NCBI RefSeq assembly: GCF_021028995.1
Contig: NZ_JAJJZG010000004.1
Span: 124,001-188,000, forward strand
Direction of reading: 5' to 3'
Length of the DNA: 64,000 nucleotides
Source: Halobacterium sp. KA-4
Lineage (GTDB): Archaea; Halobacteriota; Halobacteria; Halobacteriales; Halobacteriaceae
The notes under the pieces were generated by a model. The model did not search any database. It was given only the letters and a program-made list of their open reading frames with translations, and was not told the DNA's origin. Positions 1 through 64,000 of this stretch are shown here, in pieces; the stretch's first letter is position 1; every line of letters begins with the position of its first letter. The position numbers and the translations under genes are program-made.

Positions 1-806
1 GGCACATCGAATGCTCGGCGATGAGCATGACCCACCTCGACGACCACATCGACATCCACGTCGGCGGGCAGGATCTCGTGTTTCCCCACCACGAGAATGA
101 GGTCGCACAGAGCGAGGCCGCAGCCGGCGAGCCGTTCGCGAAGTACTGGCTGCACGTCCGCCTCCTCGAAACCGAGGGCGAGAAGATGAGTTCCAGTCTC
201 GGGAACTTCTTCACAACGAAGAACGCCATCGAAGAGTTCGGCCCGAACGTCGTCCGGATGTTCCTCGTGTCCACGTCGTACACGCAGCGCCAGACGTACT
301 CCGAGGAGACGATTCAGGAGGCCCAGCAGCGCTGGGAGCGCCTCGAACGGGCGTACGAGCGCGCGACCGACGCCACCGACAGCCCGGATGCGTACGCGAA
401 AGTCGAGGCCGAGGACCTCCGTGATGCGGTCACGCAAGCCCGCGAAGAGTTCGAAGCGGCGATGAACGACGACTTCAACACGCGTGCGGCGGTGAGCGCG
501 TTGCTGGAACTCGCGTCTGCCGTTCATCGGTACGTCGACGCGACCGAGCGCTACGACTACCGCGGGCTCGTTGACGCCATTGAGACGTTCGAGGAGTTGG
601 GTGGGGACGTACTCGGCTTCCAATTCGTGACCGTTGACGGTGGCGAGGTCGAACTCGCTGGCGACATCGTCGACCTTGTCTTGGATATCCGAGAAGAAGC
701 CCGTGAAGAAGGCAATTATGAGCGTGCCGATGAACTTCGTGACCGCCTTGAATCGCTCGGCGTCACCGTTGAGGACACCGACGAGGGTTCGACCTACCGA
801 CTCTAA
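1..806 (+). CDS. cysS: Cysteinyl-tRNA synthetase, C-terminal part (5' truncated by window edge)
   Basis: Class I aminoacyl-tRNA synthetase that charges tRNA-Cys in the cytoplasm. The frame is open from base 3 and enters in the zinc-site region (HIECSAM), followed by the GGQDLVFPHHENE motif whose His and Glu help bind zinc. The second class I signature is present as KMSSS rather than the commoner KMSKS, near window residue 59. The rest is the helical anticodon-binding region, ending at a TAA at 804-806. The catalytic N-terminus (HIGH motif) lies outside the window. Identity is secure; only the start is missing. Confidence 0.97.
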   Translation, partial: HIECSAMSMTHLDDHIDIHVGGQDLVFPHHENEVAQSEAAAGEPFAKYWLHVRLLETEGEKMSSSLGNFFTTKNAIEEFGPNVVRMFLVSTSYTQRQTYSEETIQEAQQRWERLERAYERATDATDSPDAYAKVEAEDLRDAVTQAREEFEAAMNDDFNTRAAVSALLELASAVHRYVDATERYDYRGLVDAIETFEELGGDVLGFQFVTVDGGEVELAGDIVDLVLDIREEAREEGNYERADELRDRLESLGVTVEDTDEGSTYRL

Positions 807-852
807 CTCCCCATCGGATCGAAGTTGCCGGATTGACACGAAAGCCACCAAG

Positions 853-860
853 CTTATTCC
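853..860 (+). promoter_or_regulatory. TATA box of the lipoprotein gene at 883
   Basis: An AT-rich CTTATTCC element is centred about 27 bases before the ATG at 883, the spacing expected for a leaderless haloarchaeal transcript. It supports the ATG at 883 over upstream in-frame starts that would lie inside cysS. Confidence 0.55.
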
Positions 861-882
861 TGCCGGCCGGGTTCTGTTCTCC

Positions 883-1515
883 ATGCACCGACGAACGGCG
901 GTCGCCGTAGCGCTTGCTGCACTAATCGCGACCAGCGGCTGTCTCGGCATCCTTGGCGGGGACGGCGTGGAAGTCTCGGCGTCGAAGGCCACCGTTTCCG
1001 AGAACGCCCTCCAAGAGACAGGGTACGAGGAGGCCCGCGTGAACGAATCGGAAGTCACCCGAGAGTACTCCGTGGCGGGCCAGTCGCGGAATGTCACCGT
1101 CACCAACTGGATAGCGATGTACGAACGCACCGTTGACGTGCCCGTCCTCGGCGAGCAGCGCGCCGCAGTCTTCGGCGCGTTCTCCAGCCCCGAGGTGAGC
1201 GTGCTTGGCCAGTCGTTCAACCCGATCAAAGACTACTCGGATCGCGAACTCGCCGAACTCGCCCAACAGCAGTACGATGGTCTCTCCGTCGGGCAGGCCA
1301 TCAATGCCAGTGAAATGACCGTGCTCAATGAGTCCACGGAGGTTACGAAGTTCGAGGGCACCGCCGAGATTAGCGGGCAGTCCGTGGACGTCTACGTTCA
1401 CGTTACGAGGGTCAAACACGACGGCGACTACGTCGTCGCGGTCGCCATCTATCCCCAAGACCTTGACGGCGAGCAGGAGCGCGTCGAGACGCTGCTGGCC
1501 GGCCTCGAACACTAA
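883..1515 (+). CDS. DUF6517-like haloarchaeal lipoprotein
   Basis: A 210-aa secreted protein. It opens with two arginines, a hydrophobic stretch and a lipobox (TSGC) with the lipidated cysteine at residue 20, so it should be anchored on the outer face of the membrane. The remainder is acidic, beta-rich and has several N-x-S/T sequons. The overall pattern resembles the haloarchaeal DUF6517 lipoproteins, whose function is unknown. The start is chosen because the signal peptide begins there and a TATA box sits 27 bases upstream. Family assignment is from memory of the pattern, so moderate; lipoprotein status is secure. Confidence 0.75.
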   Translation: MHRRTAVAVALAALIATSGCLGILGGDGVEVSASKATVSENALQETGYEEARVNESEVTREYSVAGQSRNVTVTNWIAMYERTVDVPVLGEQRAAVFGAFSSPEVSVLGQSFNPIKDYSDRELAELAQQQYDGLSVGQAINASEMTVLNESTEVTKFEGTAEISGQSVDVYVHVTRVKHDGDYVVAVAIYPQDLDGEQERVETLLAGLEH

Positions 1516-1730
1516 CGCGATAACTCCCTCGTTTTCCGGCTCACGCGCTCGAAGTGTTACGTGCGTTCGAGTACGCCGCCCAGCAACGACTATAATCACC
1601 CCACCATCTCTTTCTATCCGTATAAACTGGATATACGTCCAATAAAACTCCTGTGCGACCGAACTACTAGCAATATAGTTCCCCTAAACCAGTATTATGG
1701 TCACTCTTACAAGTGGTTGGGTTGGTACCT
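1516..1730. other. AT-rich intergenic region with two dyads
   Basis: About 215 bases without a convincing gene, visibly more AT-rich than its surroundings. It holds two perfect 6-bp inverted repeats: CGTATA/TATACG at 1619-1624 and 1632-1637, and GAACTA/TAGTTC at 1661-1666 and 1676-1681. Both lie upstream of the small zinc-finger gene at 1731 and could be regulator sites. Confidence 0.5.
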
Positions 1731-1883
1731 ATGCACATGGTTCGAATGGATTCGTACACGCCGCCGTCGACTAGCCGCTACGAGTGTACCGGCTGTCTCA
1801 GCCGCTTCGAGCGAGAGTCACACCTCGTGGACTGCCCGGAGTGCGGCGAACGAGTGCGGAACGTAGCAGTACCGCGAGAATAG
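1731..1883 (+). CDS. Small CxxC zinc-finger protein (rubrerythrin-like domain type)
   Basis: A 50-aa protein. Two CxxC knuckles, C19-T-G-C22 and C35-P-E-C38, form one four-cysteine zinc site, and the tail reads VRNVAVPRE. This matches the very small haloarchaeal proteins annotated as rubrerythrin-like domain proteins (start with an acidic/aromatic stretch, two knuckles, then a R-N-x-x-V-P-x-E tail). It has no iron-binding four-helix part, so it is not a rubrerythrin enzyme. Alternative in-frame ATGs lie at 1737 and 1746. Possible roles are protein or nucleic acid binding, but none can be assigned. The gene stands alone between an AT-rich region and the DUF1508 gene. Confidence 0.8.
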   Translation: MHMVRMDSYTPPSTSRYECTGCLSRFERESHLVDCPECGERVRNVAVPRE

Positions 1884-1930
1884 CCGTCGCCACCGCACCC
1901 ATCTGTGGGTGGTTCTCACTATCACGGATG

Positions 1931-1940
1931 TTTTTATAGT
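1931..1940 (+). promoter_or_regulatory. TATA box of the DUF1508 repeat gene
   Basis: TTTTTATAGT is centred about 26 bases before the ATG at 1961, as expected for a leaderless transcript. It supports that start codon. Confidence 0.65.
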
Positions 1941-1960
1941 TAGTCTGTGTATTATCGTAC

Positions 1961-3466
1961 ATGTCAGCCACAGACAGCAGTGATGGCGTGACGGGCTTCT
2001 ACGAACGACAGATCGGACGAGCCCAGACTGCCGACGAGGTGTACGGCTACCTCGTATTCGTCGCCGGGCTCCTGCTCGGCATCCTCGGCATCCTGCTGTT
2101 CCTGCCGAGCGAGTCCGCCGGCTCGCTCCGCGAGTACAGCATCGCACTCGGCGCGGCCGGGTTCGCGCTGCTCATCGCCGGCCCCATCATCCGGCTCCCG
2201 CTCCGACGAGCCGCAACGATAGCCGTCTACCTCGGCGTCCTGCTGTGCGCAGCCGCCATCGCATGGTTCCTCGTCGTCTTCCCGAATCAGTGGCAGGTCG
2301 CGACCGGCCACCAAGGCGTCATCGCGCTCTACGTCGTCGGCGTCGCAATCATCGGCGCGGGCGGCGTGCTCGTGCCGCTGCTCACGTCCACGCGAACAAC
2401 CGAGGAAACCGCGGCCGCACGAGAGCGCAGCGAGGAGAGCGAGCGCCGCGTCAAGGAAGTCGAAAGCGAGCTCGAAGCCGCCGAACGCGCCCGCGACGAA
2501 CTCGAAAGCGAAATCGAGTCCATTCGCACCAGTCAGGCACAGTTCGAACTCTTCGAGGACAAGGCCGGTGAGTTCCGCTGGCGGCTCCGCCACCGCAACG
2601 GCAACGTCATCGCCGACGGCGGCGAAGGCTACACGGCCAAGCACAACGCCCAGAAGGGCATGCAGAGCGTCCGCCGGAACGCGCTCGGCGCGGCGTCGAT
2701 TCACGCCGATGAAGTCGAAGCAATCGAGGACGAATCGGACCTCGACGACCTCCCAATGCTGCCCGACGAAGCCGAACAGAGTCAGGCGACTTTCGAGGTG
2801 TTCGAGGACGAGGGCGGCGAATACCGGTGGCGGCTCGTTCACGACAACGGCAATGTCATCGCCGACAGCGGCGAGGGCTACACGCGCCGCCGCGACGCCG
2901 AGCGCGCCATCGACGGCGTCCAGAACAACGCCGGCCCCGCCGAGTACCTCACGTTCGACCCGACGTCGTTCGAAATCTACCGCGACGTCGCCGGCGAGTG
3001 GCGCTGGCGGCTCGTCCACAAGAACGGGAACATCCTCGCGGACAGCGGCGAGGGCTACTCCCGTCGTCGCGACGCCCGCCGCGCGGTCGACCGGCTGCAG
3101 GACCGCGTCGCCGACGCCGACTTCGACGTCTACGAGGACGACGCCGGCGAGTACCGCTGGCGGCTCCGCGCGGAGAACGGAAACATCGTCGCCGACAGCG
3201 GTGAAGGCTACACCCGCCGCGGCGAGGCTGAGGACGCCGTCGAGCGCGTCCGCGAGTACGCGCCCGATGCCGACGCGCTCGACGTCGGCTTCGCAGCGTT
3301 CGAGGTGTACGAGGACGCCGGCGGTGAGTGGCGCTGGCGGCTCCGCCACCGCAACGGCAACATCATCGCCGACGGCGGCGAAGGCTACAGTTCGCGAACC
3401 AACGCTCACGACGCCATCGATAGCGTGAAGCGCAACGCACCCGGCGCAACTGTCGAAGCCGAGTAA
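1961..3466 (+). CDS. Membrane protein with coiled coil and five DUF1508 repeats
   Basis: A 501-aa protein. Residues 1-27 are a soluble head, then about four hydrophobic membrane segments fill residues 28-145. A charged heptad-rich coiled coil follows (about 150-188), then five copies of a ~50-aa DUF1508 (YegP/HVO_2922-like) unit. Each unit has the pattern FE-(V/L)-(F/Y)-ED-x-x-GE-(Y/W)-RWRL, then NGN-(V/I)-x-A-D-x-GEGY, then a helix. The third starts FEIYRD. DUF1508 domains are small beta-beta-alpha units, often found in tandem, of unknown biochemical role. The repeats would face one side of the membrane as an array after the coiled-coil stalk. The start is fixed by the TATA box 26 bases upstream. 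Confidence 0.88.
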   Translation: MSATDSSDGVTGFYERQIGRAQTADEVYGYLVFVAGLLLGILGILLFLPSESAGSLREYSIALGAAGFALLIAGPIIRLPLRRAATIAVYLGVLLCAAAIAWFLVVFPNQWQVATGHQGVIALYVVGVAIIGAGGVLVPLLTSTRTTEETAAARERSEESERRVKEVESELEAAERARDELESEIESIRTSQAQFELFEDKAGEFRWRLRHRNGNVIADGGEGYTAKHNAQKGMQSVRRNALGAASIHADEVEAIEDESDLDDLPMLPDEAEQSQATFEVFEDEGGEYRWRLVHDNGNVIADSGEGYTRRRDAERAIDGVQNNAGPAEYLTFDPTSFEIYRDVAGEWRWRLVHKNGNILADSGEGYSRRRDARRAVDRLQDRVADADFDVYEDDAGEYRWRLRAENGNIVADSGEGYTRRGEAEDAVERVREYAPDADALDVGFAAFEVYEDAGGEWRWRLRHRNGNIIADGGEGYSSRTNAHDAIDSVKRNAPGATVEAE

Positions 3467-3494
3467 CGTTCCACTCCACCTGCCCCTCGTTTTG

Positions 3495-3506
3495 CGAACA
3501 TGTTCG
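3495..3506. promoter_or_regulatory. Perfect 12-bp palindrome upstream of the cupin gene
   Basis: CGAACATGTTCG is a perfect self-complementary 12-mer lying 39 bases before the GTG start of the cupin gene, close to where a regulator would overlap the core promoter. A role as an operator is inferred from position and symmetry only. Confidence 0.3.
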
Positions 3507-3544
3507 GGCGAGTACCCAGGTAGCCACCGCGATGAGAGACACGC

Positions 3545-3871
3545 GTGTCCAACGAATCCACGGCCAACGCCGTCGAAGTCACGGACGTTGACGGGCTAAC
3601 GGAGACGCCCCACGCCGAGGTGTTCGAGATACGGGACCCACGGACGGTCCGCCTCCACCTCGACGCCGGCGAGTCAGTCCCCGCTCACAAGCACCCTGAC
3701 TCGATGGTCGTCCTCTACGTGCTCTCAGGCGCGCTTGATCTCGGGCTCGGCGACGAGACCTACGACCTCAATGCCGGGGACGCCGTCCGCTTCGACGGCG
3801 CGCAAGACGTCTCGCCACACGCCGTCGAGGATGCCGAGGCGCTGGTCGTGTTCGCGCCGAAACTCGAATAG
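3545..3871 (+). CDS. Cupin-domain protein
   Basis: A 108-aa single-domain cupin. The first cupin motif is seen as PAHKHPDSMVVLYVLSGALD, with His-x-His metal ligands, and the second as GDAVRFDGAQDVSPHAVED, with its own His. The length is that of a minimal beta-barrel. Such proteins bind a metal and a small ligand or act as small dioxygenases or isomerases; the substrate cannot be told. Translation starts at a GTG. It stands alone, with a 12-bp palindrome upstream and the convergent ribosomal stalk operon downstream. Confidence 0.85.
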   Translation: MSNESTANAVEVTDVDGLTETPHAEVFEIRDPRTVRLHLDAGESVPAHKHPDSMVVLYVLSGALDLGLGDETYDLNAGDAVRFDGAQDVSPHAVEDAEALVVFAPKLE

Positions 3872-4080
3872 CGCCAACGGCGCGCACAGGGCTATCAGGA
3901 CGAGTGTCGCGCCCGGACAAGCCGCAACCAGCGCCACCGCTGATGCACTCGGAGCGATGAGTGGTCGCCCGGCGACGAAGTCTATTCCAGCGAGTCGGTC
4001 CCGCGCTCGCAGTTCAAGCGACGCGTCGCTGCCAAGGACTTCCGTGTGCGTGGCAAGCCACTGGCTGTCCGTACTGTGCG

Positions 4081-4092
4081 CGAAAGAAAACG
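4081..4092 (-). terminator. T-rich terminator of the L1-P0-L12 operon
   Basis: On the minus strand, a pyrimidine run (CGTTTTCTTTCG) follows the L12 stop by about 20 bases. Oligo-T runs terminate transcription in archaea. This is the only obvious stop signal for the leftward stalk operon. Confidence 0.45.
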
Positions 4093-4110
4093 GATGATCG
4101 TGGAACCGGA

Positions 4111-4449
4111 TTAACCGAAGAGGTCGCCGAGACCTTCGCCGCTGGCCTCTTCTTCCTCTTCTTCGGCGGCTTCCTCTTCTTCCTCAGCCTCGGCCTCTTC
4201 CTCGGCTTCGGCTTCTTCCGCTTCCTCGGCTTCCTCACCGCCAGCCGCGCCCGCGGCGGGCGCAGCAGGAGCGGCAGCCGCCTCGGCGACGGCTTCCTCG
4301 ATATCGACGTCTTCGAGGGCCGCGACGAGCGCCTTGACGCGGGATTCCTCGACGTCGACGCCGGCGGCCTCGAGGACGCCGGTGATGTTGTCTTCGTTGA
4401 TCTCTTCGCCAGATTCGTTCAGGATGAGTGCTGCGTAAACGTACTCCAT
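4111..4449 (-). CDS. rpl12: 50S ribosomal protein P1 (archaeal L12)
   Basis: A 112-aa acidic stalk protein. The N-terminal helical dimerisation and P0-binding domain ([10 protein letters not shown]...) covers about residues 1-58. It is followed by an Ala-rich hinge, a long Glu-rich stretch and the conserved tail GEGLGDLFG that contacts translation GTPases. Several dimers bind the tail of P0 to form the ribosomal stalk. It is the last gene of the L1-P0-L12 operon, two bases after the P0 stop, and shares its C-terminal tail with P0. Confidence 0.97.
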
Positions 4450-4451
4450 TG

Positions 4452-5501
4452 TTAACCGAACATCTCCCCGAGGCCTTCGGCGCCGTCGCCTCCGTCTTCG
4501 TCGTCGTCGGAGTCGTCGGCGTCTGCCTCGGATTCAGGTTCTTGTTCGTCGCTCTGTTCGTCTTCGCTCTCCGCTTCGGCTTCCGGCTCCGCCGCGGCGG
4601 CGGGGGCCTCGACGTCCTGGAGCTCCTCGGGGAGCGCCTCCTCGTCGTCAATCTGCGAGGCGAGTGCGCGAACCTGTGCGTCCGCCTTGCTGACGAGGTC
4701 GTCCGCGAGGTCCGGGCTCTCGATGGACGCCTGCAGGCCGAGGCTCTTTGCCTCGCCCTGGGCTTTCCGGATGAGTGTCGGAGCGGTCTGCGTCGTCGGG
4801 TACTCCGCGTTCACGGAGAGGTTCCGTGCGGACGCGGCTGCGGACTGGATGTCCGCGCGGTACTCCTCGACGTCGATTTCGAGTTCGTCCGGCGTGAACA
4901 GGACGCCCTCGGAGTAGACGCCGCGGAGGTCCAGGCCGACTTCCTTCGGCTCGATGCCAAGCTCGGTCAGGACGTTCGCGACGTCCGTGGAGACCGTCTC
5001 GCCTTCCTCGACGACGACGGAGTCCTCCGTGACCTTGATGGAGCCTTCCTGGATGCGCGCGTTCGCGCCAATCTGCTGGAGTTCGCCGACGAACGGACCC
5101 GGGTCGATACCGGTGTCGCCCTCGGGAATAACGATGTCGTTGGGCGCGACCTCGCCAGCGTTGGTGGGCGCGGGCGTCTTCGACTCTTCGAGCTGCTGGA
5201 ACAGCCCGAACGGGTTGTCGTTCGTGGCGACGAGGCCGACCTCACCCGAGATGTACTGGGTGAGGTCTTCGAGGCCGTCGTCGACCTCTTCGAGCGCACG
5301 AACGAGGAGCGTGTTCCGGCTCATGCGGAGCGCGGCGCTGCCGTGCAGGCCGCGGCGCATGTCCTGGAGCTGCTTGCTCGGGATGCCGGTGACGCTCACG
5401 ACACCGACGCTGTCGTACTTCTCGAGCAGGTCGACGAGCTCGTCGACTTCTTCGCGCTTCCACTCGGGGACAGTTTCGGTCGTGCGTTCTTCTGCGGACA
5501 T
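4452..5501 (-). CDS. rpl10: 50S ribosomal protein P0 (archaeal L10)
   Basis: A 349-aa stalk base protein that binds 23S rRNA together with L11 and carries the P1 (L12) dimers. The N-terminal L10 domain ([20 protein letters not shown]...) is followed by the archaeal/eukaryal insertion domain, helical P1-binding segments, an acidic low-complexity stretch and the tail GEGLG-E-MFG matching P1. The ATG directly abuts the TAG stop of L1 (5502-5504), so translation is probably coupled. The length is normal for haloarchaeal P0. Confidence 0.97.
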
Positions 5502-6140
5502 CTAAGCCACCTCCACGGCGGGCCCCATCGTGGTCTTCACGTAGACTGCGTCGATGTTGAGCGGGCCCTTTTCGAGGTCCGCGTGCAGGCGGCGCAGAAT
5601 GACGTCGATGTTGTCCGCGATGTTTTCGGCGGACATGTCCTCCGCGCCGACGCGCGTGTGGAACGTGCGACGGTCGCGGCTGCGAAGCTGCACGGTGTTT
5701 TTCATTCGGTTGACTGTCTCGACGACGTCGTCGTCGGGCTGGAGCGGCGTCGGCATCTTGCCGCGCGGACCGAGCACTTGACCGAGCGCACCCGCGATGT
5801 CCTGCATCATGGATGCTTCGGCCACGAAGAAGTCCGTCGCGTCAGCGAGGTCCTTCGCGGCGTCGGTGTCGTCGGCGAGATCGGCGACTTCGTCGCCACC
5901 GTAGACCTCGTCCGCGACTTCCTCGGCTCGAACTGCGGTTTCGCCCTCTGCGAAAACCACAATCTGTGTCTCCTGTCCGGTGCCCGACGGCAGCACGACG
6001 CCCTCGTCGACACGATTCGACGGGTCGTTAAGGTCGAGGTCGCGCAGGTTGATCGCGAGGTCCACCGTCTCACGGAAATTCCGCTCTGGGGCCTCCTCGA
6101 GTGCGCGAGCTACGGCCTCTTCAATATCGTTGTCTGCCAT
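5502..6140 (-). CDS. rpl1: 50S ribosomal protein L1
   Basis: A 212-aa two-domain L1, binding the L1 stalk of 23S rRNA near the E site. Typical segments include [20 protein letters not shown] and the PRGKMPTP motif, then [16 protein letters not shown] near the C-terminus. It is the first gene of a tricistronic operon with P0 and L12. A strong Shine-Dalgarno GGAGGTGA lies a few bases before the ATG, preceded by a hairpin-rich leader. L1 is known in archaea to repress its own mRNA, so the leader may be the control site. Confidence 0.97.
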
Positions 6141-6217
6141 CTTTCACCTCCGTAGTGCGTTGACCCTGTGAAGGTCGGATCTCCTACGGGTCAGTGAAAC
6201 AGGCGAAGCCTGTCTCG
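6141..6217 (-). promoter_or_regulatory. Structured 5' leader of the L1-P0-L12 mRNA
   Basis: With a TATA box near 6239-6249 the transcript should start near 6217, giving a leader of roughly 75 bases, similar to what has been reported for Halobacterium. On the mRNA it contains a perfect hairpin (arms at 6208-6213 and 6199-6204), then a stem GACCC/GGGTC (6188-6192 with 6162-6166) enclosing a 21-base purine-rich loop. The Shine-Dalgarno GGAGGTGA (6144-6151) comes last. Feedback binding of L1 to this leader is an inference from known archaeal L1 autoregulation. Confidence 0.6.
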
Positions 6218-6238
6218 CTTCGAGAGAAGGGCATCGCG

Positions 6239-6249
6239 CCCTTAAAACC
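6239..6249 (-). promoter_or_regulatory. TATA box of the L1 operon
   Basis: On the minus strand GGTTTTAAGGG lies about 100 bases before the L1 start. Its distance implies a leadered mRNA. It overlaps one arm of a hairpin (6227-6232 with 6238-6243) that could also stop transcription from upstream. Confidence 0.5.
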
Positions 6250-6344
6250 GTCGAACCACGCTTCCCGCGACGAGCGCCAAGAGACGGTCTCACGGCTATA
6301 GAGCCGGAAAATACGGACGCACGAAAGGAACTGAAACTGCTGCG

Positions 6345-6836
6345 TTACGCCGCTGCTTCTTCTGCGCCGAGGACCTCGTCGTACTCGCCGGACGCGACGC
6401 GCTCGTTGAACGTCCGCGCGTCCTCGCCCTCGATGGTGACGCCCATGGAAGCACAGGTACCCGCGACTTCCTTGGCGGCGTTACGCGTGTCGTACGCCAG
6501 CAGGTCGGGCTTCTTCTGCTCGGCGATAGTCTTCAGCTGCTCGATGGAGAGATCCGCGACGAACTCCTCGTTGGGTTCGCCGGAACCGGTCTCAAAGCCA
6601 GCCTCGTCCTTGATGAGGGCGGCCGTCGGCGGGACACCGACCTCGATGCTGAACGAACCATCTTCCTCGTACTCGATGGTGACCGGAACCTCCGTACCGT
6701 CGAAGGCGGCGGTCTGTTCGTTGATTTCCTGTACAACAGCCTGCACGTCGACGGGTGTCGGTCCGAGCTCGGGACCGAGCGGTGGGCCGGGGTCGGCCTG
6801 GCCGCCTGCCACGAGCACTTCTATCGTCTCAGCCAT
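6345..6836 (-). CDS. rpl11: 50S ribosomal protein L11
   Basis: A 163-aa L11 that binds the GTPase-associated region of 23S rRNA next to P0. The N-terminal domain shows the proline-rich GGQADPGPPLGPELGP segment, and the C-terminal rRNA-binding domain ends the protein before an Ala/Glu tail. It is transcribed separately from L1-P0-L12: a TATA-like GGTTAAAG (minus strand, near 6858-6868) lies about 27 bases upstream, predicting a leaderless transcript. About 200 bases separate it from the L1 start. Confidence 0.97.
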   Translation of the reverse strand: MAETIEVLVAGGQADPGPPLGPELGPTPVDVQAVVQEINEQTAAFDGTEVPVTIEYEEDGSFSIEVGVPPTAALIKDEAGFETGSGEPNEEFVADLSIEQLKTIAEQKKPDLLAYDTRNAAKEVAGTCASMGVTIEGEDARTFNERVASGEYDEVLGAEEAAA

Positions 6837-6908
6837 ACCCGAACGAACCGTCGCCGCGGCTTTAACCCTTTCTTTCTCCGGAGGCGCTGGCGGCGTCGCC
6901 GAGTCGGG

Positions 6909-7109
6909 CTACGGGACGTTCACGCCCTGCCGAGCGAGATACTCGCTGACGTTCTTAATGACGACAGGGCTACCGATGATGCGCACCATCTCCTCGTGTT
7001 CGAGAAAACTCACCGTAAACTTCTCGTCGATGTCCTCGCGGTACCCCTCCACCGTGGAGACAGGAAGCACAATCTGCGTGCTGTCGCGCAGGCTGGAGGG
7101 GTCAGGCAT
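6909..7109 (-). CDS. VNG_1110C-like small conserved haloarchaeal protein
   Basis: A 66-aa protein without membrane segments or known motif. It begins MPDPSSLRDSTQIVLPVSTV and ends in a segment on nucleic-acid-binding-like basic/hydrophobic residues (RIIGSPVVIKNVSEYLARQG). Its position between L11 and the DRG GTPase matches the VNG_1110C family of Halobacterium, which has no known function. The ATG at 7109 was taken because an upstream in-frame start would add a cysteine- and aromatic-rich stretch unlike the family. Its location among translation genes suggests, but does not show, a ribosome-related role. Confidence 0.7.
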   Translation of the reverse strand: MPDPSSLRDSTQIVLPVSTVEGYREDIDEKFTVSFLEHEEMVRIIGSPVVIKNVSEYLARQGVNVP

Positions 7110-7210
7110 CACCCCGCACTCTCTTGAGACGAAGTATGAACGTGTCGAAAACAATCCCTGTCGGGCGGGAGGGAAAGCGCTTTTCGGCGGCAGTAGCCTA
7201 CTGCAGAGTA

Positions 7211-8323
7211 ATGGGTCTGGAGGAGGAAATCGAACAGCTCGAAGAAGAAATCTCGGAGACGCCGTACAACAAGTCCACAGAGGCTCACATCGGCCGCCTG
7301 AAGGCGAAGCTCGCCGAGAAGAAGGAGAAACTGGAGAAACAGCAGTCCGGCGGCAGCGGCGGTGGCGGCTACGCCGTCGAACAGCACGGCGACGCCACAG
7401 TCGCGCTCGTCGGGTTCCCCTCGGTCGGCAAGTCCTCGCTCATCAACGCGATGACGAACGCCGACAGCGAGGTCGGCTCCTACGAATTCACGACGCTCAA
7501 CGTCAACCCCGGGATGCTGGAGTACCGCGGCGCAAACATCCAACTCCTGGACGTGCCAGGGCTCATCGAGGGTGCGGCCGGCGGCCGCGGCGGCGGGAAG
7601 GAGATCCTGTCGGTCATTCGGGCCGCAGACCTCGTCATCTTCATGCTGTCTGCGTTCGAAATCGAACAGTACGAGCGACTCTACCAGGAACTCTACAACG
7701 TCAACATCCGCGTCGACGAAGAGCCCCCATCGGTGACAGTGCGCCGAAAGGGCAAGGACGGCATCGACGTCAACACGTCTGGCGACCTCGAACTCGACCA
7801 CGATACGGTCAAGGAGATTCTCCGCGAGCGCGGATTCATCAACGCCGACGTCACCATCCGTGGGAACCCCTCCGTGGACAAACTCATCGACGGCGTGATG
7901 AACAACCGCGTCTACATGCCGTCGCTGGTCGCCGTCAACAAGGTCGACCTCATCGAGCCCTCGTACGTGGAGACGATGAAGGCCAACCTCCGGGAACACG
8001 ACATCGACCCCGAGGAGGCCATCTTCATCTCCGCGGTGGAGGAGAAGGGCCTGGACGCCCTCAAGGAGAAGATGTGGGAGGAACTGGGGCTCATCCGCAT
8101 CTACATGGACAAGCCCGGACGCGGCGTCGACTACGAGGAGCCGCTGGTCATCCGACGGGGCGACACCGTCGACGACGCCCTCCAGAAGCTCGGCGGTACG
8201 CTCGACGAGCGCTTCCGGTTCGCGCGCGTGTCGGGGCCGTCCGCGCAACACGACGACCAGCAGGTCGGCCGCGACCACGTGCTCGAAGACGAGGACGTTC
8301 TGCGCGTCATCGCGCGGCGGTAG
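7211..8323 (+). CDS. drg: DRG-family GTPase (Gtp1/Obg class)
   Basis: A 370-aa cytoplasmic GTPase of the developmentally regulated GTP-binding family, thought to act with ribosomes. An N-terminal coiled coil (residues 1-45) and a glycine-rich linker precede the G domain. This has P-loop GFPSVGKSS (68-76), switch II DVPGLIEGAA (near 114) and the specificity motif NKVD (near 243). A TGS domain forms the C-terminus (PLVIRRGDTVDDALQKL...). The start at 7211 follows from the family's MGLEEEI-type N-terminus. It diverges from the VNG_1110C-like gene. Confidence 0.95.
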   Translation: MGLEEEIEQLEEEISETPYNKSTEAHIGRLKAKLAEKKEKLEKQQSGGSGGGGYAVEQHGDATVALVGFPSVGKSSLINAMTNADSEVGSYEFTTLNVNPGMLEYRGANIQLLDVPGLIEGAAGGRGGGKEILSVIRAADLVIFMLSAFEIEQYERLYQELYNVNIRVDEEPPSVTVRRKGKDGIDVNTSGDLELDHDTVKEILRERGFINADVTIRGNPSVDKLIDGVMNNRVYMPSLVAVNKVDLIEPSYVETMKANLREHDIDPEEAIFISAVEEKGLDALKEKMWEELGLIRIYMDKPGRGVDYEEPLVIRRGDTVDDALQKLGGTLDERFRFARVSGPSAQHDDQQVGRDHVLEDEDVLRVIARR

Positions 8324-8324
8324 C

Positions 8325-8747
8325 GTGGCCAGTCCCCAGCGACGCCTCGCAGTGGTCGTGCTCGCGGGCGTGCTCCCGTGGGTGGTCGTCACGTTCGACG
8401 GCGGCTGGTATCCGGTTTTCTCCTTCGGCTTCCTCCACCTCGACCCCGTCTCGTTCACCTCACTCCCGACGTACGTCTCCCGCGTCGGAAGCGTCCCACC
8501 GCGCCTGACCGCGTGGCCGATGGCGACACTGCTGTACGTGGCAGCGCTCGCCACGGCACTCTTCGACTACGTCTCCTCACTCGACTCGCGCATCCCCGCT
8601 GGCTTGCTCTTCCTCGCGGGCGTCGACGTCGGCTTGCTCGCGCTCTCGTTGTCCCGCCAGCCGACGATTCTCGCGCTCCCGGTCGGCGCGCTCTGTCTGT
8701 GGGCGGCCGTCTGGGTGGGGTACGGCGACGCCTTGCTCGGCGACTGA
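8325..8747 (+). CDS. Small membrane protein (TIGR04206-like)
   Basis: A 140-aa integral membrane protein with about four hydrophobic segments. The loop between the first two holds FDGGWYPVFSFGFLHLDP and a conserved-looking R-x-x-x-x-x-PPRLTAWP stretch. The pattern resembles the haloarchaeal TIGR04206 family, of unknown function, but this is judged by eye. The GTG start is one base after the DRG stop, so the two genes are probably cotranscribed and translationally coupled. Confidence 0.65.
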   Translation: MASPQRRLAVVVLAGVLPWVVVTFDGGWYPVFSFGFLHLDPVSFTSLPTYVSRVGSVPPRLTAWPMATLLYVAALATALFDYVSSLDSRIPAGLLFLAGVDVGLLALSLSRQPTILALPVGALCLWAAVWVGYGDALLGD

Positions 8748-8806
8748 ACGGGAGCGGACGTTTCCGCGTTCGGTACGCTTTTCGACGCGCCCGACAATCC
8801 CCGGGC

Positions 8807-9592
8807 ATGAGCGAGTTCGTACTCGACCACGTGATGATGCGCGTCGGCGACCTCGACGCGAGCCTCGACTGGTACAAGACCCACCTCGACTACGTCGAAT
8901 ACGGCCGCTGGGAGGCCGACACGTTCGACATCGTCTACCTCGGCCCCGAGAACGTCCACGAGGAGGGTGCGCTTCTGGAACTCACGTACAACCACGACAC
9001 CGACGAGTACGACGTCGGCGACGCGTGGGGCCACATCGCCGTGCGCGTCGAGGACGTCTACGACGCCTACGAGCAACTCATGGACGAGGGCGTCGAGGAC
9101 TACCGCGACCCCGACTCCTGCGGCGGGTCGTACGCCTTCGTCAAGGACCCGGACGGCCACGAGGTCGAAATCGTCGAGCGCGACCACGGCGCGAAGTGGA
9201 GCCTCGACCACACGATGATTCGCGTCGAGGACGCCGACGAACAGCTCGGGTTCTGGACGCGGAAGTTCAAGTACGAGCACACGGGCCGCTGGGAGGCGGA
9301 CACGTTCGCGAACTACTTCATGAAGCCCGAGGGGAGCGCCGAGGAGGCGATGGCGGTCGAACTCACGTACAACTACGACGGCCGCACGTACGACTTCGGG
9401 GACGCCTGGGGCCACCTCGCGGTGCGCACGGACGACCTCGTCGAGGACTGGGAGACGCTGATGGAGCGCGAGGCCGAGGACTATCGCGACCCCGAGTCCT
9501 GTGACTACAACTATGCGTTCACGAAGGATCCCGACGGCCACGAAATCGAGGTGCTGAACCCCGCGGAGTCCCCGGTCGACCGCGAGGACTGA
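8807..9592 (+). CDS. Two-domain VOC (glyoxalase/dioxygenase-fold) protein
   Basis: A 261-aa protein made of two similar VOC modules (about 1-125 and 130-255). Each begins with a DH-(V/T)-MMRV/DHTMIRV-type strand and repeats the segments W-E-A-D-T-F, LTYN, DAWGH-(I/L)-AVR and KDPDGHE-(V/I)-E. The His and Glu of these segments are the usual metal ligands, so the whole chain could build one complete active site. It is annotated in relatives as lactoylglutathione lyase or dioxygenase, but the substrate cannot be told from sequence. It stands alone, in the same direction as its neighbours. Confidence 0.88.
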   Translation: MSEFVLDHVMMRVGDLDASLDWYKTHLDYVEYGRWEADTFDIVYLGPENVHEEGALLELTYNHDTDEYDVGDAWGHIAVRVEDVYDAYEQLMDEGVEDYRDPDSCGGSYAFVKDPDGHEVEIVERDHGAKWSLDHTMIRVEDADEQLGFWTRKFKYEHTGRWEADTFANYFMKPEGSAEEAMAVELTYNYDGRTYDFGDAWGHLAVRTDDLVEDWETLMEREAEDYRDPESCDYNYAFTKDPDGHEIEVLNPAESPVDRED

Positions 9593-9653
9593 CGTTCCCA
9601 CGCCGCGGGTTCGTGCCCGCCCGTTTTTCTTGCCGCGTGCGGAAGCCGCCAGC

Positions 9654-10043
9654 ATGGAATGTGCGCCCATCGGTCGCGTCGAGACGCCGTTCGCGGAAGC
9701 CGCCGACGCGCCCCGTCAGGGATTCCTTGACGACGCGACCGGCACCGTCCACGTCGCCGAGCCGTACCGCGAAGGGCTGTCTGGCCTCGACGCCGGGCAC
9801 ACGATAGACGTCGTGTGGTGGGCCGACGACGCCGACCGCTCGGTCCTCCGCGTCCGCGACGGCGACCGGGGCGTGTTCACGACGCGGTCGCAGGCACGTC
9901 CCAACCCGGTCTGTGTGACGACCTGCGACGTGCTCGACGTGCACCGAGCGACGGGAACGGTCGACGTTTCTGGCGTGGACATGGGCGACGGTAGCCCCGT
10001 CTTGGATTTGAAGTACGCCCTCGACAGCGACGAGCGGGCATGA
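9654..10043 (+). CDS. trmO: TrmO-like tRNA methyltransferase (TsaA/YaeB fold)
   Basis: A 129-aa protein of the TrmO/UPF0066 beta-barrel family, whose studied members use S-adenosylmethionine to methylate N6-threonylcarbamoyladenosine at position 37 of tRNA-Thr. The hallmark ARPNPVCVTT lies near residues 83-92 (RPNP motif), preceded by FTTRSQ. The N-terminal IGRVETPF segment is also typical. A tRNA-Thr gene lies 3.6 kb away. The stop overlaps a possible downstream ATG (ATGA at 10040-10043). The family name is sure; the exact substrate is inferred. Confidence 0.85.
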   Translation: MECAPIGRVETPFAEAADAPRQGFLDDATGTVHVAEPYREGLSGLDAGHTIDVVWWADDADRSVLRVRDGDRGVFTTRSQARPNPVCVTTCDVLDVHRATGTVDVSGVDMGDGSPVLDLKYALDSDERA

Positions 10044-10087
10044 CTTCGGCCGTCGGATTCAACCTGTCTCCGCTCGGGGGGCCACAC

Positions 10088-10852
10088 ATGGTCACGGAAG
10101 GCTTCTACTCGCTGGCCCGCACGAACGACGCGTTCGACACCGACGCGGAGGTCGACGCGACCGTCGACGCGGTCGCCGAGACGCTCGGAGAGAGCCTCTC
10201 TCGTGGGGAGACAGTCGACCTCGCCGAACACCTCCCCGAGGACGTCTCGGAGACGCTACTGGACGCGTCGGCGGACGCCGAAGAGCCCGAATCCCCACCG
10301 CTGGACGAGTTCTACGACCGCGTCGCCGAACGCGCAGACCTCGACCGAGCGGCCACACCACAGAAGGCCCAGGCCGTCGGCGTCGCCATCGCTGAATCCG
10401 TCGGCGACGAACTGGCGAACGCTCGCGCACAACTCCCGCCCGCGTACAAGGAACTATTTGAGCCACCGGCAGTGCGTCGCGAGCCGTTCGCCGAGACCGT
10501 GCGCCGCCGCCTTGACCTCGACTCGGATCCGGAAGCTCAGGAGGCCAGCGAAGCGGTGCTGGGCGCGCTCGGGGAACGCCTCCCGAAGGGCGAAACCGAA
10601 GACCTCGCGGTCTACCTCCCCGCGGACGTCGAGGACGCCATTGTCGTCGACAATCCGGCGGAAGCGACCGACTACTCGCGTAGCGAGTTCGTGCTGCGGG
10701 TCGGCGAGCGCGCGGACGTCGACGACCCGACCGCCCACGAGTACGCCAACGTCGTGCTTGGTCGGCTCGCAGAGGTCGCCGACGACGAGGAACTCGACCG
10801 CGCGCTCGAACAACTCCCCGTCGCCTACGAGTCGTTCTTCGAGCGGGCGTAG
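10088..10852 (+). CDS. DUF2267 protein, first of a tandem pair
   Basis: A 254-aa acidic, all-helical protein with two DUF2267 modules. Each module carries the pattern E-x-L-G-E-x-L-S/P-(R/K)-GE-T-x-DLA-x-(H/Y)-LP-(E/A)-D, and the last part ends E-E-L-D-x-A-x-x-Q-LP-x-A-Y-x-x-(L/F)-F. DUF2267 has no defined biochemical role. The ATG at 10088 aligns with the start of the neighbouring paralogue. An alternative ATG at 10040 overlaps the trmO stop (ATGA) and would add 16 residues with coupled translation. The gene next door at 10929 is a clear duplicate. Confidence 0.8.
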   Translation: MVTEGFYSLARTNDAFDTDAEVDATVDAVAETLGESLSRGETVDLAEHLPEDVSETLLDASADAEEPESPPLDEFYDRVAERADLDRAATPQKAQAVGVAIAESVGDELANARAQLPPAYKELFEPPAVRREPFAETVRRRLDLDSDPEAQEASEAVLGALGERLPKGETEDLAVYLPADVEDAIVVDNPAEATDYSRSEFVLRVGERADVDDPTAHEYANVVLGRLAEVADDEELDRALEQLPVAYESFFERA

Positions 10853-10928
10853 CGCGCGAATCGGCCAATTCCTTCAAGCGGCTGCTGGTCGACGTGTCTG
10901 CCGTGGTGTACGAGCGCCACGAGTCCTC

Positions 10929-11675
10929 ATGACTGGGTTCCTCGATATCGTCGCCGAGCGAGCGGATGTATCGACACCGGAAGCCGAAGACACCGCGGAA
11001 GCCGTCCTGAAGACGCTCTCGGAGGGTATCTCGCACGGCGAGGCGGCGGACCTCGCGGCGCCGCTGCCCGAGCCGTACGCGCGCGTGCTCCGGGAGACCG
11101 AACGCGGCCGCGCGGAACCACCGGCGTTCGAGGAGTTCGTCTCGCGTGTGGGCGACCGCCTCGACGTCTCCGAGCACGAGGCGGAAGCGCGCTCGCAGGC
11201 GGTCGTCGCGGCGCTCTCCGAGACGGTCGGGGTTGAGGAAGTGGAGGACGCGCGCTCCCAGCTCCCACCTGAGTACGAGGAGGTGTTCGAGCCCGGGGAG
11301 GCGCTGGGCAGCGAGTCGTTCGTGGAGGCCGTCGCCGACCACGGCGACCTCTCACGAGCGCACGCCCGGCGCGCGAGCGAGGTCGTCCTCGCCACGCTCG
11401 GGGAACGCCTCTCGAAGGGCGAAGCCGAGGACGTTGCCGAGTACCTCCCGGAGGACGCCGCGGAGTGGCTGGTGCCCGACGAGCCGGCACGCGCGCTCGA
11501 CTACGATTTCGACGAACTCGTCGCCGAAGTCGCCGACCAGGAGAACGTCACGCGCGAACTCGCAATCGAGCACGCGGAAGCGGTCACTGACGTGCTCGCG
11601 GACGCCGTCGGCGAGGAAGAACTCGACCGGATGCAGGCCCAGCTTCCCGAGACCTACGACCCGATGTTCGCGTAA
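10929..11675 (+). CDS. DUF2267 protein, second of a tandem pair
   Basis: A 248-aa paralogue of the preceding gene, with the same two-module layout: TLSEGISHGEAADLAAPLPE near residue 30, TLGERLSKGEAEDVAEYLPE near 157, and an ending EELDRMQAQLPETYDPMF. Start at ATG 10929, 76 bases after the upstream stop. It ends 16 bases from the convergent dph5 stop. The pair has diverged substantially in sequence but not in architecture, which suggests different partners or ligands. Function is unknown. Confidence 0.82.
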   Translation: MTGFLDIVAERADVSTPEAEDTAEAVLKTLSEGISHGEAADLAAPLPEPYARVLRETERGRAEPPAFEEFVSRVGDRLDVSEHEAEARSQAVVAALSETVGVEEVEDARSQLPPEYEEVFEPGEALGSESFVEAVADHGDLSRAHARRASEVVLATLGERLSKGEAEDVAEYLPEDAAEWLVPDEPARALDYDFDELVAEVADQENVTRELAIEHAEAVTDVLADAVGEEELDRMQAQLPETYDPMFA

Positions 11676-11691
11676 CTAGCCCGCCGGCCAG

Positions 11692-12489
11692 TCACTCTCG
11701 GTACTCGTCGAGGACGGCGTCGGGCGCGTCCGCGAGCCCAGCAAGCGCGTCCGTCTCGACGTGGTGGAGGTCGCCCGGAATCACGAGCAGGTGCAGGGGC
11801 TCGCCGAAGTCCATCTCAGCGAGCGCGCCGAGGCGGTCAGCGCGCACGGTTGCGTCGGGGGCGCCGGCGCGGGCGACGACGACGCCGAGCGCGTCCGGAT
11901 TCCAGTTGTCTGCGAGCAGGCCTGCGGCGTGGCTCGCTGTCATGTACTCGTCGCCCTCGACGCGCGGGTGGTCGACCTTGATGTCCAGATAACAGAGCGT
12001 GTGGAGGCCGCGCTCGCGGTTCGCCTCGATGGTGTCGACGACCGAACTCGGTACGCCGTCGGCGCCGTGCGCCCACTCGAAGGGAAGCGTGGTCGCCTTC
12101 CCGAAGCGGTAGTTCTGGAGGCCCGTGAGACTCGACGCTGCGGACTCCGCGGTGGGGGCGTGAATCACGCGCGTGTCGATGCCGCGCTCCTCGGCGCGCA
12201 GCCGGAGGTCGACGTGCGTTGTGGAAATCATCGTGTCCCCGGCCGTGAGGAAGACACAATCGCCGGATTCGGCGGCCGAGAGGATCGGCTCGGGGTCCTG
12301 TTCGACGCCCGCGCGGTCCCGCACCTCGATGTCGGTGTTGTGGTAGGCTTCGAGGTCAGCGACGTCCGCGCCGACGAGTTTGCTGGTGTAGAACTCCGCG
12401 AACGCGCGGTCGGCGGCCGCGATGGCGTCGGCGCCAGCGACCGTGACCGAGCGCTCGTCGTAGAGGCCGAGCCCGACGAACGTGAGCAT
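11692..12489 (-). CDS. dph5: Diphthine synthase
   Basis: A 265-aa SAM-dependent methyltransferase of the tetrapyrrole-methylase fold, which methylates the precursor of diphthamide on a histidine of elongation factor aEF2. The start MLTFVGLGLYDERSVT is the classic Dph5 N-terminus. Further family segments are AEFYTSKL, the GD-T-M-I-S-TTH loop and the tail region GDLHHVE. The ATG at 12489 was preferred to a GTG at 12495. It diverges from trm5b. Confidence 0.95.
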   Translation of the reverse strand: MLTFVGLGLYDERSVTVAGADAIAAADRAFAEFYTSKLVGADVADLEAYHNTDIEVRDRAGVEQDPEPILSAAESGDCVFLTAGDTMISTTHVDLRLRAEERGIDTRVIHAPTAESAASSLTGLQNYRFGKATTLPFEWAHGADGVPSSVVDTIEANRERGLHTLCYLDIKVDHPRVEGDEYMTASHAAGLLADNWNPDALGVVVARAGAPDATVRADRLGALAEMDFGEPLHLLVIPGDLHHVETDALAGLADAPDAVLDEYRE

Positions 12490-12571
12490 ACCCACGGTAG
12501 CGCGCGCGCCGCCCTATGGGTTTCGGGACGCAAGCGACACGAGTAAGGCCGCGCCCGCCTGACTCCCGGGC

Positions 12572-13555
12572 ATGTCAGTGCCGTGCGTCCGCGTCTCCAC
12601 GGACGAGGGCGAAGCCACGCGCCGCCGGCTCGCCGAGGAAGACCTCCTCGTCGACGAGTACGCCATCACGGCCAGCGACGGCGACCTCTACATCCCCGTC
12701 AGCGACCCAGACGCAGTTCCAGACGATCTCACGATCGTGGAGTTCGACGCGCCCGAGCGCGAGACGCCGACGACGCCCGCCGAACTGCTCGGCTTCGAAC
12801 CGACGTACGAGCGACTCGGCGACGTCGTCATACTTGACGAGGATTCACCCGAACGCGCCCGCGAAATCGCCGAGGCGGTGATGGAGTCGGACGTCCGCGC
12901 GAAAACAGTCGTCAACCGCGCGTCCAAGGTGAAGGGCACCGAGCGCGTCCGCGACTGGGACGTCGTCGCCGGGGATGGCACCGAGACGGTGCACACGGAG
13001 TACGGCTGCGAGTTCGAACTTGACCTCGCGACGGTGTACTTCTCGCCACGGCTCGCGACCGAGCGCCACCGCGTCGTTGAGCAAGTCCAGGCGGGCGAGC
13101 ACGCCTTTGACATGTTCGCGGGTGTCGGCCCGTACGCCGTCCCGATGGCAAAGCAGGGCGCGGAGGTAGTCGCGACGGACATCAACGAGGACGCCATCGA
13201 GTATCTCCGACGGAACGCCGAGCGCAACGACGTGAGCGAGCGCGTGACCGCCATCGCTGGAGACGTCCGCGAGACCGCCGACGAGTACGAGGACTGGGCG
13301 GACCGCATCGTAATGAACCTCCCCCACACCGCCGACGAGTTCCTCGACACCGCCGTCGCGCTTGCCGGCGACGACTGCGTGATTCACTTCTATGACTTCC
13401 AGCACGAGGACGACCGCTTCGGGCCCTGTGAGGCCGCCATCCGCGATGCCGCCGAGCCTGCGTATGACGTCACAGTCAAGGACGAGCACACGGTGCGTTC
13501 GTACGCGCCCCATGAATTCAACGTCGTCGTGGATGCCCGGCTGACGCGCCGGTGA
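12572..13555 (+). CDS. trm5: tRNA (guanine37-N1)-methyltransferase, Trm5 type
   Basis: A 327-aa class I SAM methyltransferase that makes m1G37 next to the anticodon, preventing frameshifting. An N-terminal D1-like and a D2 RNA-binding region precede the Rossmann fold, which shows FDMFAGVGPYAVPMAKQG (motif I), ATDINEDAIEYLRRN and the NLPH motif (near residue 250). This layout is that of archaeal Trm5b. It diverges from dph5 with about 80 bases between the starts and lies just upstream of the tRNA-Thr gene. Confidence 0.93.
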   Translation: MSVPCVRVSTDEGEATRRRLAEEDLLVDEYAITASDGDLYIPVSDPDAVPDDLTIVEFDAPERETPTTPAELLGFEPTYERLGDVVILDEDSPERAREIAEAVMESDVRAKTVVNRASKVKGTERVRDWDVVAGDGTETVHTEYGCEFELDLATVYFSPRLATERHRVVEQVQAGEHAFDMFAGVGPYAVPMAKQGAEVVATDINEDAIEYLRRNAERNDVSERVTAIAGDVRETADEYEDWADRIVMNLPHTADEFLDTAVALAGDDCVIHFYDFQHEDDRFGPCEAAIRDAAEPAYDVTVKDEHTVRSYAPHEFNVVVDARLTRR

Positions 13556-13605
13556 TTCGCAAGGCTTATTTCTTGAATCCGGTTACGGAGAAGTGCACAG
13601 GTCGT

Positions 13606-13679
13606 GCCGGTATAGCTCAGACTGGTAGAGCGATTCCTTCGTAAGGAATAGGCCAAGGGTTCAAATCCCTTTACCGGCT
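13606..13679 (+). tRNA. tRNA-Thr (anticodon CGT)
   Basis: A 74-nt cloverleaf. The acceptor arms GCCGGTA (13606-13612) and TACCGGC (13672-13678) pair perfectly. The D arm is GCTC/GAGC, the anticodon stem ATTCC/GGAAT encloses loop TTCGTAA (anticodon CGT, reading ACG), and the T arm AAGGG/CCCTT encloses TTCAAAT. The discriminator is T, as in other archaeal tRNA-Thr. No intron and no encoded CCA. A TATA-like CTTATTT near 13565-13571 may be its promoter. Confidence 0.96.
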
Positions 13680-13686
13680 CTACGTC

Positions 13687-13740
13687 GCAGGCTCGAAGCC
13701 TGCACCCACATTTTCCAAGTGCTAACGTCCGAGCGTTAGC
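13687..13740 (+). terminator. Two perfect hairpins downstream of tRNA-Thr
   Basis: GCAGGC/GCCTGC (13687-13692 with 13698-13703) is followed by TTTTCC at 13711, a plausible terminator for the tRNA transcript. A second, 7-bp perfect inverted repeat GCTAACG/CGTTAGC (13721-13727 with 13734-13740) follows. Its role is unknown. Confidence 0.45.
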
Positions 13741-13891
13741 GTCGTCCAACCGGGACGGTCGTCGGACCGGAACCGGGATAGCGGCTGCACAACTATCGGA
13801 GAGTTGTGTACACGACCGTTTCCTGGGAAATCTCCGACTTGGCGATCGACTCACGTGGCCCACAGTTCGGCGACGTCCGGGGAGGCCACCA

Positions 13892-14296
13892 GTGAACAAC
13901 AAGCGCCACCACGACGAGTATGGCGGCCGTAAGGCCCTCCAGGACGCCGGCTGGCAGGTCGAGAAGCGGGACGCCGTGGCGTTCAACCCCGGGAGTGAGA
14001 CAGACAGACACCTCGTCGCGAAGACGCTGGTCGCGAAAGTGCTGCGGGACCGGGGCTACCGCATCGACACCGAGGTCGTCAAGGACGGCGTCGGGGAAAT
14101 CGACGTCGTCGCGTACGGACTCGACGAGCCACCGTTCGCAGTCGAGGTCGAGACTAACCCCACAAAGGACGTCGTCTCGGACAAGATCAGTCGGTACTAT
14201 CGCGGGGAGCCGTTCTGCGAGTGCTACGTCCTCGACGTCGACGAGCTGCCGGATTCGATTGCGGACGCTCGCGAGTGGGTGGAAGCCCAAATATGA
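13892..14296 (+). CDS. Hypothetical protein, possibly PD-(D/E)XK nuclease fold
   Basis: A 134-aa soluble protein. Residues ~45-100 read as helix, then GEIDVVAYG (acidic residue after a strand), then FAVEVETN, an E-x-E strand. A conserved-looking E, D...ExE series in this order is the pattern of PD-(D/E)XK nucleases, although the usual ExK lysine is replaced. The GTG start is supported by GGGGAGG about 10 bases upstream. It lies alone 212 bases after the tRNA-Thr gene, a common integration site. No repeat of the tRNA 3' end was seen downstream. Function is not established. Confidence 0.5.
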   Translation: MNNKRHHDEYGGRKALQDAGWQVEKRDAVAFNPGSETDRHLVAKTLVAKVLRDRGYRIDTEVVKDGVGEIDVVAYGLDEPPFAVEVETNPTKDVVSDKISRYYRGEPFCECYVLDVDELPDSIADAREWVEAQI

Positions 14297-14444
14297 GGAC
14301 TGCTCCGCGGGATTTCACTGACCCGAGACTCACCTTGAACGCATCACTTCGGACACTCCGCTCACCGTCGACGGGTCAGCAAGGGCGAGCCGTGAACGGG
14401 ACGCCGCCACCAGTTCCTAAGGCGTGGAGGCACGAGGAGCGGGT

Positions 14445-15164
14445 ATGTCCGCCGCTAGTCTCCTGCACTCGATAGAGGACGCGCTCGCGCCGGCTCGTGA
14501 GGTCGTTCGGCCGGTCTTCTCGGACCACCGCGTCCTTGCCGCGTGGGCGGTGCTGGTCGCGGCGTCGGTTGGCGTGCTGTGGTGGGACCTGCGGCGGAAC
14601 AACGAGGCGATTCCGTCGCTGATGCGGGCAGTTTGGTCGCTCGTCGTGGTGTACTCGGGTCCGGCAGGACTGGCGCTGTACTGGTACGCGGGTCGAACGC
14701 AGATATCCCAGGATTCGCTGTGGCGCCGGGGCGTGCGCTCGACTGCACACTGTTACTCGGGATGTGGTGCCGGCGAAGTGACGGGGGTCGTCCTGCTGGT
14801 CGGCGTGCTCGCCATCGGGAACTCGCTCGTGACTACGCTCGGGACGTTCGCGTTCGCGTACACGTTCGGGTACGCGTTGACCGTTGGGCCACTGCTCCAG
14901 GACGGCGAGACGCTCACTACCGCGCTCGCCGACGCGTTATACACGGAGACACCCTCGATTACCGTGATGGAAGTTACCGCCATCGGCACGGACCTCCTGT
15001 TGGCGGGTGGCGCGACCATCGGCGAACCGCTGTTCTGGGGTGCGCTCGCGTTCTCGCTATCCGTCGGTTTCGTGGCGGCGTTCCCGGTGAACGTGGCGCT
15101 CCTCCGCGTCGGTGTCAAGGAAGGCATGGCGAACCCCGCGGAGCTAGCGGGGTCAAGTGCGTGA
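14445..15164 (+). CDS. DUF4396-like membrane protein
   Basis: A 239-aa membrane protein with about six hydrophobic segments. The diagnostic stretch STAHCYSGCGAGEVTG (near residues 99-114), with its HC..GC..GE pattern, resembles DUF4396 proteins and may bind a metal inside the membrane. No function is established for the family. The ATG at 14445 is taken over an upstream in-frame one because it is preceded by the purine-rich AGGAGCGG. It converges on the MOSC gene, three bases apart. Confidence 0.75.
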   Translation: MSAASLLHSIEDALAPAREVVRPVFSDHRVLAAWAVLVAASVGVLWWDLRRNNEAIPSLMRAVWSLVVVYSGPAGLALYWYAGRTQISQDSLWRRGVRSTAHCYSGCGAGEVTGVVLLVGVLAIGNSLVTTLGTFAFAYTFGYALTVGPLLQDGETLTTALADALYTETPSITVMEVTAIGTDLLLAGGATIGEPLFWGALAFSLSVGFVAAFPVNVALLRVGVKEGMANPAELAGSSA

Positions 15165-15167
15165 GCG

Positions 15168-15935
15168 TCAGTCTTCCCGTACTTCGTCGCCGACGCGCAG
15201 CGTTTGCCCGCGACTCGATTCGGGGACGTCCGCGATGAGCATGAGTGTGTAGAAGTGGTCGAAGGCGTCCTCGTCGGCGAAGTCGGGGAACGTCTCTTGT
15301 CGCCGCTGGACGAAGGTCTCCCGGAAGTCGGGCGTGCCCTCCCCCGTGTCTGGGTCGCGTGTCGGGACGACACAGCGTCCGCACGGGGTGACGCCCTCGA
15401 AGCGCACGTTACCGGCGTCGAAGCCGGGGGCGTCCTCGCCGACGAAGCGGTCCTCCCAGAACGCGGGGACGCCAGCAATTTCGACGTTCGCGCGGAGCCG
15501 CCGGCGCACGCTGTCGACGGTGAGGTCCTCGAACCACGATGCGACCTCCTGCAGGGTGGCGGTGCTGACGACCGACGGACCCATCTCGCGGCGGTCCACG
15601 TAGCCGAGGCGGTCGTCGCGTTCGAGCGTGAGGTCCTCGTCGAAGAAGTCCGAGAACCACACCTCGGCCCGCTTGGGACCGTCGTCGAGGTCGAATCGCT
15701 CGACTGCTCCGATAGGGGTCTCGACGACGAACTCGTGGGTGTCGCGGTCGAAGTCCGTGTCGAGGTCATGAATCCGCGCGGTACGCTTACCGTTGACGAC
15801 GTCGCCGTCACTGTCGAACAGTGCGTACGTGCGGTCGTCGGCGAGTGTGCCGCCCTCCGTGACATCGGCTGCTTCGACGTCGATGCCGTCCAGCCCCTTC
15901 ACGGGATAGACGCGCAATCGGTCGACTCGTGGCAT
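15168..15935 (-). CDS. MOSC domain protein
   Basis: A 255-aa soluble protein. Residues 1-115 form the MOSC N-terminal beta-barrel (RLRVYPVKGLDG...), and the rest is the MOSC domain with the diagnostic FEGVTPCGRCVVPTRDP segment holding the conserved cysteine. MOSC proteins bind molybdenum cofactor or carry sulfur; relatives include molybdenum cofactor sulfurase C-termini and mARC-type N-reductases. The substrate is unknown. It lies back to back with the fatty-acid transporter gene. Confidence 0.88.
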   Translation of the reverse strand: MPRVDRLRVYPVKGLDGIDVEAADVTEGGTLADDRTYALFDSDGDVVNGKRTARIHDLDTDFDRDTHEFVVETPIGAVERFDLDDGPKRAEVWFSDFFDEDLTLERDDRLGYVDRREMGPSVVSTATLQEVASWFEDLTVDSVRRRLRANVEIAGVPAFWEDRFVGEDAPGFDAGNVRFEGVTPCGRCVVPTRDPDTGEGTPDFRETFVQRRQETFPDFADEDAFDHFYTLMLIADVPESSRGQTLRVGDEVRED

Positions 15936-16116
15936 CGTCGGAACGGAGGGCAGGCTGACTCATAGGTGTTGGTCCGAACGGGTCTAGCCCAGCGCGTGGC
16001 CAAACGTACTGCTTCGCGTATGTTTCTCCGATCAGTGTGCGACGACCGCGGCACATGGGCGTGGTACCTCGCGTATCAGAGATTCGAGTTCAGGTGAGTA
16101 TCCTGCCATTATATCC

Positions 16117-16135
16117 CTTAATTTTATTATACTCC
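16117..16135 (+). promoter_or_regulatory. TATA box of the fatty-acid transporter gene
   Basis: An AT-rich stretch (TTAATTTTATTATACTCC) is centred about 30 bases before the ATG at 16157. It sets that start codon and predicts a leaderless or very short leader transcript. Confidence 0.6.
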
Positions 16136-16156
16136 TCCGCCGTGGTTGCTCCCGGT

Positions 16157-17584
16157 ATGTCATCACGAGACAAAGCATCGCAGTCGGGCGGTAACGCCTT
16201 CGAACGGATGGGCCACCGGCTCGCCGGCGTCGTCGAGCGCTGGATGCCGAGCCCGTTCCTGTTCGCAATCCTGCTGAGCTACGTCGTCTTCGTCGTCGGC
16301 ATCGCCGTCGAGGGAACCGGCCCCGGCGAGATGGTCGGCTTCTGGTTCGACGGCTTCTGGGCGTTCCTGAGCTTCGCGATGCAGATGACGCTCATCCTCA
16401 TGACCGGATTCGTCATCGCGTACCATCCGCGCGTGAACGGCGTACTCCAGAAGCTCACGGAGTTCCCGAGTTCGCCCGGGCAGGCCGTCGTGCTCGTCGG
16501 CGTGTTCTCGATGGCCATCGCATGGGTACACTGGGGCTTCAGCCTCATCCTCGGCGCTATCTTCGCCCGCGAAATGGGTAAGACCGCCCTCGAAAACGAC
16601 ATCGACGTCCACTACCCCCTACTGGCGGTCGCGGGCTACATGGGCCTCGGGCTGACGTGGCACTGGGGGCTATCCGGTTCGGCACCGCTCGCGCTCGCGA
16701 CGCCCGGCAACGACTTTATTGAGGCCGGCGTCATTGACGGCGTCGTCCCGACCACGCAGACCATCTTCAGTTCGTACGCGCTCTCGTTGACCGTCCTCTC
16801 CATTCTGTTCGCGGCGGCGATGCTCTACCTGCTGTCGCCGTCGCCGAAGCGCGCCCGCCCAATCACAGACTACGTCGACGAGAGCGAATTGACTGACTCG
16901 GCGACTGAAGAACACGGCAAGTCCCCGGAACCCACTCCCGACGGTGGGACAGTGAGCCCCGCCGAGCGCATCGACAACAGCCGCGTTCTCGGGGCTCTCA
17001 TCGCGCTGACGGGCGTCGCGTACGTCGCGTACCTGTTCGCAACGGACGGCCTCGACGCACTCACGCTGAACGTCGTAAACTTCGGCTTCCTGTTCGCCGG
17101 CCTCGCCATCTACCAGCGCCCGTCGCTGTACCGCGAGCGGTTCGGGGAAGCCGCCGAGTCCGCGGCCGGCATCATCCTGCTGTTCCCATTCTTCGCGGGC
17201 ATCCAGGGCATGATGAACGCCTCCGGGCTCTCGGAGACGTTCGCGCAGACGCTGCTGGATGTCTCCACGCAGGCGACGTTCCCGGTCGTCGCGTGGCTCG
17301 TCGGCTCCGTTGTCAACCTCTTCGTTCCGTCCGGTGGCGGTGAGTGGATCGTCCTCGGGCCCTCGATTATCGCTGCGGCCCAGGATCTCGGCGTGCCCGT
17401 CGGGAAAGCCACCATCGCGTACGCCGTCGGTGACGCACACACGAACCTCCTGAATCCATTCTGGGCGCTCCCGCTGCTCGCCATCACGGGCGTCAAGGCC
17501 CGCGAGATGTTCGGGTACGCGGTCGCGATGCTGTTGCTGTTAATTCCGTTCCTCGCCGTCGCGCTGTACGCGCTCCCTTACTGA
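16157..17584 (+). CDS. AtoE-type short-chain fatty acid transporter
   Basis: A 475-aa integral membrane protein with about 12 hydrophobic segments, of the AtoE/TIGR00366 family that moves short-chain fatty acids. Recognisable parts are ERWMPSPFLFAILLSYVVF at the start, the HWGFSLILGAIFAREM segment, HWGLSGSAPL and the C-terminal PSGGGEWIVLGPSII and NPFWALPLL loops. A poorly conserved acidic loop falls near residues 240-280. The start is set by the TATA box. Its stop overlaps that of the convergent HTTM gene by seven bases. Confidence 0.9.
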   Translation: MSSRDKASQSGGNAFERMGHRLAGVVERWMPSPFLFAILLSYVVFVVGIAVEGTGPGEMVGFWFDGFWAFLSFAMQMTLILMTGFVIAYHPRVNGVLQKLTEFPSSPGQAVVLVGVFSMAIAWVHWGFSLILGAIFAREMGKTALENDIDVHYPLLAVAGYMGLGLTWHWGLSGSAPLALATPGNDFIEAGVIDGVVPTTQTIFSSYALSLTVLSILFAAAMLYLLSPSPKRARPITDYVDESELTDSATEEHGKSPEPTPDGGTVSPAERIDNSRVLGALIALTGVAYVAYLFATDGLDALTLNVVNFGFLFAGLAIYQRPSLYRERFGEAAESAAGIILLFPFFAGIQGMMNASGLSETFAQTLLDVSTQATFPVVAWLVGSVVNLFVPSGGGEWIVLGPSIIAAAQDLGVPVGKATIAYAVGDAHTNLLNPFWALPLLAITGVKAREMFGYAVAMLLLLIPFLAVALYALPY

Positions 17585-19041
17585 ACCGAGCAGTTTTTCG
17601 CCGCCAGTTCGACGCGGTCGGTCGGACCCGGGCCGTCGAGGCGTACCTGCTGTTCGACGACGAACACCCTCACGGACGCGAGCTCGTCGTCCTGGCCGCC
17701 GTTCCACCGCGTACAGAGATAGTCGGCGAACCCGTCGGCAACCGCTGGGTCCGCGCCGCGTAAATTGGCGACGTACTTGCGCCAGCGCGCACTCGGGTAA
17801 CTCCCGGCGACGTCGGACGGTTCGCGCCACGTCACCGCCCCGCCGTGAAACGCGTCAACGCTCCCCTCGGAGACGAGTTTCCCGGGCGCGACGACCCAGA
17901 AGTCGGTGCTCGCGGGTATGGGGGCGAACATCGACCAGCGCGGCTCCGGCGACTCGGTTACGGGGTCGGCCGCAGTGGCGTCGACAACGCCGACGGATGC
18001 GGCATTCCACACGAGCATGCTGGCGAGCACCACGGCCACTACGACCGGCACGACACGGCGCTTCCAGCGCAGCGCTACGCTCGGAATCGCTGGCAGCGTG
18101 ACGAGCGGGAGCTCTCTCTTAACGATGCTCGTGTACCGCGAAATCGGAAGTGCACGGAGGCCGGGAACGCGCTGCCAGCCGGGCAACAGGTCCCAAAATG
18201 CTGGCGGGAGGAACGGGAGGAGTGCAGTCATCGAGACCAGCGGGAACAGCCCAAGCTGCATCGAGACGAGCATACCGGCATGCATCGCGACGAACAGCCC
18301 CGCGAACGCCGCGCGCAGCCATCCAGTGAGTACGAGTAAGAGTACGGACACGACCAGCAGCACCAGCCAGAACCGGTCGAACACCGCAAGTAGCATGGGG
18401 AAATCCGCAAGCACGTCCCCGAGCAGAACGGTGAACATGTCGAGTTCAAGGACGTAACGGATGGCGTCGCCGGCGATCCAGTGCTCTCCACGGAGCTTCA
18501 GGAGTGCATTCGTCGAGTACACCACGACAACCTGCACGAGCAAGCCAGCGGTCGCCACGCTCGCCACGCGGCGCGGACCATCGTCAGGGTCGCGGAGCGC
18601 GTCAACGGACCAGCGCTCGCCCAGCGGGACAAAGACGCCCCAGAGGAACAGCATGCGGAGGAGGGTGTCCCCGCTATTCAACACGAGCGGGTTGCGGTAA
18701 TGCAGCGACGCCAACAAGACGCCGGTGACGATCGTCGCCAGCGTCGTCCGGTAGCCCGCGAGCATCGCCAGCGCGGCGAGCGCGGTCACGAGGAACAAGA
18801 CGACCTGCACCCATGCCGCTCCAGAGATAGCGTGTATCGACAGCCGAGAGATGGTGCCGTACTGCTCGAACAACAGCGATCGCGGGAGCACGCCCGCGTC
18901 GGTGTAGAATGCGCCGAGGAAGCGCGCACGGAGACAGAGGTCGACGAGCACGAGCGCTGCAAGCGACACGCGGAGCGCGGCGAGTGCGCGCGTGTCGACG
19001 CCGAACCGACGCGCGATGGCAGCGCGGAGACGTGCTGTCAC
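17578..19041 (-). CDS. HTTM (vitamin K-dependent carboxylase-like) membrane protein
   Basis: A 487-aa protein with a membrane part of about seven segments (residues 20-310) followed by a soluble tail. The segment FGVDTRALAALRVSLAALVL at the start and the SLHYRNPLVLNSGDTLLRML loop are typical of HTTM-domain proteins, related to vitamin K-dependent gamma-carboxylase. Haloarchaeal members have no proven substrate. The GTG at 19041 removes a basic, low-complexity upstream extension. Tail-to-tail it overlaps the fatty-acid transporter by seven bases. Confidence 0.85.
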   Translation of the reverse strand: MTARLRAAIARRFGVDTRALAALRVSLAALVLVDLCLRARFLGAFYTDAGVLPRSLLFEQYGTISRLSIHAISGAAWVQVVLFLVTALAALAMLAGYRTTLATIVTGVLLASLHYRNPLVLNSGDTLLRMLFLWGVFVPLGERWSVDALRDPDDGPRRVASVATAGLLVQVVVVYSTNALLKLRGEHWIAGDAIRYVLELDMFTVLLGDVLADFPMLLAVFDRFWLVLLVVSVLLLVLTGWLRAAFAGLFVAMHAGMLVSMQLGLFPLVSMTALLPFLPPAFWDLLPGWQRVPGLRALPISRYTSIVKRELPLVTLPAIPSVALRWKRRVVPVVVAVVLASMLVWNAASVGVVDATAADPVTESPEPRWSMFAPIPASTDFWVVAPGKLVSEGSVDAFHGGAVTWREPSDVAGSYPSARWRKYVANLRGADPAVADGFADYLCTRWNGGQDDELASVRVFVVEQQVRLDGPGPTDRVELAAKNCSVQ

Positions 19042-19090
19042 GTTCGGGACTGCCGGCGCACAGCGAATAAGCCTTCCGTGGCCTCGGTGG

Positions 19091-19636
19091 TTAGCTCGCG
19101 CACGTCCAGAGCCCGGTTCCGTTCTCGCGCGCCCGCTGCTCGATGGCCGCGTAGTTGTCGCGTTGCGTGAAGTCGCTGTCGTAGAGCCGGGCGTAGCCAT
19201 TCTCGAGCAGCGCACGATTGAACGACTGGTCCTCGACGATAACGTACGCGAGCAGTCTGTCGTAGCCGCCGCGGCGGTCGCTCTCCGCGTCGAATTCGAC
19301 GGTCACGGATTCGCCAGAGAGCCGCTCGGTGGCGTACCCGCTGGCGCGCTCCCCCCACGACCGCAGACACGACCGGCCGGCCTCCGTGTCCGGGACGCCC
19401 TCGAACTCACCGGCGGAGACATCCGCGTGGACCTCGGGCGTGTCCACGCCGAGCAAGCGGACGCGCTCCTTCGTGCCGTCCGCGAACCGTACGTCCACGG
19501 TGTCGCCGTCCACGACGCCGACAACCGTCGCGTTCCGACTCTCTGCTGGCTGTTGATCGCCCGTAAGCGGGCCGACGCAGCCAGCACTGGCGACAAGTGC
19601 GACCACGGCGAGCGCGGCGAGTGCGCGTCGATTCAC
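19091..19636 (-). CDS. Thermonuclease-family lipoprotein
   Basis: A 181-aa exported nuclease. A signal peptide ends in the lipobox SAGC with lipid-modified Cys20. The staphylococcal-nuclease fold follows, with VVDGDTVDVRF (Ca-binding acidic residues), VRLLGVDTPE (Arg and Glu of the active site) and GGYDRLLAYV (second active-site Arg). All catalytic residues appear present, so it should cleave DNA or RNA at the cell surface, perhaps to use extracellular DNA as nutrient. It lies 49 bases upstream of the HTTM gene, same strand, possibly cotranscribed. Confidence 0.92.
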   Translation of the reverse strand: MNRRALAALAVVALVASAGCVGPLTGDQQPAESRNATVVGVVDGDTVDVRFADGTKERVRLLGVDTPEVHADVSAGEFEGVPDTEAGRSCLRSWGERASGYATERLSGESVTVEFDAESDRRGGYDRLLAYVIVEDQSFNRALLENGYARLYDSDFTQRDNYAAIEQRARENGTGLWTCAS

Positions 19637-19706
19637 ACAGGTGGGGTTCTCGCCGACGTGTGTTAACGGCTACGTGCTCGCTCAAGAAGAGAGGGCCAGT
19701 GTGGCG

Positions 19707-20831
19707 TTACGACGAACGCCGCGCGAACAGCGCTGCACCGAGAGCGGCGACGACTGCGGCGGGGATGCCGAAGCCAGGGATGGTCGTTCCCGTGGTCTCG
19801 GTCGTCGTCTGGGTGGCGGTTGCGGTCTCAGTTGCGGTGGGTTCCTGCGTGGTCGTATTCGCTTCCGCGTATGCTTCGGGGTGGAACGCCTGCGCCATCT
19901 GCGTCATCGATTCGACGACGCGGGGCGCGGGCTGGCTAATGTGGTTGGTGTCGACCACGACGATGTTGCCTTCCTCGAAGGCGGTCGTGTTCCGGAGAAT
20001 GGAGTCCTCGGCGATATACGACCGGCTATCGTTGCCGAGTTGACTGGGCTGCGCGCTCACGACGAGGAACTCGGGGTCCTGTTCGACGATGAACTCTGCG
20101 GAGAGCTGCGGGTACGCGGCAGTGGCGTTCGCATCAGCGGCGATGTTGTGGCCGCCCGCCCGCGAGATAATCTGGCCGATGAACGTGTTCGGGCCCGCGG
20201 TGTATCGGTCGCCCATGTCGTAGAAGACGCTGGGCTGCTCCTCACCCTCGACGGCCGCTTCGACGGTCTCGACGCGATCGCGCATCTCCGTGACCGTGGA
20301 CTCGGCGCTGTCGCATTCGCCGGCGAGCTGGCCGATTGTTTCGGTCTTCTGGTAGATATCTTCGATGGAACTCGCTGCCGCGAAGCGATAGACGGTGACG
20401 TTGGCGTCCCGGAGCTGGGCGACCGTCTCGTTATTAATCGTGTTGGGCGCGAGCACCAAGTCGGGGTCAAGGCTGATGACCTGCTCGACGTCCACGGAGG
20501 AAGGGAAGCCGGAGGTCACGACTTCCCGGTCTTCGGCGCCATCGAGGAAGCCGGCGAACTGGGAGACGCCGACGACTTTGTCGCTGGCACCGAGCTCCCA
20601 CATGGTCTGGGCGGCGCTCGGATTGAGCGTGACGACGCGCTCGGGCTCTTCCACGACCGTGACGTTGGACCCGCTCGCGTCCTCCTTGGTGACCGGGAAC
20701 GAGCAGTCAAGGTCCTGTGCGCCGGCGTTCGTGATGGCGTCACCAGCGGGCGAAGCCGCGACGCCAGCGGCTGGCGCAACGGCGGACAACAGCAGTAATA
20801 CCACTCCAAATACGGTTGCAGCCTGATGCAT
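19707..20831 (-). CDS. btuF: Cobalamin ABC transporter substrate-binding protein, PGF-CTERM anchored
   Basis: A 374-aa surface protein. A signal peptide (about 1-26) is followed by the class III periplasmic-binding fold: RVVTLNPSAAQTMWELGASD, LDPDLVLAP and the C-terminal lobe ending near residue 325. A Thr/Glu linker leads to the sorting tag IPGFGIP plus hydrophobic helix and RR, a PGF-CTERM signal processed by archaeosortase. It delivers cobalamin to BtuC. It is divergent from btuC-btuD and shares one central TATA element with it. Other corrinoid-like ligands are possible but the operon partner set fits BtuF. Confidence 0.9.
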   Translation of the reverse strand: MHQAATVFGVVLLLLSAVAPAAGVAASPAGDAITNAGAQDLDCSFPVTKEDASGSNVTVVEEPERVVTLNPSAAQTMWELGASDKVVGVSQFAGFLDGAEDREVVTSGFPSSVDVEQVISLDPDLVLAPNTINNETVAQLRDANVTVYRFAAASSIEDIYQKTETIGQLAGECDSAESTVTEMRDRVETVEAAVEGEEQPSVFYDMGDRYTAGPNTFIGQIISRAGGHNIAADANATAAYPQLSAEFIVEQDPEFLVVSAQPSQLGNDSRSYIAEDSILRNTTAFEEGNIVVVDTNHISQPAPRVVESMTQMAQAFHPEAYAEANTTTQEPTATETATATQTTTETTGTTIPGFGIPAAVVAALGAALFARRSS

Positions 20832-20856
20832 GCGGGGAGGACAGGCCTAACGCAAT

Positions 20857-20864
20857 AAATATTT
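20857..20864. promoter_or_regulatory. Single palindromic TATA element between btuF and btuC
   Basis: AAATATTT is self-complementary and centred at 20860.5. The A of the btuF start is at 20831 and that of btuC at 20890, so both lie exactly 29.5 bases from the centre. The element can therefore serve as the TATA box for both leaderless transcripts. Confidence 0.65.
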
Positions 20865-20889
20865 GCCTAAAGAAACTACGTTTGTCCAG

Positions 20890-21993
20890 ATGCGCGCCTA
20901 CACCCGGGCGAGCGCGTGGACCGTCGGCACGTTCCTCGCGCTCGTCGCCGTCATGCTCACCAGCGCCACCATCGGCCCGGTCGATATCCCCCTCGACCGG
21001 GTAGCGCTCGCGGCGCTGGACGCCTTCGCGGTCCCCTCCGCCGCCACGTTCTACGTCACCTCCGTCGTCTTTCCCGCCATCGGCGACGTGCCGTGGCTCG
21101 CCGTCGACCTCGCCTACACCTCGCCGCTGGACTTCGCGGTCCCCGACCAGCAGCAACTCATCGTCGGCGAAATCCGGCTGCCCCGCATCGTCCTCGGAGC
21201 CGTCGTCGGGGCCGCGCTCGCCGTCGCCGGCACGGTCATGCAGGGGTTCTTCCGGAACCCGATGGCCGACCCCTCCATCATCGGCGTCTCCTCGGGAGCG
21301 GCAGTCGGCGCCGTTACTGCCATCGCTTTCCCCCTCCTGCTCCCATTTGGCATCCAAGTGTCGGCGTTTGCGGGCGCGCTCGTCGCCGCATTCGGCGTCT
21401 ACCTACTCGCCACCGACGGCGGCCGCACGCCCGTCGCAACCCTCCTGCTCGCTGGTGTGGCCGTCCAGACGTTCCTGGGTGCCATCACCTCCTACGTCAT
21501 CGTCCACTCCGGGGACAGCATCCGCGAGGCGATGTACTGGCTGATGGGACACCTCCACCTCGCCAACTGGGCAGACGTTGAACTCACGCTCCCCATCGTC
21601 GTCGTCGGCAGCATTGTTCTGCTAGCGTACGCCCGCGACCTGAACGTCCTCCTCGCTGGTGAGGAGGACGCGCACACGCTCGGCGTCGAAGTCGAGCGCA
21701 CGAAGCAAGTACTGCTCGCGGTGTCCAGCGTCGTCACCGCCGCCGCCGTCTCCGTCGCCGGCGTCATCGGGTTCGTCGGGCTCATCGTCCCACACGTGAT
21801 GCGGCTGCTCGTCGGCCCCGACCACCGCATCCTGCTGCCCACGTCGGCATTCGCCGGAGGCGCGTTCCTCGTCGCCGCGGACACGTTCGCGCGCGCCGGC
21901 CCTGCCGAACTCCCGGTGGGCATTGTGACGGCGTTCGTCGGCGCGCCGTTCTTCCTCTACTTGCTCCGGAACCGGGAGGTGCACGCGCTGTGA
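20890..21993 (+). CDS. btuC: Cobalamin ABC transporter permease
   Basis: A 367-aa FecCD-type permease with about nine or ten membrane segments. Family hallmarks include [38 protein letters not shown] near residues 117-136, the ATPase-coupling region [15 protein letters not shown] and the [20 protein letters not shown] segment. It forms the membrane channel for cobalamin. The start is set by the shared TATA element. Its stop overlaps the btuD start (GTGA), giving tight coupling. Confidence 0.94.
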
Positions 21994-23207
21994 CCCTCGA
22001 TGTCCGCGACGTAGACGTGGAACTCGGCGGCACGCAGATTCTGGACGCCGTGAGCGCGGCCGTCGGCGACGGTCGCCTCGTCGGCGTCGTCGGCCCGAAC
22101 GGTGCGGGGAAGTCGACGCTGCTGCGCGCGATGAACGGCGTCGTCGAACCCGTCGCCGGCTCTGTCCTCGTCGATGACGAAGCCGTCCACGAACTCCCCT
22201 CGAAGGCCGCGAGCCGCCGAATCGCCAGCGTCCCCCAGGATACGAGCCTCGGCTTTGAATTCACCGTCCGCGAGACCGTCGAGATGGGGCGCCACGCCCA
22301 CGTCCCACGGTTCGGCTCCGACCCCGACCCGGAGGCGGTCGAGCGCGCGATGGAGCGCGCGGAGGTCGCGCAGTTCGCGGACCGAGAGGTCACCTCGCTC
22401 TCGGGCGGCGAGAAACAACGCGTGCTGTTGGCGCGCGCGCTCGCCCAGCAAGCGCCCGTTCTGCTGCTGGACGAGCCGACCGCGAGCCTCGACGTCAACC
22501 ACCAGGTGCGCACGCTCGAACTCGTGCGTGGGCTCGCCGACGACGCCGACCGCGCCGTCGTCGCGGCCATCCACGACCTCGACCTGGCGGCCCGGTACTG
22601 CGACGAACTCGTGCTCGTCGCGGACGGCCGCGTGCTCGACTCCGGCCGCCCCGAAGACGTGCTCACGCCAGAGCAGGTCCGCGAAGCGTTCGACGCCCGC
22701 GTCGCGGTCGGCACCGACCCTGCGACCGGCGACCCAACAGTCACGCCGCTCCCGGACACCGAGGGTGACCTCGCCGAGCGCGTCCACGTGCTCGGCGGCG
22801 GAGACGCCGCGACGCCCATCCTCCGCGAACTCGCTGACGCCGGCGCGACCGTGACTGTCGGCCCTGTCAGCGAGGGGTCGCTGGACCACGAGACCGCGAC
22901 TCGATTCGGATTCGAGGCCGTCACCGTCCCACCGTTCTCGACGCCCGACGACGCTGCGGTTTCTCGCGCCCGTGACCTCGTCGGCGCGGCTGACGCGGTC
23001 GTCGTGGCTGGCGACGCCGTTTCGTGGGGGGCGAACGAGACGCTTCGCGACGCCGCCGACGCAGCCGTCGTCGTCGGCGACGCTGGCCCGCGAACTGTCG
23101 CTGGTGCGCGCGTCGAACTCGTCTCGCTCGTGGACGCGCTCGCGGCGCTCGACGTCGAACCCGAGCCGTTCGCGGTCGCCGACGGCGGCAACGTGGCGGA
23201 CGATTGA
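21990..23207 (+). CDS. btuD: Cobalamin ABC transporter ATP-binding protein with C-terminal extension
   Basis: A 405-aa ATPase. Residues 1-245 hold a complete nucleotide-binding domain: Walker [10 protein letters not shown], signature LSGGEKQR, Walker [12 protein letters not shown] and the switch His in [12 protein letters not shown]. Residues ~258-405 are an extra Rossmann-like domain starting [22 protein letters not shown]. It contains several nucleotide- or ligand-like loops and its role is unknown. Similar tails occur on haloarchaeal BtuD. The GTG start overlaps the btuC stop by four bases. Confidence 0.92.
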
Positions 23208-23252
23208 GGGGTAGCCGGGTCGCCTTTGTGTGTCGCCGACACAGCTGCAATT

Positions 23253-25253
23253 ATGAGACGCGTGGCCGTCGCACTCGTCGTCATCCTCGCGACACAGGCT
23301 GTCGGCGCTGCCGCCGTACAGGGACCAGTCGACGCGGACGCGCAGTCCTCGAACGTGCAGGTGGCGACCGAGCCCGCCCGCGGGACAGTCGACGCCGCGA
23401 CCGCACAACCGTCAACGATTCAGAAGGACATCGAACTCCACCTCACGCCGTCCGAACCAGGTTCCGTCGACGTCGTGGCCACGTACGACATCCCGGATGC
23501 TGTGACAGCGCTGAGCGTGACGCTTCCCTCGGGCGCTGAGAACGTCGACTCGGAGTCGTTCACGCAGACGCCCGACGGCTACGAGTGGGACGAAACGACC
23601 GACCCCGCGACGCTGCAGTTCACGCTGCCCGCGAACCAGACCGCCAGCGGCTCGCGCGGACCGACCGTGCAAGCCGGCGGCGACTACTCGTTCGTCGACA
23701 CCGGCGAGTGGGCGCTCATTACGGTCCCCCAACTTCGGACGGGATGGAGCTACCGCGGGCCGGAGGGATCAGTAACTATCACGGAGGACGTCACCGTCGC
23801 TGGTGAGGGCTCGACGGGCGGCGAAATCGCGTACCTCGGGCCCGTCGAAGAGTTCACGCAGACGACGAACGGCCAGAAGTTCACGCTTGCCGTTCCCGAG
23901 CACGCGTCGATGGTCGAGTCGTCCGGCGAGGTGCTGGACGCGCTCGGCGCGGCGTCGAGCCAGCTCCACGTCGGCGCGCGGGACGACGACGTCTGGTTCG
24001 TCGCTGCGCCAACGAGCGCCGACTGGGGCGTTCGTGGCGTCGAGTACGGCGGCAACGACGCATGGGTGGTCGCCGATGCCCGGATCGACAGAGCCAGTAA
24101 CGTCTGGTTCCACGAGTACGTCCACACCAGGCAGTCGTTCAGCACGGCGGAGAGCGGCCGGTGGACGATGGAAGCTGGCGCCGAGTACTACGCCGCTCTT
24201 CTGGCGCTACAGACGGACTACGTGAGATTCTCGGCGTTCGAGACGCACATCTCGTACGGCGAGCGCGACCCGTGGCGAGACGCCATCCTCTCGCAGCCGT
24301 CGACGTGGCCCGTCGGCGCAAACTACGTGAAAGGCAGCCTCGTCTGGGGAGCGATCGACCGGCGCATACGCCTCGTCACGAACAGCACTGCGACGATGGC
24401 CGACGTCCTCTACCGACTGAACCAGCGCTCCGAATCCGTGACGAACGCGAACGTGCTGGCCGCGGTGCTGGAGGTCTCCACTCCGTCGGTCGAGGAGCGC
24501 GCGAACCAGTACACGAACACCCGCGAAACACCCGAGATGTGGACGCGCAGCCAGCATGCCGACGCGTTCAGTACGCAGCCTGCGCACATGAACTTCGAGG
24601 TGCAGGAATACCGCGTCAGCGGGCCGTTCCGGAACAAGACGTTCGCGCAGCCGCCGACGCTGTACGTCGGCGAAACCGTCACCGTCGTCGGCTCGGTGAC
24701 CAACGACGGCGGTCAAACCGGCGAGTACGTCGCCACCGTCGGGTTCGAGGGTGATGTGCTCGTGGAGACGCGCGGCGACCTTACGTCAGGCGAAACCACC
24801 GAGGTCGCGCTCCGCGAGGAAGTGGGTGCTGCCGGCACGTACAACGTGACTGCCGGCCGGACCACGGTTTCCCTCGACGTACGGAAACCGGGGAACATCT
24901 CCGTGAGTGACCTCTCTGTCGCCGAGTCCAGAGTCCAACCAGGAAGCGACGTGACCACAACTGTCACGCTCTCGAATCCCAACGACGTGCCCGCGACGGG
25001 ACCGGTCGCCGTAACTCTCGACGGCGAGGAAGTCGCGACCATCGACGCGTCGCTCGCTCCGGGCGCGACCGCCACGCGAACGCTGAACGTGACGCTTCCG
25101 GAAGCGGGCCAGTACACGCTCGCAGCCGGCGACAAGTCGGTGACTGTGACCGCCGGGGACCTCGGAACTGGCACGGGAATCCCCGGATTCGGCATCCCGG
25201 TCGCGCTCCTCGCGCTGCTCGTCGCCGGACTACTCGCGCGGCGCTTCGAGTAG
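23253..25253 (+). CDS. Predicted surface metallopeptidase with CARDB-like domains and PGF-CTERM
   Basis: A 666-aa exported protein. A signal peptide (1-22) precedes a beta-rich N-terminal region. A helical domain with the zinc motif HEYVH (HExxH, near residue 287) follows, and 20 residues later EAGAEYYAA supplies a likely third ligand Glu, as in M1/M61-type gluzincins. Two Ig-like CARDB-type modules (about 460-535 and 550-635) follow, then GIPGFGIP, a hydrophobic helix and ARR, the PGF-CTERM anchor. Cell-surface proteolysis is inferred; the peptide substrate is unknown. It follows btuD by 45 bases and may be cotranscribed, though no link to cobalamin is evident. Confidence 0.78.
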   Translation: MRRVAVALVVILATQAVGAAAVQGPVDADAQSSNVQVATEPARGTVDAATAQPSTIQKDIELHLTPSEPGSVDVVATYDIPDAVTALSVTLPSGAENVDSESFTQTPDGYEWDETTDPATLQFTLPANQTASGSRGPTVQAGGDYSFVDTGEWALITVPQLRTGWSYRGPEGSVTITEDVTVAGEGSTGGEIAYLGPVEEFTQTTNGQKFTLAVPEHASMVESSGEVLDALGAASSQLHVGARDDDVWFVAAPTSADWGVRGVEYGGNDAWVVADARIDRASNVWFHEYVHTRQSFSTAESGRWTMEAGAEYYAALLALQTDYVRFSAFETHISYGERDPWRDAILSQPSTWPVGANYVKGSLVWGAIDRRIRLVTNSTATMADVLYRLNQRSESVTNANVLAAVLEVSTPSVEERANQYTNTRETPEMWTRSQHADAFSTQPAHMNFEVQEYRVSGPFRNKTFAQPPTLYVGETVTVVGSVTNDGGQTGEYVATVGFEGDVLVETRGDLTSGETTEVALREEVGAAGTYNVTAGRTTVSLDVRKPGNISVSDLSVAESRVQPGSDVTTTVTLSNPNDVPATGPVAVTLDGEEVATIDASLAPGATATRTLNVTLPEAGQYTLAAGDKSVTVTAGDLGTGTGIPGFGIPVALLALLVAGLLARRFE

Positions 25254-25290
25254 CGTTACTGGCTGCTGGGGGCGCTCCACTCGCTCGTTT

Positions 25291-25315
25291 CGTGGCCTCA
25301 CTTCGTTCGGCCACG
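25291..25315 (+). terminator. Perfect 7-bp hairpin after the metallopeptidase gene
   Basis: CGTGGCC (25291-25297) and GGCCACG (25309-25315) pair perfectly around an 11-base loop, 38 bases after the stop. No T-run follows. It may end transcription or stabilise the 3' end. Confidence 0.35.
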
Positions 25316-25355
25316 CGTCCGATACCGTTTAAGGGCGCGACCTGCTAGCCGACGT

Positions 25356-25637
25356 ATGGTCGAGAACGTCATCTGGCCCGCGTACTTCGACGCGACGCTG
25401 TCGCGTCGCGAGGGCCGCCGCGTCCCCGAATCCCTCTCCGTCGAAGACCCGACGGTTGACGAGGTCGCGACCGCCGTCCAACAGGTGGGCTACGACGCGG
25501 TCGTCGAACGCGACGTCGCGTACCCGCGCCAGCACTGGGAGGACTCCGGGCGCGTCCTCGTGAAGGGTGCCGACGACGCCGGGAAGTCCGACCTCCTGCA
25601 GGCCGTCGCGGCGTACGTGACGGCGCTGCGCGAATAA
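25356..25637 (+). CDS. srp19: Signal recognition particle protein SRP19
   Basis: A 93-aa SRP19, which binds helices 6 and 8 of 7S RNA and lets SRP54 join the particle. The start [24 protein letters not shown] is the classical SRP19 N-terminus, and [16 protein letters not shown] matches the C-terminal part. A TATA-like GTTTAAGG near 25327-25334 lies 25 bases before the ATG. It overlaps gar1 by one base (TAATG). Confidence 0.95.
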
Positions 25638-25864
25638 TGGAGCGCGCCGGCGACGTCGTCCGTACCGCGCAGAACGTCGCAGTCGTGCGCTGCGAGAGCG
25701 ACGACCACCCCGACATCGGGGCTGTAGTCGTCGACCAAAACCTCGACGAAGTCGGGCGCGTCGTCGACGTCTTCGGGCCGGTCGAACGCCCCTACCTCTC
25801 GGTCACGCCCAACGAGGGCGTCCACCTCCCGGTGCTGGTCGGCCAGACGCTGTACATTCGGTAG
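25637..25864 (+). CDS. gar1: H/ACA ribonucleoprotein component Gar1
   Basis: A 75-aa small beta-barrel that joins Cbf5 in the H/ACA pseudouridylation particle. Typical segments are GAVVVDQNLDEVGRVVDVFGP and VERPYLSV. The start ATG overlaps the SRP19 stop by one base, so the two are translationally coupled; this pair is conserved in haloarchaea. The chain lacks the Arg/Gly-rich ends of eukaryal Gar1, as usual in archaea. Confidence 0.92.
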   Translation: MERAGDVVRTAQNVAVVRCESDDHPDIGAVVVDQNLDEVGRVVDVFGPVERPYLSVTPNEGVHLPVLVGQTLYIR

Positions 25865-25911
25865 GTCGGCGAGTCGCAAAGCCAAAGCACGGGCGGGCCG
25901 ACTGCCCGGGC

Positions 25912-26904
25912 ATGAAGGATTCGCTGCGCGGCGTCCCGGTGCTCGTGGGCGTCGTCGCGCTGTTTCTCGTCGTGCAGTTCGGCGCGCTCGCGCTCCTTGA
26001 ACCGTTCGAGAGCGCCGGCCTCCAATCCACCGAGAACCCCCAAAACCCGCTGAACAGCATTTTCTACGTCGCGTTCCTGCTGGTTGCGACGGCTGGTATT
26101 CTGCTGGTCATCAAGTACGACCAGCAGTGGATTCTGCGCGGGTTCATCCTGTTCACGAGCGGGTTCATCGCGACGTACGTGTTCGGGGTCGTGCTCCCGA
26201 CGGTCGAGCTCGCGGGGGTGGACCTCGCGACCTACGGGCCGGCAGTCGCGCTCGTCGTCGCGCTGTACGTCTACCCGGAGTGGTGGGTCATCGACAGCGC
26301 AGGCGCCATTCTCGGAATGGGCGCGGCGGCATTGTTCGGCATCAGTTTCGGGATTCTGCCGGCACTCGTCTTGCTGACGGCGCTAGCCGTCTATGACGCC
26401 ATCAGCGTCTACGGCACCGAGCACATGCTCACGCTCGCGGAAGGCGTGATGGAACTTCGACTCCCCATCGTGTTGGTTGTGCCGGCGACGCGCGGCTACT
26501 CGTTCCTCGAAGAAGCCGACGGCGACGCCGAAGTCGTCGAGGAAGAAGACATCGAGGGTGACGAGGAGAGCGAATCCGAGGAGCGCCAACTCGAAGGCGT
26601 CGACGAGGAGGAACGCGAGGCGTACTTCATCGGGCTCGGGGACGCCGTGATGCCGACGATTCTCGTCGCAAGCGCGGCACATTTCCTCGACACGCCCGTC
26701 GTATTCGGCGTGGAGTTGGCGGCGCTAACCGCGATTGTCGGGACCCTAATCGGGCTGCTCGTCCTGATGCGGATGGTGTTCGCGGGTCGTGCGCACGCCG
26801 GTCTCCCGCTGCTGAACGGTGGCGCTATCGCGGGCTACCTGGTGGGTGCAGTCGCAGCGGGCATCCCACTCGTGGAAGCGCTCGGGCTCGCGCCGTACGT
26901 CTAA
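25912..26904 (+). CDS. Presenilin-type intramembrane aspartyl protease
   Basis: A 330-aa membrane protein of the PSH family, archaeal homologue of presenilin and signal peptide peptidase, which cuts membrane helices. It has about nine hydrophobic segments. Catalytic aspartates are in AVYDAISV (near residue 161) and GLGDAV (near 244). The third motif, usually PAL, is replaced by GLPLLNGG near residue 296. A long acidic loop (about residues 200-232) lies between the two aspartates. It lies 47 bases after gar1, so it could be in the same transcript. Confidence 0.9.
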   Translation: MKDSLRGVPVLVGVVALFLVVQFGALALLEPFESAGLQSTENPQNPLNSIFYVAFLLVATAGILLVIKYDQQWILRGFILFTSGFIATYVFGVVLPTVELAGVDLATYGPAVALVVALYVYPEWWVIDSAGAILGMGAAALFGISFGILPALVLLTALAVYDAISVYGTEHMLTLAEGVMELRLPIVLVVPATRGYSFLEEADGDAEVVEEEDIEGDEESESEERQLEGVDEEEREAYFIGLGDAVMPTILVASAAHFLDTPVVFGVELAALTAIVGTLIGLLVLMRMVFAGRAHAGLPLLNGGAIAGYLVGAVAAGIPLVEALGLAPYV

Positions 26905-26937
26905 GCGCGCTGAAGTCGCGACTAGTCGGGGCGAACA

Positions 26938-27025
26938 GGTGGCGAAACGAAGTCACGGAGCGGGCCACCACGCTCCCGCCGAACCGCTCCGCGCAACTCG
27001 TCAAGTCACGGGACCCGGTGGTCCC
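26938..27025. terminator. Two hairpins between convergent genes
   Basis: GGTGGC/GCCACC (26938-26943 with 26964-26969) and the perfect GGGACC-CGGT-GGTCCC hairpin at 27010-27025 fill the space between the convergent presenilin-like and ornithine cyclodeaminase genes. They could limit transcription from both sides; neither has a T-run. Confidence 0.35.
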
Positions 27026-27048
27026 GCTCTCGTACTTCAACCTTCGTC

Positions 27049-28047
27049 CTACTCGCCAGTGAGCGCCTCGCTCGCGGGCGCGAACTCGATGTCGGTGCCG
27101 AGGCCGCGCTCGCTTGCGCGCTCATAGAGCATGTACGCGGCCGCGGCAGTCTCGATGCCCGTGCCGCCGCTGTCGAAAACGGTCACGTCATCGGCGGCAA
27201 CGCGACCGGGCGCGTTCCCGGCGACCACGTCGCCGAGCTCAGCGTGGACGTGGTCCTCCGTGACAACGCCCTCCTCGAGCGCGTGGATGAACGAGCCGGC
27301 GTCCTGCGTGACGCGGTCGCGGAGGTCGGGGACGTAGACCGCGCGCTCGATGGTTTCGGCGTCGAGTTCGTGCTTCTCGGGGTGGTATTGTCCCATCGCT
27401 GTAACGTGCGTGCCGTCCGCGAGGTCCGCACTGTCGAAGACAGGTTCACTCGCGTTCGTCGCGGTGACGACGACGTCTGCGCCCTCGACGGCCGCGGTAC
27501 TGGACGAGACAGCCTCGACAGAGATGGCGAGGTCGTCGTCCATCTCTGCGGCGAACGCTTCGCGGTTGGCTTCAGTCGGCGAGAACACGCGCACTTCTTC
27601 GAAGTCTCGGACTGTGGCGGTCGCGCGGAGTTGGCCGCGGGCTTGCGCGCCACTTCCGATGACGGCGAGCGTACTGGCGTCCTCGCGGGCGAGCGCGTCG
27701 ACGCCAACCGCGCCCGTCGCACCGGTCTTGAACGGGTTCATGCGCGCGCCGTCGACGATGGCGAGCGGTTCGCCGGTGTCGGCGTCGAACAGCGGCGTGA
27801 CGAACCACGCGTCGGCGTCCGCGAAGCCCGCGCTGTACATGTAGCCCCCCATCGCGCCGGTCTCGGGCAAGACAGCGGCGTACGCGGTAAACATGCCGGG
27901 CGGGGACTCGTTGAGGAGTTTCGTGCGCGGCTTGGCGGGCGCGCCCTCGCCGCGTTGTCGGTACGCGTCGCGGACAGCATCGACGTAGTCGGCTGGGTCG
28001 GCGAGCCCTGCGACGTCGTCGTCAGAGAGGAACAGCGTCTCGGTCAT
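27049..28047 (-). CDS. Ornithine cyclodeaminase / mu-crystallin family enzyme
   Basis: A 332-aa NAD(P)-dependent enzyme of the ornithine cyclodeaminase family, which also contains alanine and other imine-forming dehydrogenases. The Rossmann segment TLAVIGSGAQARGQLRAT lies in the middle. Family-typical features are ARMNPFKTGATGAVGVDALA, GTHVTAMGQYHPEKHELD and VFDSGGTGIETAAAAYMLY. Which amino or keto acid it uses cannot be told. The ATG at 28047 removes a non-homologous upstream extension. A small membrane protein gene lies 41 bases upstream. Confidence 0.9.
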   Translation of the reverse strand: MTETLFLSDDDVAGLADPADYVDAVRDAYRQRGEGAPAKPRTKLLNESPPGMFTAYAAVLPETGAMGGYMYSAGFADADAWFVTPLFDADTGEPLAIVDGARMNPFKTGATGAVGVDALAREDASTLAVIGSGAQARGQLRATATVRDFEEVRVFSPTEANREAFAAEMDDDLAISVEAVSSSTAAVEGADVVVTATNASEPVFDSADLADGTHVTAMGQYHPEKHELDAETIERAVYVPDLRDRVTQDAGSFIHALEEGVVTEDHVHAELGDVVAGNAPGRVAADDVTVFDSGGTGIETAAAAYMLYERASERGLGTDIEFAPASEALTGE

Positions 28048-28088
28048 ACGCGCCGTTTCGGCGGTCGCGTAGAAAAGGCTCGTGGGAG

Positions 28089-28301
28089 TTAGTCTGCGGA
28101 CTCGTAGCCGGGGTCGGCGTGCCGCTCGGTCACCGACGCGGGGTCGTTGACGAACAGCCCGTGCGCGGTCAGCGCGGTCGCCACGACTGCACCGAGCGTG
28201 AGCGCCACGGTGAGGTCGACGCCCACCGCGTAGAGGCCGCCCGCGAGCCCGATCAGCGAGAGCGGGAGCGCCGCGAGCAAGGCGTCGTAGTAACTGCTCA
28301 T
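28089..28301 (-). CDS. Small two-helix membrane protein
   Basis: A 70-aa protein with two hydrophobic segments (about residues 8-28 and 31-50) and a charged tail ending DPGYESAD. The ATG at 28301 is chosen because the first segment begins right after it. No domain is recognisable. It lies 41 bases upstream of the ornithine cyclodeaminase gene on the same strand, so the two are probably cotranscribed from an AT-rich promoter near 28330-28360. Confidence 0.6.
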   Translation of the reverse strand: MSSYYDALLAALPLSLIGLAGGLYAVGVDLTVALTLGAVVATALTAHGLFVNDPASVTERHADPGYESAD

Positions 28302-28437
28302 GGTCACCTGGTACGTCTGCGCGCAGCCACATAATAGTTTGGTGCTGGTTTTGCGTATTATCTGCATAAGTTATAGCACTCAGCTGCCGGAGGCCACACG
28401 CCTATAACGCTGACAGGCGATTCTGCGCCTGTACACA

Positions 28438-29655
28438 GTGAACCGGAACGACCGATCTATCGTCGGACTCGTGGCGCTCGCACACGCCATGGTCCACACG
28501 TACGAACTCTCCATCCCGATTCTCATCCCGCTGTGGCTGGACACGTTCCCGGTCGGCCAGGGCACGATCGGCCTCGTCGTCGCTGCAGGCTACGCGCTGT
28601 TCGGCCTCGGCGCGCTCCCCGGCGGCATCCTCTCGGACACCGTCGGCTCGCGCCGGCTCATCGCGGGCTGCCTGTTCGGCATGGCCGCGTCGTTCGCCCT
28701 ACTGTCGGTCGCGCCCTCCATCCTCGTCGTCGCGCTCGCGCTCGTCTGCTGGGGGGTCGCCGCCAGCGTCTACCACCCCTCGGGGCTGTCGCTCATCTCC
28801 ACGGGCGTCGAGGACCGTGGCGACGCCTTCGCGTACCACGGCATCGCCGGCAACGTCGGCACCGCCGCCGGCCCGCTCGCGGTCACGCTCCTGTTGCTCG
28901 TAGCGGACTGGCGGGTCGTCACCGCGCTGCTCGCCGTGCCCGCCGTCGTCGCGGGACTCGTCGCCCTCCGCGTGCGTTTCGACGAACACGCTGCCGTCAC
29001 CGCTACCGACGGCGGCGACTCGAAAGCCAGCGTCGGCGTCTCCTCGGTGAGCGAGTTCCTCGCCGAATCGAAACTCCTGCTCGCCGGACCGTTCGTCGCC
29101 GTCTTCGTCATCGTCATGCTGAGCGGGCTCTACTACCGGGGCATCCTCACGTTCCTCCCCGACCTGCTCTCCGAGCTGCCCGCGTTCGCACCCGTCCAGT
29201 TCGCCGGCCGCGAACTCGAGCCGTACCGCTACGCGTACGCCGGCCTGCTGATGGTCGGCGTCGCCGGGCAGTACGCCGGCGGGAAACTCACCGAGCGCAT
29301 CCCGACCGAGCGCGGCATCGGCATCACGTTCGCCGCGCTCGCGGTGCTCGCCGTCGTCTTCCTCCCGGCCGCGAACGCCGGACTCCTGCCGCTGCTGGTG
29401 GTCGGCGCACTCCTCGGGTTCACGCTGTTCGTCATCCAGCCGATGTACCAGGCGACCGTCGCCCAGTACACGCCCTCGGGGACGCGCGGGCTCTCCTACG
29501 GCTACACCTACCTCGGCGTGTTCGGCGTCGGCTCCGCCGGCTCCGCGATGGCGGGGAGCATCCTCGAATACTCGAACGCGACCGTGCTGTTCGGCGTGCT
29601 CGCGGTGCTCGCGCTCGGCGGTGCGAGCATCGCAGCCGTGCTCGCCGCCCGGTAG
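28438..29655 (+). CDS. MFS transporter
   Basis: A 405-aa major facilitator protein with 12 predicted helices. The loop between helices 2 and 3 carries the family motif as GGILSDTVGSRRLIAG (G-x-x-x-D-x-x-G-x-R), near residues 64-79. Helix 4-5 has SVYHPSGLSLIS, a pattern seen in the fosmidomycin-resistance-like branch. A Thr/Asp-rich cytoplasmic loop lies near residue 185. The substrate is unknown. Translation starts at GTG. It converges on the DUF3054 gene, nine bases apart. Confidence 0.88.
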   Translation: MNRNDRSIVGLVALAHAMVHTYELSIPILIPLWLDTFPVGQGTIGLVVAAGYALFGLGALPGGILSDTVGSRRLIAGCLFGMAASFALLSVAPSILVVALALVCWGVAASVYHPSGLSLISTGVEDRGDAFAYHGIAGNVGTAAGPLAVTLLLLVADWRVVTALLAVPAVVAGLVALRVRFDEHAAVTATDGGDSKASVGVSSVSEFLAESKLLLAGPFVAVFVIVMLSGLYYRGILTFLPDLLSELPAFAPVQFAGRELEPYRYAYAGLLMVGVAGQYAGGKLTERIPTERGIGITFAALAVLAVVFLPAANAGLLPLLVVGALLGFTLFVIQPMYQATVAQYTPSGTRGLSYGYTYLGVFGVGSAGSAMAGSILEYSNATVLFGVLAVLALGGASIAAVLAAR

Positions 29656-29664
29656 CGGCACCTT

Positions 29665-30063
29665 CTAGCTACGGTAGTCGACGATTACGAGCGTGAGGAA
29701 TCGCGCGACGGTGAGCGCTATCGTGCCGAACACGAGCGCGACGACGAAGAACTGGAGGTCGGCGTTCCCCGGGAAGAACGGTGTGCCGCGCAGCAGTTGC
29801 GCGAGGAAGTCTGCGCCCAGCCACGACGCCGCGCCGTACAACAGCGCGGCGCGCGTGGACTCGCGGACGCTGGCGTCGTAGCCGCCCGCGAACGGCGCGA
29901 CGACCACCCAGCCCACGACGAACGGCACGAGCACGCCGGCGTACCGCTGGGCAGTCAGCGAGCCGTGGGAGAGCGTCCCCACGAGCACGAACGCGAAGAT
30001 GGCCAGCAGGTCACCCGGCAGGAATCGAACGACCGCGCGCGGGTCGGCGTCGTAGAGGTCCAT
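29665..30063 (-). CDS. DUF3054 membrane protein
   Basis: A 132-aa protein with four membrane segments. The pattern GDLLAIFAFVLVGTLSHGS at the start, then VVGWVVVAPFAGGYD and ARFLTLVIVDY at the end, is that of the DUF3054 family; its function is unknown. The ATG at 30063 follows the methyltransferase stop by 23 bases on the same strand, so the two are likely cotranscribed. Confidence 0.83.
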   Translation of the reverse strand: MDLYDADPRAVVRFLPGDLLAIFAFVLVGTLSHGSLTAQRYAGVLVPFVVGWVVVAPFAGGYDASVRESTRAALLYGAASWLGADFLAQLLRGTPFFPGNADLQFFVVALVFGTIALTVARFLTLVIVDYRS

Positions 30064-30086
30064 GTCGGAGCCTTCGGAACGAGGGA

Positions 30087-30680
30087 CTATGTTGGTCCCG
30101 GTTCGACGCCGACGACGGTGTACGCGAACCCGCGGTTGAGCACGCGAGCATCCAGTCCTGTTTTCTCCATCCGCGTAGCGAGGTCGTCGGGCGCGTCGAA
30201 CGACGAGTGGAACGCGACGGCGTGCTCGGCAGCGACAAGCAGGCGGCCTCGCAGCGTCTCTGGATTGAAGTCGCGGACGACGAGCACGCCACCGGGTCGA
30301 AGAACGCGCTTTGCTTCCGCGAGCGCGCCGTCTCGGTCGGGGAAGTGGTGGAGCGCGTCCACGATAGTAATCGCGTCCACGCTGTCGTCGCGGTACGGGA
30401 GTGCGGCGGCGTCGCCGCGAACTGCTGGCAGTCCGCTCTCGCGGGCTTCCGCCAGCATTCGCGCGCTGGCGTCGACGACCGTGACGTCCCGGCCTGCGAC
30501 CTCGGTGGTGTCCCGAGCGAGCGCACGAGCCGCGCGCCCCGTGCCACCGCCGACGTCGAGCACACACTCGACCGGGCGCTCGGCTGCCGCCAGCCCCGCT
30601 GCGAGGTCGCCGCGGTCCGCGGCCGGCATCACGAGGTCGTACACCGGCGCGAACCACTCGAAGTACTGGACGTCGTGCAT
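30087..30680 (-). CDS. Class I SAM-dependent methyltransferase
   Basis: A 197-aa enzyme of the UbiE/Methyltransf_11 type. Motif I CVLDVGGGTGRAARAL, motif II TVVDASARMLAEAR, motif IV VDAITIVDALHHFPD and the post-motif RVLRPGGVLVVRDF are all seen. The start MHDVQYFEWFAPVYDLVMP is typical of small menaquinone- or arsenite-type relatives, but the substrate cannot be assigned. It diverges from the GNAT gene and precedes DUF3054. Confidence 0.88.
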   Translation of the reverse strand: MHDVQYFEWFAPVYDLVMPAADRGDLAAGLAAAERPVECVLDVGGGTGRAARALARDTTEVAGRDVTVVDASARMLAEARESGLPAVRGDAAALPYRDDSVDAITIVDALHHFPDRDGALAEAKRVLRPGGVLVVRDFNPETLRGRLLVAAEHAVAFHSSFDAPDDLATRMEKTGLDARVLNRGFAYTVVGVEPGPT

Positions 30681-30739
30681 ACACCTGCCTTCGGCCCGCA
30701 GGCACGCAACTCTTTGCCCTCGCCATCCAACCGACGGGC

Positions 30740-31318
30740 GTGCAGTACGCGGTACTCGGTGGTCCCGACGACGGCCCGACGCTCCGCCTCGACTGGCGGG
30801 CGTTCAGCTACGCCGGGAAGTTCGTGATGTCGAACACCGGGAAAGCGATAGCGTTCGAGGGCGCGCCGCTGGCCGAGCGCACGAACTGGCCGCCGGCGGC
30901 CCGCGACGCCGACGACCCGGTTGCGGATATTGTGGGTGCTGTCTCGTTCAACGACGACCGCACCGACTCCGGGACGGCGTGGCTGCGGTACGTCACGGTG
31001 CGCGAGGACCGCCGCGGCGACGGCATCGGCGCACGCCTCTGTGCGTTCGCGGCCGACCACCTGCTTGCTGACCACGAGCGCGTTAAGATTGCAGTGAACA
31101 ACCCGTTCGCGTACGAAGCGCTCCACAAGGCCGGATTCGGGTTCACGGGCGAGGAAACCGGCATCGCGGAGTTAGTGCTGGAGCGTCCCTGCACGGACCG
31201 CGCGGCGCGCTATCAGAACGGCCTCGACGTCTACCGCGAACGCGACCTCTCCGAGGAAGAAGCGGCGTTTCTCGACCAGAGAACCGGCAGTAGACCGCCC
31301 GAGCGAGTGGACTCGTAG
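30740..31318 (+). CDS. GNAT-family N-acetyltransferase
   Basis: A 192-aa predicted acetyl-CoA-dependent acetyltransferase. The acetyl-CoA loop is seen as VTVREDRRGDGIGARLCAFA (R-x-x-G-x-G/A), near residues 90-107, followed by the NPFAYEALHKAGF segment. Its substrate is unknown. A C-terminal extension of about 40 residues is charged. The gene starts with GTG and is divergent from the methyltransferase. Confidence 0.85.
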   Translation: MQYAVLGGPDDGPTLRLDWRAFSYAGKFVMSNTGKAIAFEGAPLAERTNWPPAARDADDPVADIVGAVSFNDDRTDSGTAWLRYVTVREDRRGDGIGARLCAFAADHLLADHERVKIAVNNPFAYEALHKAGFGFTGEETGIAELVLERPCTDRAARYQNGLDVYRERDLSEEEAAFLDQRTGSRPPERVDS

Positions 31319-31349
31319 CTTTTTCCAGGTCCGGCCCGGACCTTCTCTC

Positions 31350-31562
31350 GTGACGCTGCTCTCGACGGCCCTGCTCGCGCTCGGTGCAGTCCACCTCGTC
31401 GCCGGGATTCCACTGCTGCTCGCGCCCGGATTCGTGCGTACCAGCCTCCCGGAGCGGTACGCCGAGGCGGTCGGCAACCGCGGTGAGTGGCGTGGCTTCG
31501 GTGCGGGCGTGACCAGTATCGGCATCTCCTTGTTGCTCATTGGGAACGGCATCGCGTCGTAG
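31350..31562 (+). CDS. Small two-helix membrane protein
   Basis: A 70-aa protein with hydrophobic segments near residues 5-28 and 50-68, joined by a charged loop ([17 protein letters not shown]). The GTG start lies 31 bases after the GNAT stop, so it may share that transcript. No family recognised; the codon pattern and the amphipathic layout support a real gene. Confidence 0.55.
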
Positions 31563-31568
31563 CTCAAC

Positions 31569-31577
31569 GGTTAAATC
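31569..31577 (+). promoter_or_regulatory. TATA box of fen1
   Basis: GGTTAAATC is centred about 28 bases before the ATG at 31601 and fits a leaderless transcript. Confidence 0.55.
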
Positions 31578-31600
31578 CGGGGGCCGCCTACGGGCGCGTA

Positions 31601-32584
31601 ATGGGTAACGCGGACCTCCGGCAGCTCGCGGTCATCGAGGAGGTTCCCTTCGACGAATTGGAGGGGGACGTGGTGGCCGTGGACGCGCACAACTGGCTGT
31701 ACAAGTACCTCACGACGACGGTGCAGTGGACCAGCGAGAGCATCTACACGACCAGCGAGGGCATCGAGGTCGCGAACCTGGTGGGCATCGTGCAGGGCCT
31801 GCCGAAGTTCTTCGAGCACGACCTCACGCCGATTTTCGTCTGGGACGGCGGCGTCACGGAACTCAAAGACGAGGAAGTCGAGGCGCGCCGCGAGCAGCGC
31901 GAGCGCTACGAGGAAGAACTCGAAGAAGCACGCGAAGCGGGCGAGGCAATCGAGGCCGCGCGCTTGGAAGCCCGCACGCAGCGGCTCACGGAGACCATCC
32001 ACGAGACCTCCCGCGAACTCCTAGAGCTGCTGGACGTGCCACAGGTCGAAGCGCCCGCGGAGGGCGAGGCGCAGGCCGCGCATATGGCGCGCGTTGACGA
32101 CGATGTCGACTACGCGGGCAGCGACGACTACGACTGCCTGTTGCTCGGCGCGCCCGTGACGCTCCGCCAACTCACGAGCAAGGGCGCGCCCGAGCGCATG
32201 GACTTCGAAGCAACGCTCGACGAGCACGACCTGACGTGGGAGCAACTCGTGGACGTCGGTATCCTCTGTGGCACGGACTTCAACGAGGGCATCACGGGCT
32301 TCGGTCCGAAGACCGCGCTGAAGGCCATCCACGAGCACGGCGACCTCTGGAGTGTCCTCGACGCCGAGGGCGAGCACATCGAGTACGCCGACCGCATCCG
32401 CGAGCTGTTCTTGAACCCGGACGTCACCGACGACTACGACCTCAATCTGGAGCCGTCGCCGGACATCGACGCAGCGCGTGAGTACGTAATCGAGGAGTGG
32501 GAGGTCGACGCTGCGGAACTCGAACGTGGGTTCTCCCGCATCGAGGACAGCGTCGTCCAGACCGGGCTCGACCAGTGGACCTGA
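31601..32584 (+). CDS. fen1: Flap endonuclease 1
   Basis: A 327-aa structure-specific nuclease that removes 5' flaps during Okazaki fragment maturation and base excision repair. The N-nuclease region has [14 protein letters not shown] and FVWDGG, and the internal part has the two-metal cluster of acidic residues ([23 protein letters not shown]). The helix-hairpin-helix [13 protein letters not shown] binds DNA. The extreme C-terminus, QTGLDQWT, is a PIP-box-like PCNA-binding tail. Haloarchaeal FEN1 starts [10 protein letters not shown], setting the ATG at 31601. Confidence 0.95.
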
Positions 32585-32630
32585 CGCCGGGACCCACGGG
32601 CTTTTCTCGCCGGCTCACCGAATAGAGAGT

Positions 32631-32888
32631 ATGGACCTGACGTTCGCGGATATCGAAGCCATCATCGAGGACGAGATTCCAGACGCCGAGGCGACTATCT
32701 CGCGGATGCGCGGCGATCACGACGACGACCACCTCGCGGCCACCGTCGTCTCGCCCGCCTTCGAGGGCAAGCGCCTCGTCCAGCAACACCAGCTCGTCTA
32801 CGATGCCCTCGACGAACACATGACTGAGGAGATTCACGCACTGGAGTTGTCGACGTACACGCCCGAGGAGTACGAAGAGCACGCCTGA
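32631..32888 (+). CDS. BolA-like protein
   Basis: An 85-aa single-domain protein: a helix (DLTFADIEAIIEDEIPDAE), a beta-sheet region with DDDHLAATVVSPAFEGK, then RLVQQHQLVYDAL and EEIHALELSTYTPEE. This is the BolA/IbaG layout. BolA proteins partner with monothiol glutaredoxins in iron-sulfur cluster handling; no partner is seen nearby. The conserved His of the family is present (QQHQLVYDAL). The ATG at 32631 is 46 bases after fen1. Confidence 0.8.
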   Translation: MDLTFADIEAIIEDEIPDAEATISRMRGDHDDDHLAATVVSPAFEGKRLVQQHQLVYDALDEHMTEEIHALELSTYTPEEYEEHA

Positions 32889-33046
32889 GGTCGCTGACGT
32901 CGGTGACTACGCCGTCCAGCCGGACTACTTGCTCGCCGCACGCCTTCGCGACGGCAATCGTGGCCAGCGTGGCGCGCTCTCGAACCACCGTACCCCGACG
33001 ATGGTTGCTTCCGAAGCGTTAGGAGGATAGGTTGATAGGGTCCGGT

Positions 33047-33232
33047 ATGGAGACTCGACCACTCGAACCAACACGCGCGGGCACGACGGAAATCGGGCCC
33101 GGAACCTGGAAGATGGGTGGCGACTGTCGCGACGCGGACGAAACGCAGGTGCGGGCTGTCCGAGCAACGCTGGGGGCGAACGTCGACTGCCTCGGCGCCG
33201 TCGGCGTTCGCGGCGACGGGCGGGGTGAGTGA
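33047..33232 (+). pseudogene. Aldo/keto reductase N-terminal remnant
   Basis: A 61-codon reading frame whose translation resembles the start of an aldo/keto reductase: TTEIGPGTWKMGGD near residue 14, then DADETQVRAVRATLGANVDCL and GVRGDGRGE in place of the family's ...LDTAE-x-YGxGxxEE. The residues that form the active site (Asp, Tyr) are altered, and the frame stops after about 60 residues with no TIM-barrel following. It is therefore best read as a truncated, decayed gene. The stop overlaps the start region of the DUF4013-like gene at 33225. The gap from 32889 to here shows no other gene. Confidence 0.5.
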
Positions 33233-33920
33233 GTTGTTCGTCGACGCGCTCCGATACCCAATCCAAGACCGGACGCGATTGGACGGGACAGCCAAGTGCC
33301 TCGTCTGCCTCCTGCTCGCTGGAATCCTCTTCCGAATCGCGGCTCGCATCTGGCCCGACTGGGCGTTTCTCGCCCCGCTCGTGGTCGCGGTCGTCCCGGC
33401 GGCTGGGTTCTTCGGCCTCGTTGGCGGCGTCCTCTCTGGAGCGGAGTTCCCCGACCTCCTGACGCGTTCCACGGCGACGTTCGCTCGGCGGCTGCTCGCT
33501 GTCTCGGCCGTCTACCTCCTACTGCCGGTGCTCGCCATCGTCGCGACGGGCTATGTAATCGGGAGCGGAGCCGTCCCCGCCGAAATCGGCGGCATCACGG
33601 CGGCGACGCTGGCGACGGTCGCCCTACTGCTCACCATCGTCTGCAGTTACCTGCTGCCCGCGGCAGCCGTTTCTGGAATTGAGGACGGAGTCCGTGCGGG
33701 GCTCCGCCGGGAGGCGCTCCGTGGAACTGCCTCGGGGGCGTACTTCCTCGCGTGGGTTGGCGCGATCGTCCTCGTCGTCGTCTCGTGGAGCGTGCTCGCG
33801 ACGGTGGCTACACGGAGTCTTGCCGCGGTCGTGGCCCTCGCGTGGTTCTCGTACGCGCACGTCGCCGCCGCGGCACTCCTCGCCGAGGGAGTCGAGCGAA
33901 CGCGGTACTGGCAGCGGTGA
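33225..33920 (+). CDS. DUF4013-like membrane protein
   Basis: A 231-aa membrane protein with about six hydrophobic segments. The start VSELFVDALRYPIQDRTRLD followed at once by a long hydrophobic helix is typical of haloarchaeal DUF4013 proteins, of unknown function. The GTG at 33225 is preferred over an upstream in-frame ATG at 33117, which would add a basic stretch out of keeping with the family. It converges on the ABC ATPase gene, 15 bases apart. Confidence 0.68.
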   Translation: MSELFVDALRYPIQDRTRLDGTAKCLVCLLLAGILFRIAARIWPDWAFLAPLVVAVVPAAGFFGLVGGVLSGAEFPDLLTRSTATFARRLLAVSAVYLLLPVLAIVATGYVIGSGAVPAEIGGITAATLATVALLLTIVCSYLLPAAAVSGIEDGVRAGLRREALRGTASGAYFLAWVGAIVLVVVSWSVLATVATRSLAAVVALAWFSYAHVAAAALLAEGVERTRYWQR

Positions 33921-33935
33921 AGGGGAGAAAAGCGG

Positions 33936-35081
33936 CTATTCGAGGTCGATCGTTTCGGCGTCGTCCAGCGAGCGGTTGTGGAGTGCGTCGCCGGTCGCAC
34001 GGTCGAAGATGTGAATCGCGTCTTCGGGAATCTGCGCGATGACCTCGTCGCCTTCGGGGACACGAGTGAAGCCGTCAGTCGACGCGATGAGCGTCTCGGC
34101 GTCCTCGCCGGCGTCGGGGTCGAACTGGAGGTAGACGGTGTTTTCGTCGCCCATCGGTTCGATGACGTCGACGACCGTTTCGAAGTCGTGGTCGCCGCTC
34201 GCGCTCTCGACCAGTTCGATGTCTTCGGGACGGATGCCCAAGACGAGGTCAGTCGTGTCGCCGAGGTTCGCCTGAACGTCGGAACTGATGGGGTACTCGA
34301 AGGAGTCGCCACGCAGGACGCCGTCCTGCAGCGTCACGTCAAAGAAGTTCATCGACGGCTCGCCGAGGAAGCCAGCAACGAATTTGTTCGCTGGCTTGTG
34401 GTAGCACTCCAACGGCGTGCTGATCTGCTGGAGTCGACCGTCGTTGAGGATGGCGATGCGGTCCCCCATCGTCATCGCCTCGGTCTGGTCGTGCGTCACG
34501 TAGATCGTCGTCACGCCGAGGTCGTCCTGGAGCCGCTGGAGCTCGGTGCGCATCTGTGCGCGGAGCTTCGCGTCGAGGTTCGACAGCGGCTCGTCCATCA
34601 GGAACACTTCCGGGTCCCGGACGATTGCGCGACCGAGGGCGACGCGCTGCTGCTGGCCGCCCGAGAGTTCGCTCGGCTTTCGGTCGAGCAACTCGGAGAT
34701 GCCGAGCAGTTCGCCGGTCTCGGAGACCATCTGCTGAATCTCGTCGTCCGGAATGTCGGTGGACTCCTCCAGCCCGAACGACATGTTCTCACGGACGGAC
34801 ATGTGGGGGTACAGTGCGTACGACTGAAACACCATCGCGATGTTCCGGTCCTGTGATTTCACGTCGTTGATGACGCGGTCTGCCAGCGAGAGGGTCCCGG
34901 AGGTAATCGACTCCAGTCCCGCGATCATCCGCAGCATCGTCGACTTGCCGCAGCCCGAGGGGCCGACCACGACGAGGAACTCGCCGTCGTCGACCGACGC
35001 CGAGACGTCGTCGACAGCGACGATTTCGTCGTTCCCGTCCTGGAATACCTTCGTTACCGAGTCGAGTTCAAGCGTTGCCAT
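33936..35081 (-). CDS. CUT1-type sugar ABC transporter ATP-binding protein
   Basis: A 381-aa MalK/UgpC-type ATPase. The nucleotide-binding domain has Walker A VVGPSGCGKST, signature LSGGQQQR, Walker B VFLMDEPLSNLD and switch TIYVTHDQTEAMTMGD. Residues ~240-381 are the OB-fold (TOBE) regulatory region, with FLGEPSMNFF and LGIRPEDI. The start MATLELDSVTKVF is at ATG 35081. It is the fourth gene of the leftward cluster, 90 bases after the second permease. That gap holds no gene. It energises uptake with the two permeases and the binding protein. Confidence 0.93.
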   Translation of the reverse strand: MATLELDSVTKVFQDGNDEIVAVDDVSASVDDGEFLVVVGPSGCGKSTMLRMIAGLESITSGTLSLADRVINDVKSQDRNIAMVFQSYALYPHMSVRENMSFGLEESTDIPDDEIQQMVSETGELLGISELLDRKPSELSGGQQQRVALGRAIVRDPEVFLMDEPLSNLDAKLRAQMRTELQRLQDDLGVTTIYVTHDQTEAMTMGDRIAILNDGRLQQISTPLECYHKPANKFVAGFLGEPSMNFFDVTLQDGVLRGDSFEYPISSDVQANLGDTTDLVLGIRPEDIELVESASGDHDFETVVDVIEPMGDENTVYLQFDPDAGEDAETLIASTDGFTRVPEGDEVIAQIPEDAIHIFDRATGDALHNRSLDDAETIDLE

Positions 35082-35171
35082 ATCTGTGAGTTGTGATGGA
35101 AAGGTCGTTCGCGCGCCACACACCTATCTCTTCCGCGAGGTCGCCGGAGCCGCGAGCGGCGGCAGAACGGC

Positions 35172-36113
35172 TCACGCCGCCACCCCCTCGGCGAACTCGT
35201 CGCCGAAGAAGATGTAGACCGCCAGCGTCGGCAACGCCGCGAGGAACGCTCCAGCCATCCGGAGCGCGAAGTCCTGGCCCTCCAGCGAGGACCCGAGGCC
35301 GGCAAGGATCAACACGACCGGTGCAGCCGGGCTCGACTCTGTCGCGACTAGTACCAGCGTGAACAGCAGGTCGTTCCAGATCTGCGTGAACTGGTAGATG
35401 AGGACGACCGCGAACATCGGCCCCGACAGCGGGAGCACGATGCGGCGGTAGACCCGACGGAGTGACGCGCCGTCGAGTCGCGCCGACTCGATCATCTCCT
35501 CACTCAGGTTCGTGTAGTACGTCCGGAATAGGAGCGTACACATGGGAATCCCGTACGCGACGTGAGTGACGATCAGTTCGATGATGCCAGCGTAGTCGTT
35601 GGGGATGCCCAGCGCCCAGACGAACGACAGCAGGCTCGTGAGTTCGACCCACTGCGACCAGAACTGGGTCAGCGGCACCAGCACGGCCTGGTACGGGATG
35701 AAGATGCCCGCGATGATGATTGCGAGCAGCGGGGCCTTGTACGCCTGCTTCCAGTTCGGAATCGTGAGTCCGTACGCCATCAGACTCCCGACGACCGCCG
35801 AGATGACCGTCGCCGGCACGGCGTACAGCAGGCTGTTGCCCATTCCGCGCAGCAGCGCGTCGACGGCCGCCTGCCACTTCGCCAGCGTGAACCCACTCGG
35901 TCCCGGGGGCGCGAACGGCGCCGTCTCGATGACCGCGGTTCCGGTCTTGAACGAGGTGACTAGTCCGGACTCGATCGGGACGAGGTAGAAGGCCGCCATC
36001 ACGAGCAGCACGACGTACAGTCCGACGTCTTCTACCGTCGTCTGTTCGAGGTTCTGGCGGATTCGGGCCGTCACCGCCGCGTCGCCGTCCGTTCGAGATT
36101 CGGTGTCGCTCAT
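35172..36113 (-). CDS. Sugar ABC transporter permease (MalG type)
   Basis: A 313-aa inner permease with six helices. The ATPase-contact EAA loop reads MIESARLDGASLRRVYRRI (near residue 205-225). A charged N-terminal cytoplasmic stretch precedes the first helix. It forms the channel together with the MalF-type permease, whose stop overlaps its start by four bases. Confidence 0.92.
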   Translation of the reverse strand: MSDTESRTDGDAAVTARIRQNLEQTTVEDVGLYVVLLVMAAFYLVPIESGLVTSFKTGTAVIETAPFAPPGPSGFTLAKWQAAVDALLRGMGNSLLYAVPATVISAVVGSLMAYGLTIPNWKQAYKAPLLAIIIAGIFIPYQAVLVPLTQFWSQWVELTSLLSFVWALGIPNDYAGIIELIVTHVAYGIPMCTLLFRTYYTNLSEEMIESARLDGASLRRVYRRIVLPLSGPMFAVVLIYQFTQIWNDLLFTLVLVATESSPAAPVVLILAGLGSSLEGQDFALRMAGAFLAALPTLAVYIFFGDEFAEGVAA

Positions 36114-37153
36114 AGGTTGTCCCTCCGGTATTCGTAGACGAGGTACGGGCCGATGACGCTGAGCGCCATCGCGAACAGGACGATGGCAATCGCGGACCCG
36201 TACGCCCAGTTGAGGTTTGCGTACGCTTCACGGACCATCTTTGTCGCCAGGATGTCCGCACCGTTCGGTGGTCGATAGCCGCCAACCAGCGAGTAGAGGA
36301 AGTCGAAGGCCTTCATCGCGAACACCATCAGCACGACAGCGGCGCTGATGGTCGCACCCTTCAACTGTGGGATGATGACTCGCCAGTACATCTTCATGGT
36401 CGACGCGCCGTCGACCTTCGCAGCCTCGTAGTGCTCGCTGGGTATCGCTCGGAGGCCCGCGAGATACACGACCATCGCGTACCCCGAGAACTGCCACATC
36501 AGCGCGAAGATGATTGCTGGGAGGACGACTGCCTGGTTCCCCAACCAGCTCACTGGGCCGAGCCCGAACACGCCGATGACGCTGTTGACGATACCGTTGT
36601 TGTAGTTGTACATCCACAACCAGAACTGTGCGGTCACCACGAACGAGAGGCTCATCGGCAGGAGGTAGATCGTCCGGAACGAGTTCTCGAACCGGATTCC
36701 CCTGTCGATGAGAATCGCCAGTACGAGCCCAACCACGAGCGTCACTCCGGTGAATCCGATGAGCAGGACGAATGTGTTGATCGCAGCGTCGATGAATCCT
36801 GGATCACCGAGCGCCCGCGCGTACATCTCGAAGTCGAGGTTCGAGTAGTCCGGTGCGTTCGCGAACCCCCGGTAGTCGGTCAGCGAGATTAGCAGGTTCC
36901 AGATGATCGCCCCGTAGACGAACAGCGCCATCAGCAGGAACGGCAGCAGCCAGAAAACGGAGGATTCGGTGAAGTCGCTACCGAAGCGACTATTCAGGGC
37001 CTCGGTAACCCGGCCGACGGGTCCCGGGTCCGACCCCGAGTCCGGCTGCCGGGCGGATTCTTCGCTCACGACGCCGCCGTCGGGGCGGACCTCCTCGTCG
37101 GCCCGGGACGACGGGCTGAGAGCGGCGAACAACCGACGGAGATTGTCGAACAT
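36110..37153 (-). CDS. Sugar ABC transporter permease (MalF type)
   Basis: A 347-aa permease with a long, charged N-terminal region (about 60 residues, Pro/Asp-rich) and about six to seven helices. The EAA loop is HYEAAKVDGASTMKMYWRVI. It is the partner of the downstream MalG-type gene (four-base overlap) and follows the binding-protein gene by seven bases, so the first three genes are one tight unit. Confidence 0.92.
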   Translation of the reverse strand: MFDNLRRLFAALSPSSRADEEVRPDGGVVSEESARQPDSGSDPGPVGRVTEALNSRFGSDFTESSVFWLLPFLLMALFVYGAIIWNLLISLTDYRGFANAPDYSNLDFEMYARALGDPGFIDAAINTFVLLIGFTGVTLVVGLVLAILIDRGIRFENSFRTIYLLPMSLSFVVTAQFWLWMYNYNNGIVNSVIGVFGLGPVSWLGNQAVVLPAIIFALMWQFSGYAMVVYLAGLRAIPSEHYEAAKVDGASTMKMYWRVIIPQLKGATISAAVVLMVFAMKAFDFLYSLVGGYRPPNGADILATKMVREAYANLNWAYGSAIAIVLFAMALSVIGPYLVYEYRRDNL

Positions 37154-37160
37154 GCGGCGG

Positions 37161-38513
37161 TTAGTTCGATACGGCGTCCAGGAACCCCTGCGTGGCCGCG
37201 TCGACGTTGTACGGGCCAGTGAACTCCGAGGAGATGACCTCGTTGAGCTGGCTCATCTTCTGGGAGGAGACTGCGAGGCCGTGCTGGAGCGTCGGCGGTC
37301 GGTGCTCCGCGTTCGCGAAGTCCTCGGCCGTCTCCTGGAGGTACGGACCGAATTCGTCCATACTCACGTCGGTTCGGGTCGGGATGGACCCCTTGTACTG
37401 GTTGAACGCAATCTGGGCCTCCTGGCTGCCGACGAACCCCTCCCAGATTTTCGAGGCTTCCGGGGTCGGATTGTTCGCGGGGTAGAGGAACGAGTCGAAG
37501 TGCACCGTGTACATGTTCTCCGTTCCCGGGAACGTCTTGAATCCCCAGTCGTCGTTGTAGTCGAAGTTCTCCGCGTTCCGGAACGCACCAGCGGCCCAGT
37601 TGCCCTGATGGATGAACGCCGCGTTGCCGTTGATGATGTTCTGGTTGGACGCGGTCAGGTTGAGCGAGGCCGCGTCGTCGCTGATGTAGTTCTCCAGCAT
37701 CTCCGCGGTCGTCTCGAAGGCCGACCGGACGGCGCTCTCCGAGCCGTTACCCTCGACGAAGTCCATGTACGGCTGGTACCCTTCCTGCCCGAGCATCACG
37801 GCGGCCCACAGCTGGGTCGTCGTCCACGTGCCGGACATTGCGTGGGTCATCGGCACCGCGTCGGTCTCGTTGGCGACCGTCTCGAAGGCGTCCAGGAGCG
37901 CCGAGAGGCTGGTCAGCGAGTCCACATCGACGCCTGCCTCTTCGACGACCGAGGTGTTGTAGAACAGGCAGTTGAGGCGGTGCGAGCCGAGCGGGACGGC
38001 TCGGTAGCTGCCGTTCATCTGGTGGAGGTCGATTGCCTCTTGAACCATCACGTCCTCGAAGTTGTTCTCCTCCCAGACGTCGTCGACGCTCCCGAGGACG
38101 CCCTCGTAGCGACGGAGGTTGGGGCCGGGCCAGTTCGCGAACGACCCGGGCGGGTCGTTGCTCTGGAGTCGGTTGGCCACGACTGCGTCGAGGTTCTGGT
38201 TCCCACCGCCACCAATGGGGCTCATGTCGAGGCCGACGTCGGGGTGTGCCTCTTCGAACGCAGTGGTCAGCGCTTCGGCCGCGCGGGCACCGTCGCCGCC
38301 CGTCCAGCCGTGGAGCACTTCGACCGGGCCGCTAACTTCGCCACCGCTCGTCGTGCCGCTCGCGGTGCCGTCGTTCGTCGTGCCGCTCCCACTGTCGCCA
38401 CCACCGGTACAGCCAGCGATTCCGGCGAGAGCCGCAATACTGGCGCCTCGGATGAAGGTCCTTCTGGACCGTCCGCTGCCGCCTGACCGTTCGTCGTTGC
38501 CTTTGTGTGGCAT
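37161..38513 (-). CDS. Sugar ABC transporter substrate-binding Tat-lipoprotein
   Basis: A 450-aa secreted solute-binding protein (family 1 type, like UgpB). The Tat signal SRRTFIRGASIAALAG (Arg17-Arg18) ends in the lipobox AGC with Cys35, then a Gly/Ser/Thr spacer. The two-lobed fold follows, with VEVLHGWTGGDGARAAEALT at the start of the binding domain. It captures a carbohydrate or glycerol-phosphate-like ligand, which cannot be specified. Start is the ATG at 38513. The promoter has an AT-rich ATTATAG-type element near 38531-38550, so this gene opens the transporter transcript. Confidence 0.92.
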   Translation of the reverse strand: MPHKGNDERSGGSGRSRRTFIRGASIAALAGIAGCTGGGDSGSGTTNDGTASGTTSGGEVSGPVEVLHGWTGGDGARAAEALTTAFEEAHPDVGLDMSPIGGGGNQNLDAVVANRLQSNDPPGSFANWPGPNLRRYEGVLGSVDDVWEENNFEDVMVQEAIDLHQMNGSYRAVPLGSHRLNCLFYNTSVVEEAGVDVDSLTSLSALLDAFETVANETDAVPMTHAMSGTWTTTQLWAAVMLGQEGYQPYMDFVEGNGSESAVRSAFETTAEMLENYISDDAASLNLTASNQNIINGNAAFIHQGNWAAGAFRNAENFDYNDDWGFKTFPGTENMYTVHFDSFLYPANNPTPEASKIWEGFVGSQEAQIAFNQYKGSIPTRTDVSMDEFGPYLQETAEDFANAEHRPPTLQHGLAVSSQKMSQLNEVISSEFTGPYNVDAATQGFLDAVSN

Positions 38514-39011
38514 GCATTCACGAATTAACCACAACTATAATAAAAGTTTGGAAAGAGTGGGTCCTGTCAAATATATAGATGGATTTGACTTAAATAACGC
38601 CCCCTCGATCATTCCGCCACGACCGGTTGCATCACGGGTCATTCCGACGGCTGCAACTATAGACTTACGACGACCGGGAACTGATCACCGACGTTTTGTC
38701 TGCGCCCAGCAGAACCAGAGATTTCGACCAGATTGCCAAGAGCGCGGCTTCAAACCCGGAGCGTGAATCACAGAAGGTTCTCACCGATCTCGTCGGTTCA
38801 CAGAGTGGCGCACTCAGAACGGTGGTTCTTCAAAGCGGGGCAAGTGGACAGCAAGCACTCCTACAGAGGCGAGGTAGCTTGCATGCCGGTCTGGGAGAGG
38901 TTGTACGCAACTCCTCAAGTGGAAGCTCTGGTCGCAGGGCATCACGTTCGCACGGTCCCAGCCGGGATCGATTCGGTGGGTTTTACGCGCCGGCACTTCG
39001 TCCCCCCGAGT
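38514..39011. other. Long intergenic region between the transporter and fumC
   Basis: About 500 bases with no gene I can support. The left third is AT-rich (ABC promoter and a TATATAG stretch near 38573). The right part has ordinary GC content with open frames but no recognised domain and no start with a promoter. The fumC promoter, TTTTACG near 38980, lies at the right end. No inverted-repeat ends of an insertion element were seen. Confidence 0.5.
38531..38550 (-). promoter_or_regulatory. Promoter of the sugar ABC transporter genes
   Basis: On the minus strand, CTTTTATTATAGTTGTGG lies 20-35 bases before the binding-protein start, forming the expected TATA box. A longer AT-rich stretch (38560-38600) lies further upstream and could host a regulator. 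Confidence 0.55.
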
Positions 39012-40421
39012 ATGGGAGACGACTACCGAACCGAACGCGACAGTCTCGGCGAAATCGAAGTTCCCGCGGACGCGTACTGGGGCGCACAGACCCAGCGCGC
39101 CGTCGAGAACTTCCCCATCTCGGACAGCACGTTCGGGCGGCGCTTCGTGCGTGCGCTCGGCGTCGTGAAGAAGGCCGCCGCGCAGGCGAACAACGACCTC
39201 GGTTTGGTCGACGACGAGAAAGCCGACGCCATCGTCGAAGCCGCTGACGAAGTCATCGAGGGCGAGCACGACGACCAGTTCCCCGTCGACGTCTTCCAGA
39301 CCGGGAGCGGGACGTCTTCGAACATGAACGCCAACGAGGTCATCGCGAACCGCGCCGCCGAGATTCTCGGCGAGGAGGTCGGCGCGCGCGTCGTCCACCC
39401 CAACGACCACGTCAACTACGGCCAGTCCAGCAACGACGTCATCCCGACCGCGATGCACGTCGCCGCCCTGGAAGCCGTCGAGAAGGACGTCGAACCCGCG
39501 CTCGAACTGCTCGCCGACGCCCTCGACCAGAAGGCCGACGAGTTCGACGGCGTCGTCAAGACCGGCCGCACGCACCTCCAGGACGCCACGCCCGTGCGCC
39601 TCGGCCAGGAGTTCGGCGGCTACCGGACGCAGGTCGAGAAGGGGATCGAGCGCGTGCGCGACGTGAAAGCCCACCTCTCGGAGCTCGCGCTCGGCGGCAC
39701 CGCGGTCGGCACCGGACTCAACACGCATCCCGAATTCCCCGAGAAGGCTGCCGCGTACATCTCGGAGGAGACCGGCGTCTCCTTCCGCGAAGCGGACGAC
39801 CACTTCGAGGCCCAGGCCGCCCACGACGCGATGAACGAGGCCCACGGCGCGCTCCGCACGGTCGCGGGCTCGCTGAATAAGATTGCCAACGACCTCCGCC
39901 TGCTCGCGTCCGGGCCGCGCAACGGCCTCGGGGAGATCGAGCAGCCCGAGAACCAGCCCGGCTCCTCGATTATGCCCGGGAAAATCAACCCCGTGGTGGC
40001 TGAAGCTGTCAATCAGGTCCACAAGCAGGTCGTCGGCAACGACGCTGCCGTGAACGCGGGTGCCGTCGAGGGTCAGCTCGACCTCAACCTCTACAAGCCG
40101 GTGCTGGCGCACAACTTCCTTGAATCCTCGAAGGTCATCGCGAACGCCAGCGTCGCGTTCGCGGAGAAATTCGTGGCGAAGCTCGAAGCCAACGAGGAGT
40201 ACTGCGAGGAGCAGGTCGAGCGCTCGATGGCGCTGGCGACCGCGCTTAACCCCGCTATCGGCTACGACAAGGCTAGCGAGGTCGCGAAGGCCGCGCTTAA
40301 GGAGGGTAAGTCGGTCAAGGAGGTCGTCGTCGAGAAGGGCTACCTCTCCGAGTCGGAAGCCGAGGACGTCCTCGACCCAGAGAAGATGACCCACCGCGGC
40401 ATCCTCTCGGGCGACGACTGA
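39012..40421 (+). CDS. fumC: Fumarate hydratase class II
   Basis: A 469-aa enzyme of the fumarase/aspartase superfamily converting fumarate to malate in the TCA cycle. The start MGDDYRTERDSLGEIEVP is usual for haloarchaeal fumarase. Active-site segments are GSGTSSNMNANEV, TGRTHLQDATPV and the signature GSSIMPGKINPV, near residue 317. The homotetramer uses three such loops from different chains. Aspartate ammonia-lyase is the main alternative, but the signature and length favour fumarase. The start is the ATG at 39012, preceded by TTTTACG at about -32. Confidence 0.95.
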   Translation: MGDDYRTERDSLGEIEVPADAYWGAQTQRAVENFPISDSTFGRRFVRALGVVKKAAAQANNDLGLVDDEKADAIVEAADEVIEGEHDDQFPVDVFQTGSGTSSNMNANEVIANRAAEILGEEVGARVVHPNDHVNYGQSSNDVIPTAMHVAALEAVEKDVEPALELLADALDQKADEFDGVVKTGRTHLQDATPVRLGQEFGGYRTQVEKGIERVRDVKAHLSELALGGTAVGTGLNTHPEFPEKAAAYISEETGVSFREADDHFEAQAAHDAMNEAHGALRTVAGSLNKIANDLRLLASGPRNGLGEIEQPENQPGSSIMPGKINPVVAEAVNQVHKQVVGNDAAVNAGAVEGQLDLNLYKPVLAHNFLESSKVIANASVAFAEKFVAKLEANEEYCEEQVERSMALATALNPAIGYDKASEVAKAALKEGKSVKEVVVEKGYLSESEAEDVLDPEKMTHRGILSGDD

Positions 40422-40450
40422 CGACACAGGACGGCAGCTAGTCGAGAGCA

Positions 40451-40458
40451 GTATTTTT
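40451..40458. terminator. T-run between fumC and the SGNH pseudogene
   Basis: TATTTTTG at 40451-40458 follows the fumC stop by about 30 bases. Oligo-T is a known archaeal termination signal. It lies in a convergent intergenic space. Confidence 0.4.
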
Positions 40459-40483
40459 GCGGCGCGTTGGCCGGCGCTCGCAG

Positions 40484-41500
40484 TTAGACGTCGAGACGCT
40501 GGGATAGTTCGTCGCCGATACGTTTCATGCCGTAATCCCCGGGGTGGAGCAGGTCCGCGGCCAGCTCGGAGAGCGGCAGTAGTTCGGGGCTCTCGACGAG
40601 CGAGAGGTTGCCGTGGGGTGATTCCTCGACAATGGTGCGCAACGTCTCTCGGTACGCTATGGCGTGTTCGGCGTCGCCTGATTCGGTCACGTCGTCGCAG
40701 TACGGGAACAGCGTCACGCACGTAATCGGCTTCTCTGGATGGGCGGCCGTGATGGTATTGACGAGGTCGTCGGCGCGTTCGTGGAACTACTCGGGTGAGA
40801 AGCCGCCGGAGGACGCCATGTTGACCGAGATGGCGAGTGTCGCGACGTCCCAGTCGTCGCGGGCGGCGATGTGCTCGGTCATCGCGGCCTCACAGTATGC
40901 GGACCCGGAGCAGCCGAGGTTCAGCGCGTCGACCCCGCAGTTGCGCGCGACGGTGGTGACGTAGTCAGTGTGTGGGACCGACGCCGCGGCGCCCTCGGTA
41001 ATCGACGTCCCGTACGCGAGATACCGCTGGTCGGGAAGTTCGTCGACGGTGGGCGGCCGGCAGTCGCCGGTGACGTCGTGGACGGCGATAGCCTGGTAGC
41101 GGTCGAGTTGGATGCGGCAGACGCACGGGTCGAACCGGCCGGTCTCATCACTGGACGCGAGCTCCTGGAGTCGCTCGCGCACGCGGAACGTCAGCGTCTC
41201 GGGATCGGTGCCGACTCCGGTCGGCTCCCACGGCTAGAACTCCCCCCAGAACGTGTGAATCTCGGTCGGCTCGGACGCGGACAGGGACAGCGTCACCTCG
41301 ACTTCGGCGTCGTCGGTGTGCGGGACGAATCTGACCTCGCTGTCGGTCGGATGGCCCACGCGGTCGCGGGCCATGTCGTTCAAGCCGTCGCTCACTGCGG
41401 TGGGAACGCGGCAGAGTCGGTCGCCGCCGTCGGCCCACTCCGCTGAGACCGTCTCCGCGACGTTGTACAGCGAGACGGACGGAAACTTCGCTACCTCCAT
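40484..41500 (-). pseudogene. SGNH/GDSL-family hydrolase gene interrupted by two in-frame TAG codons
   Basis: The frame codes a ~338-residue SGNH hydrolase: an N-terminal beta-domain (EVRFVPHTDDAEVEVTLSLS), the catalytic block RYLAYGTSITEGAAASVP (nucleophile Ser), the glycine block NLGCSGSAYCE, the Asn block SVNMASSGG and the C-terminal LLHPGDYGM (Asp/His dyad). Two TAG codons interrupt it without changing frame: at 41234-41236, after HTFWGEF, and at 40787-40789, after GFSPE. Everything else reads on in one frame. Both stops would be CAG (Gln) with one C-to-T change. It is most simply a recent pseudogene. The ATG at 41500 is preferred to an upstream GTG. Confidence 0.8.
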
Positions 41501-41598
41501 GTCCCCCTCGTCTGGAGGGGCCACGTGAGTGTGTCGGAGTCCCGTCTCGTCGATTCAGCCCGCCCACCTTCTTGTACCCGCGTTTCGATGACCGACGC

Positions 41599-42084
41599 AT
41601 GGAACGACTCGACTCCCGCGTCCGCCTCATCTGGTTCCTCCGCGTGTTCGTCGGTTCCGTCGTCGCCGGCGTCATCGCAGCCATCGTGACGGGATTCGTC
41701 GACAGCGTGACCGTCTCTCCCCTCCTCGTCGGCGGCAGCGTGTTCGCTGTCCTCCTCGTGCTCGGCGCCATCCACGTCGTCCTCAGGTATCGAGCGTGGC
41801 GCTTCGAGGTCCGCGAAGACACCCTCTACATCGAGCGCGGCGTGCTCGTGAACGTCCGCACGGTCGTCCCGTTCGTGCGCGTCCAGCACGTCGACGCCCG
41901 CCGCGGCCCAATCGAACGCGCGCTCGGGCTGAGTAGCGTCGTCGTCTACACGGCTGGGTCCCGTGGAGCGGACGTCTCGATTCCGGGACTGGTCGCCGAG
42001 CGCGCCGACGACGTCCAGGAGACGCTGCGACGCCTCGCAATCGAGAGCGAGCCCGAGACCGGCGATGCCGGGGATGCAGTGTGA
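41599..42084 (+). CDS. PH-domain membrane protein (YdbS-like)
   Basis: A 161-aa protein: a short cytoplasmic head, two hydrophobic helices (residues 10-50) and one bacterial PH-like domain, RAWRFEVREDTLYIERGVL to the C-terminus. The QHVDARRGPIERALGL segment is the usual DUF304 motif. It is paired with the larger PH protein next to it (GTGA overlap), as in the Bacillus ydbS-ydbT pair. The role is unknown; membrane surface or lipid binding is a guess. Confidence 0.82.
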   Translation: MERLDSRVRLIWFLRVFVGSVVAGVIAAIVTGFVDSVTVSPLLVGGSVFAVLLVLGAIHVVLRYRAWRFEVREDTLYIERGVLVNVRTVVPFVRVQHVDARRGPIERALGLSSVVVYTAGSRGADVSIPGLVAERADDVQETLRRLAIESEPETGDAGDAV

Positions 42085-43547
42085 AACTCCACCCGCTGTC
42101 GATTCCCGTCCGCGTCGTCTCGCGCGCCGTTGGCATCGTGTGGGCGTTTATCTTCGCGGGCTTCGCGCTCGCGGGCGGCGACCCGCTGTTGCTCAGCGGC
42201 GTCGTCGTGCTCGCGGTCGTCGTGCTCGCGGGGCTCGCGGGCTACGAGGTGGCGTACTACCGGCGCTTCGACTACGAACTCACCGACGAGAGCCTCGACA
42301 TTTCCTCGGGAGTGTTCTCGCGGCGCGACCGAGAGATTCCGCTGCGTCGCGTGCAGAACGTCGACGTGACGCGGTCGTTCGTCGCGCGGCTGCTCGGCAT
42401 CGCGGTCGTCGACGTGGAGACGGCGGGCGGCGGCGGCACCGAGGCGAACCTGCGGTTCGTTGGCGGTGAGGAAGCCGACCGCCTGCAGGAAGCGATTCGA
42501 GCGAAGCGCGCTGCACTCCAACGCGAGGAAGGCGAGGAGGGCGAAACCGAGGAAGCGGAAGCCGCGGCGTCGGCGGGCGGCGAGACACTGTTCGAGCTCT
42601 CGGACCGCGACCTCGTGCTGTACGGCGCGCTCTCGTTCGACCCGCGGCTGGCGTCCGGCGTGGTCGCGCTCGCGACGTTCCTCGCGCCCACGTTCGGTGA
42701 CCGCATCTCGCTGTCTGGACTCGGCATCGCCGCTATCGTCGGCTTTGCGGTCGTCGCCGCGCTCGCGCTGTGGGCGGCATCGGCGGTCGCGCGCATCGTC
42801 CAGTTCTACGGCTTCCGGCTGCGTCGGGTCGGCGACGACCTGCGCTACGAGCGCGGCTTGCTCTCGCGGCACGACGGCACCATTCCGCTATCGAAGCTCC
42901 AGACGGTCGCCGTCGAGGAGAACGTCCTGATGCGGCGCTTCGGCTTCGCGTCGCTGGCCGTCGAGACCGCTGGCTACGCGCCCGGTAGTCAGCCCAGCGG
43001 CGGCTCGGAAGCAGCCATCCCGATTGCGCCCCGCGAAGACGTGCTTTCGCTGGCGCAGACGCTCGAACCGTTCCACGACTTCGAGGTCGAACGGCCGCCC
43101 GAGCGCGCTCGCAAGCGCTACGTCCGTCGGTACCTGCTCGTGGGCCTCGCGGTGGTCGCCGCAGGGTTCCTCGTCGACCAGTTCCTCACGAGCGTCCCGT
43201 GGTACGCGGCTGGCGTGTTGCTCCTGCTGGCGTGGCCCGCCGCACGGCTCACGCACCGCCACCGAGGCTACGAAGTCGGCCCGGACCACGTCGTTACGCA
43301 GGGCGGGTTCTGGAACCGCAGCACGCGCATTGTGCCCTACCGCCGCATTCAGACGGTCATCCGACGGCAGACGGTCTTCCAGCAGCGCTGGCGGCTCGCG
43401 ACGGTTATCTTCGACACCGCCGGTTCCCGCTCAATATCGGCGGGTGACGCCGCGGCGCTGGACCGCGACGAGGACGACGCCGACAGCATCGCGGTGGCTG
43501 TCCGCGACCGCGTCCTCGACGTCATCTACGAGCGCGACCGGAAGTAG
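42081..43547 (+). CDS. Large PH-domain membrane protein (YdbT-like)
   Basis: A 488-aa membrane protein with three pairs of hydrophobic helices, each followed by a PH-like DUF304 domain: RRFDYELTDESLDISSGVFS..., FYGFRLRRVGDDLRYERGLLS..., and HRGYEVGPDHVVTQGGFWN.... A linker between the first two (near residues 145-170) is rich in Glu and Ala. The GTG start overlaps the upstream gene's stop, so the two proteins are likely made together and may form one membrane complex. Confidence 0.84.
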   Translation: MKLHPLSIPVRVVSRAVGIVWAFIFAGFALAGGDPLLLSGVVVLAVVVLAGLAGYEVAYYRRFDYELTDESLDISSGVFSRRDREIPLRRVQNVDVTRSFVARLLGIAVVDVETAGGGGTEANLRFVGGEEADRLQEAIRAKRAALQREEGEEGETEEAEAAASAGGETLFELSDRDLVLYGALSFDPRLASGVVALATFLAPTFGDRISLSGLGIAAIVGFAVVAALALWAASAVARIVQFYGFRLRRVGDDLRYERGLLSRHDGTIPLSKLQTVAVEENVLMRRFGFASLAVETAGYAPGSQPSGGSEAAIPIAPREDVLSLAQTLEPFHDFEVERPPERARKRYVRRYLLVGLAVVAAGFLVDQFLTSVPWYAAGVLLLLAWPAARLTHRHRGYEVGPDHVVTQGGFWNRSTRIVPYRRIQTVIRRQTVFQQRWRLATVIFDTAGSRSISAGDAAALDRDEDDADSIAVAVRDRVLDVIYERDRK

Positions 43548-43568
43548 TCGGGACGACAGACTGAACGG

Positions 43569-43578
43569 TTTTTTATCG
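43569..43578 (+). promoter_or_regulatory. TATA box of gatE
   Basis: GTTTTTTATC is centred 27 bases before the ATG at 43601. It sits inside a perfect inverted repeat GAACG/CGTTC (43563-43567 with 43577-43581). Confidence 0.6.
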
Positions 43579-43600
43579 TTCGCCCGCACACGACCACGTA

Positions 43601-45469
43601 ATGACCGAGTTCGACTATGACGAGCTGGGACTCGTCGCCGGGCTGGAAATCCACCAGCAACTGGACACGGCGACGAAGCTGTTCTGCGAGTGCCCGACGG
43701 AACTCCGCGAGCCCGAGGAGGCCGAGCGTACGTTCACGCGCTACCTCCACCCAACGCGCTCCGAATTGGGCGAAATCGACGAGGCCGCCCTCGAAGAGAG
43801 CAAGGTCGAACGGGAGTTCGAGTACCTCGCGTACGACACAACGTGTCTCGTCGAGGAAGACGACGAACCACCCCACCGTCTCGACGAGGAAGCCCTCGGC
43901 ACGGCGCTGGAAATCACGCAACTGCTGGACATGGACCCGGTCGACCGCGCGCACGTGATGCGGAAGGTCGTCATCGACGGGTCGAACACCTCTGGGTTCC
44001 AGCGGTCAACGCTCCTCGCCCACGACGGCGAAATCGAGACCAGCGAGGGTCCTGTCGGCATCGAGGACCTGATGCTCGAAGAGGAGTCCGCCCAGCGTGT
44101 GGAGGAACGCGAGGGCGGCGTGCAGTTCTCGCTGGACCGCCTCGGCATTCCGCTCGTTGAGATTGGCACGAAGCCGGACATCTCGACGCCCGAGCAGGCA
44201 CTGGAGGCCGCCGAGCGCATCGGGATGTTGCTGCGCTCGACGGGGAAGGTCAAGCGCGGGCTCGGGACGATTCGCCAGGACGTCAACGTCTCCATCGCGG
44301 AGGGCGCGCGCGTGGAGATGAAGGGCGTTCAGAGCCTCGGCGACATCGACGACCTGGTGCGCGAGGAGGTCCGTCGACAGGTCGAACTCGTGGACATCGC
44401 CGACGAACTCCAAGATAGAGACGCCAGCGTCGGCGATACGCAGGACGTCTCCGACGTCTTCGCCGAGACGGGATCGGGCGTCATTCGGGGCGCGCTAGAT
44501 GCTGACGGCGTCGTCTATGCGGTTCCCTTGTACGGCTTCGACGGGCTGGTCGGCCGCGAAGTCCAGGAGGGCCGCCGGCTTGGCACGGAGTTCTCCGACC
44601 ACGCCAAGCGCCACGGCGCGGGCGGCCTCTTCCACACGGACGAACTGCCGGCGTACGGCGTCACCGAGGACGAAGTCGAAGCGCTTCGGGAGGCAGTCGG
44701 CGCGGACGAGAACGACGCGGTCGCCATCGTCGCGGACGAGCCGTCGGTGGCGACGGGCGCTATCGATGCGGTTGCGGAGCGTGCGGAGACGGCCATTGAG
44801 GGTGTCCCGGAGGAGACACGCGGCGCGAACGACGACGGCACGTCGGAGTACCTGCGGCCGCTGCCGGGCGCGGCGCGGATGTACCCCGAAACGGACGTGC
44901 CGCCCGTCGACCCCGACCCCTCGGAGGTCGAACCGCCGGAGCTGTTGACGGAAAAGGTCGAGCGGTACCAGGAGGACTACGACCTCGATGCGGGGCTCGC
45001 CGAGCAGGTCGCGTACGGCCGGCGGTGGCCGCTGTTCGAGGAGCGCGTCGAGGCCGGCGTGGATGCGACGCTCGCTGCGCAGACCTTGGAGTCGACGGTG
45101 ACGGAGTTGCGCCGCGACGACGTACCCGTCGAGAATCTCACCGACGACCACTTCCGCGGCGTGCTGGACCTCGTGGCGGAGGGCGAGCTCGCCCAGGAGG
45201 GGGTTCCGGAGCTGTTGGCGGCGCTGGCCGAGCAGCCCGACCGGGAAGCCGCCGTCCTCGCGGAGGATCTCGGGCTCGGCTCCGCGGGTGAGGACGAAGT
45301 CCGCGAGGCGGTCGTGGAGGTCGTTGAACGGAACAGCGACCAGGTCGAGGAGGAAGGGATGGGCGCGTTCTCTGGGCTGATGGGTGAGTGCATGGGGGCG
45401 CTCCGCGGGAAGGCGGACGGTGACCTCGTCAGTGAGGTGCTGCGCGAGGAGATTCAGAAGCGCGCCTGA
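43601..45469 (+). CDS. gatE: Glu-tRNA(Gln) amidotransferase subunit E
   Basis: A 622-aa subunit of the archaeal GatDE enzyme, which converts misacylated Glu-tRNA-Gln to Gln-tRNA-Gln. The kinase-like GatB-type domain has GLEIHQQLDTATKLFC, VSIAEGARVEMKG and the HVMRKVVIDGSNTSGFQR loop. An inserted AspRS-like GAD domain (around residues 300-420) separates it from the tRNA-binding helical tail, ending EEGMGAFSGLMGECMGALRGKA. The length is normal. GatD is not in this window. Its stop directly abuts that of the convergent Lrp gene. Confidence 0.96.
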   Translation: MTEFDYDELGLVAGLEIHQQLDTATKLFCECPTELREPEEAERTFTRYLHPTRSELGEIDEAALEESKVEREFEYLAYDTTCLVEEDDEPPHRLDEEALGTALEITQLLDMDPVDRAHVMRKVVIDGSNTSGFQRSTLLAHDGEIETSEGPVGIEDLMLEEESAQRVEEREGGVQFSLDRLGIPLVEIGTKPDISTPEQALEAAERIGMLLRSTGKVKRGLGTIRQDVNVSIAEGARVEMKGVQSLGDIDDLVREEVRRQVELVDIADELQDRDASVGDTQDVSDVFAETGSGVIRGALDADGVVYAVPLYGFDGLVGREVQEGRRLGTEFSDHAKRHGAGGLFHTDELPAYGVTEDEVEALREAVGADENDAVAIVADEPSVATGAIDAVAERAETAIEGVPEETRGANDDGTSEYLRPLPGAARMYPETDVPPVDPDPSEVEPPELLTEKVERYQEDYDLDAGLAEQVAYGRRWPLFEERVEAGVDATLAAQTLESTVTELRRDDVPVENLTDDHFRGVLDLVAEGELAQEGVPELLAALAEQPDREAAVLAEDLGLGSAGEDEVREAVVEVVERNSDQVEEEGMGAFSGLMGECMGALRGKADGDLVSEVLREEIQKRA

Positions 45470-45955
45470 CTATTCGTCGGCCAGTTCTTCGAGCAGCGTC
45501 TCCAGTTCGTAGCTCTGGAGCGGGCGTTGGGTGTCTTTCTGTCGGGCGATGACGAACGTGGAGTTCGTGCGGTCGACTTCGGGGATGGCTTCGAAGTCGG
45601 AGATGAGGCGTTCGACGTCGTCGGAGTGTGGGAGGCGTGCGAGCACCATGAAGTCGGTTTCGCCCATCGTGAAGAACGTCTGCGTGACGCCTTCGACGCC
45701 GCTGATTTTCTCGCCGACGTCTTCGTAGCTGCCCTCGTAGGAGGTGAGGACTTCGAGGACGACTGTCACGCCGAGGCCGAGTTCGTCGAGGTCGAGGTCG
45801 TAGAGGTCGTTCTCGACGACGCCCTGTTCGCGGAGGTTGTTGAGGCGGTAGTGGATAGTAGAGACGGGGATGTCGGTCTCCTCGTGGAGTTCCTCGGGGC
45901 TGCCGGTGCCGAGGTCGGAGATGGCTTTCAGGAGGCGTACGTCGCGTTCGTCCAT
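45470..45955 (-). CDS. Lrp/AsnC-family transcription regulator
   Basis: A 161-aa regulator. The N-terminal winged helix-turn-helix is DERDVRLLKAISDLGTGSPE..., with recognition-helix segment PVSTIHYRLNNLREQG. The C-terminal alpha-beta ligand-binding (RAM) domain runs from about residue 68 (VTVVLEVLTSYEGSYE). Such proteins respond to amino acids. The ATG at 45955 is preferred because a TATA-like CTTATC (minus strand, 45981-45986) lies about 28 bases upstream; the ATG at 45967 would be too close. It diverges from the EamA gene, whose promoter carries a palindrome. Confidence 0.9.
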   Translation of the reverse strand: MDERDVRLLKAISDLGTGSPEELHEETDIPVSTIHYRLNNLREQGVVENDLYDLDLDELGLGVTVVLEVLTSYEGSYEDVGEKISGVEGVTQTFFTMGETDFMVLARLPHSDDVERLISDFEAIPEVDRTNSTFVIARQKDTQRPLQSYELETLLEELADE

Positions 45956-46075
45956 GCCTGTCGGCATCGATAGGCGCGAGGATAAGCCTGTGGGAGTCGG
46001 CTACAACGTCCCCGGGAGAGGTTTGGCAGCGACACTAATGAACGACCGTTATATTGCTCTGTGAACTACCAACGG

Positions 46076-46095
46076 AGTCTTCTTTGAAGAAAACT
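46076..46095. promoter_or_regulatory. Near-perfect 20-bp palindrome upstream of the EamA promoter
   Basis: The sequence reads AGT, one base, TTCTT, a two-base centre, AAGAA, one base, ACT. Both outer and inner arms match exactly, and only one base pair is mismatched. It ends directly against the TATA/BRE region at 46096. Its position is right for an operator, and the divergent Lrp regulator is the obvious candidate binder, though this is not shown. Confidence 0.5.
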
Positions 46096-46106
46096 CTAAT
46101 ATATCT
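46096..46106 (+). promoter_or_regulatory. TATA box of the EamA transporter gene
   Basis: CTAATATATCT is centred about 25 bases before the ATG at 46125. It matches a strong archaeal TATA element, and the operator-like palindrome lies immediately upstream. Confidence 0.65.
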
Positions 46107-46124
46107 CTGGCTGTTTGTAGAAAT

Positions 46125-47057
46125 ATGAGCTACCGACGTCCCCGGTTGGGCGTCTCCCCCGCGGCCGTGATGTTCCTCGCGCTCGCCGCCATCTGGGGGA
46201 CTTCGTTCCCAGCCATCGAAATCGGGCTGCACACCGTACCAGCCCTCTCGTTCGCCGCCATCAGGTACAGCCTCGCAGGTCTCATCATTCTCGGATACGC
46301 CGCCTACGCCACCGACCGCTGGCGCCCCCGCGGCACCGAGGAGTGGCTCGCGGTCAGCGTCGCTGGCCTCCTCGTCATCGCCGTCTACCACGGCCTGCTG
46401 TACCTCGGCGAACTCCGCGTCTCCGGCGCCGTCGCGGCCATCGTTGTCAGCCTCTCGCCCGTGCTCACCGCCGGGCTGGCCGCCATCCTCCTTGACAGCG
46501 ACATCGACCTCGTCGAAGGCCTCGGCCTATTTGCCGGATTCGCCGGCGTCGTCATCGTCGCCTCACCCGGCGGCGGTGGCACCGACCTGCTCGGCGTCGC
46601 GCTCGTCTTCGGCGGTGCCGTCGCGTTCGCGCTCGGCGCCGTCCTCGCGCGCCCGCTCTCGACGGACCTCCCCGTCGAGACGATGGAAGCGTGGGCGATG
46701 CTGCTCGGAGCCGCCGTCCTCTGGATTGGCGCGGGCGCCCGCGGTGAGTCCCTCGTCGGCGTCGAGTGGACGCTCCCCGCGCTCGCCAGCCTCGCGTACC
46801 TCACGCTGGTCGCGGGCTGCATCGGCTTCCTACTGTACTTCGAACTCCTCGACCGCATCGGCGCGACAGAACTCCACCTCGTCGGCTACCTCGAACCCGT
46901 CGTCGCCGCGCTGATGGCGTGGGCGCTGCTCGGACAGGTCGTCGACTCGCAGGCACTCGCAGGCTTCGCAGCCATCTTTGTCGGATTCGCTCTGCTCGAG
47001 CGCGACGTCCTCTTCGAAGCGGCCGTCACCACCGCCGACGCCGTCCGCTCCCACTAG
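46125..47057 (+). CDS. EamA/DMT-family transporter
   Basis: A 310-aa membrane protein with ten helices in two EamA repeats. The first repeat has LALAAIWGTSFPAIEIGL and the AAIRYSLAGLIIL segment; the second begins LGVALVFGGAVAFALGAVLARPLS. Such proteins export amino acids, nucleosides or other metabolites. It diverges from an Lrp-type regulator, and this pairing hints at amino acid export. The start is fixed by the TATA box. It precedes the MaoC gene by 48 bases on the same strand. Confidence 0.87.
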   Translation: MSYRRPRLGVSPAAVMFLALAAIWGTSFPAIEIGLHTVPALSFAAIRYSLAGLIILGYAAYATDRWRPRGTEEWLAVSVAGLLVIAVYHGLLYLGELRVSGAVAAIVVSLSPVLTAGLAAILLDSDIDLVEGLGLFAGFAGVVIVASPGGGGTDLLGVALVFGGAVAFALGAVLARPLSTDLPVETMEAWAMLLGAAVLWIGAGARGESLVGVEWTLPALASLAYLTLVAGCIGFLLYFELLDRIGATELHLVGYLEPVVAALMAWALLGQVVDSQALAGFAAIFVGFALLERDVLFEAAVTTADAVRSH

Positions 47058-47105
47058 TCGAAATCGTCCCCAACAGATATCGCAGTTCATTTCGAACCCC
47101 TCGAC

Positions 47106-47558
47106 GTGACCGTCTACTTCGAAGACCTCGACGAGGGTGACGTCCTCGAATTCGGCACGTACGACGTCACCGAGGACGAAATCGTGGAGTTCGCCAAGCG
47201 CTACGACCCACAGTGGTTCCACACGCAGCCCGAGCGCGCTCGCGAGGAGTCGCACTTCGGCGACCTCGCGGCGTCTGGCTGGCACACCTGTGCGATGGCG
47301 ATGCGGCTCGTCGTCGACGGCCACTACAGTGAGGCTGCCGGCCTCGGTGCGCTCGGCATCGAGGAACTCCGCTGGCCGAATCCGACCGCCCCGGGTGACT
47401 CGCTGTCGGTCACCGTCGAAATCACGGAAACACGACGCTCCGAGAGCGACCCGAGCCGTGGCATCGTCACGCTTGACCACACCGTCACCGACCAAGACGG
47501 CGAAGTCAAACTGGAGATGCGGCCGACGGTGATGTACGCGTGCCGAAACACCGAGTGA
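47106..47558 (+). CDS. MaoC-like hot-dog dehydratase
   Basis: A 150-aa single hot-dog domain. The pattern TVYFEDLDEGDVLEFG, then EIVEFAKRYDPQWFHTQPERA with the catalytic Asp and His of (R)-specific enoyl-CoA hydratases, and GLGALGIEELRWPNPTAPGD, is typical of MaoC dehydratases. The CoA thioester substrate is unknown. The GTG start lies 48 bases after the transporter stop; a TATA-like element near 47081-47090 could serve it. Confidence 0.87.
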   Translation: MTVYFEDLDEGDVLEFGTYDVTEDEIVEFAKRYDPQWFHTQPERAREESHFGDLAASGWHTCAMAMRLVVDGHYSEAAGLGALGIEELRWPNPTAPGDSLSVTVEITETRRSESDPSRGIVTLDHTVTDQDGEVKLEMRPTVMYACRNTE

Positions 47559-47586
47559 CGGCCCGAACACAGTCGAATAGAGGAAT

Positions 47587-47618
47587 AGGTAGAATAGCCG
47601 AGTGAGGTAGAATAGCCG
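47587..47618. repeat. Pair of 14-nt direct repeats
   Basis: AGGTAGAATAGCCG occurs at 47587-47600 and 47605-47618. They sit between the convergent MaoC and transducer genes. Related GAATAG groups precede them. No function is evident. Confidence 0.7.
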
Positions 47619-47641
47619 CAAAGGGAATGGCCGCGTTTCAG

Positions 47642-49536
47642 TTAACGGCTGTCTGTCTGTGCGGCGCTGACCTCGAAGTTCCCCAGTAACGCCTGGAGCT
47701 GTTCGGCCTGCTCGCTGAGCGACGTGACGTTCGTGCTCACACGAGACATCGACGCGGCCTGCTCGGCGGCAGCCGTGGACGCGTCGTCGCTCTCCCCGGC
47801 CGTCGCGCGACTGATGTCCGCGACCTCCTCGACCATCGACACCGCTTCTTCAGTGCTTGCAGCCTGGTCGTCCGTCGTCGCACTGATCTCCTGGATGCCG
47901 GTGTCGGTCTCCTCGGCGTTCTCCGCCACCTGCCCGAACGCGTCGACGGCCTCCTGGACGGCATTGATGCCTTCCTGCATCGACTGCTCGGCCGCCTGCG
48001 CGTCCTCTACCGCGGACGCCGTCTGCGATTGGGTCTCTTCGATTCGGGATTCGATGTCGTTCGCGGACTCGCGGGTCGCCTCGGCTAACTGCTTGACCTC
48101 GTTAGCGACGACGGCGAACCCGTCTCCCTCCGCGCCAGCGCGGGCGGCCTCGATGTTCGCGTTCAGCGCGAGCATGTTCGTCTGGTCGGCGACGTTGCCG
48201 ATGAGGTCGACGATGTCCCCGATTTCGGCCATCTGCTCGTCGAGCGCTTCGACGTTCTCGACGGTCGAGGCTATCGCCGTCTGGACCGCTCGGGACTCCT
48301 CGATTGCCTGCTCGGCGGTCGCCTCGCCTTCATCGGCGATTCTGGCCGTCTCGTGAGAGCGGTCGGCGACGGTTTCGGCGGACGCCGCGACCTCCTCGAC
48401 GGCCGCCGACAGGTTCGTCATCTCCCCGGAGACGGTTTCGAGCATCTCCCGCTGTTCGTTCGCGCCGCGGGAAATCTCGCGAATCGACTCGCTGGTTTCC
48501 TCACTGGCCTGTTCGGCGTCGCCAGCGTCCGTGACTGCGTCCCCGCTGGCGGCCGCGACCTCGTCGGCGAACGACTGAATCTCGCGCATCGCTGGCTCCG
48601 TCTCGTCCATCATCCCGTTGAACGCGCGCGCAATCTCCCGCATCGCGTCGCTGTCGGCGTCTAACCGCACGCCGAGGTCGCCGTCGGCCGCCCGCTCCAT
48701 CGCCGCGCTGTACGCGTCCGCGTCGGCTTCGAGGTTCGCGTACAACTGCTGGACTTCCTCCTTGCGGGCTTCGGCCGCGGCTTCCGCCTCCTCGGCTTGT
48801 GCTCGCGCGCGCGTTCGAGTTCCGCCTGCTTCTCCTCTAAGTCCTCCACTTCCTCGGTCTTCGCGCGTGCTTCTGCGAGTTGGGCCCGAGCCTCTTCGCG
48901 GGAACGCTCGGTGGACTGCCAGTGCGACAGCAGCGCGCCCGCCAGCAACAGGACGAACGCCGCGTGGATGAACGACCACGCCCACGGGTTGTTGATGCCC
49001 GCGGCGTGGTTGTAGACGCGACTCGGGTCTATCGTCCCGAAGTAGCCGTGCTGGATACCGACGTACGCGATGCCGAGCGCGAACGGAACCCAGTCCTCGT
49101 AGACGGCGACGACCGCCATCACGACGAAGAAGTGGAAGTGCGCCTCGATGTAGCCGCCCGAGAAGTGGACGAGGAACGCCGACGTCGTCGCTAATCCCAT
49201 CGTCGCGAGCGCGGTTCGTGTGCGCCGTCCGAACCACGGGAGCGCTGCGAGCACGCCGAATGCCACGACGACGCCGACTTCGAGGAGAACCGTGGTCAAC
49301 GGGAGTTCGGGTATCGCCGCACCCGTTATTGGCTCGGTCCCCTCGTAGGTGCCGAGCAACACGAGAAACGGCACGTGTGCCGCGAGGAACACGAGCACGT
49401 TCCGGTGGCGGCTCCGCCACGTCTCGTCGGGAATCGTGTCGCCGCTCGGTGTGTACCTGACGACGTCACGAAACGCTCGCTCCCACCGCTGCCCCCACGA
49501 CTGGTCGACCCCCGGACTGCTCGTAGCCCCTGACAT
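47642..49536 (-). pseudogene. Chemotaxis-type transducer (MCP) with a CG-repeat frameshift
   Basis: A methyl-accepting transducer. Residues 1-205 carry about six membrane helices with a His-rich stretch ([16 protein letters not shown], later GIQHGYFG), a sensor type seen on other signal proteins. A coiled coil, HAMP-like linker and classical MCP tip follow, with [30 protein letters not shown]. At 48804-48813 five CG units put the two halves in different frames; four units would restore a continuous 630-aa protein reading [14 protein letters not shown]. Start ATG 49536. It is either a real frameshift, a slippage site or a sequencing error. No CheW or other Che gene is nearby. Confidence 0.85.
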
Positions 49537-49669
49537 AACACGGAAGAATCTGTCCTAGGTGAAAAGCACTCGTTCCGCACTATCACGCGCTATAATCGGC
49601 GTTCGTGCCGGAGACGTCCGTCTCCCACCGTCGCAAGCTTTTTTCGCGTTAGTACAGTCGCCTACCAGT

Positions 49670-50392
49670 ATGGCTGGTCGCCCTCGCTGGTCCCTCTCTG
49701 CGGTCGCACTTGTTGCCCTCCTCGTCCTCGCCGGTTGCTCCGGTCTGCCCACGACCGACCAACAGCCGTCGGCGCCCGAGACGACAGTAGAGAACTTCTC
49801 GTACCCGACGGGGTGGTCGCAGGACGGAATTACGGACCTCAACAGTGCGATGGCGACGCACTACGACACCGTCGAGAACGCCTCCCGGACGACCCGGCTC
49901 GTCATCACCAACGACGACGGGAATCGAACGGTCGTCAGGACGGTCGACGTGGACGCGGGCACCGGATCGATACGGTTCTGGGACACGACGCTCGGCTCCT
50001 ACAGGTACGCGTACTACAGTTCCGAGGGTGTTTTCGAGTACAATCCGGCGACCGAGGAGGTAGAGCGGCAGCCCGACGAGAACTGGACGACGGCCGACGT
50101 CGCGCTGACGGCCGGGCTAGAGAGACCGCTCAGGAGCCTCGAACTGAACGCCACGACGACGATCACGGCCGAAGGAACGACGGCGGTCAGGTACGCGGTG
50201 ACCGGCATCACCGACCCGGATTCGGTCCCTTCGGACAACGCGAGCGGCTACGTCACCGTCTCGGAGGCGGGCTACGTCGCGTCGTACGACATCACGCGGG
50301 GCAACGACGAGTTCACGCGCCAGACGACGTACAATCTCTCCGAATTCGGTGACGCGACGGTGACGCGGCCATCCTGGCTGCCCGACGAGTGA
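49670..50392 (+). CDS. DUF7537-like haloarchaeal lipoprotein
   Basis: A 240-aa exported lipoprotein. The signal peptide ends in the lipobox LAGC with Cys23. The mature part is beta-rich with many N-x-T/S sequons, and starts with PTTDQQPSAPETTVENFSYP, then TGWSQDGITDLNSAMATHYD. The pattern resembles haloarchaeal DUF7537, which is often present in many copies per genome; function unknown. The ATG at 49670 follows a T-rich element (CTTTTTTCGCG, 49638-49648) by about 27 bases. Confidence 0.75.
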   Translation: MAGRPRWSLSAVALVALLVLAGCSGLPTTDQQPSAPETTVENFSYPTGWSQDGITDLNSAMATHYDTVENASRTTRLVITNDDGNRTVVRTVDVDAGTGSIRFWDTTLGSYRYAYYSSEGVFEYNPATEEVERQPDENWTTADVALTAGLERPLRSLELNATTTITAEGTTAVRYAVTGITDPDSVPSDNASGYVTVSEAGYVASYDITRGNDEFTRQTTYNLSEFGDATVTRPSWLPDE

Positions 50393-50420
50393 GCGACTGC
50401 GCGGCGTCCCGGCCGGGCCG

Positions 50421-51137
50421 CTACTCCATCTGGTTCTCGGCGCGCCGCATGAGTCCGAGGACCGTGTTGATTTCGCGGCCCGTCGGGTGGGTGCGGCCGA
50501 CCATCCGGCGGAGCATCCGCATCACTTTGTCGCGTTTCTCCTCGGGGTAGTCGATTTCCGCGAGGAACGCCTCGGCGTGGTCGTAGAAGCGCTCGATTTC
50601 CTCTTCCTCGGCGCGGTGGCGCTCGACGTCCGGCAGTTGGGTCTCGTTCATCGCGAGGTCCCGGAGTTCGTACAGCGAGACGGTGGCGGCCTGCCCGAGG
50701 TTCATGACGGGGTAGTCGTGGGAGGCAGGAATCGACGCCACTTCGTCGATTTGCGCGAGTTCGTCGTTCGTCAGGCCGACGCGCTCGCGGCCGAACACCA
50801 GCGCCGTGTTCGACTCGACGTCCGCGAGGCTCTCGGAGAGTTCCGCGGGCGTGCGGAACGGGAAGCGCACGTGCTTGGTGGCGTCCTCGTTCGTGATGGC
50901 GGTGAAGCCGACGGTGTGGAACTCCGACGTGAGGTCCTCGAAGGAGAGTTCGCGGGCGTTCGGGAGCACGTCCTCGCGGGCCTGGCCCGCGAAGCCGTAG
51001 GCTTCGGAGTCTCGGCCGAGGTACGGCGGGTCCACGAGCAGGAGGTCCTCGAAGCCGAAGTTCTTCATCGCCCGCGCGATGGTGCCGACGTTCCCGGATG
51101 TCTTGGCGTCGACGACGGCGACGGCTGGCTTACTCAT
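50421..51137 (-). CDS. trmJ: tRNA (cytidine/uridine-2'-O-)-methyltransferase TrmJ
   Basis: A 238-aa SPOUT-fold methyltransferase that adds a 2'-O-methyl group at position 32 of tRNA. The knot segments are VAVVDAKTSGNVGTIARAMKN at the start, NTALVFGRERVGLTNDEL, and VMNLGQAATVSLYELRDLAM near the end of the domain. A C-terminal helical extension is the usual dimerisation part. The start ATG at 51137 overlaps the upstream hypothetical gene by eight bases. Confidence 0.93.
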   Translation of the reverse strand: MSKPAVAVVDAKTSGNVGTIARAMKNFGFEDLLLVDPPYLGRDSEAYGFAGQAREDVLPNARELSFEDLTSEFHTVGFTAITNEDATKHVRFPFRTPAELSESLADVESNTALVFGRERVGLTNDELAQIDEVASIPASHDYPVMNLGQAATVSLYELRDLAMNETQLPDVERHRAEEEEIERFYDHAEAFLAEIDYPEEKRDKVMRMLRRMVGRTHPTGREINTVLGLMRRAENQME

Positions 51138-51687
51138 CGCTCGTGGGGTAGTCGGCGTCCAGGTCGAGGTCGAGTTCGTCGGCGTCCTCGATTTCCGGCC
51201 GGAGGTCGATGCCGGCCTGTTCGTCCTCGGGCAACTCGACGTTGTGAATCTCGGGGTCCGGGATGTCCGGATTCGGCGTTTGCTCGGGGTCGGTAGCGAC
51301 GTGCTCGGGGCCGTCGTACCACTCCGGCGAGCGCTCGCCGTCCGCGAACCACTCGCGGAATGCCTCCTGGAGTTCTTCGGTGCCGCGGTACTGCTCGCCG
51401 CCGGCTTCGAGGAACCAGTAGTAGAAGTCGACCTCGTGTTCGGCGCACAGCAGGACTTCAGCGCGGGGTTCGCCGTACACCGCAGCGGGCGTGTTCCGCG
51501 ACGTATCGTCGTCGCCGTGGAGGAGATAGCAGGCGTCACACGGCCGGTCCATCAGCGCCGGTAGTCGCTGCAGGCGCGCGCTGGCGTCGTCGGGCATCTC
51601 GTCGAAGTCTCGGTAGTCGCCGTGCTCGTCGAAGACCTCGTCCTCGTCGAAGCGCCACCCCCGGAAGCCGATGCTCACCTTGCTCAT
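51130..51687 (-). CDS. Conserved haloarchaeal protein with CxxC/CxxH cluster
   Basis: A 185-aa very acidic protein. The middle holds RPCDACYLLHGDDD and, 30 residues later, EVLLCAEHEVDFYYWFLEAGG, a likely four-ligand metal site. The C-terminal 60 residues are low-complexity, rich in Asp, Glu and Pro. No known family is recognised. Its end overlaps the trmJ start by eight bases, so the two proteins are made together, which suggests a tRNA or RNA-related role, but this is only contextual. Confidence 0.75.
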   Translation of the reverse strand: MSKVSIGFRGWRFDEDEVFDEHGDYRDFDEMPDDASARLQRLPALMDRPCDACYLLHGDDDTSRNTPAAVYGEPRAEVLLCAEHEVDFYYWFLEAGGEQYRGTEELQEAFREWFADGERSPEWYDGPEHVATDPEQTPNPDIPDPEIHNVELPEDEQAGIDLRPEIEDADELDLDLDADYPTSDE

Positions 51688-51798
51688 TAGCGGCTCGTAG
51701 GCGGCCGACGTACAAAAGTCGCCTGAAGGCACCCGCGGGAGGCGGCCGCGAGCCCCGGAACCGATTCGCCTTTGAGCGCGGGGTCCCGCCTTCGAGGC

Positions 51799-52911
51799 AT
51801 GCAGACGGTCGACGCCGCCGGCCTCCAAATCGGAGACGACCACCCGCCCCGTATCATGGGCGTGTTGAACGTCTCGAAGGAATCGCCGTACGACCCCAGT
51901 GTCTTCGACGACCCCGACGAGGCGGCCGCGTACGTCGACGAGGAGCTCGTCGGCGAGGGCGCGGACATCGTCGACGTCGGCCTCGAATCCGCGAACAAGA
52001 AGTTCGACGTGCTCTCCCCCGAGCAGGAACTCGACCGGCTGGACACCGCCGTCGAGACCATCCAGCGCGTCGAGGGCGACGTGGTGTTCTCCATCGAGAC
52101 GCGGTACGCGGAGGTCGCCGACGAAGCACTGTCGCGTGGATTCGACATGGTCAACGACATCTGTGGGTTCGCCGACCCCGAGATGCCCGAGGTGTGTGAG
52201 GCCCACGACGCAGCCGTCGTGAAGATGGCGAGCCCGCCGGACCTCGAACGTCCCGGCGCAATCGAGGACGTGGATGACATCTACGACGCACTGACGCTGA
52301 ACGGGTTCACGGACAAGACTATCGTCGACCCGGCGTTCGGCGGGTGGAGCGAAGACAAGACGCTTGCAGACGACCGCGAGACGTTCGACCGCCTCCGAGA
52401 GTTCCGCGGGCACGGCTGTCCGATTCTCGTTTCCATCAATCGGAAGAACTTCCTCCGAGAGGTCGCCGACCGCTCCACGGAGGAGGCGCTCCCAGTCTCG
52501 CTGGCGGCGACGTCGATGGCTGTCGAACGCGGCGCACACATCGTCCGTACGCACGACGTCGCCGAAACGCGGGACGCTGCGCTCATCGGCTACGAGTTCC
52601 GCCGGGACCGCTACGACGCCGAGCGCGTCGAGGAACTGGACGTGACGACCGTTGCGGAGGCTGAGCGCCACGTGACGCGACTCGACGGCGACCTTGACGC
52701 TGCCGGCGACGCGGCGGCTCGCGCGTACGAGGTACACGGCCTCGATGGCGACGACCGCGCGGCACTGGCGGCCGAAGGCGTCGCCGTCACGGGGGAGGAT
52801 CCGACGTTCGTCGCGGCCCCAATTAGTGTGATTCAAGCGGCCGCGGACGAACTCGAATCCCCAGACGGCGTGCTGGGGGAGCTCACAGCGGCGTGGTCAA
52901 TTCGCACGTAA
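51799..52911 (+). CDS. folP: Dihydropteroate synthase
   Basis: A 370-aa TIM-barrel enzyme that joins a pterin diphosphate to p-aminobenzoate or a related aryl amine in folate synthesis. Diagnostic segments are PRIMGVLNVSKESPYD at the start, GADIVDVGLESANKKFD, DMVNDICGFADPEMP, FTDKTIVDPAFGGWSED and the C-terminal GAHIVRTHDVAETRDA. An extra acidic C-terminal stretch of about 90 residues is longer than in bacterial enzymes. The next gene, mptE, supplies an earlier step. Start is the ATG at 51799. Confidence 0.93.
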   Translation: MQTVDAAGLQIGDDHPPRIMGVLNVSKESPYDPSVFDDPDEAAAYVDEELVGEGADIVDVGLESANKKFDVLSPEQELDRLDTAVETIQRVEGDVVFSIETRYAEVADEALSRGFDMVNDICGFADPEMPEVCEAHDAAVVKMASPPDLERPGAIEDVDDIYDALTLNGFTDKTIVDPAFGGWSEDKTLADDRETFDRLREFRGHGCPILVSINRKNFLREVADRSTEEALPVSLAATSMAVERGAHIVRTHDVAETRDAALIGYEFRRDRYDAERVEELDVTTVAEAERHVTRLDGDLDAAGDAAARAYEVHGLDGDDRAALAAEGVAVTGEDPTFVAAPISVIQAAADELESPDGVLGELTAAWSIRT

Positions 52912-52928
52912 CGAGAAAACTTATACCG

Positions 52929-52988
52929 GCGGGGCCTAAATCCGGGATTGGAAGCCGGACCCCCGCTGGGTAGGGGTACTTCGCGGGG
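52929..52988 (+). ncRNA. Possible structured leader or small RNA between folP and mptE
   Basis: Three related segments can pair in two mutually exclusive ways. GCGGGG (52929-52934) and CCCCGC (52961-52966) enclose an inner TCCGG/CCGGA stem, while the same CCCCGC can instead pair with GCGGGG at 52983-52988. A TATA-like CTTATACC lies at 52919-52926. This is the architecture of an attenuator or switch, but it could be a simple terminator. No matching RNA family is known to me. Confidence 0.35.
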
Positions 52989-53042
52989 CGTCTCGGCTCG
53001 AACCAGGAATCCTTTCATTTATTCAGGTTCGTAGCGACAGCC

Positions 53043-53720
53043 ATGGAGTTCGCCGACTGGGTGCCGGTCTACGAGGAGGTTCTCGCCGACTTCGGGTTCG
53101 AAAGAGCTGCCGACGAGCAGGCGCGAGACGTGCTCGCGGAGTACGCCGAGCCGTTCGACCTGACACGGCTTGATTGCACGGGCCAGCGGGTCGCTATCGC
53201 CGGTGGCGCATCGTCGCTGGTCGACGAGACTGCGGTTGCAGCTGACGCGGACGTCGTGTTCGCGGCGTCGACCGCCGTCGACGTGCTCGACGATGCGGGC
53301 GTCGACGTCGACTTGATGGTGACCGACCTCGACAAGAACCCCGGTACTGCACGCCAGCTCACCCAGTCTGGGACGCCGGTGGCAGCACACGCCCACGGCG
53401 ACAACATCCCCGCCATCCGCGAGTACGTCCCGGAATTCAACTTCGCGCACCTCCTCAGTACGACGCAAGCCGAGCCGGTGGATGCGGTGTATAATTTCGG
53501 CGGGTTCACGGATGGCGACCGCGCTGCGTTCCTCGCGGACCACCTCGGTGCTGCCGACCTCGTCTTCCCGGGGTGGGACTTTGAGGACCCGTCGGTCGGC
53601 GACCAGAAAGCGAAGAAACTGGCATGGGCCGAACGCCTCCTGTACTGGCTCGAACGCCGTCGCGGCGACCAGTTTGATGTGCTCGATAGTCGCCGCGACG
53701 GCATCGACGCGATTCCGTAG
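53043..53720 (+). CDS. mptE: 6-hydroxymethylpterin diphosphokinase, MptE type
   Basis: A 225-aa DUF115-family enzyme that transfers diphosphate from ATP to 6-hydroxymethyl-dihydropterin, the step before FolP in archaeal folate and tetrahydromethanopterin routes. Visible segments are RVAIAGGASSLVDETA (glycine-rich), VDLMVTDLDKNPGT (acidic metal site), AHAHGDNIPAI and NFGGFTDGDRAAFLADH. Start ATG 53043, with CTTTCATTTATTC about 25 bases upstream as promoter. Its stop directly abuts that of the convergent lipoprotein gene. Confidence 0.9.
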   Translation: MEFADWVPVYEEVLADFGFERAADEQARDVLAEYAEPFDLTRLDCTGQRVAIAGGASSLVDETAVAADADVVFAASTAVDVLDDAGVDVDLMVTDLDKNPGTARQLTQSGTPVAAHAHGDNIPAIREYVPEFNFAHLLSTTQAEPVDAVYNFGGFTDGDRAAFLADHLGAADLVFPGWDFEDPSVGDQKAKKLAWAERLLYWLERRRGDQFDVLDSRRDGIDAIP

Positions 53721-54086
53721 TTATCCGCCGACGGTGACGGTCGCGTCGTTGGCGATGCCGATGGAGACGGTGTCGTCGTCGCTGCTGAAGTCGTAGGTCT
53801 GCTCGGTCGTCTCCCCGTCGACGGTGACGGCGACGGTGTACTCGCCGCTCCCCTCGAACGCCGGTAGTTCCTCGTCAGTTTCGGCGTTCACAGTCGCGTC
53901 CTCGCTGTACACACTGTCGCCGTCGTTCAGTACTTCGACGGTCACGCTGTGGCTCGTCTCGTCGTTGTTGACGAGGAGGATGTCCGTCGTCGACGAACTC
54001 CCGAACCCGAGTGCGCTACAGCCCGCAGTCGCAACGAGAACGCCGACGAGCGCGACCAGCACGACCCGCTTGCTTCGACTGTCCAT
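53721..54086 (-). CDS. Small lipoprotein with Ig-like domain
   Basis: A 121-aa exported protein. A signal peptide ends in lipobox TAGC, Cys23, followed by a Gly/Ser spacer and one beta-sandwich-like domain (STTDILLVNNDETSHSVTVE and later EYTVAVTVDGETTEQTYDF). No enzyme residues are visible. It may be an adhesion or binding module; function unknown. The ATG at 54086 is set by the signal peptide. It converges on mptE with no gap. Confidence 0.75.
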   Translation of the reverse strand: MDSRSKRVVLVALVGVLVATAGCSALGFGSSSTTDILLVNNDETSHSVTVEVLNDGDSVYSEDATVNAETDEELPAFEGSGEYTVAVTVDGETTEQTYDFSSDDDTVSIGIANDATVTVGG

Positions 54087-54161
54087 ACCTACCCCTGGTA
54101 GAGTGGATGTAAAGAACGCTGGATAGCTCAAAGAGCGGTCGAAGTCTTCGCCGCTGAACAG

Positions 54162-55163
54162 TTACTCCGGTGCCACGGTCGCCAGTGTCTGGTCGATGAC
54201 ATCGCGGTCGGCGGCGCGGGGGAATGAGACGGCGATGGCGTCGATGCCGTCGACGGTTGCGAAGTCGGCGACGCGCTCGCGGACGGTTTCGGGCGTACCG
54301 GCGGCTGCCAGCGCGTCCAGCAGGCCGTCGGAGACGCTAGCGACGGCGCGCTCGCGGTCGCCGTCCTGCCACGCACTGTGGATGGTCTCGGCGGCGTCCT
54401 CGTAGCCCTGTCGGGCGAGTGCGTCCCGGTAGAACGTCCCCATGCCACCGACGTAGAACGCGAGGTGCTGGCGCGCGAGGTTGCGGGCGGCGTCACCATC
54501 GTCGAGCGCACAGCACGGCAGCACGAACGTCGTGTGGACGTCCTCGGCGCTGCGGTCGCCGAGACTCGCGCCGCGTCGGAGGTCCGCGTAGCGGTCCTCG
54601 AAGCCCGCCTGCGTGAACATGAGCGCGTGCCAGCCGTCGGCGAACCGGCCCGCGAGTTCGACGGCTTTCGGGCCCATGCCGGTGACGTCGATTTCGGGGG
54701 TGGGCTCGGGCGGGTCCTGTCGCAGCCGGAAGCCGCGCGTCTGGACGATGTCGCCGTCGTAGTCAACCTGTTCGCCCGATAGTACCTGGCGGACGACTTC
54801 GACGTACTCGCGCGTTCGCTTCAGGGGGTTACCGAACTCCTGGCCGTGCCAGCCCTCAACGACTGCGGGGCCGCTCGGGCCGAGGCCGAGGCGGAACCGT
54901 CCGTCGGAGTGCTCTTGGAGCGTGGCGGCGGTCTGCCCAAGCAGTGCAGCGCTACGAGAGTACGTGTTCACGATGCTAGTACCGACGCCGATGGTGTCGG
55001 TGCGGTCGGCAAGCGCGGCCAGCGTGGTGACGGCGTCTCGGCCCCACGTCTCCGGGAACCAGACGCGGTCGTAGTCGAGTGCTTCGGCGCGTTCGCCGAT
55101 GCCGACGACGTCAGACAGCGAGTCCTGTGCGGCGACCGGCAAGTGGACGGTGCGGGCGGTCAC
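54162..55163 (-). CDS. LLM-class F420-dependent oxidoreductase (TIGR04024-like)
   Basis: A 333-aa luciferase-like monooxygenase-fold enzyme that uses coenzyme F420. Typical segments are VWFPETWGRDAVTTLAALA, GTSIVNTYSRSAALLGQ, RFRLGLGPSGPAVVEGWHG and DVTGMGPKAVELAGRFADGW. The haloarchaeal subgroup annotated TIGR04024 fits by length and pattern; its substrate is unknown. The gene starts at a GTG and is followed leftward by a lipoprotein; an acyl-CoA ligase lies upstream on the same strand, 66 bases away. Confidence 0.87.
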   Translation of the reverse strand: MTARTVHLPVAAQDSLSDVVGIGERAEALDYDRVWFPETWGRDAVTTLAALADRTDTIGVGTSIVNTYSRSAALLGQTAATLQEHSDGRFRLGLGPSGPAVVEGWHGQEFGNPLKRTREYVEVVRQVLSGEQVDYDGDIVQTRGFRLRQDPPEPTPEIDVTGMGPKAVELAGRFADGWHALMFTQAGFEDRYADLRRGASLGDRSAEDVHTTFVLPCCALDDGDAARNLARQHLAFYVGGMGTFYRDALARQGYEDAAETIHSAWQDGDRERAVASVSDGLLDALAAAGTPETVRERVADFATVDGIDAIAVSFPRAADRDVIDQTLATVAPE

Positions 55164-55229
55164 GACTCCGTGTTTCGCACCTCACCGCATAAATCTGTGT
55201 CAACTTATGACAACCCGTGGTGGGTGGCC

Positions 55230-56786
55230 CTACTCCTCGACGAGTTCGAACTTCTGGACTTTCCCCGTGGTCGTGCGCGGGAGTTCGTCCACGAATTCGA
55301 CTTCGCGGGGGTGTTTGTATTCCGCGAGGCGGTCCAAGCAGAACTGCTTGAGTTCGTCGCCGGTCACGTCGGTGTCCGGGGATTTCACCACGAACGCCTT
55401 CACCGTCTCGCCGCGGCGGTCGTCCGGAATTCCGACGACCGCGACGTCAGCGACGGCGTCGTGCTCGAAGAGGAGTTCCTCGACTTCACGGGGGTAGACG
55501 TTGTAGCCCGCCGTGTTGATCATGTGCTTCTTCCGGTCGACGACGTAGAAGTAGCCGTCCTCGTCGTGGTAGCCGAGGTCGCCCGTATGGAACCACCGCT
55601 TGCCCTCTGCTTCGGTGAACGCTTCCTCGTTGGCGTCCGGGAGCCCCGAGTACCCCTTCATCACGTTCGGCCCGGCGACGACGAGTTCGCCCGTGATATC
55701 GTCCATCTCGACGTCATCTTCGCTTACGGGGCCTTCCTTGATGGGTGGGACATCTTCGAAGTCACCGGTGATGACGCGCGCGTCGATGCCCTCGAGTGGT
55801 TTCCCGATGGAGCCGACGCGCCGCCCCCAGTTCGGGCTGTTGAAGTGGGTGACGGGGCTGGTCTCGGTGAGCCCGTAGCCTTCGTAGATTTTCACTGGGT
55901 AGAGTTCCTCGAAGCGCCGCAGCACCTCGACGGGAATGCCGGAGCCACCGACCGTGCACTGGCGCAGTGAGGAGAGGTCGAACTCTTCGGCGTTGGGCTG
56001 GTTGATGACGTCGTTGTACATTGCGGGCACGCCGTCGAACAGCGTCAGGTCGGCGTCCGCGACGAGGCTCATCGCCTCCTGGGCGTCCCATGCTGGCAGC
56101 GGGTAGAACGACGCGCCGGCGAACAGTGCGGCGTTCATCCCGACGGTCATCCCGTAGATGTGGAACAGCGGGAGCACGCCGATTTTGCGGTCCGAGGGCT
56201 GGACGCCGTCGGGGACGATGTCGATGGATTGCCGGGCGTTCGATGCGAGGTTGTGATGGGTGAGCTGGACGCCCTTCGGTTTCCCGGTGGTGCCGGAGGT
56301 GTACGGCTGGACGGCAACGTCGTCGTCCGCGCGTTTGGCGACGCTGTCGTCGCCGCTGGTGAGGAACTCTTGGAACGGCGTTCCCTTGTCGGCGTCACCG
56401 CCGACGGTGACGACGCGCTCGACGCTCGTGTCGTCGCGTACCTGCTCGACGAACGGGACGACGTCGGCGAGTGCGACGACCGTTTCGGCCCCCGAATCTG
56501 AGAGCAGGTGTTGGATTTCGCGGCTCTTGTACTGGGGGTTCATCGGCACGACCGTACATCCTGCGCGGAGTGCGCCGTGGAATGCGACGACGAACTGCGG
56601 GAGGTTCGGCAGGTAGATGCCGACCGCGTCGCCGGCTTCGACACCCGCGTCGCGGAGCGCGGCAGCGAACTGCCCGGTTTGAGCCCAGAACTCCCCGTAG
56701 GATAGTTCGACGTCCTCGTAAACGACGGCGGGTCGCGCTGGCTGCTCGTCGACGACGGATTCGATGTGGCGGACTAGATTCGTCAC
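55230..56786 (-). CDS. Long-chain acyl-CoA synthetase (AMP-forming)
   Basis: A 518-aa ANL-superfamily ligase. It has the P-loop VQPYTSGTTGKPKGVQLTHHN, YGLTETSPVTHF, and the C-terminal hinge and lysine: GDLGYHDEDGYFYVVDRKKHM and TTGKVQKFEL. It activates a carboxylic acid to its CoA thioester with ATP; chain length is not certain. Start is the GTG at 56786; a TTG 15 bases upstream is less likely. A thioesterase gene diverges from it, suggesting linked acyl-CoA handling. Confidence 0.92.
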   Translation of the reverse strand: MTNLVRHIESVVDEQPARPAVVYEDVELSYGEFWAQTGQFAAALRDAGVEAGDAVGIYLPNLPQFVVAFHGALRAGCTVVPMNPQYKSREIQHLLSDSGAETVVALADVVPFVEQVRDDTSVERVVTVGGDADKGTPFQEFLTSGDDSVAKRADDDVAVQPYTSGTTGKPKGVQLTHHNLASNARQSIDIVPDGVQPSDRKIGVLPLFHIYGMTVGMNAALFAGASFYPLPAWDAQEAMSLVADADLTLFDGVPAMYNDVINQPNAEEFDLSSLRQCTVGGSGIPVEVLRRFEELYPVKIYEGYGLTETSPVTHFNSPNWGRRVGSIGKPLEGIDARVITGDFEDVPPIKEGPVSEDDVEMDDITGELVVAGPNVMKGYSGLPDANEEAFTEAEGKRWFHTGDLGYHDEDGYFYVVDRKKHMINTAGYNVYPREVEELLFEHDAVADVAVVGIPDDRRGETVKAFVVKSPDTDVTGDELKQFCLDRLAEYKHPREVEFVDELPRTTTGKVQKFELVEE

Positions 56787-56886
56787 GGCTACTCCGCTCA
56801 AGGAAGTCTATCATCAATAATACTGGTGTTCAGTAGGGTCGCGTCGACTCGGTGGCCTTTTGCCGGGTGACTGCACATCCGAACCC

Positions 56887-57330
56887 ATGACAGCGTTCGA
56901 CGCCGATGACGTGCAGGCGTTCATCCAGTCGTACGTCGACGACCACGGCTTCCTCTCGTTCCTGGACCTCCAGGTAGAGGCCGTCGACGACGGTGAGATG
57001 ACGCTGCGCATCCCCTACGACGAGAAACTCACCAACCACGGCGCAGGCGAAGGGAACGTCCACGGCGGCATCGCCGCCACCATCATCGACACTGCAGGCG
57101 GGCTCGCCATCCGCACGACCCTCGACGAACCCGTCACCGCCGGCGTCGCCACCATCGACCTGAACGTCTCCTATCTCCGGCCCGCACGCGGCGACCTCGT
57201 TGCCGAAGCCGAAGTCATCCGCGTCGGCTCCACAGTCGGCGTTGCTGAGGTAACGGTCACCTGCGAAGACGACGACGGGGAGCGCGTAGAAGTTGCAGTT
57301 GGCCGCGGGTCGTTCCGCGTGTTCGAGTAG
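56887..57330 (+). CDS. PaaI-type hot-dog thioesterase
   Basis: A 147-aa acyl-CoA thioesterase-like protein. The signature NVHGGIAATIIDTAGGLAI holds the HGG and Asp of the active site, with the TIDLNVSYLRPARGDLVAEA strand that follows in the family. The substrate could be an aryl or acyl CoA. The ATG at 56887 removes a short upstream extension. It diverges from an acyl-CoA ligase with about 100 bases between and is followed by phr. Confidence 0.9.
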   Translation: MTAFDADDVQAFIQSYVDDHGFLSFLDLQVEAVDDGEMTLRIPYDEKLTNHGAGEGNVHGGIAATIIDTAGGLAIRTTLDEPVTAGVATIDLNVSYLRPARGDLVAEAEVIRVGSTVGVAEVTVTCEDDDGERVEVAVGRGSFRVFE

Positions 57331-57367
57331 CGGTACTTTTTCGCAGCACCCGGCCCACGAGTCGGGC

Positions 57368-58768
57368 ATGCAGCTGTTCTGGCACCGCCGCGACCTCCGC
57401 ACAGCCGACAACCGCGGACTCGCCGCGGCCGCCGATTCGGGCGAGGTCGTCCCCGTGTTCTGCTTCGACGACGTCGTCCTCGACCACGCGAGCCCGCCAC
57501 GGGTGGCGTTCATGCTGGACGCACTCGCCGACCTCCGAGCGCGCTACCGCGACCTCGGCAGCGACCTCCTCGTGCGTCGCGGCGACCCGTCGACGGTGCT
57601 GCCCGACCTCGTCGAAGAGTACGGCGTTGACCGCGTCGTCTGGAACCACGACTACTCGGGGCTCGCCCGCGAGCGCGACGAGGCCGTCCGTGCCGCCCTC
57701 GACGACGCTAGCGTCTCCCACGAGCAGGTCCACGACGCGGTCTTCCACGAGCCCGGCGCGATTCGCACGAATGCCGGCGACCCCTACTCCGTGTACACGT
57801 ACTTCTGGAAGAAGTGGCAGGACCGCGAGAAACCGGAGCCAGTCCCCGAACCAGCCGAGGGGGACCTCGCGGACGTGTCGGGCGAGGAGTTGCCGACAGT
57901 GGCGGACCTCGGATTCGCGGAGCCCGACGCAGAACTGCCAGGCGCAGGGACGGACGCGGCTCGCGAGCGCCTCGCGGCCTTCTGTGAGGACGACATCTTC
58001 CGCTACGAGGAGGCTCGCGACTACCCCGCGGAAGCGGCGACGTCGCGGCTCTCGCAGGACCTCAAGTTCGGGACGATTGGCGTCCGCGAAGTGTACGAGC
58101 AAACGGAGGAAGCGATGGCCGAGGCGGACGGCGAGGCGGAGCGTGAGAGCATCGAGGAGTACCAGGGGCAACTCGCGTGGCGGGAGTTCTACGCGCAAGT
58201 GCTGTACTTCAATCCGGAAGTTGTCTCGCAGAACTACAAGGAGTACGCGAACCCAATCGAGTGGCACAAGGACGACGCCGAACTCGCGGCGTGGAAGCGT
58301 GGGGAGACGGGGTACCCGATCGTGGACGCGGGGATGCGCCAACTCCGTGAGGAGGCCTACATGCACAATCGCGTGCGGATGATTGTCGCGTCCTTCCTGA
58401 CGAAGGACCTTCTGGTGGATTGGCGCGAGGGGTACGACCACTTCCGCGAGCACCTCGTCGACCACGACACCGCCAACGACAACGGGGGCTGGCAGTGGGC
58501 AGCCTCTACTGGTACCGACGCCCAGCCGTACTTCCGCATTTTCAACCCGACGACGCAGGGCGAGCGCTACGACCCGGACGCCGAGTACATCACCGAGTAC
58601 GTCCCCGAACTACGGGACGTGCCGGTCGAGAAGATTCACGCGTGGCCGGAGTTGGACGCCGACGAGCGGACGAAACTCGCGCCCGACTACCCGGATCCGA
58701 TTGTGGACCACGGCGAGCGCCGCGAGGAAGCAATATCGATGTTCGAGCGGGCACGCGGCGACGACTAA
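57368..58768 (+). CDS. phr: Deoxyribodipyrimidine photolyase (class I)
   Basis: A 466-aa light-driven DNA repair enzyme. The N-terminal antenna-binding Rossmann domain (MQLFWHRRDLRTADNRGLAA...) is followed by the helical FAD-binding domain, with W-R-E-F-Y-A-Q, MRQLREEAYMHNRVRMIVAS and the FAD loop NGGWQWAASTGTDAQPYFRI, which includes a Trp of the electron-transfer chain. The set is complete and the length normal, so it should repair cyclobutane pyrimidine dimers. Start is the ATG at 57368. Confidence 0.94.
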   Translation: MQLFWHRRDLRTADNRGLAAAADSGEVVPVFCFDDVVLDHASPPRVAFMLDALADLRARYRDLGSDLLVRRGDPSTVLPDLVEEYGVDRVVWNHDYSGLARERDEAVRAALDDASVSHEQVHDAVFHEPGAIRTNAGDPYSVYTYFWKKWQDREKPEPVPEPAEGDLADVSGEELPTVADLGFAEPDAELPGAGTDAARERLAAFCEDDIFRYEEARDYPAEAATSRLSQDLKFGTIGVREVYEQTEEAMAEADGEAERESIEEYQGQLAWREFYAQVLYFNPEVVSQNYKEYANPIEWHKDDAELAAWKRGETGYPIVDAGMRQLREEAYMHNRVRMIVASFLTKDLLVDWREGYDHFREHLVDHDTANDNGGWQWAASTGTDAQPYFRIFNPTTQGERYDPDAEYITEYVPELRDVPVEKIHAWPELDADERTKLAPDYPDPIVDHGERREEAISMFERARGDD

Positions 58769-58820
58769 CCGTAGTCGGAAATATGGGTTCTCTATTGAGT
58801 AGAAGACTGAACCGCACGGG

Positions 58821-58843
58821 TAGTACAGACAAGAGATTTACAG
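58821..58843 (+). repeat. Intergenic repeat copy R0 (promoter part only)
   Basis: The core AGTACAGACAAGAGATTTAC (58823-58842) matches the right end of copies R2 and R5. ATTTAC is centred about 27 bases before the ATG at 58865, so it acts as that gene's TATA box. The left part of the repeat is not preserved here. Confidence 0.6.
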
Positions 58844-58864
58844 GTTCGGGGAGTTTGTGTCCGT

Positions 58865-59314
58865 ATGGCTACGACAGTAACTGTCCGCCTTTCTGTCGTC
58901 GTAGGCGTCATATTACTCGTTGCTGGCGGCGGATTCTACGGGTATGGGGCCTACGATGCAGCCACGTACGACCGTGAAGCCGGTATCGACGTTGCTCCGA
59001 CTTCTACAGCCAACGCAACCGCAACGAACTTCTCTGACCTCCCCCGGGAGCAACAGGCGTTGTTCTTGCTTGCCGTTGAGCCCGGAGAGGACAGTTACTA
59101 CATGACCACTGACGAAGAGTTACAGGATCTCTCCTCTGAAATGCCCTCCCATGTACGGTACGACACCACGATCTACGACGTCTCAGGAACCCACACCGAC
59201 GCCGTTGTAGGAATGTACACAATCCCCTTCGGCATGCTTCTCGCCGCAATTGGTAGCGTGACACTGCTCGGTGCAGGCGCAACATCCATCCTCCGGAAGG
59301 TACGAGACTGGTAG
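58865..59314 (+). CDS. Membrane protein, DUF7979-like
   Basis: A 149-aa protein with a hydrophobic helix near residues 9-30, an extracytoplasmic stretch with ATNFSDLPREQQALFLLAVE, a middle region (GEDSYYMTTDEELQDLSSE), and a second helix near residues 118-140. The DLP-x-x-x-Q-x-x-F-x-x-A motif recurs in the partial gene at 63755, so the two are paralogues. The pattern resembles a family I recall as DUF7979; function unknown. It shares its start region (MATT) and 40 bases of upstream DNA with the gene at 60075. Confidence 0.7.
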   Translation: MATTVTVRLSVVVGVILLVAGGGFYGYGAYDAATYDREAGIDVAPTSTANATATNFSDLPREQQALFLLAVEPGEDSYYMTTDEELQDLSSEMPSHVRYDTTIYDVSGTHTDAVVGMYTIPFGMLLAAIGSVTLLGAGATSILRKVRDW

Positions 59315-59370
59315 CGGTATTCAATCCCTACAGCCAGCCTCGATGTGGTGAGGCACTTCGGCAAGTATAG
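59314..59370 (+). repeat. Intergenic repeat copy R1
   Basis: The core reads CGATGTGGTGAGGCACTTCG then GCAAGTATAG (59341-59370), closely related to R2 and R3, preceded by a shorter left part (TTCAATCCCTACAGCC). The next gene's TATA box lies 30 bases further on and is not part of the repeat. Confidence 0.65.
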
Positions 59371-59415
59371 GAGTTCTCTAACCGTTATGTACTTACAGAA
59401 AACTTATTGGTGCAA

Positions 59416-59433
59416 CGCCACTTCCAATTGGCG
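59416..59433 (+). promoter_or_regulatory. Inverted repeat at the start of the membrane protein gene at 59433
   Basis: CGCCA (59416-59420) and TGGCG (59429-59433) pair around an eight-base loop and end at the first base of the GTG start. A TATA-like CTTATT at 59403-59408 lies 28 bases before the start. The repeat could occlude ribosome entry or be a regulator site. Confidence 0.35.
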
Positions 59434-59960
59434 TGAATAACCGGGTTCGAGCAGCCCTCATTACTGTGCTTACAGTCGCTCTCCTGTACGCTCTCGCCAC
59501 GATTGAGGGCCGTCCAGATGCGACCGGCCTCTCGAACCTCGGGTCCGCCCCAGCAATCGGAGTAACGGGAATCGTTTTTGGAGTGGCTAGTTACGTTACA
59601 ATCACGGGGAAATACGGCCCAGAATCGGTCCTAGAAGCCGCGAGTGTTGTCACGTTAATGTATGGTGGCGCTGCCCTTGGACTCACTGAGTTCAGCCTGA
59701 AGTTGCTGGACAAGGAGATTCTCTTCTTAATATTCGGCTTGGGAACGATACCCGCTGCAGCTGGCGGAGCGTTCGCAGCAGGATCATATGAAGACGAACT
59801 GCTGTTTGGGAGCGTGTTCGTTTTGGTATCGCTAGGTTCGGCGTTCTATCTCCGCGGCGACCTGCTGAATCGAGTAGTCCTGCACACTTGGGCGATGGTT
59901 CCCGGGTTCCTCCTCGCCTTTGTGTACACGAGTGCGGCGAACGCCGGCGCATTTGAGTGA
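59433..59960 (+). CDS. Membrane protein of unknown function (five to six helices)
   Basis: A 175-aa integral membrane protein. Hydrophobic segments cover residues ~8-24, 38-58, 68-85, 94-115, 122-140 and 150-168. Conserved-looking motifs are absent. Short charged loops (LKLLDKEIL, GSYEDEL) separate the helices. Translation starts at GTG, with a TATA box at -28. Third-position GC is lower than in phr. No family recognised. Confidence 0.65.
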   Translation: MNNRVRAALITVLTVALLYALATIEGRPDATGLSNLGSAPAIGVTGIVFGVASYVTITGKYGPESVLEAASVVTLMYGGAALGLTEFSLKLLDKEILFLIFGLGTIPAAAGGAFAAGSYEDELLFGSVFVLVSLGSAFYLRGDLLNRVVLHTWAMVPGFLLAFVYTSAANAGAFE

Positions 59961-59970
59961 ACCATCTTGC

Positions 59971-60053
59971 CCAACTGTCACGCCAAACCCAGTTAGGGAG
60001 AACCCGTCCCGATGTGGTACGGCATTTCGTTAAGTGCAGACAAGACATTTACA
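59971..60053 (+). repeat. Intergenic repeat copy R2 with promoter
   Basis: The left part CGCCAAACCCAGTTAGGGAG is followed by the core CGATGTGGTACGGCATTTCG (60010-60029), TTAAGTGCAGA (60030-60040) and CAAGACATTTACA. The CATTTACA (60046-60053) lies 26 bases before the ATG at 60075, serving as its TATA box. Confidence 0.7.
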
Positions 60054-60074
60054 CGTTCGAAGGATTCTACCCGT

Positions 60075-60635
60075 ATGGCTACGACAGAGGCTAAATCACT
60101 CATCATTCTAGGTCTCACCAGTAGTCTTCTCACCATTCTTGGTCTTTGGCCGGAATATGGGCCGTTAAATGCTGACCTACCGGAATTAGCGACGGTTCTG
60201 CTCCTTCTGATTAATCTCGGATTTATGGCAACTGGTTGGTTCTGGTACCAAGAGCGTGCATCCGGTCAGATTCGCTACGAGCAGATACCAGCGCTCGTTA
60301 TCAGTCTGGTCGGTATCACGGGTATCGTCGGGAGTCTTGTCGTGTTTCAGCCGTGGCAGTATACTGGGATGGCCGCCGGTCTATTCTCCATTTCTACCGG
60401 TCTGTTCGTTATTCCCGGTATCGGGCTGAGTCTCAGTGGCTATCTCTGGTTTCGTCACCAGGAGATGCGGTATCCACTTGCACTGTTGGTTGGGCTACTG
60501 GCTGTCGGTCTCTTATACATCATCCGTCAGCGATTAGATATTATTATTCAAATTCCGCTCTTTGCGATTGTCGTTGTGGCCGTCTTCCTTCTGCCAGTTG
60601 TCGTAGTTCTCCGCGTTATTCACCATAGCCATTAG
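60075..60635 (+). CDS. Membrane protein of unknown function
   Basis: A 186-aa, strongly hydrophobic protein with about six helices. It begins MATTEAKSLIILGLTSSLLT and ends in a basic tail (RVIHHSH). A soluble loop (WYQERASGQIRYEQIP) falls near residues 58-73. The start ATG is fixed by the repeat-borne TATA box 26 bases upstream; the upstream in-frame ATG at 60012 would lie inside the repeat. GC content is close to 50%, well below the flanks. No family recognised. Confidence 0.65.
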   Translation: MATTEAKSLIILGLTSSLLTILGLWPEYGPLNADLPELATVLLLLINLGFMATGWFWYQERASGQIRYEQIPALVISLVGITGIVGSLVVFQPWQYTGMAAGLFSISTGLFVIPGIGLSLSGYLWFRHQEMRYPLALLVGLLAVGLLYIIRQRLDIIIQIPLFAIVVVAVFLLPVVVVLRVIHHSH

Positions 60636-60650
60636 CAAAGTGACTATCCC

Positions 60651-60731
60651 ACCCTACTGAGCGGCTATTTCACTCTGAACCAACTGGTGAGAACCGGCCT
60701 CGATGTGGTTCGTCATTTCGCTAAGTACAGG
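60651..60731 (+). repeat. Intergenic repeat copy R3
   Basis: The longest clear copy. It begins CCTACTGAGCGGCTATTTCA (60653-60672), continues CCAACTGGTGAGAACCGGCC, then CGATGTGGTTCGTCATTTCG (60701-60720) and CTAAGTACAG. Its left third matches R5 and its right half matches R2. It lies between the membrane protein and PPOX genes; the TATA-like part is not retained. Confidence 0.7.
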
Positions 60732-60800
60732 TGCGGAACTAATCGCTGAATAGAATCGATGGCCAAAACATGCTCGGAGGATTAGCGAGAATGTATCGGT

Positions 60801-61256
60801 ATGACTACTGAGCTATCGACGGAAGACTGTGAAACATTACTCTCTGAGTCGGGTGTTGGCGTCTTAGCGCTCACTGACGGCACAGAAGCGTACTCGATTC
60901 CCGAATCATTCGGCTACAATGGGGAGACACTGTACTTCCAGTTCGTCTACAAACCAGATAGCAAGAAAATGGCCTTTCTCGAGACGACAGAGACCGTGAC
61001 GTTCACGGTCTACGACGAACAGCCAGCACAGAGCGTCCTTGTGCAGGGCCCAATCGAACCTGTCCCTGAAGAGGATGAAACCAAGGCTGCCACAGCAATC
61101 GCGGAAAACGCCTCCATTCCAACTCTGAACATCTACCCCGAAGCAACACCTGACGAGGTCAGCATGGACTACTACCGCTTACCGCCAACCTCAATTACCG
61201 GCCGTCAGTTCAACGCATTCACCCCCACATCCGACGACCAGCAACACTCTCACTGA
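60801..61256 (+). CDS. Pyridoxamine 5'-phosphate oxidase-like flavin/F420 protein
   Basis: A 151-aa split-barrel protein. Segments such as LLSESGVGVLALTDGTEAYS, IPESFGYNGETLYFQFVYKP, DSKKMAFLETTETVTFTVYD and SVLVQGPIEPV match the small PPOX-fold proteins that bind FMN or F420. Not pyridoxine oxidase itself; the actual substrate is unknown. The ATG at 60801 follows copy R3 by 70 bases. Confidence 0.85.
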   Translation: MTTELSTEDCETLLSESGVGVLALTDGTEAYSIPESFGYNGETLYFQFVYKPDSKKMAFLETTETVTFTVYDEQPAQSVLVQGPIEPVPEEDETKAATAIAENASIPTLNIYPEATPDEVSMDYYRLPPTSITGRQFNAFTPTSDDQQHSH

Positions 61257-61329
61257 CCGAGTGTTCCATACCCAATCCAGCTAGTGAGAAACGGCCCTAA
61301 TGTGGGCGGTGCATTCGGTAAGTACAGAT
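61256..61329 (+). repeat. Intergenic repeat copy R4
   Basis: ACCGAGTGTTCCATACCCAA leads into TCCAGCTAGTGAGAAACGGCC, then TAATGTGGGCGGTGCATTCG and GTAAGTACAGAT (61319-61330). It lies between the convergent ends of the PPOX gene and the histidine kinase, so this copy cannot be a promoter of either. Confidence 0.65.
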
Positions 61330-61332
61330 GCA

Positions 61333-63582
61333 CTATTCAGCAACTGTTTCTACGCCAAGAATTTCGAATCTGGCTCCGTTCGTGGGACTGTCAGTGACAC
61401 GAATCTGCCAGTCGTGGGCTTCAACAATCTGTTTGACGATGCTCAACCCGAACCCAGTGCCATCCTCACTTGTTGAGTAGCCAGCTCTAAAGACATCCTC
61501 ACGCTCGTCGGCCGGGATTCCTTGCCCATCGTCCTCAACGTAGAATCCATCGTCGAGTGCACCGACCGTTACGGTTACGTCCTCACCACCGTGGTCGATA
61601 GCGTTACGAATCAGATTCTCAAACAGCTGTTTGAGCCGACTCTTATCTGCCCGAACGGTGCGGTTGATGTCGGTGATAAGCGTGGCAGCACCCGTCTCAA
61701 CGGTTGCCCAACACTCCTCTACCAGTACATCGAGCGCGACCCGGTCGAAATCCGTAACGGCATCTCCCTCTCGGGCTAACGATAGAAGTTCATCTATCAG
61801 CGTCCGCATGCGCTCGTGGGCTTGCTCAATTGCGTCCAAATGTTCACTGTCGCACTCCGTAGCCACCAACTCCAAACGCCCTTCGGCAACAGTGAGCGGA
61901 TTCCGAAGATCGTGACTGACGATACTGGCGAACTCTTCGAGTCGGTCGTTTTGCTCGGTGAGTTCCTGTTCACGAGCACGGAGCTGCTCGGTTCGTTCTA
62001 ACTGTTCAAGCGCTGTCGACAGTCCGCCGGCCAGAATTTCACCCAGGAGTGCGTCCTGTTCGTCGAAGGTCTCTGGGGACGATGACCCGGCGAGCAAAAC
62101 CCCGTATTTACCGAGCGGCAAGATAAGCTCGCTCCGAATCGCCGTGGCTGGATTATACCGGTCCGAATCCTCGTGGACATCATCAACAGAGAGTGTCTCC
62201 CCGCTTTGATAAACCCGCCACGCAATACTGTCACCACCCGAAAATGTGGGTGGCTCGCCAATAAGATCGTATACGGCGTCCGTGGATGCCACCGGAACGA
62301 GCCCATCGACATCATCGTCGTACAGATGGATCGAATTCGCTTCTAATTCCAGCAGATCCCTCATCGTCTCCACACCGATCTCGGCAACCTCCTCCCGGGT
62401 GTCCGCACTCATCAACTCCTGGGTGACCCGATTTAATGCTTCGAGTTGCCGTTCACGGGTCTTCCACTCATCAACATCGAGGTGAATGCCAACCGCACGG
62501 ACTGGCTCACCGTCGTCATCTCGCTCAACAATTTTGCCGAGATCCCGAATCCACTTCCACTCACCATCAGCCGTTCGCATTCGGTGTTCGGTGTCGTAGT
62601 AGTCCGTTTGCTGCTGGCGATGCGCCTCAAGGGCAGCAGTCACGTCATCAACATCGTCCGGATGAACCCGCGACTCCCATGTGTGGAGGTGTGGGTCGAG
62701 TTCGTCAAGCGTGTAGCCGAGCATCTCCGCCCACTGCTCGTTGAACTCAACTTCATCAGTCGTCATGTCCCAATCCCACACGCCGAGGTTCGCGCCTTCG
62801 ATTGCGAGTTCGAGACGTTCCTTGAGCCTCTCGATTTCTTCTATCCGCTGCGTTCGCTCAGTGATGTCCCGCGAGACGACCATAAACCGGTCACCATCTC
62901 CCACTGGGAGGCGAGTAAGGTGAACTTCGACAGGAAACCGTGTTCCGTCATGCGTCTCGAACTCCGTTTCGATTCGTTTCCGATCTCCAACGTCCATTCC
63001 ATCCCAAATGGCCTGTAATTCGTCTGGCTCGATTCCCTGATCGATGTCCCAGACTTTCTGCCCGACAATCTCGTCTTTCGGTTGGTTGAACGCCTCACAG
63101 AAGTGCTGGTTGACATCGACGATAGTCCCGTCAGTGGTATGAATATCGATCATATCAGGAGAGCTTTCGAAGAGGGCTTCGAGACGGGCTGTGGTCTGTT
63201 TGAGACGGTTCTCACGCTCTTTGGTTTCCGTAATGTCGCGCACACTCACGACGTATCCGCCAATCGCGGTCGCCGTTTGGTTACTCCCTCTGGTCTCAAG
63301 CCAAATCCATGAGCCATCCTTGTGCCGGTAGCGAAATTCATCGGTAACGACCTCATCGTCTTCGGCGTTGAGGATTTCAGCGAACGTCTCACGAACTTGC
63401 TGTTGATCGTCGGGATGGACGTGTTCGAATACCTGATCACCGACACGCTCAGCAGGCTGATACCCAGTGATACGCTGTACAGACGGGCTTTCATACAGAA
63501 TATCGCCTGACTCACCCACGATGAGAATCCCATTAGAGAGATGCCTAACGAGTTCCTGGTATTTCTCTTTCGGCAACTCCAT
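61333..63582 (-). CDS. PAS/GAF sensor histidine kinase
   Basis: A 749-aa soluble kinase without membrane helices. The N-terminal part has three PAS domains with PAC tails (about 1-120, 125-245, 255-380), followed by a GAF domain (about 390-540). The kinase core has HisKA-type SIVSHDLRNPLTVAEG with phospho-acceptor His near residue 555, then N box NLIRNAIDH, G1 DDGQGIP and G2 GTGFGLSIV. No receiver domain or response regulator lies nearby; haloarchaeal kinases of this kind often work with separate regulators. Start is the ATG at 63582; a TATA-like AAGAGATTACAA (minus) near 63589-63600 lies upstream. Confidence 0.93.
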   Translation of the reverse strand: MELPKEKYQELVRHLSNGILIVGESGDILYESPSVQRITGYQPAERVGDQVFEHVHPDDQQQVRETFAEILNAEDDEVVTDEFRYRHKDGSWIWLETRGSNQTATAIGGYVVSVRDITETKERENRLKQTTARLEALFESSPDMIDIHTTDGTIVDVNQHFCEAFNQPKDEIVGQKVWDIDQGIEPDELQAIWDGMDVGDRKRIETEFETHDGTRFPVEVHLTRLPVGDGDRFMVVSRDITERTQRIEEIERLKERLELAIEGANLGVWDWDMTTDEVEFNEQWAEMLGYTLDELDPHLHTWESRVHPDDVDDVTAALEAHRQQQTDYYDTEHRMRTADGEWKWIRDLGKIVERDDDGEPVRAVGIHLDVDEWKTRERQLEALNRVTQELMSADTREEVAEIGVETMRDLLELEANSIHLYDDDVDGLVPVASTDAVYDLIGEPPTFSGGDSIAWRVYQSGETLSVDDVHEDSDRYNPATAIRSELILPLGKYGVLLAGSSSPETFDEQDALLGEILAGGLSTALEQLERTEQLRAREQELTEQNDRLEEFASIVSHDLRNPLTVAEGRLELVATECDSEHLDAIEQAHERMRTLIDELLSLAREGDAVTDFDRVALDVLVEECWATVETGAATLITDINRTVRADKSRLKQLFENLIRNAIDHGGEDVTVTVGALDDGFYVEDDGQGIPADEREDVFRAGYSTSEDGTGFGLSIVKQIVEAHDWQIRVTDSPTNGARFEILGVETVAE

Positions 63583-63636
63583 TATTGTAATCTCTTAATC
63601 ACTAACCGGCAAATAACCCTTGTATTCCATACGCAA

Positions 63637-63731
63637 TCCTACCGAGCGGCTGTTCCACGCCAAATCCAGTTTGTGAAAACCTGCTTCCTCGGAGTCAGTG
63701 AATCGCTAAGTATAGACAAAGCACTTTACGG
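63637..63731 (+). repeat. Intergenic repeat copy R5 with promoter
   Basis: CCTACCGAGCGGCTGTTCCA (63639-63658) is followed by CGCCAAATCCAGTTTGTGAA, then a variant centre and TCGCTAAGTATAGACAAAGC (63703-63722) and ACTTTACGG. The ACTTTACGG box is 28 bases before the GTG at 63755. It carries both the R3-like left third and the R0/R2-like right end. Confidence 0.7.
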
Positions 63732-63754
63732 GATAATATGAAAGATAGCGAACA

Positions 63755-64000
63755 GTGGCAGAGAATCACGCTCAGCGCTGGCCGATTCTGCTAGTCGGTA
63801 TCGGCCTCGGGATGGTGGTTTTCGGCGCACAAGCCACGCACTTTGCGAATTTGATCGAGTTCACGTACAGTGTGGAGGCGACAACACAGGCCGCAGCAAC
63901 CGAAGCCGCCAACGTCTCAGACCCCGGTGTTGACGTCATCTACCACTTCACAGACCTTCCAGCAACCGCACAAGACGCCTTCCGCCAAGCACTCGAAGCC
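63755..64000 (+). CDS. Membrane protein, paralogue of the gene at 58865 (3' truncated by window edge)
   Basis: The frame runs from a GTG at 63755 to the window end (82 codons visible). It opens with VAENHAQRWPILLVGIGLGM, the start of a membrane helix, and later reads DVIYHFTDLPATAQDAFRQA. The DLP-x-x-x-Q-x-x-F motif matches the protein at 58865. A TATA-like CTTTACGG is centred 28 bases before the GTG, in repeat copy R5. An ATG at 63738 only opens an 18-codon frame and is rejected. Confidence 0.7.
   Translation, partial: MAENHAQRWPILLVGIGLGMVVFGAQATHFANLIEFTYSVEATTQAAATEAANVSDPGVDVIYHFTDLPATAQDAFRQALEA

Follow-up and report, generated by a model that had tools for sequence, protein, structure and literature searches.

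A repeat of about 100 bp, R, separates the genes of an island at the right-hand end of the window (the whole stretch of 64,000 nucleotides analysed here) and marks breakpoints and cassette boundaries. We lean towards reading the island as an array of gene cassettes derived from non-autonomous IS5-family transposon units, with R as a fused right-end/left-end joint. Judged on their sequences, the repeats likely have an identifiable origin in transposon ends.

The island between the photolyase and MFS genes

In the host Halobacterium genome (G000; 3.34 Mb in 55 contigs, the window being C44:124001-188000) six genes and the repeats R0 to R5 lie between a photolyase and an MFS gene. Homology to the corresponding locus of G011 ends on the left at 58786, 18 bp past the photolyase stop, and the array begins there with R0 (58787..58864, + strand), which consists of the S end only (GGTAGTACAGACAAGAGATTTAC), that is, of the right half of the repeat (AGTACAGACAAGAGATTTACAGG, 89% identical to R2). 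It is followed by the cassette gene C1 (58865..59314, +), encoding a small membrane protein of 149 aa with the motif FSDLPREQQALF, and by R1 (59334..59376, +), a partial repeat covering model positions 57-99 (E-value 2e-4 in the whole-genome model search, as for the copies below). C2 (59433..59960, +) encodes a membrane protein with orthologues in the arrays of G011 and G008, and C3 (60075..60635, +) a protein with 6 predicted TM segments and relatives in G011, G012 and pNRC200 (86% for the latter); between them lies R2 (59965..60054, +; model 16-108, E-value 8e-14). R3 (60643..60747, +; model 6-110, E-value 2e-23) is near-complete, with the part E at about 60653-60674, then a core, then S at about 60718-60730.

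The PPOX-fold cassette gene (60801..61256, +; PF12900, E-value 2e-22) has relatives in other arrays, on pNRC100, in Haloplanus (82% aa identity in Haloplanus ruber) and in Halarchaeum (89% at the DNA level), and a further relative in Halopenitus (81%). R4 (61243..61343, +; model 10-109, E-value 9e-18) leads to a histidine kinase with the domain order PAS/PAS/PAS/GAF/HisKA/HATPase (61333..63582, - strand), oriented opposite to R. The near-complete R5 (63626..63731, +; model 4-109, E-value 6e-17) precedes the final cassette gene, C6 (63755..64000, +), which continues to contig position 188,411 and encodes 218 aa; the array itself extends beyond the end of the window to about contig position 188,486.

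The initial annotation had described six related repeats in the same direction. They do belong to one family and are all co-directional; R2 to R5 are near-complete, and R1 is partial and R0 a right end alone. Its description of four small membrane protein genes together with a PPOX gene and a PAS/GAF kinase was confirmed. C1, C2, C3 and C6 encode small, mostly membrane proteins and matched no family above the Pfam cut-off. The island is also compositionally foreign, as had been supposed: GC3 is 0.51-0.63 in the array genes against 0.844 (sd 0.053, n=66) in the remaining genes of the window. C1 and C6 had been taken for paralogues; both contain the DLPxxxQxxF motif, but they share no significant BLASTP similarity (E-value 0.007, 26 residues outside the motif). 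Growth of the island mainly by duplication of its own genes was not borne out, as its cassettes (C2, C3, PPOX) have relatives in other arrays.

The same chromosomal site was compared across Halobacterium genomes. It is empty in the congeners G009 and G012, where the photolyase and MFS genes stand tail to tail. G011 carries a longer array, which has C2, C3 and C6 in common with the host, lacks C1, the PPOX gene and the kinase, and is likewise closed by C6 as its last cassette. In G002 the site holds a VapBC-like pair. A search of the genome collection with the C6 protein returned zero matches.

The repeat family and the genes it separates

The earliest search, with R3 as the sole query, gave strong matches at unrelated loci. 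A sequence-only model was then built from 24 copies, with R2 to R5 among them and R1 excluded, and found about 30 copies of this one conserved family in the host genome (E-value <=0.001). The left core CTACTGAGCGGCTGTTTCAC occurs at 25 sites in the genome with <=3 mismatches, against 1 for a reversed-pattern control. The 101 distinct copies yield the consensus GCACACCTACTGAGCGGCTGTTTCACTCCAAATCCGCTGGTGAGAACCCGCCTCGATGTGGTGAGTAGCTTCGGTAAGTACAG, in which many positions exceed 1.5 bits. It can be divided into E (CTACTGAGCGGCTGTTTCAC), a middle that carries the inverted-repeat-like GCTGGTGAGAACCC, and S (TTCGGTAAGTACAG); the core is GGTGAGAACC. The repeat recurs in the genome and in other haloarchaea: out of 392 Halobacteriales genomes the model matches 55, which represent 26 of the 95 genera sampled, and out of 59 relatives it matches 16. 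A search of PLSDB with the consensus gave matches on 29 plasmids, pNRC100 and pNRC200 of Halobacterium salinarum among them. No description of R was found in the literature searched.

A structured RNA was considered and rejected, as Rfam gave no match at E-value <=0.1, RNAalifold predicted zero pairs in the alignment of 24 copies, and complementary covariation was absent across the 101 copies. A virus-borne element was also rejected, since viral contigs were without an R-like pattern and phages without a match. The left core alone matched 2 viral contigs; the S pattern, at 14 bases, is too short to judge in a viral search.

Neighbouring copies of R are co-oriented in 54 of 57 pairs, and the gap between them has a median of 505 bp, the size of a single gene. 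With a median of 124 aa, the genes lying between copies of R are short, and they more often encode membrane proteins than genes further away (48% vs 23%, p=0.0008); their GC content is 0.54 against 0.61. Genes beside R show no preferred direction with respect to it (38 same and 39 opposite on the S side, 41 and 46 on the E side). The proposal that genes and repeats belong together stands; that of a module tied to the gene families of this island does not, because across the order the same R separates many kinds of unrelated small genes. A DLP-like motif was seen post hoc in 5 of 164 genes near R and in 0 of 465 far from it.

Breakpoints at R and transposon ends beside it

To compare the surroundings of R, 400-bp flanks of 104 full copies were used. 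In 36 of the 104, one flank was common to another locus while the other flank differed. There was no case in which R was missing between two shared flanks, independent two-flank cases being few. HSP ends fell at R in 96 of 725 cases, against 25.8 under a shifted null (sd 9.1, maximum 62 of 500). The crossover point differs by comparison, lying at about model position 9, 33-36, 50-57 or 81-90. Whole cassettes are shared as well. Five genomes of several families have the fni cassette, together with its R, at 99.6-100% identity, and this identity breaks off sharply at both ends, barely within S at one and immediately ahead of E at the other; the first cassette of the G011 array recurs in G008 at 94%. 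A remnant of the kinase 3' end (99 bp, 94%) lies beside another R on contig C14.

Copies that consist of the left part (E) or of the right part (S) alone are found at array edges. The inverted repeat GGCTCTGTTGAAATCC lies within about 65 bp of 8 E ends out of 39, where control windows gave 0, and of 6 S ends out of 42, where they gave 1; the majority of solitary ends of either kind have no GGCTCTGTTGAAATCC nearby. Where it is present, the spacing from this terminal inverted repeat (TIR) is nearly invariant: the reverse complement of E lies 23 bp away at 12 of 13 sites, and S lies 29-31 bp away at 10 of 10. A search for the motif gave 33 occurrences, one for its reversed control 0. According to annotation and domain matches, GGCTCTGTTGAAATCC forms the ends of IS5-family elements, whose transposase is of the DDE_Tnp_1 type. 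Because E and S lie at fixed distances from the TIRs of IS5 elements, the simplest reading is that E belongs to the sub-terminal region of the right end and S to that of the left end. An IS6-type origin of GGCTCTGTTGAAATCC, as in IS26, had been suspected at first and was rejected: PF13610 is present in 2 of 5 genomes and absent from the host, and annotation and DDE_Tnp_1 matches indicate IS5 instead.

Related units (L110, L214, L215, L234, L242, L374 and L375) share their TIRs with transposase-encoding insertion sequences, and four of the elements are flanked by perfect 8-bp target duplications. L110, in G021, is 2.2 kb long and encloses, from TIR to TIR, a DDE transposase gene, a GNAT gene, R, a cassette gene and E, and is flanked by GATAAATC. 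L242 is a 786-bp unit flanked by TCCGATTT; L374 and L375 each contain an annotated IS5 transposase and extra genes, with the duplications GCACTTGG and AGAAGCTC. L214 and L215 are transposase-less and have the order TIR-S-gene-R-gene-E-TIR, with one R inside. No perfect duplication was seen flanking L214, L215, L234 or L152. At the outer ends of the array in the window, the photolyase and MFS junctions, there was no GGCTCTGTTGAAATCC-like repeat and no other significant inverted repeat; a second inverted-repeat type that was apparent by eye at this array was rejected as not significant.

In the transposon reading that we favour, a free unit would have the order GGCTCTGTTGAAATCC, about 27 bp, S, passenger gene or genes, E, 23 bp and the inverted repeat. 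In arrays, neighbouring units would be fused right end to left end, giving R as a compact and constant joint in which one inverted repeat has been lost. R may have arisen by such end fusion, and the array in the window, whose own outer ends lack GGCTCTGTTGAAATCC, would have been assembled in the same way. The putative mover is an IS5-type transposase; it would be supplied in trans or encoded in the first slot and could move a unit by itself or an entire array between its two outermost ends, and R would be retained as the joint where cassettes swap. The reading draws its support from the directional joint, the breakpoints, the shared cassettes, the empty chromosomal site, E and S at fixed distances, the 8-bp duplications and the one element enclosing R.

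Mobile insertion cassettes and transporter IS have the ends of insertion sequences around passenger genes and no transposase. The units described here are like them in their related TIRs, their transposase-less passenger genes and the 8-bp duplications of four elements, and their ends belong to an ISHxa2/ISHla2-like IS5 group. Unlike mobile insertion cassettes, R units stand in tandem, linked by a compact and highly conserved joint of fused ends that has one inverted-repeat-like stretch; arrays reach nine joints, the joint is found order-wide, and the array in the window is without outer inverted repeats.

Other readings of R and its significance

Across 101 distinct copies the middle of R is more constant than a random fusion of ends would leave it, which suggests that it has a function itself. 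Its conservation is too high for a passive scar, and half-copies also break near GAGAACC; both points keep a recombination site in play as a less probable reading. R might tentatively be seen as the active recombination site of an unrecognised archaeal gene-capture platform that evolved from transposon ends; its conserved middle would then be the crossover core, and an unlinked recombinase or transposase would join and swap the cassettes.

It is unlikely, though not by far the least likely reading, that the cassettes are integron-like, with R as the attachment site of a site-specific recombinase acting in trans. A circle with one R would cross over near GAGAACC into an R of an array, or into a look-alike site in the case of solitary cassettes, leaving half-sites at the edges. 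Half-sites do cluster, right halves starting and left halves ending at about model 46-59 at many loci, and the consensus contains three GGTRAGTAC-like direct half-sites. The repeats are one-directional, cassettes are exchanged as units, and G005 and G002 have differing cassettes between the same flanks. Co-directional arrays without a linked recombinase are also known from integrase-less attC clusters. R arrays further resemble these and integrons, the archaeal ones included (PMC9668308), in directional repeats between single-gene cassettes and in variable content at a fixed site; most R arrays are without a linked recombinase. In contrast to integrons, R has neither a covarying fold, whether 24 or 101 copies are compared, nor a foldable imperfect, attC-like hairpin, gene orientation is random, and no integron integrase was found in a search for generic tyrosine recombinases. 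The latter occur in 14 of 14 genomes, none of them consistently near the arrays, and there is no integrase near the arrays of C14; a linked tyrosine integrase as the mover was rejected, since such genes are generally not adjacent to arrays. The integrase family nearest one solitary cassette is near-universal, being present in 330 of the 392 genomes, and its distribution does not follow that of R. Moreover, E and S are accounted for by transposon ends at fixed distances. The text on archaeal integrons leaves halobacteria and halophiles unmentioned (PMC9668308).

Homologous recombination among dispersed copies could by itself shuffle the genes, R being a passive relic of transposon ends. The breakpoints inside R at variable positions fit this view, and plasmids of haloarchaea recombine readily. 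We nevertheless doubt it rather strongly, because R copies of about 70-80% identity are poor substrates, because essentially identical neighbours change sharply at identical points, and because single insertions at empty sites and the 8-bp duplications are left unexplained.

Sites of the pdif type are 28-bp Xer sites in alternating orientation. Like the pdif modules of Acinetobacter plasmids (PMC6449649), the R cassettes are accessory gene modules bounded by short sites, but R is about 100 bp long and uniform in direction. That R is an independently mobile short repeat, inserted between genes in the manner of SMRs or MITEs, is very improbable. At about 100 bp, with weak outer inverted repeats and no transposase, R resembles the likewise haloarchaeal SMRs and PATEs of Haloquadratum (PMC3119063), and PATEs have been described as fused transposon ends (PMC3119063). 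However, the 36 one-flank breakpoints stand against 0 R-free sites with both flanks conserved, and orientation within arrays is strictly uniform. Unlike SMRs and PATEs, R is a boundary and not an insert and is without near-terminal palindromes; while PATEs derive from elements of the IS605 type, R would derive from one of the IS5 type. Least probable of all is that R serves a co-regulated set of genes as a combined terminator and promoter unit: several co-oriented genes of the window do begin about 38 bp past TACAG and have a TTTA box some 27 bp upstream, and intergenic repeats of halovirus HF2 carry promoters (PMC8707807), but genes lie equally often opposite and parallel to R, so that R is not such a unit, and half-copies occur at array edges without the other half. 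Of the kinds described so far, archaeal integrons, SMRs/PATEs and the HF2 promoter repeats come closest, and a tested feature sets each of them apart from R.

Megaplasmids and islands of haloarchaea contain many small orphan membrane proteins, and it is their route of spread that is at issue here. A single searchable joint of about 100 bp flags such cassettes in the 26 genera, pNRC100 and pNRC200 included. The joint ties the arrays to an identifiable IS5-type element, and cassette capture becomes directly testable in a tractable organism. If R were indeed the recombination site of a gene-capture platform, haloarchaea would have an integron-like economy of small membrane protein cassettes.

Closely spaced repeats and neighbouring genes

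On the host contig C14, four copies of R, the conserved ~100-bp cassette-joint repeat, lie about 270–330 bp apart (C14:25514-26801, equivalent to L030:13508-14808) without a confidently called gene in between; these intervals are probably very short or non-coding cassettes. Near-identical PadR-type regulator genes were found repeatedly near R arrays in Halobacterium and Natrinema (L030:8305; L032:3443 and 14279; L152:12719). Plasmid TATA-binding-protein (tbp) genes adjoin ends formed by S, the right part of R, carrying a degenerate GGCGCTGKTGARAYCC repeat (C8:23383; C5:63518; L031, about 8600).

Insertion sites and duplicated blocks

The photolyase/MFS slot, filled by the window's array in the host, is held in Halobacterium G002 by a VapBC-like pair (L136:2480-3430). 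Flanking this pair is an 18–19 bp sequence (CGCGCGGCGACGACTRAGC) that nearly repeats the 3' end of the photolyase, an arrangement that looks like the product of an att-type integration event. A recurrent insertion hotspot (L231, L235, L224, L226, L246-L249) adjoins a short gene with no annotation (MARRALLTDRERELIEGG) as well as a SWIM zinc-finger gene; its cassettes differ between G002 and genome G005 and lie in elements that often carry tyrosine recombinases. Contigs C3 and C5 of genome G038 carry large duplicated blocks whose junction holds an identical 213-bp segment with an end formed by E, the left part of R (L118, L159, L160); this suggests a site of plasmid recombination.

The fni cassette

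The type 2 isopentenyl-diphosphate isomerase gene (fni) and its R (L112:437-2078; also L151, L209, L217, L241) share 99.6–100% identity across 1.6–3.6 kb in five genomes of several families; the cassette was most probably transferred recently from family to family.
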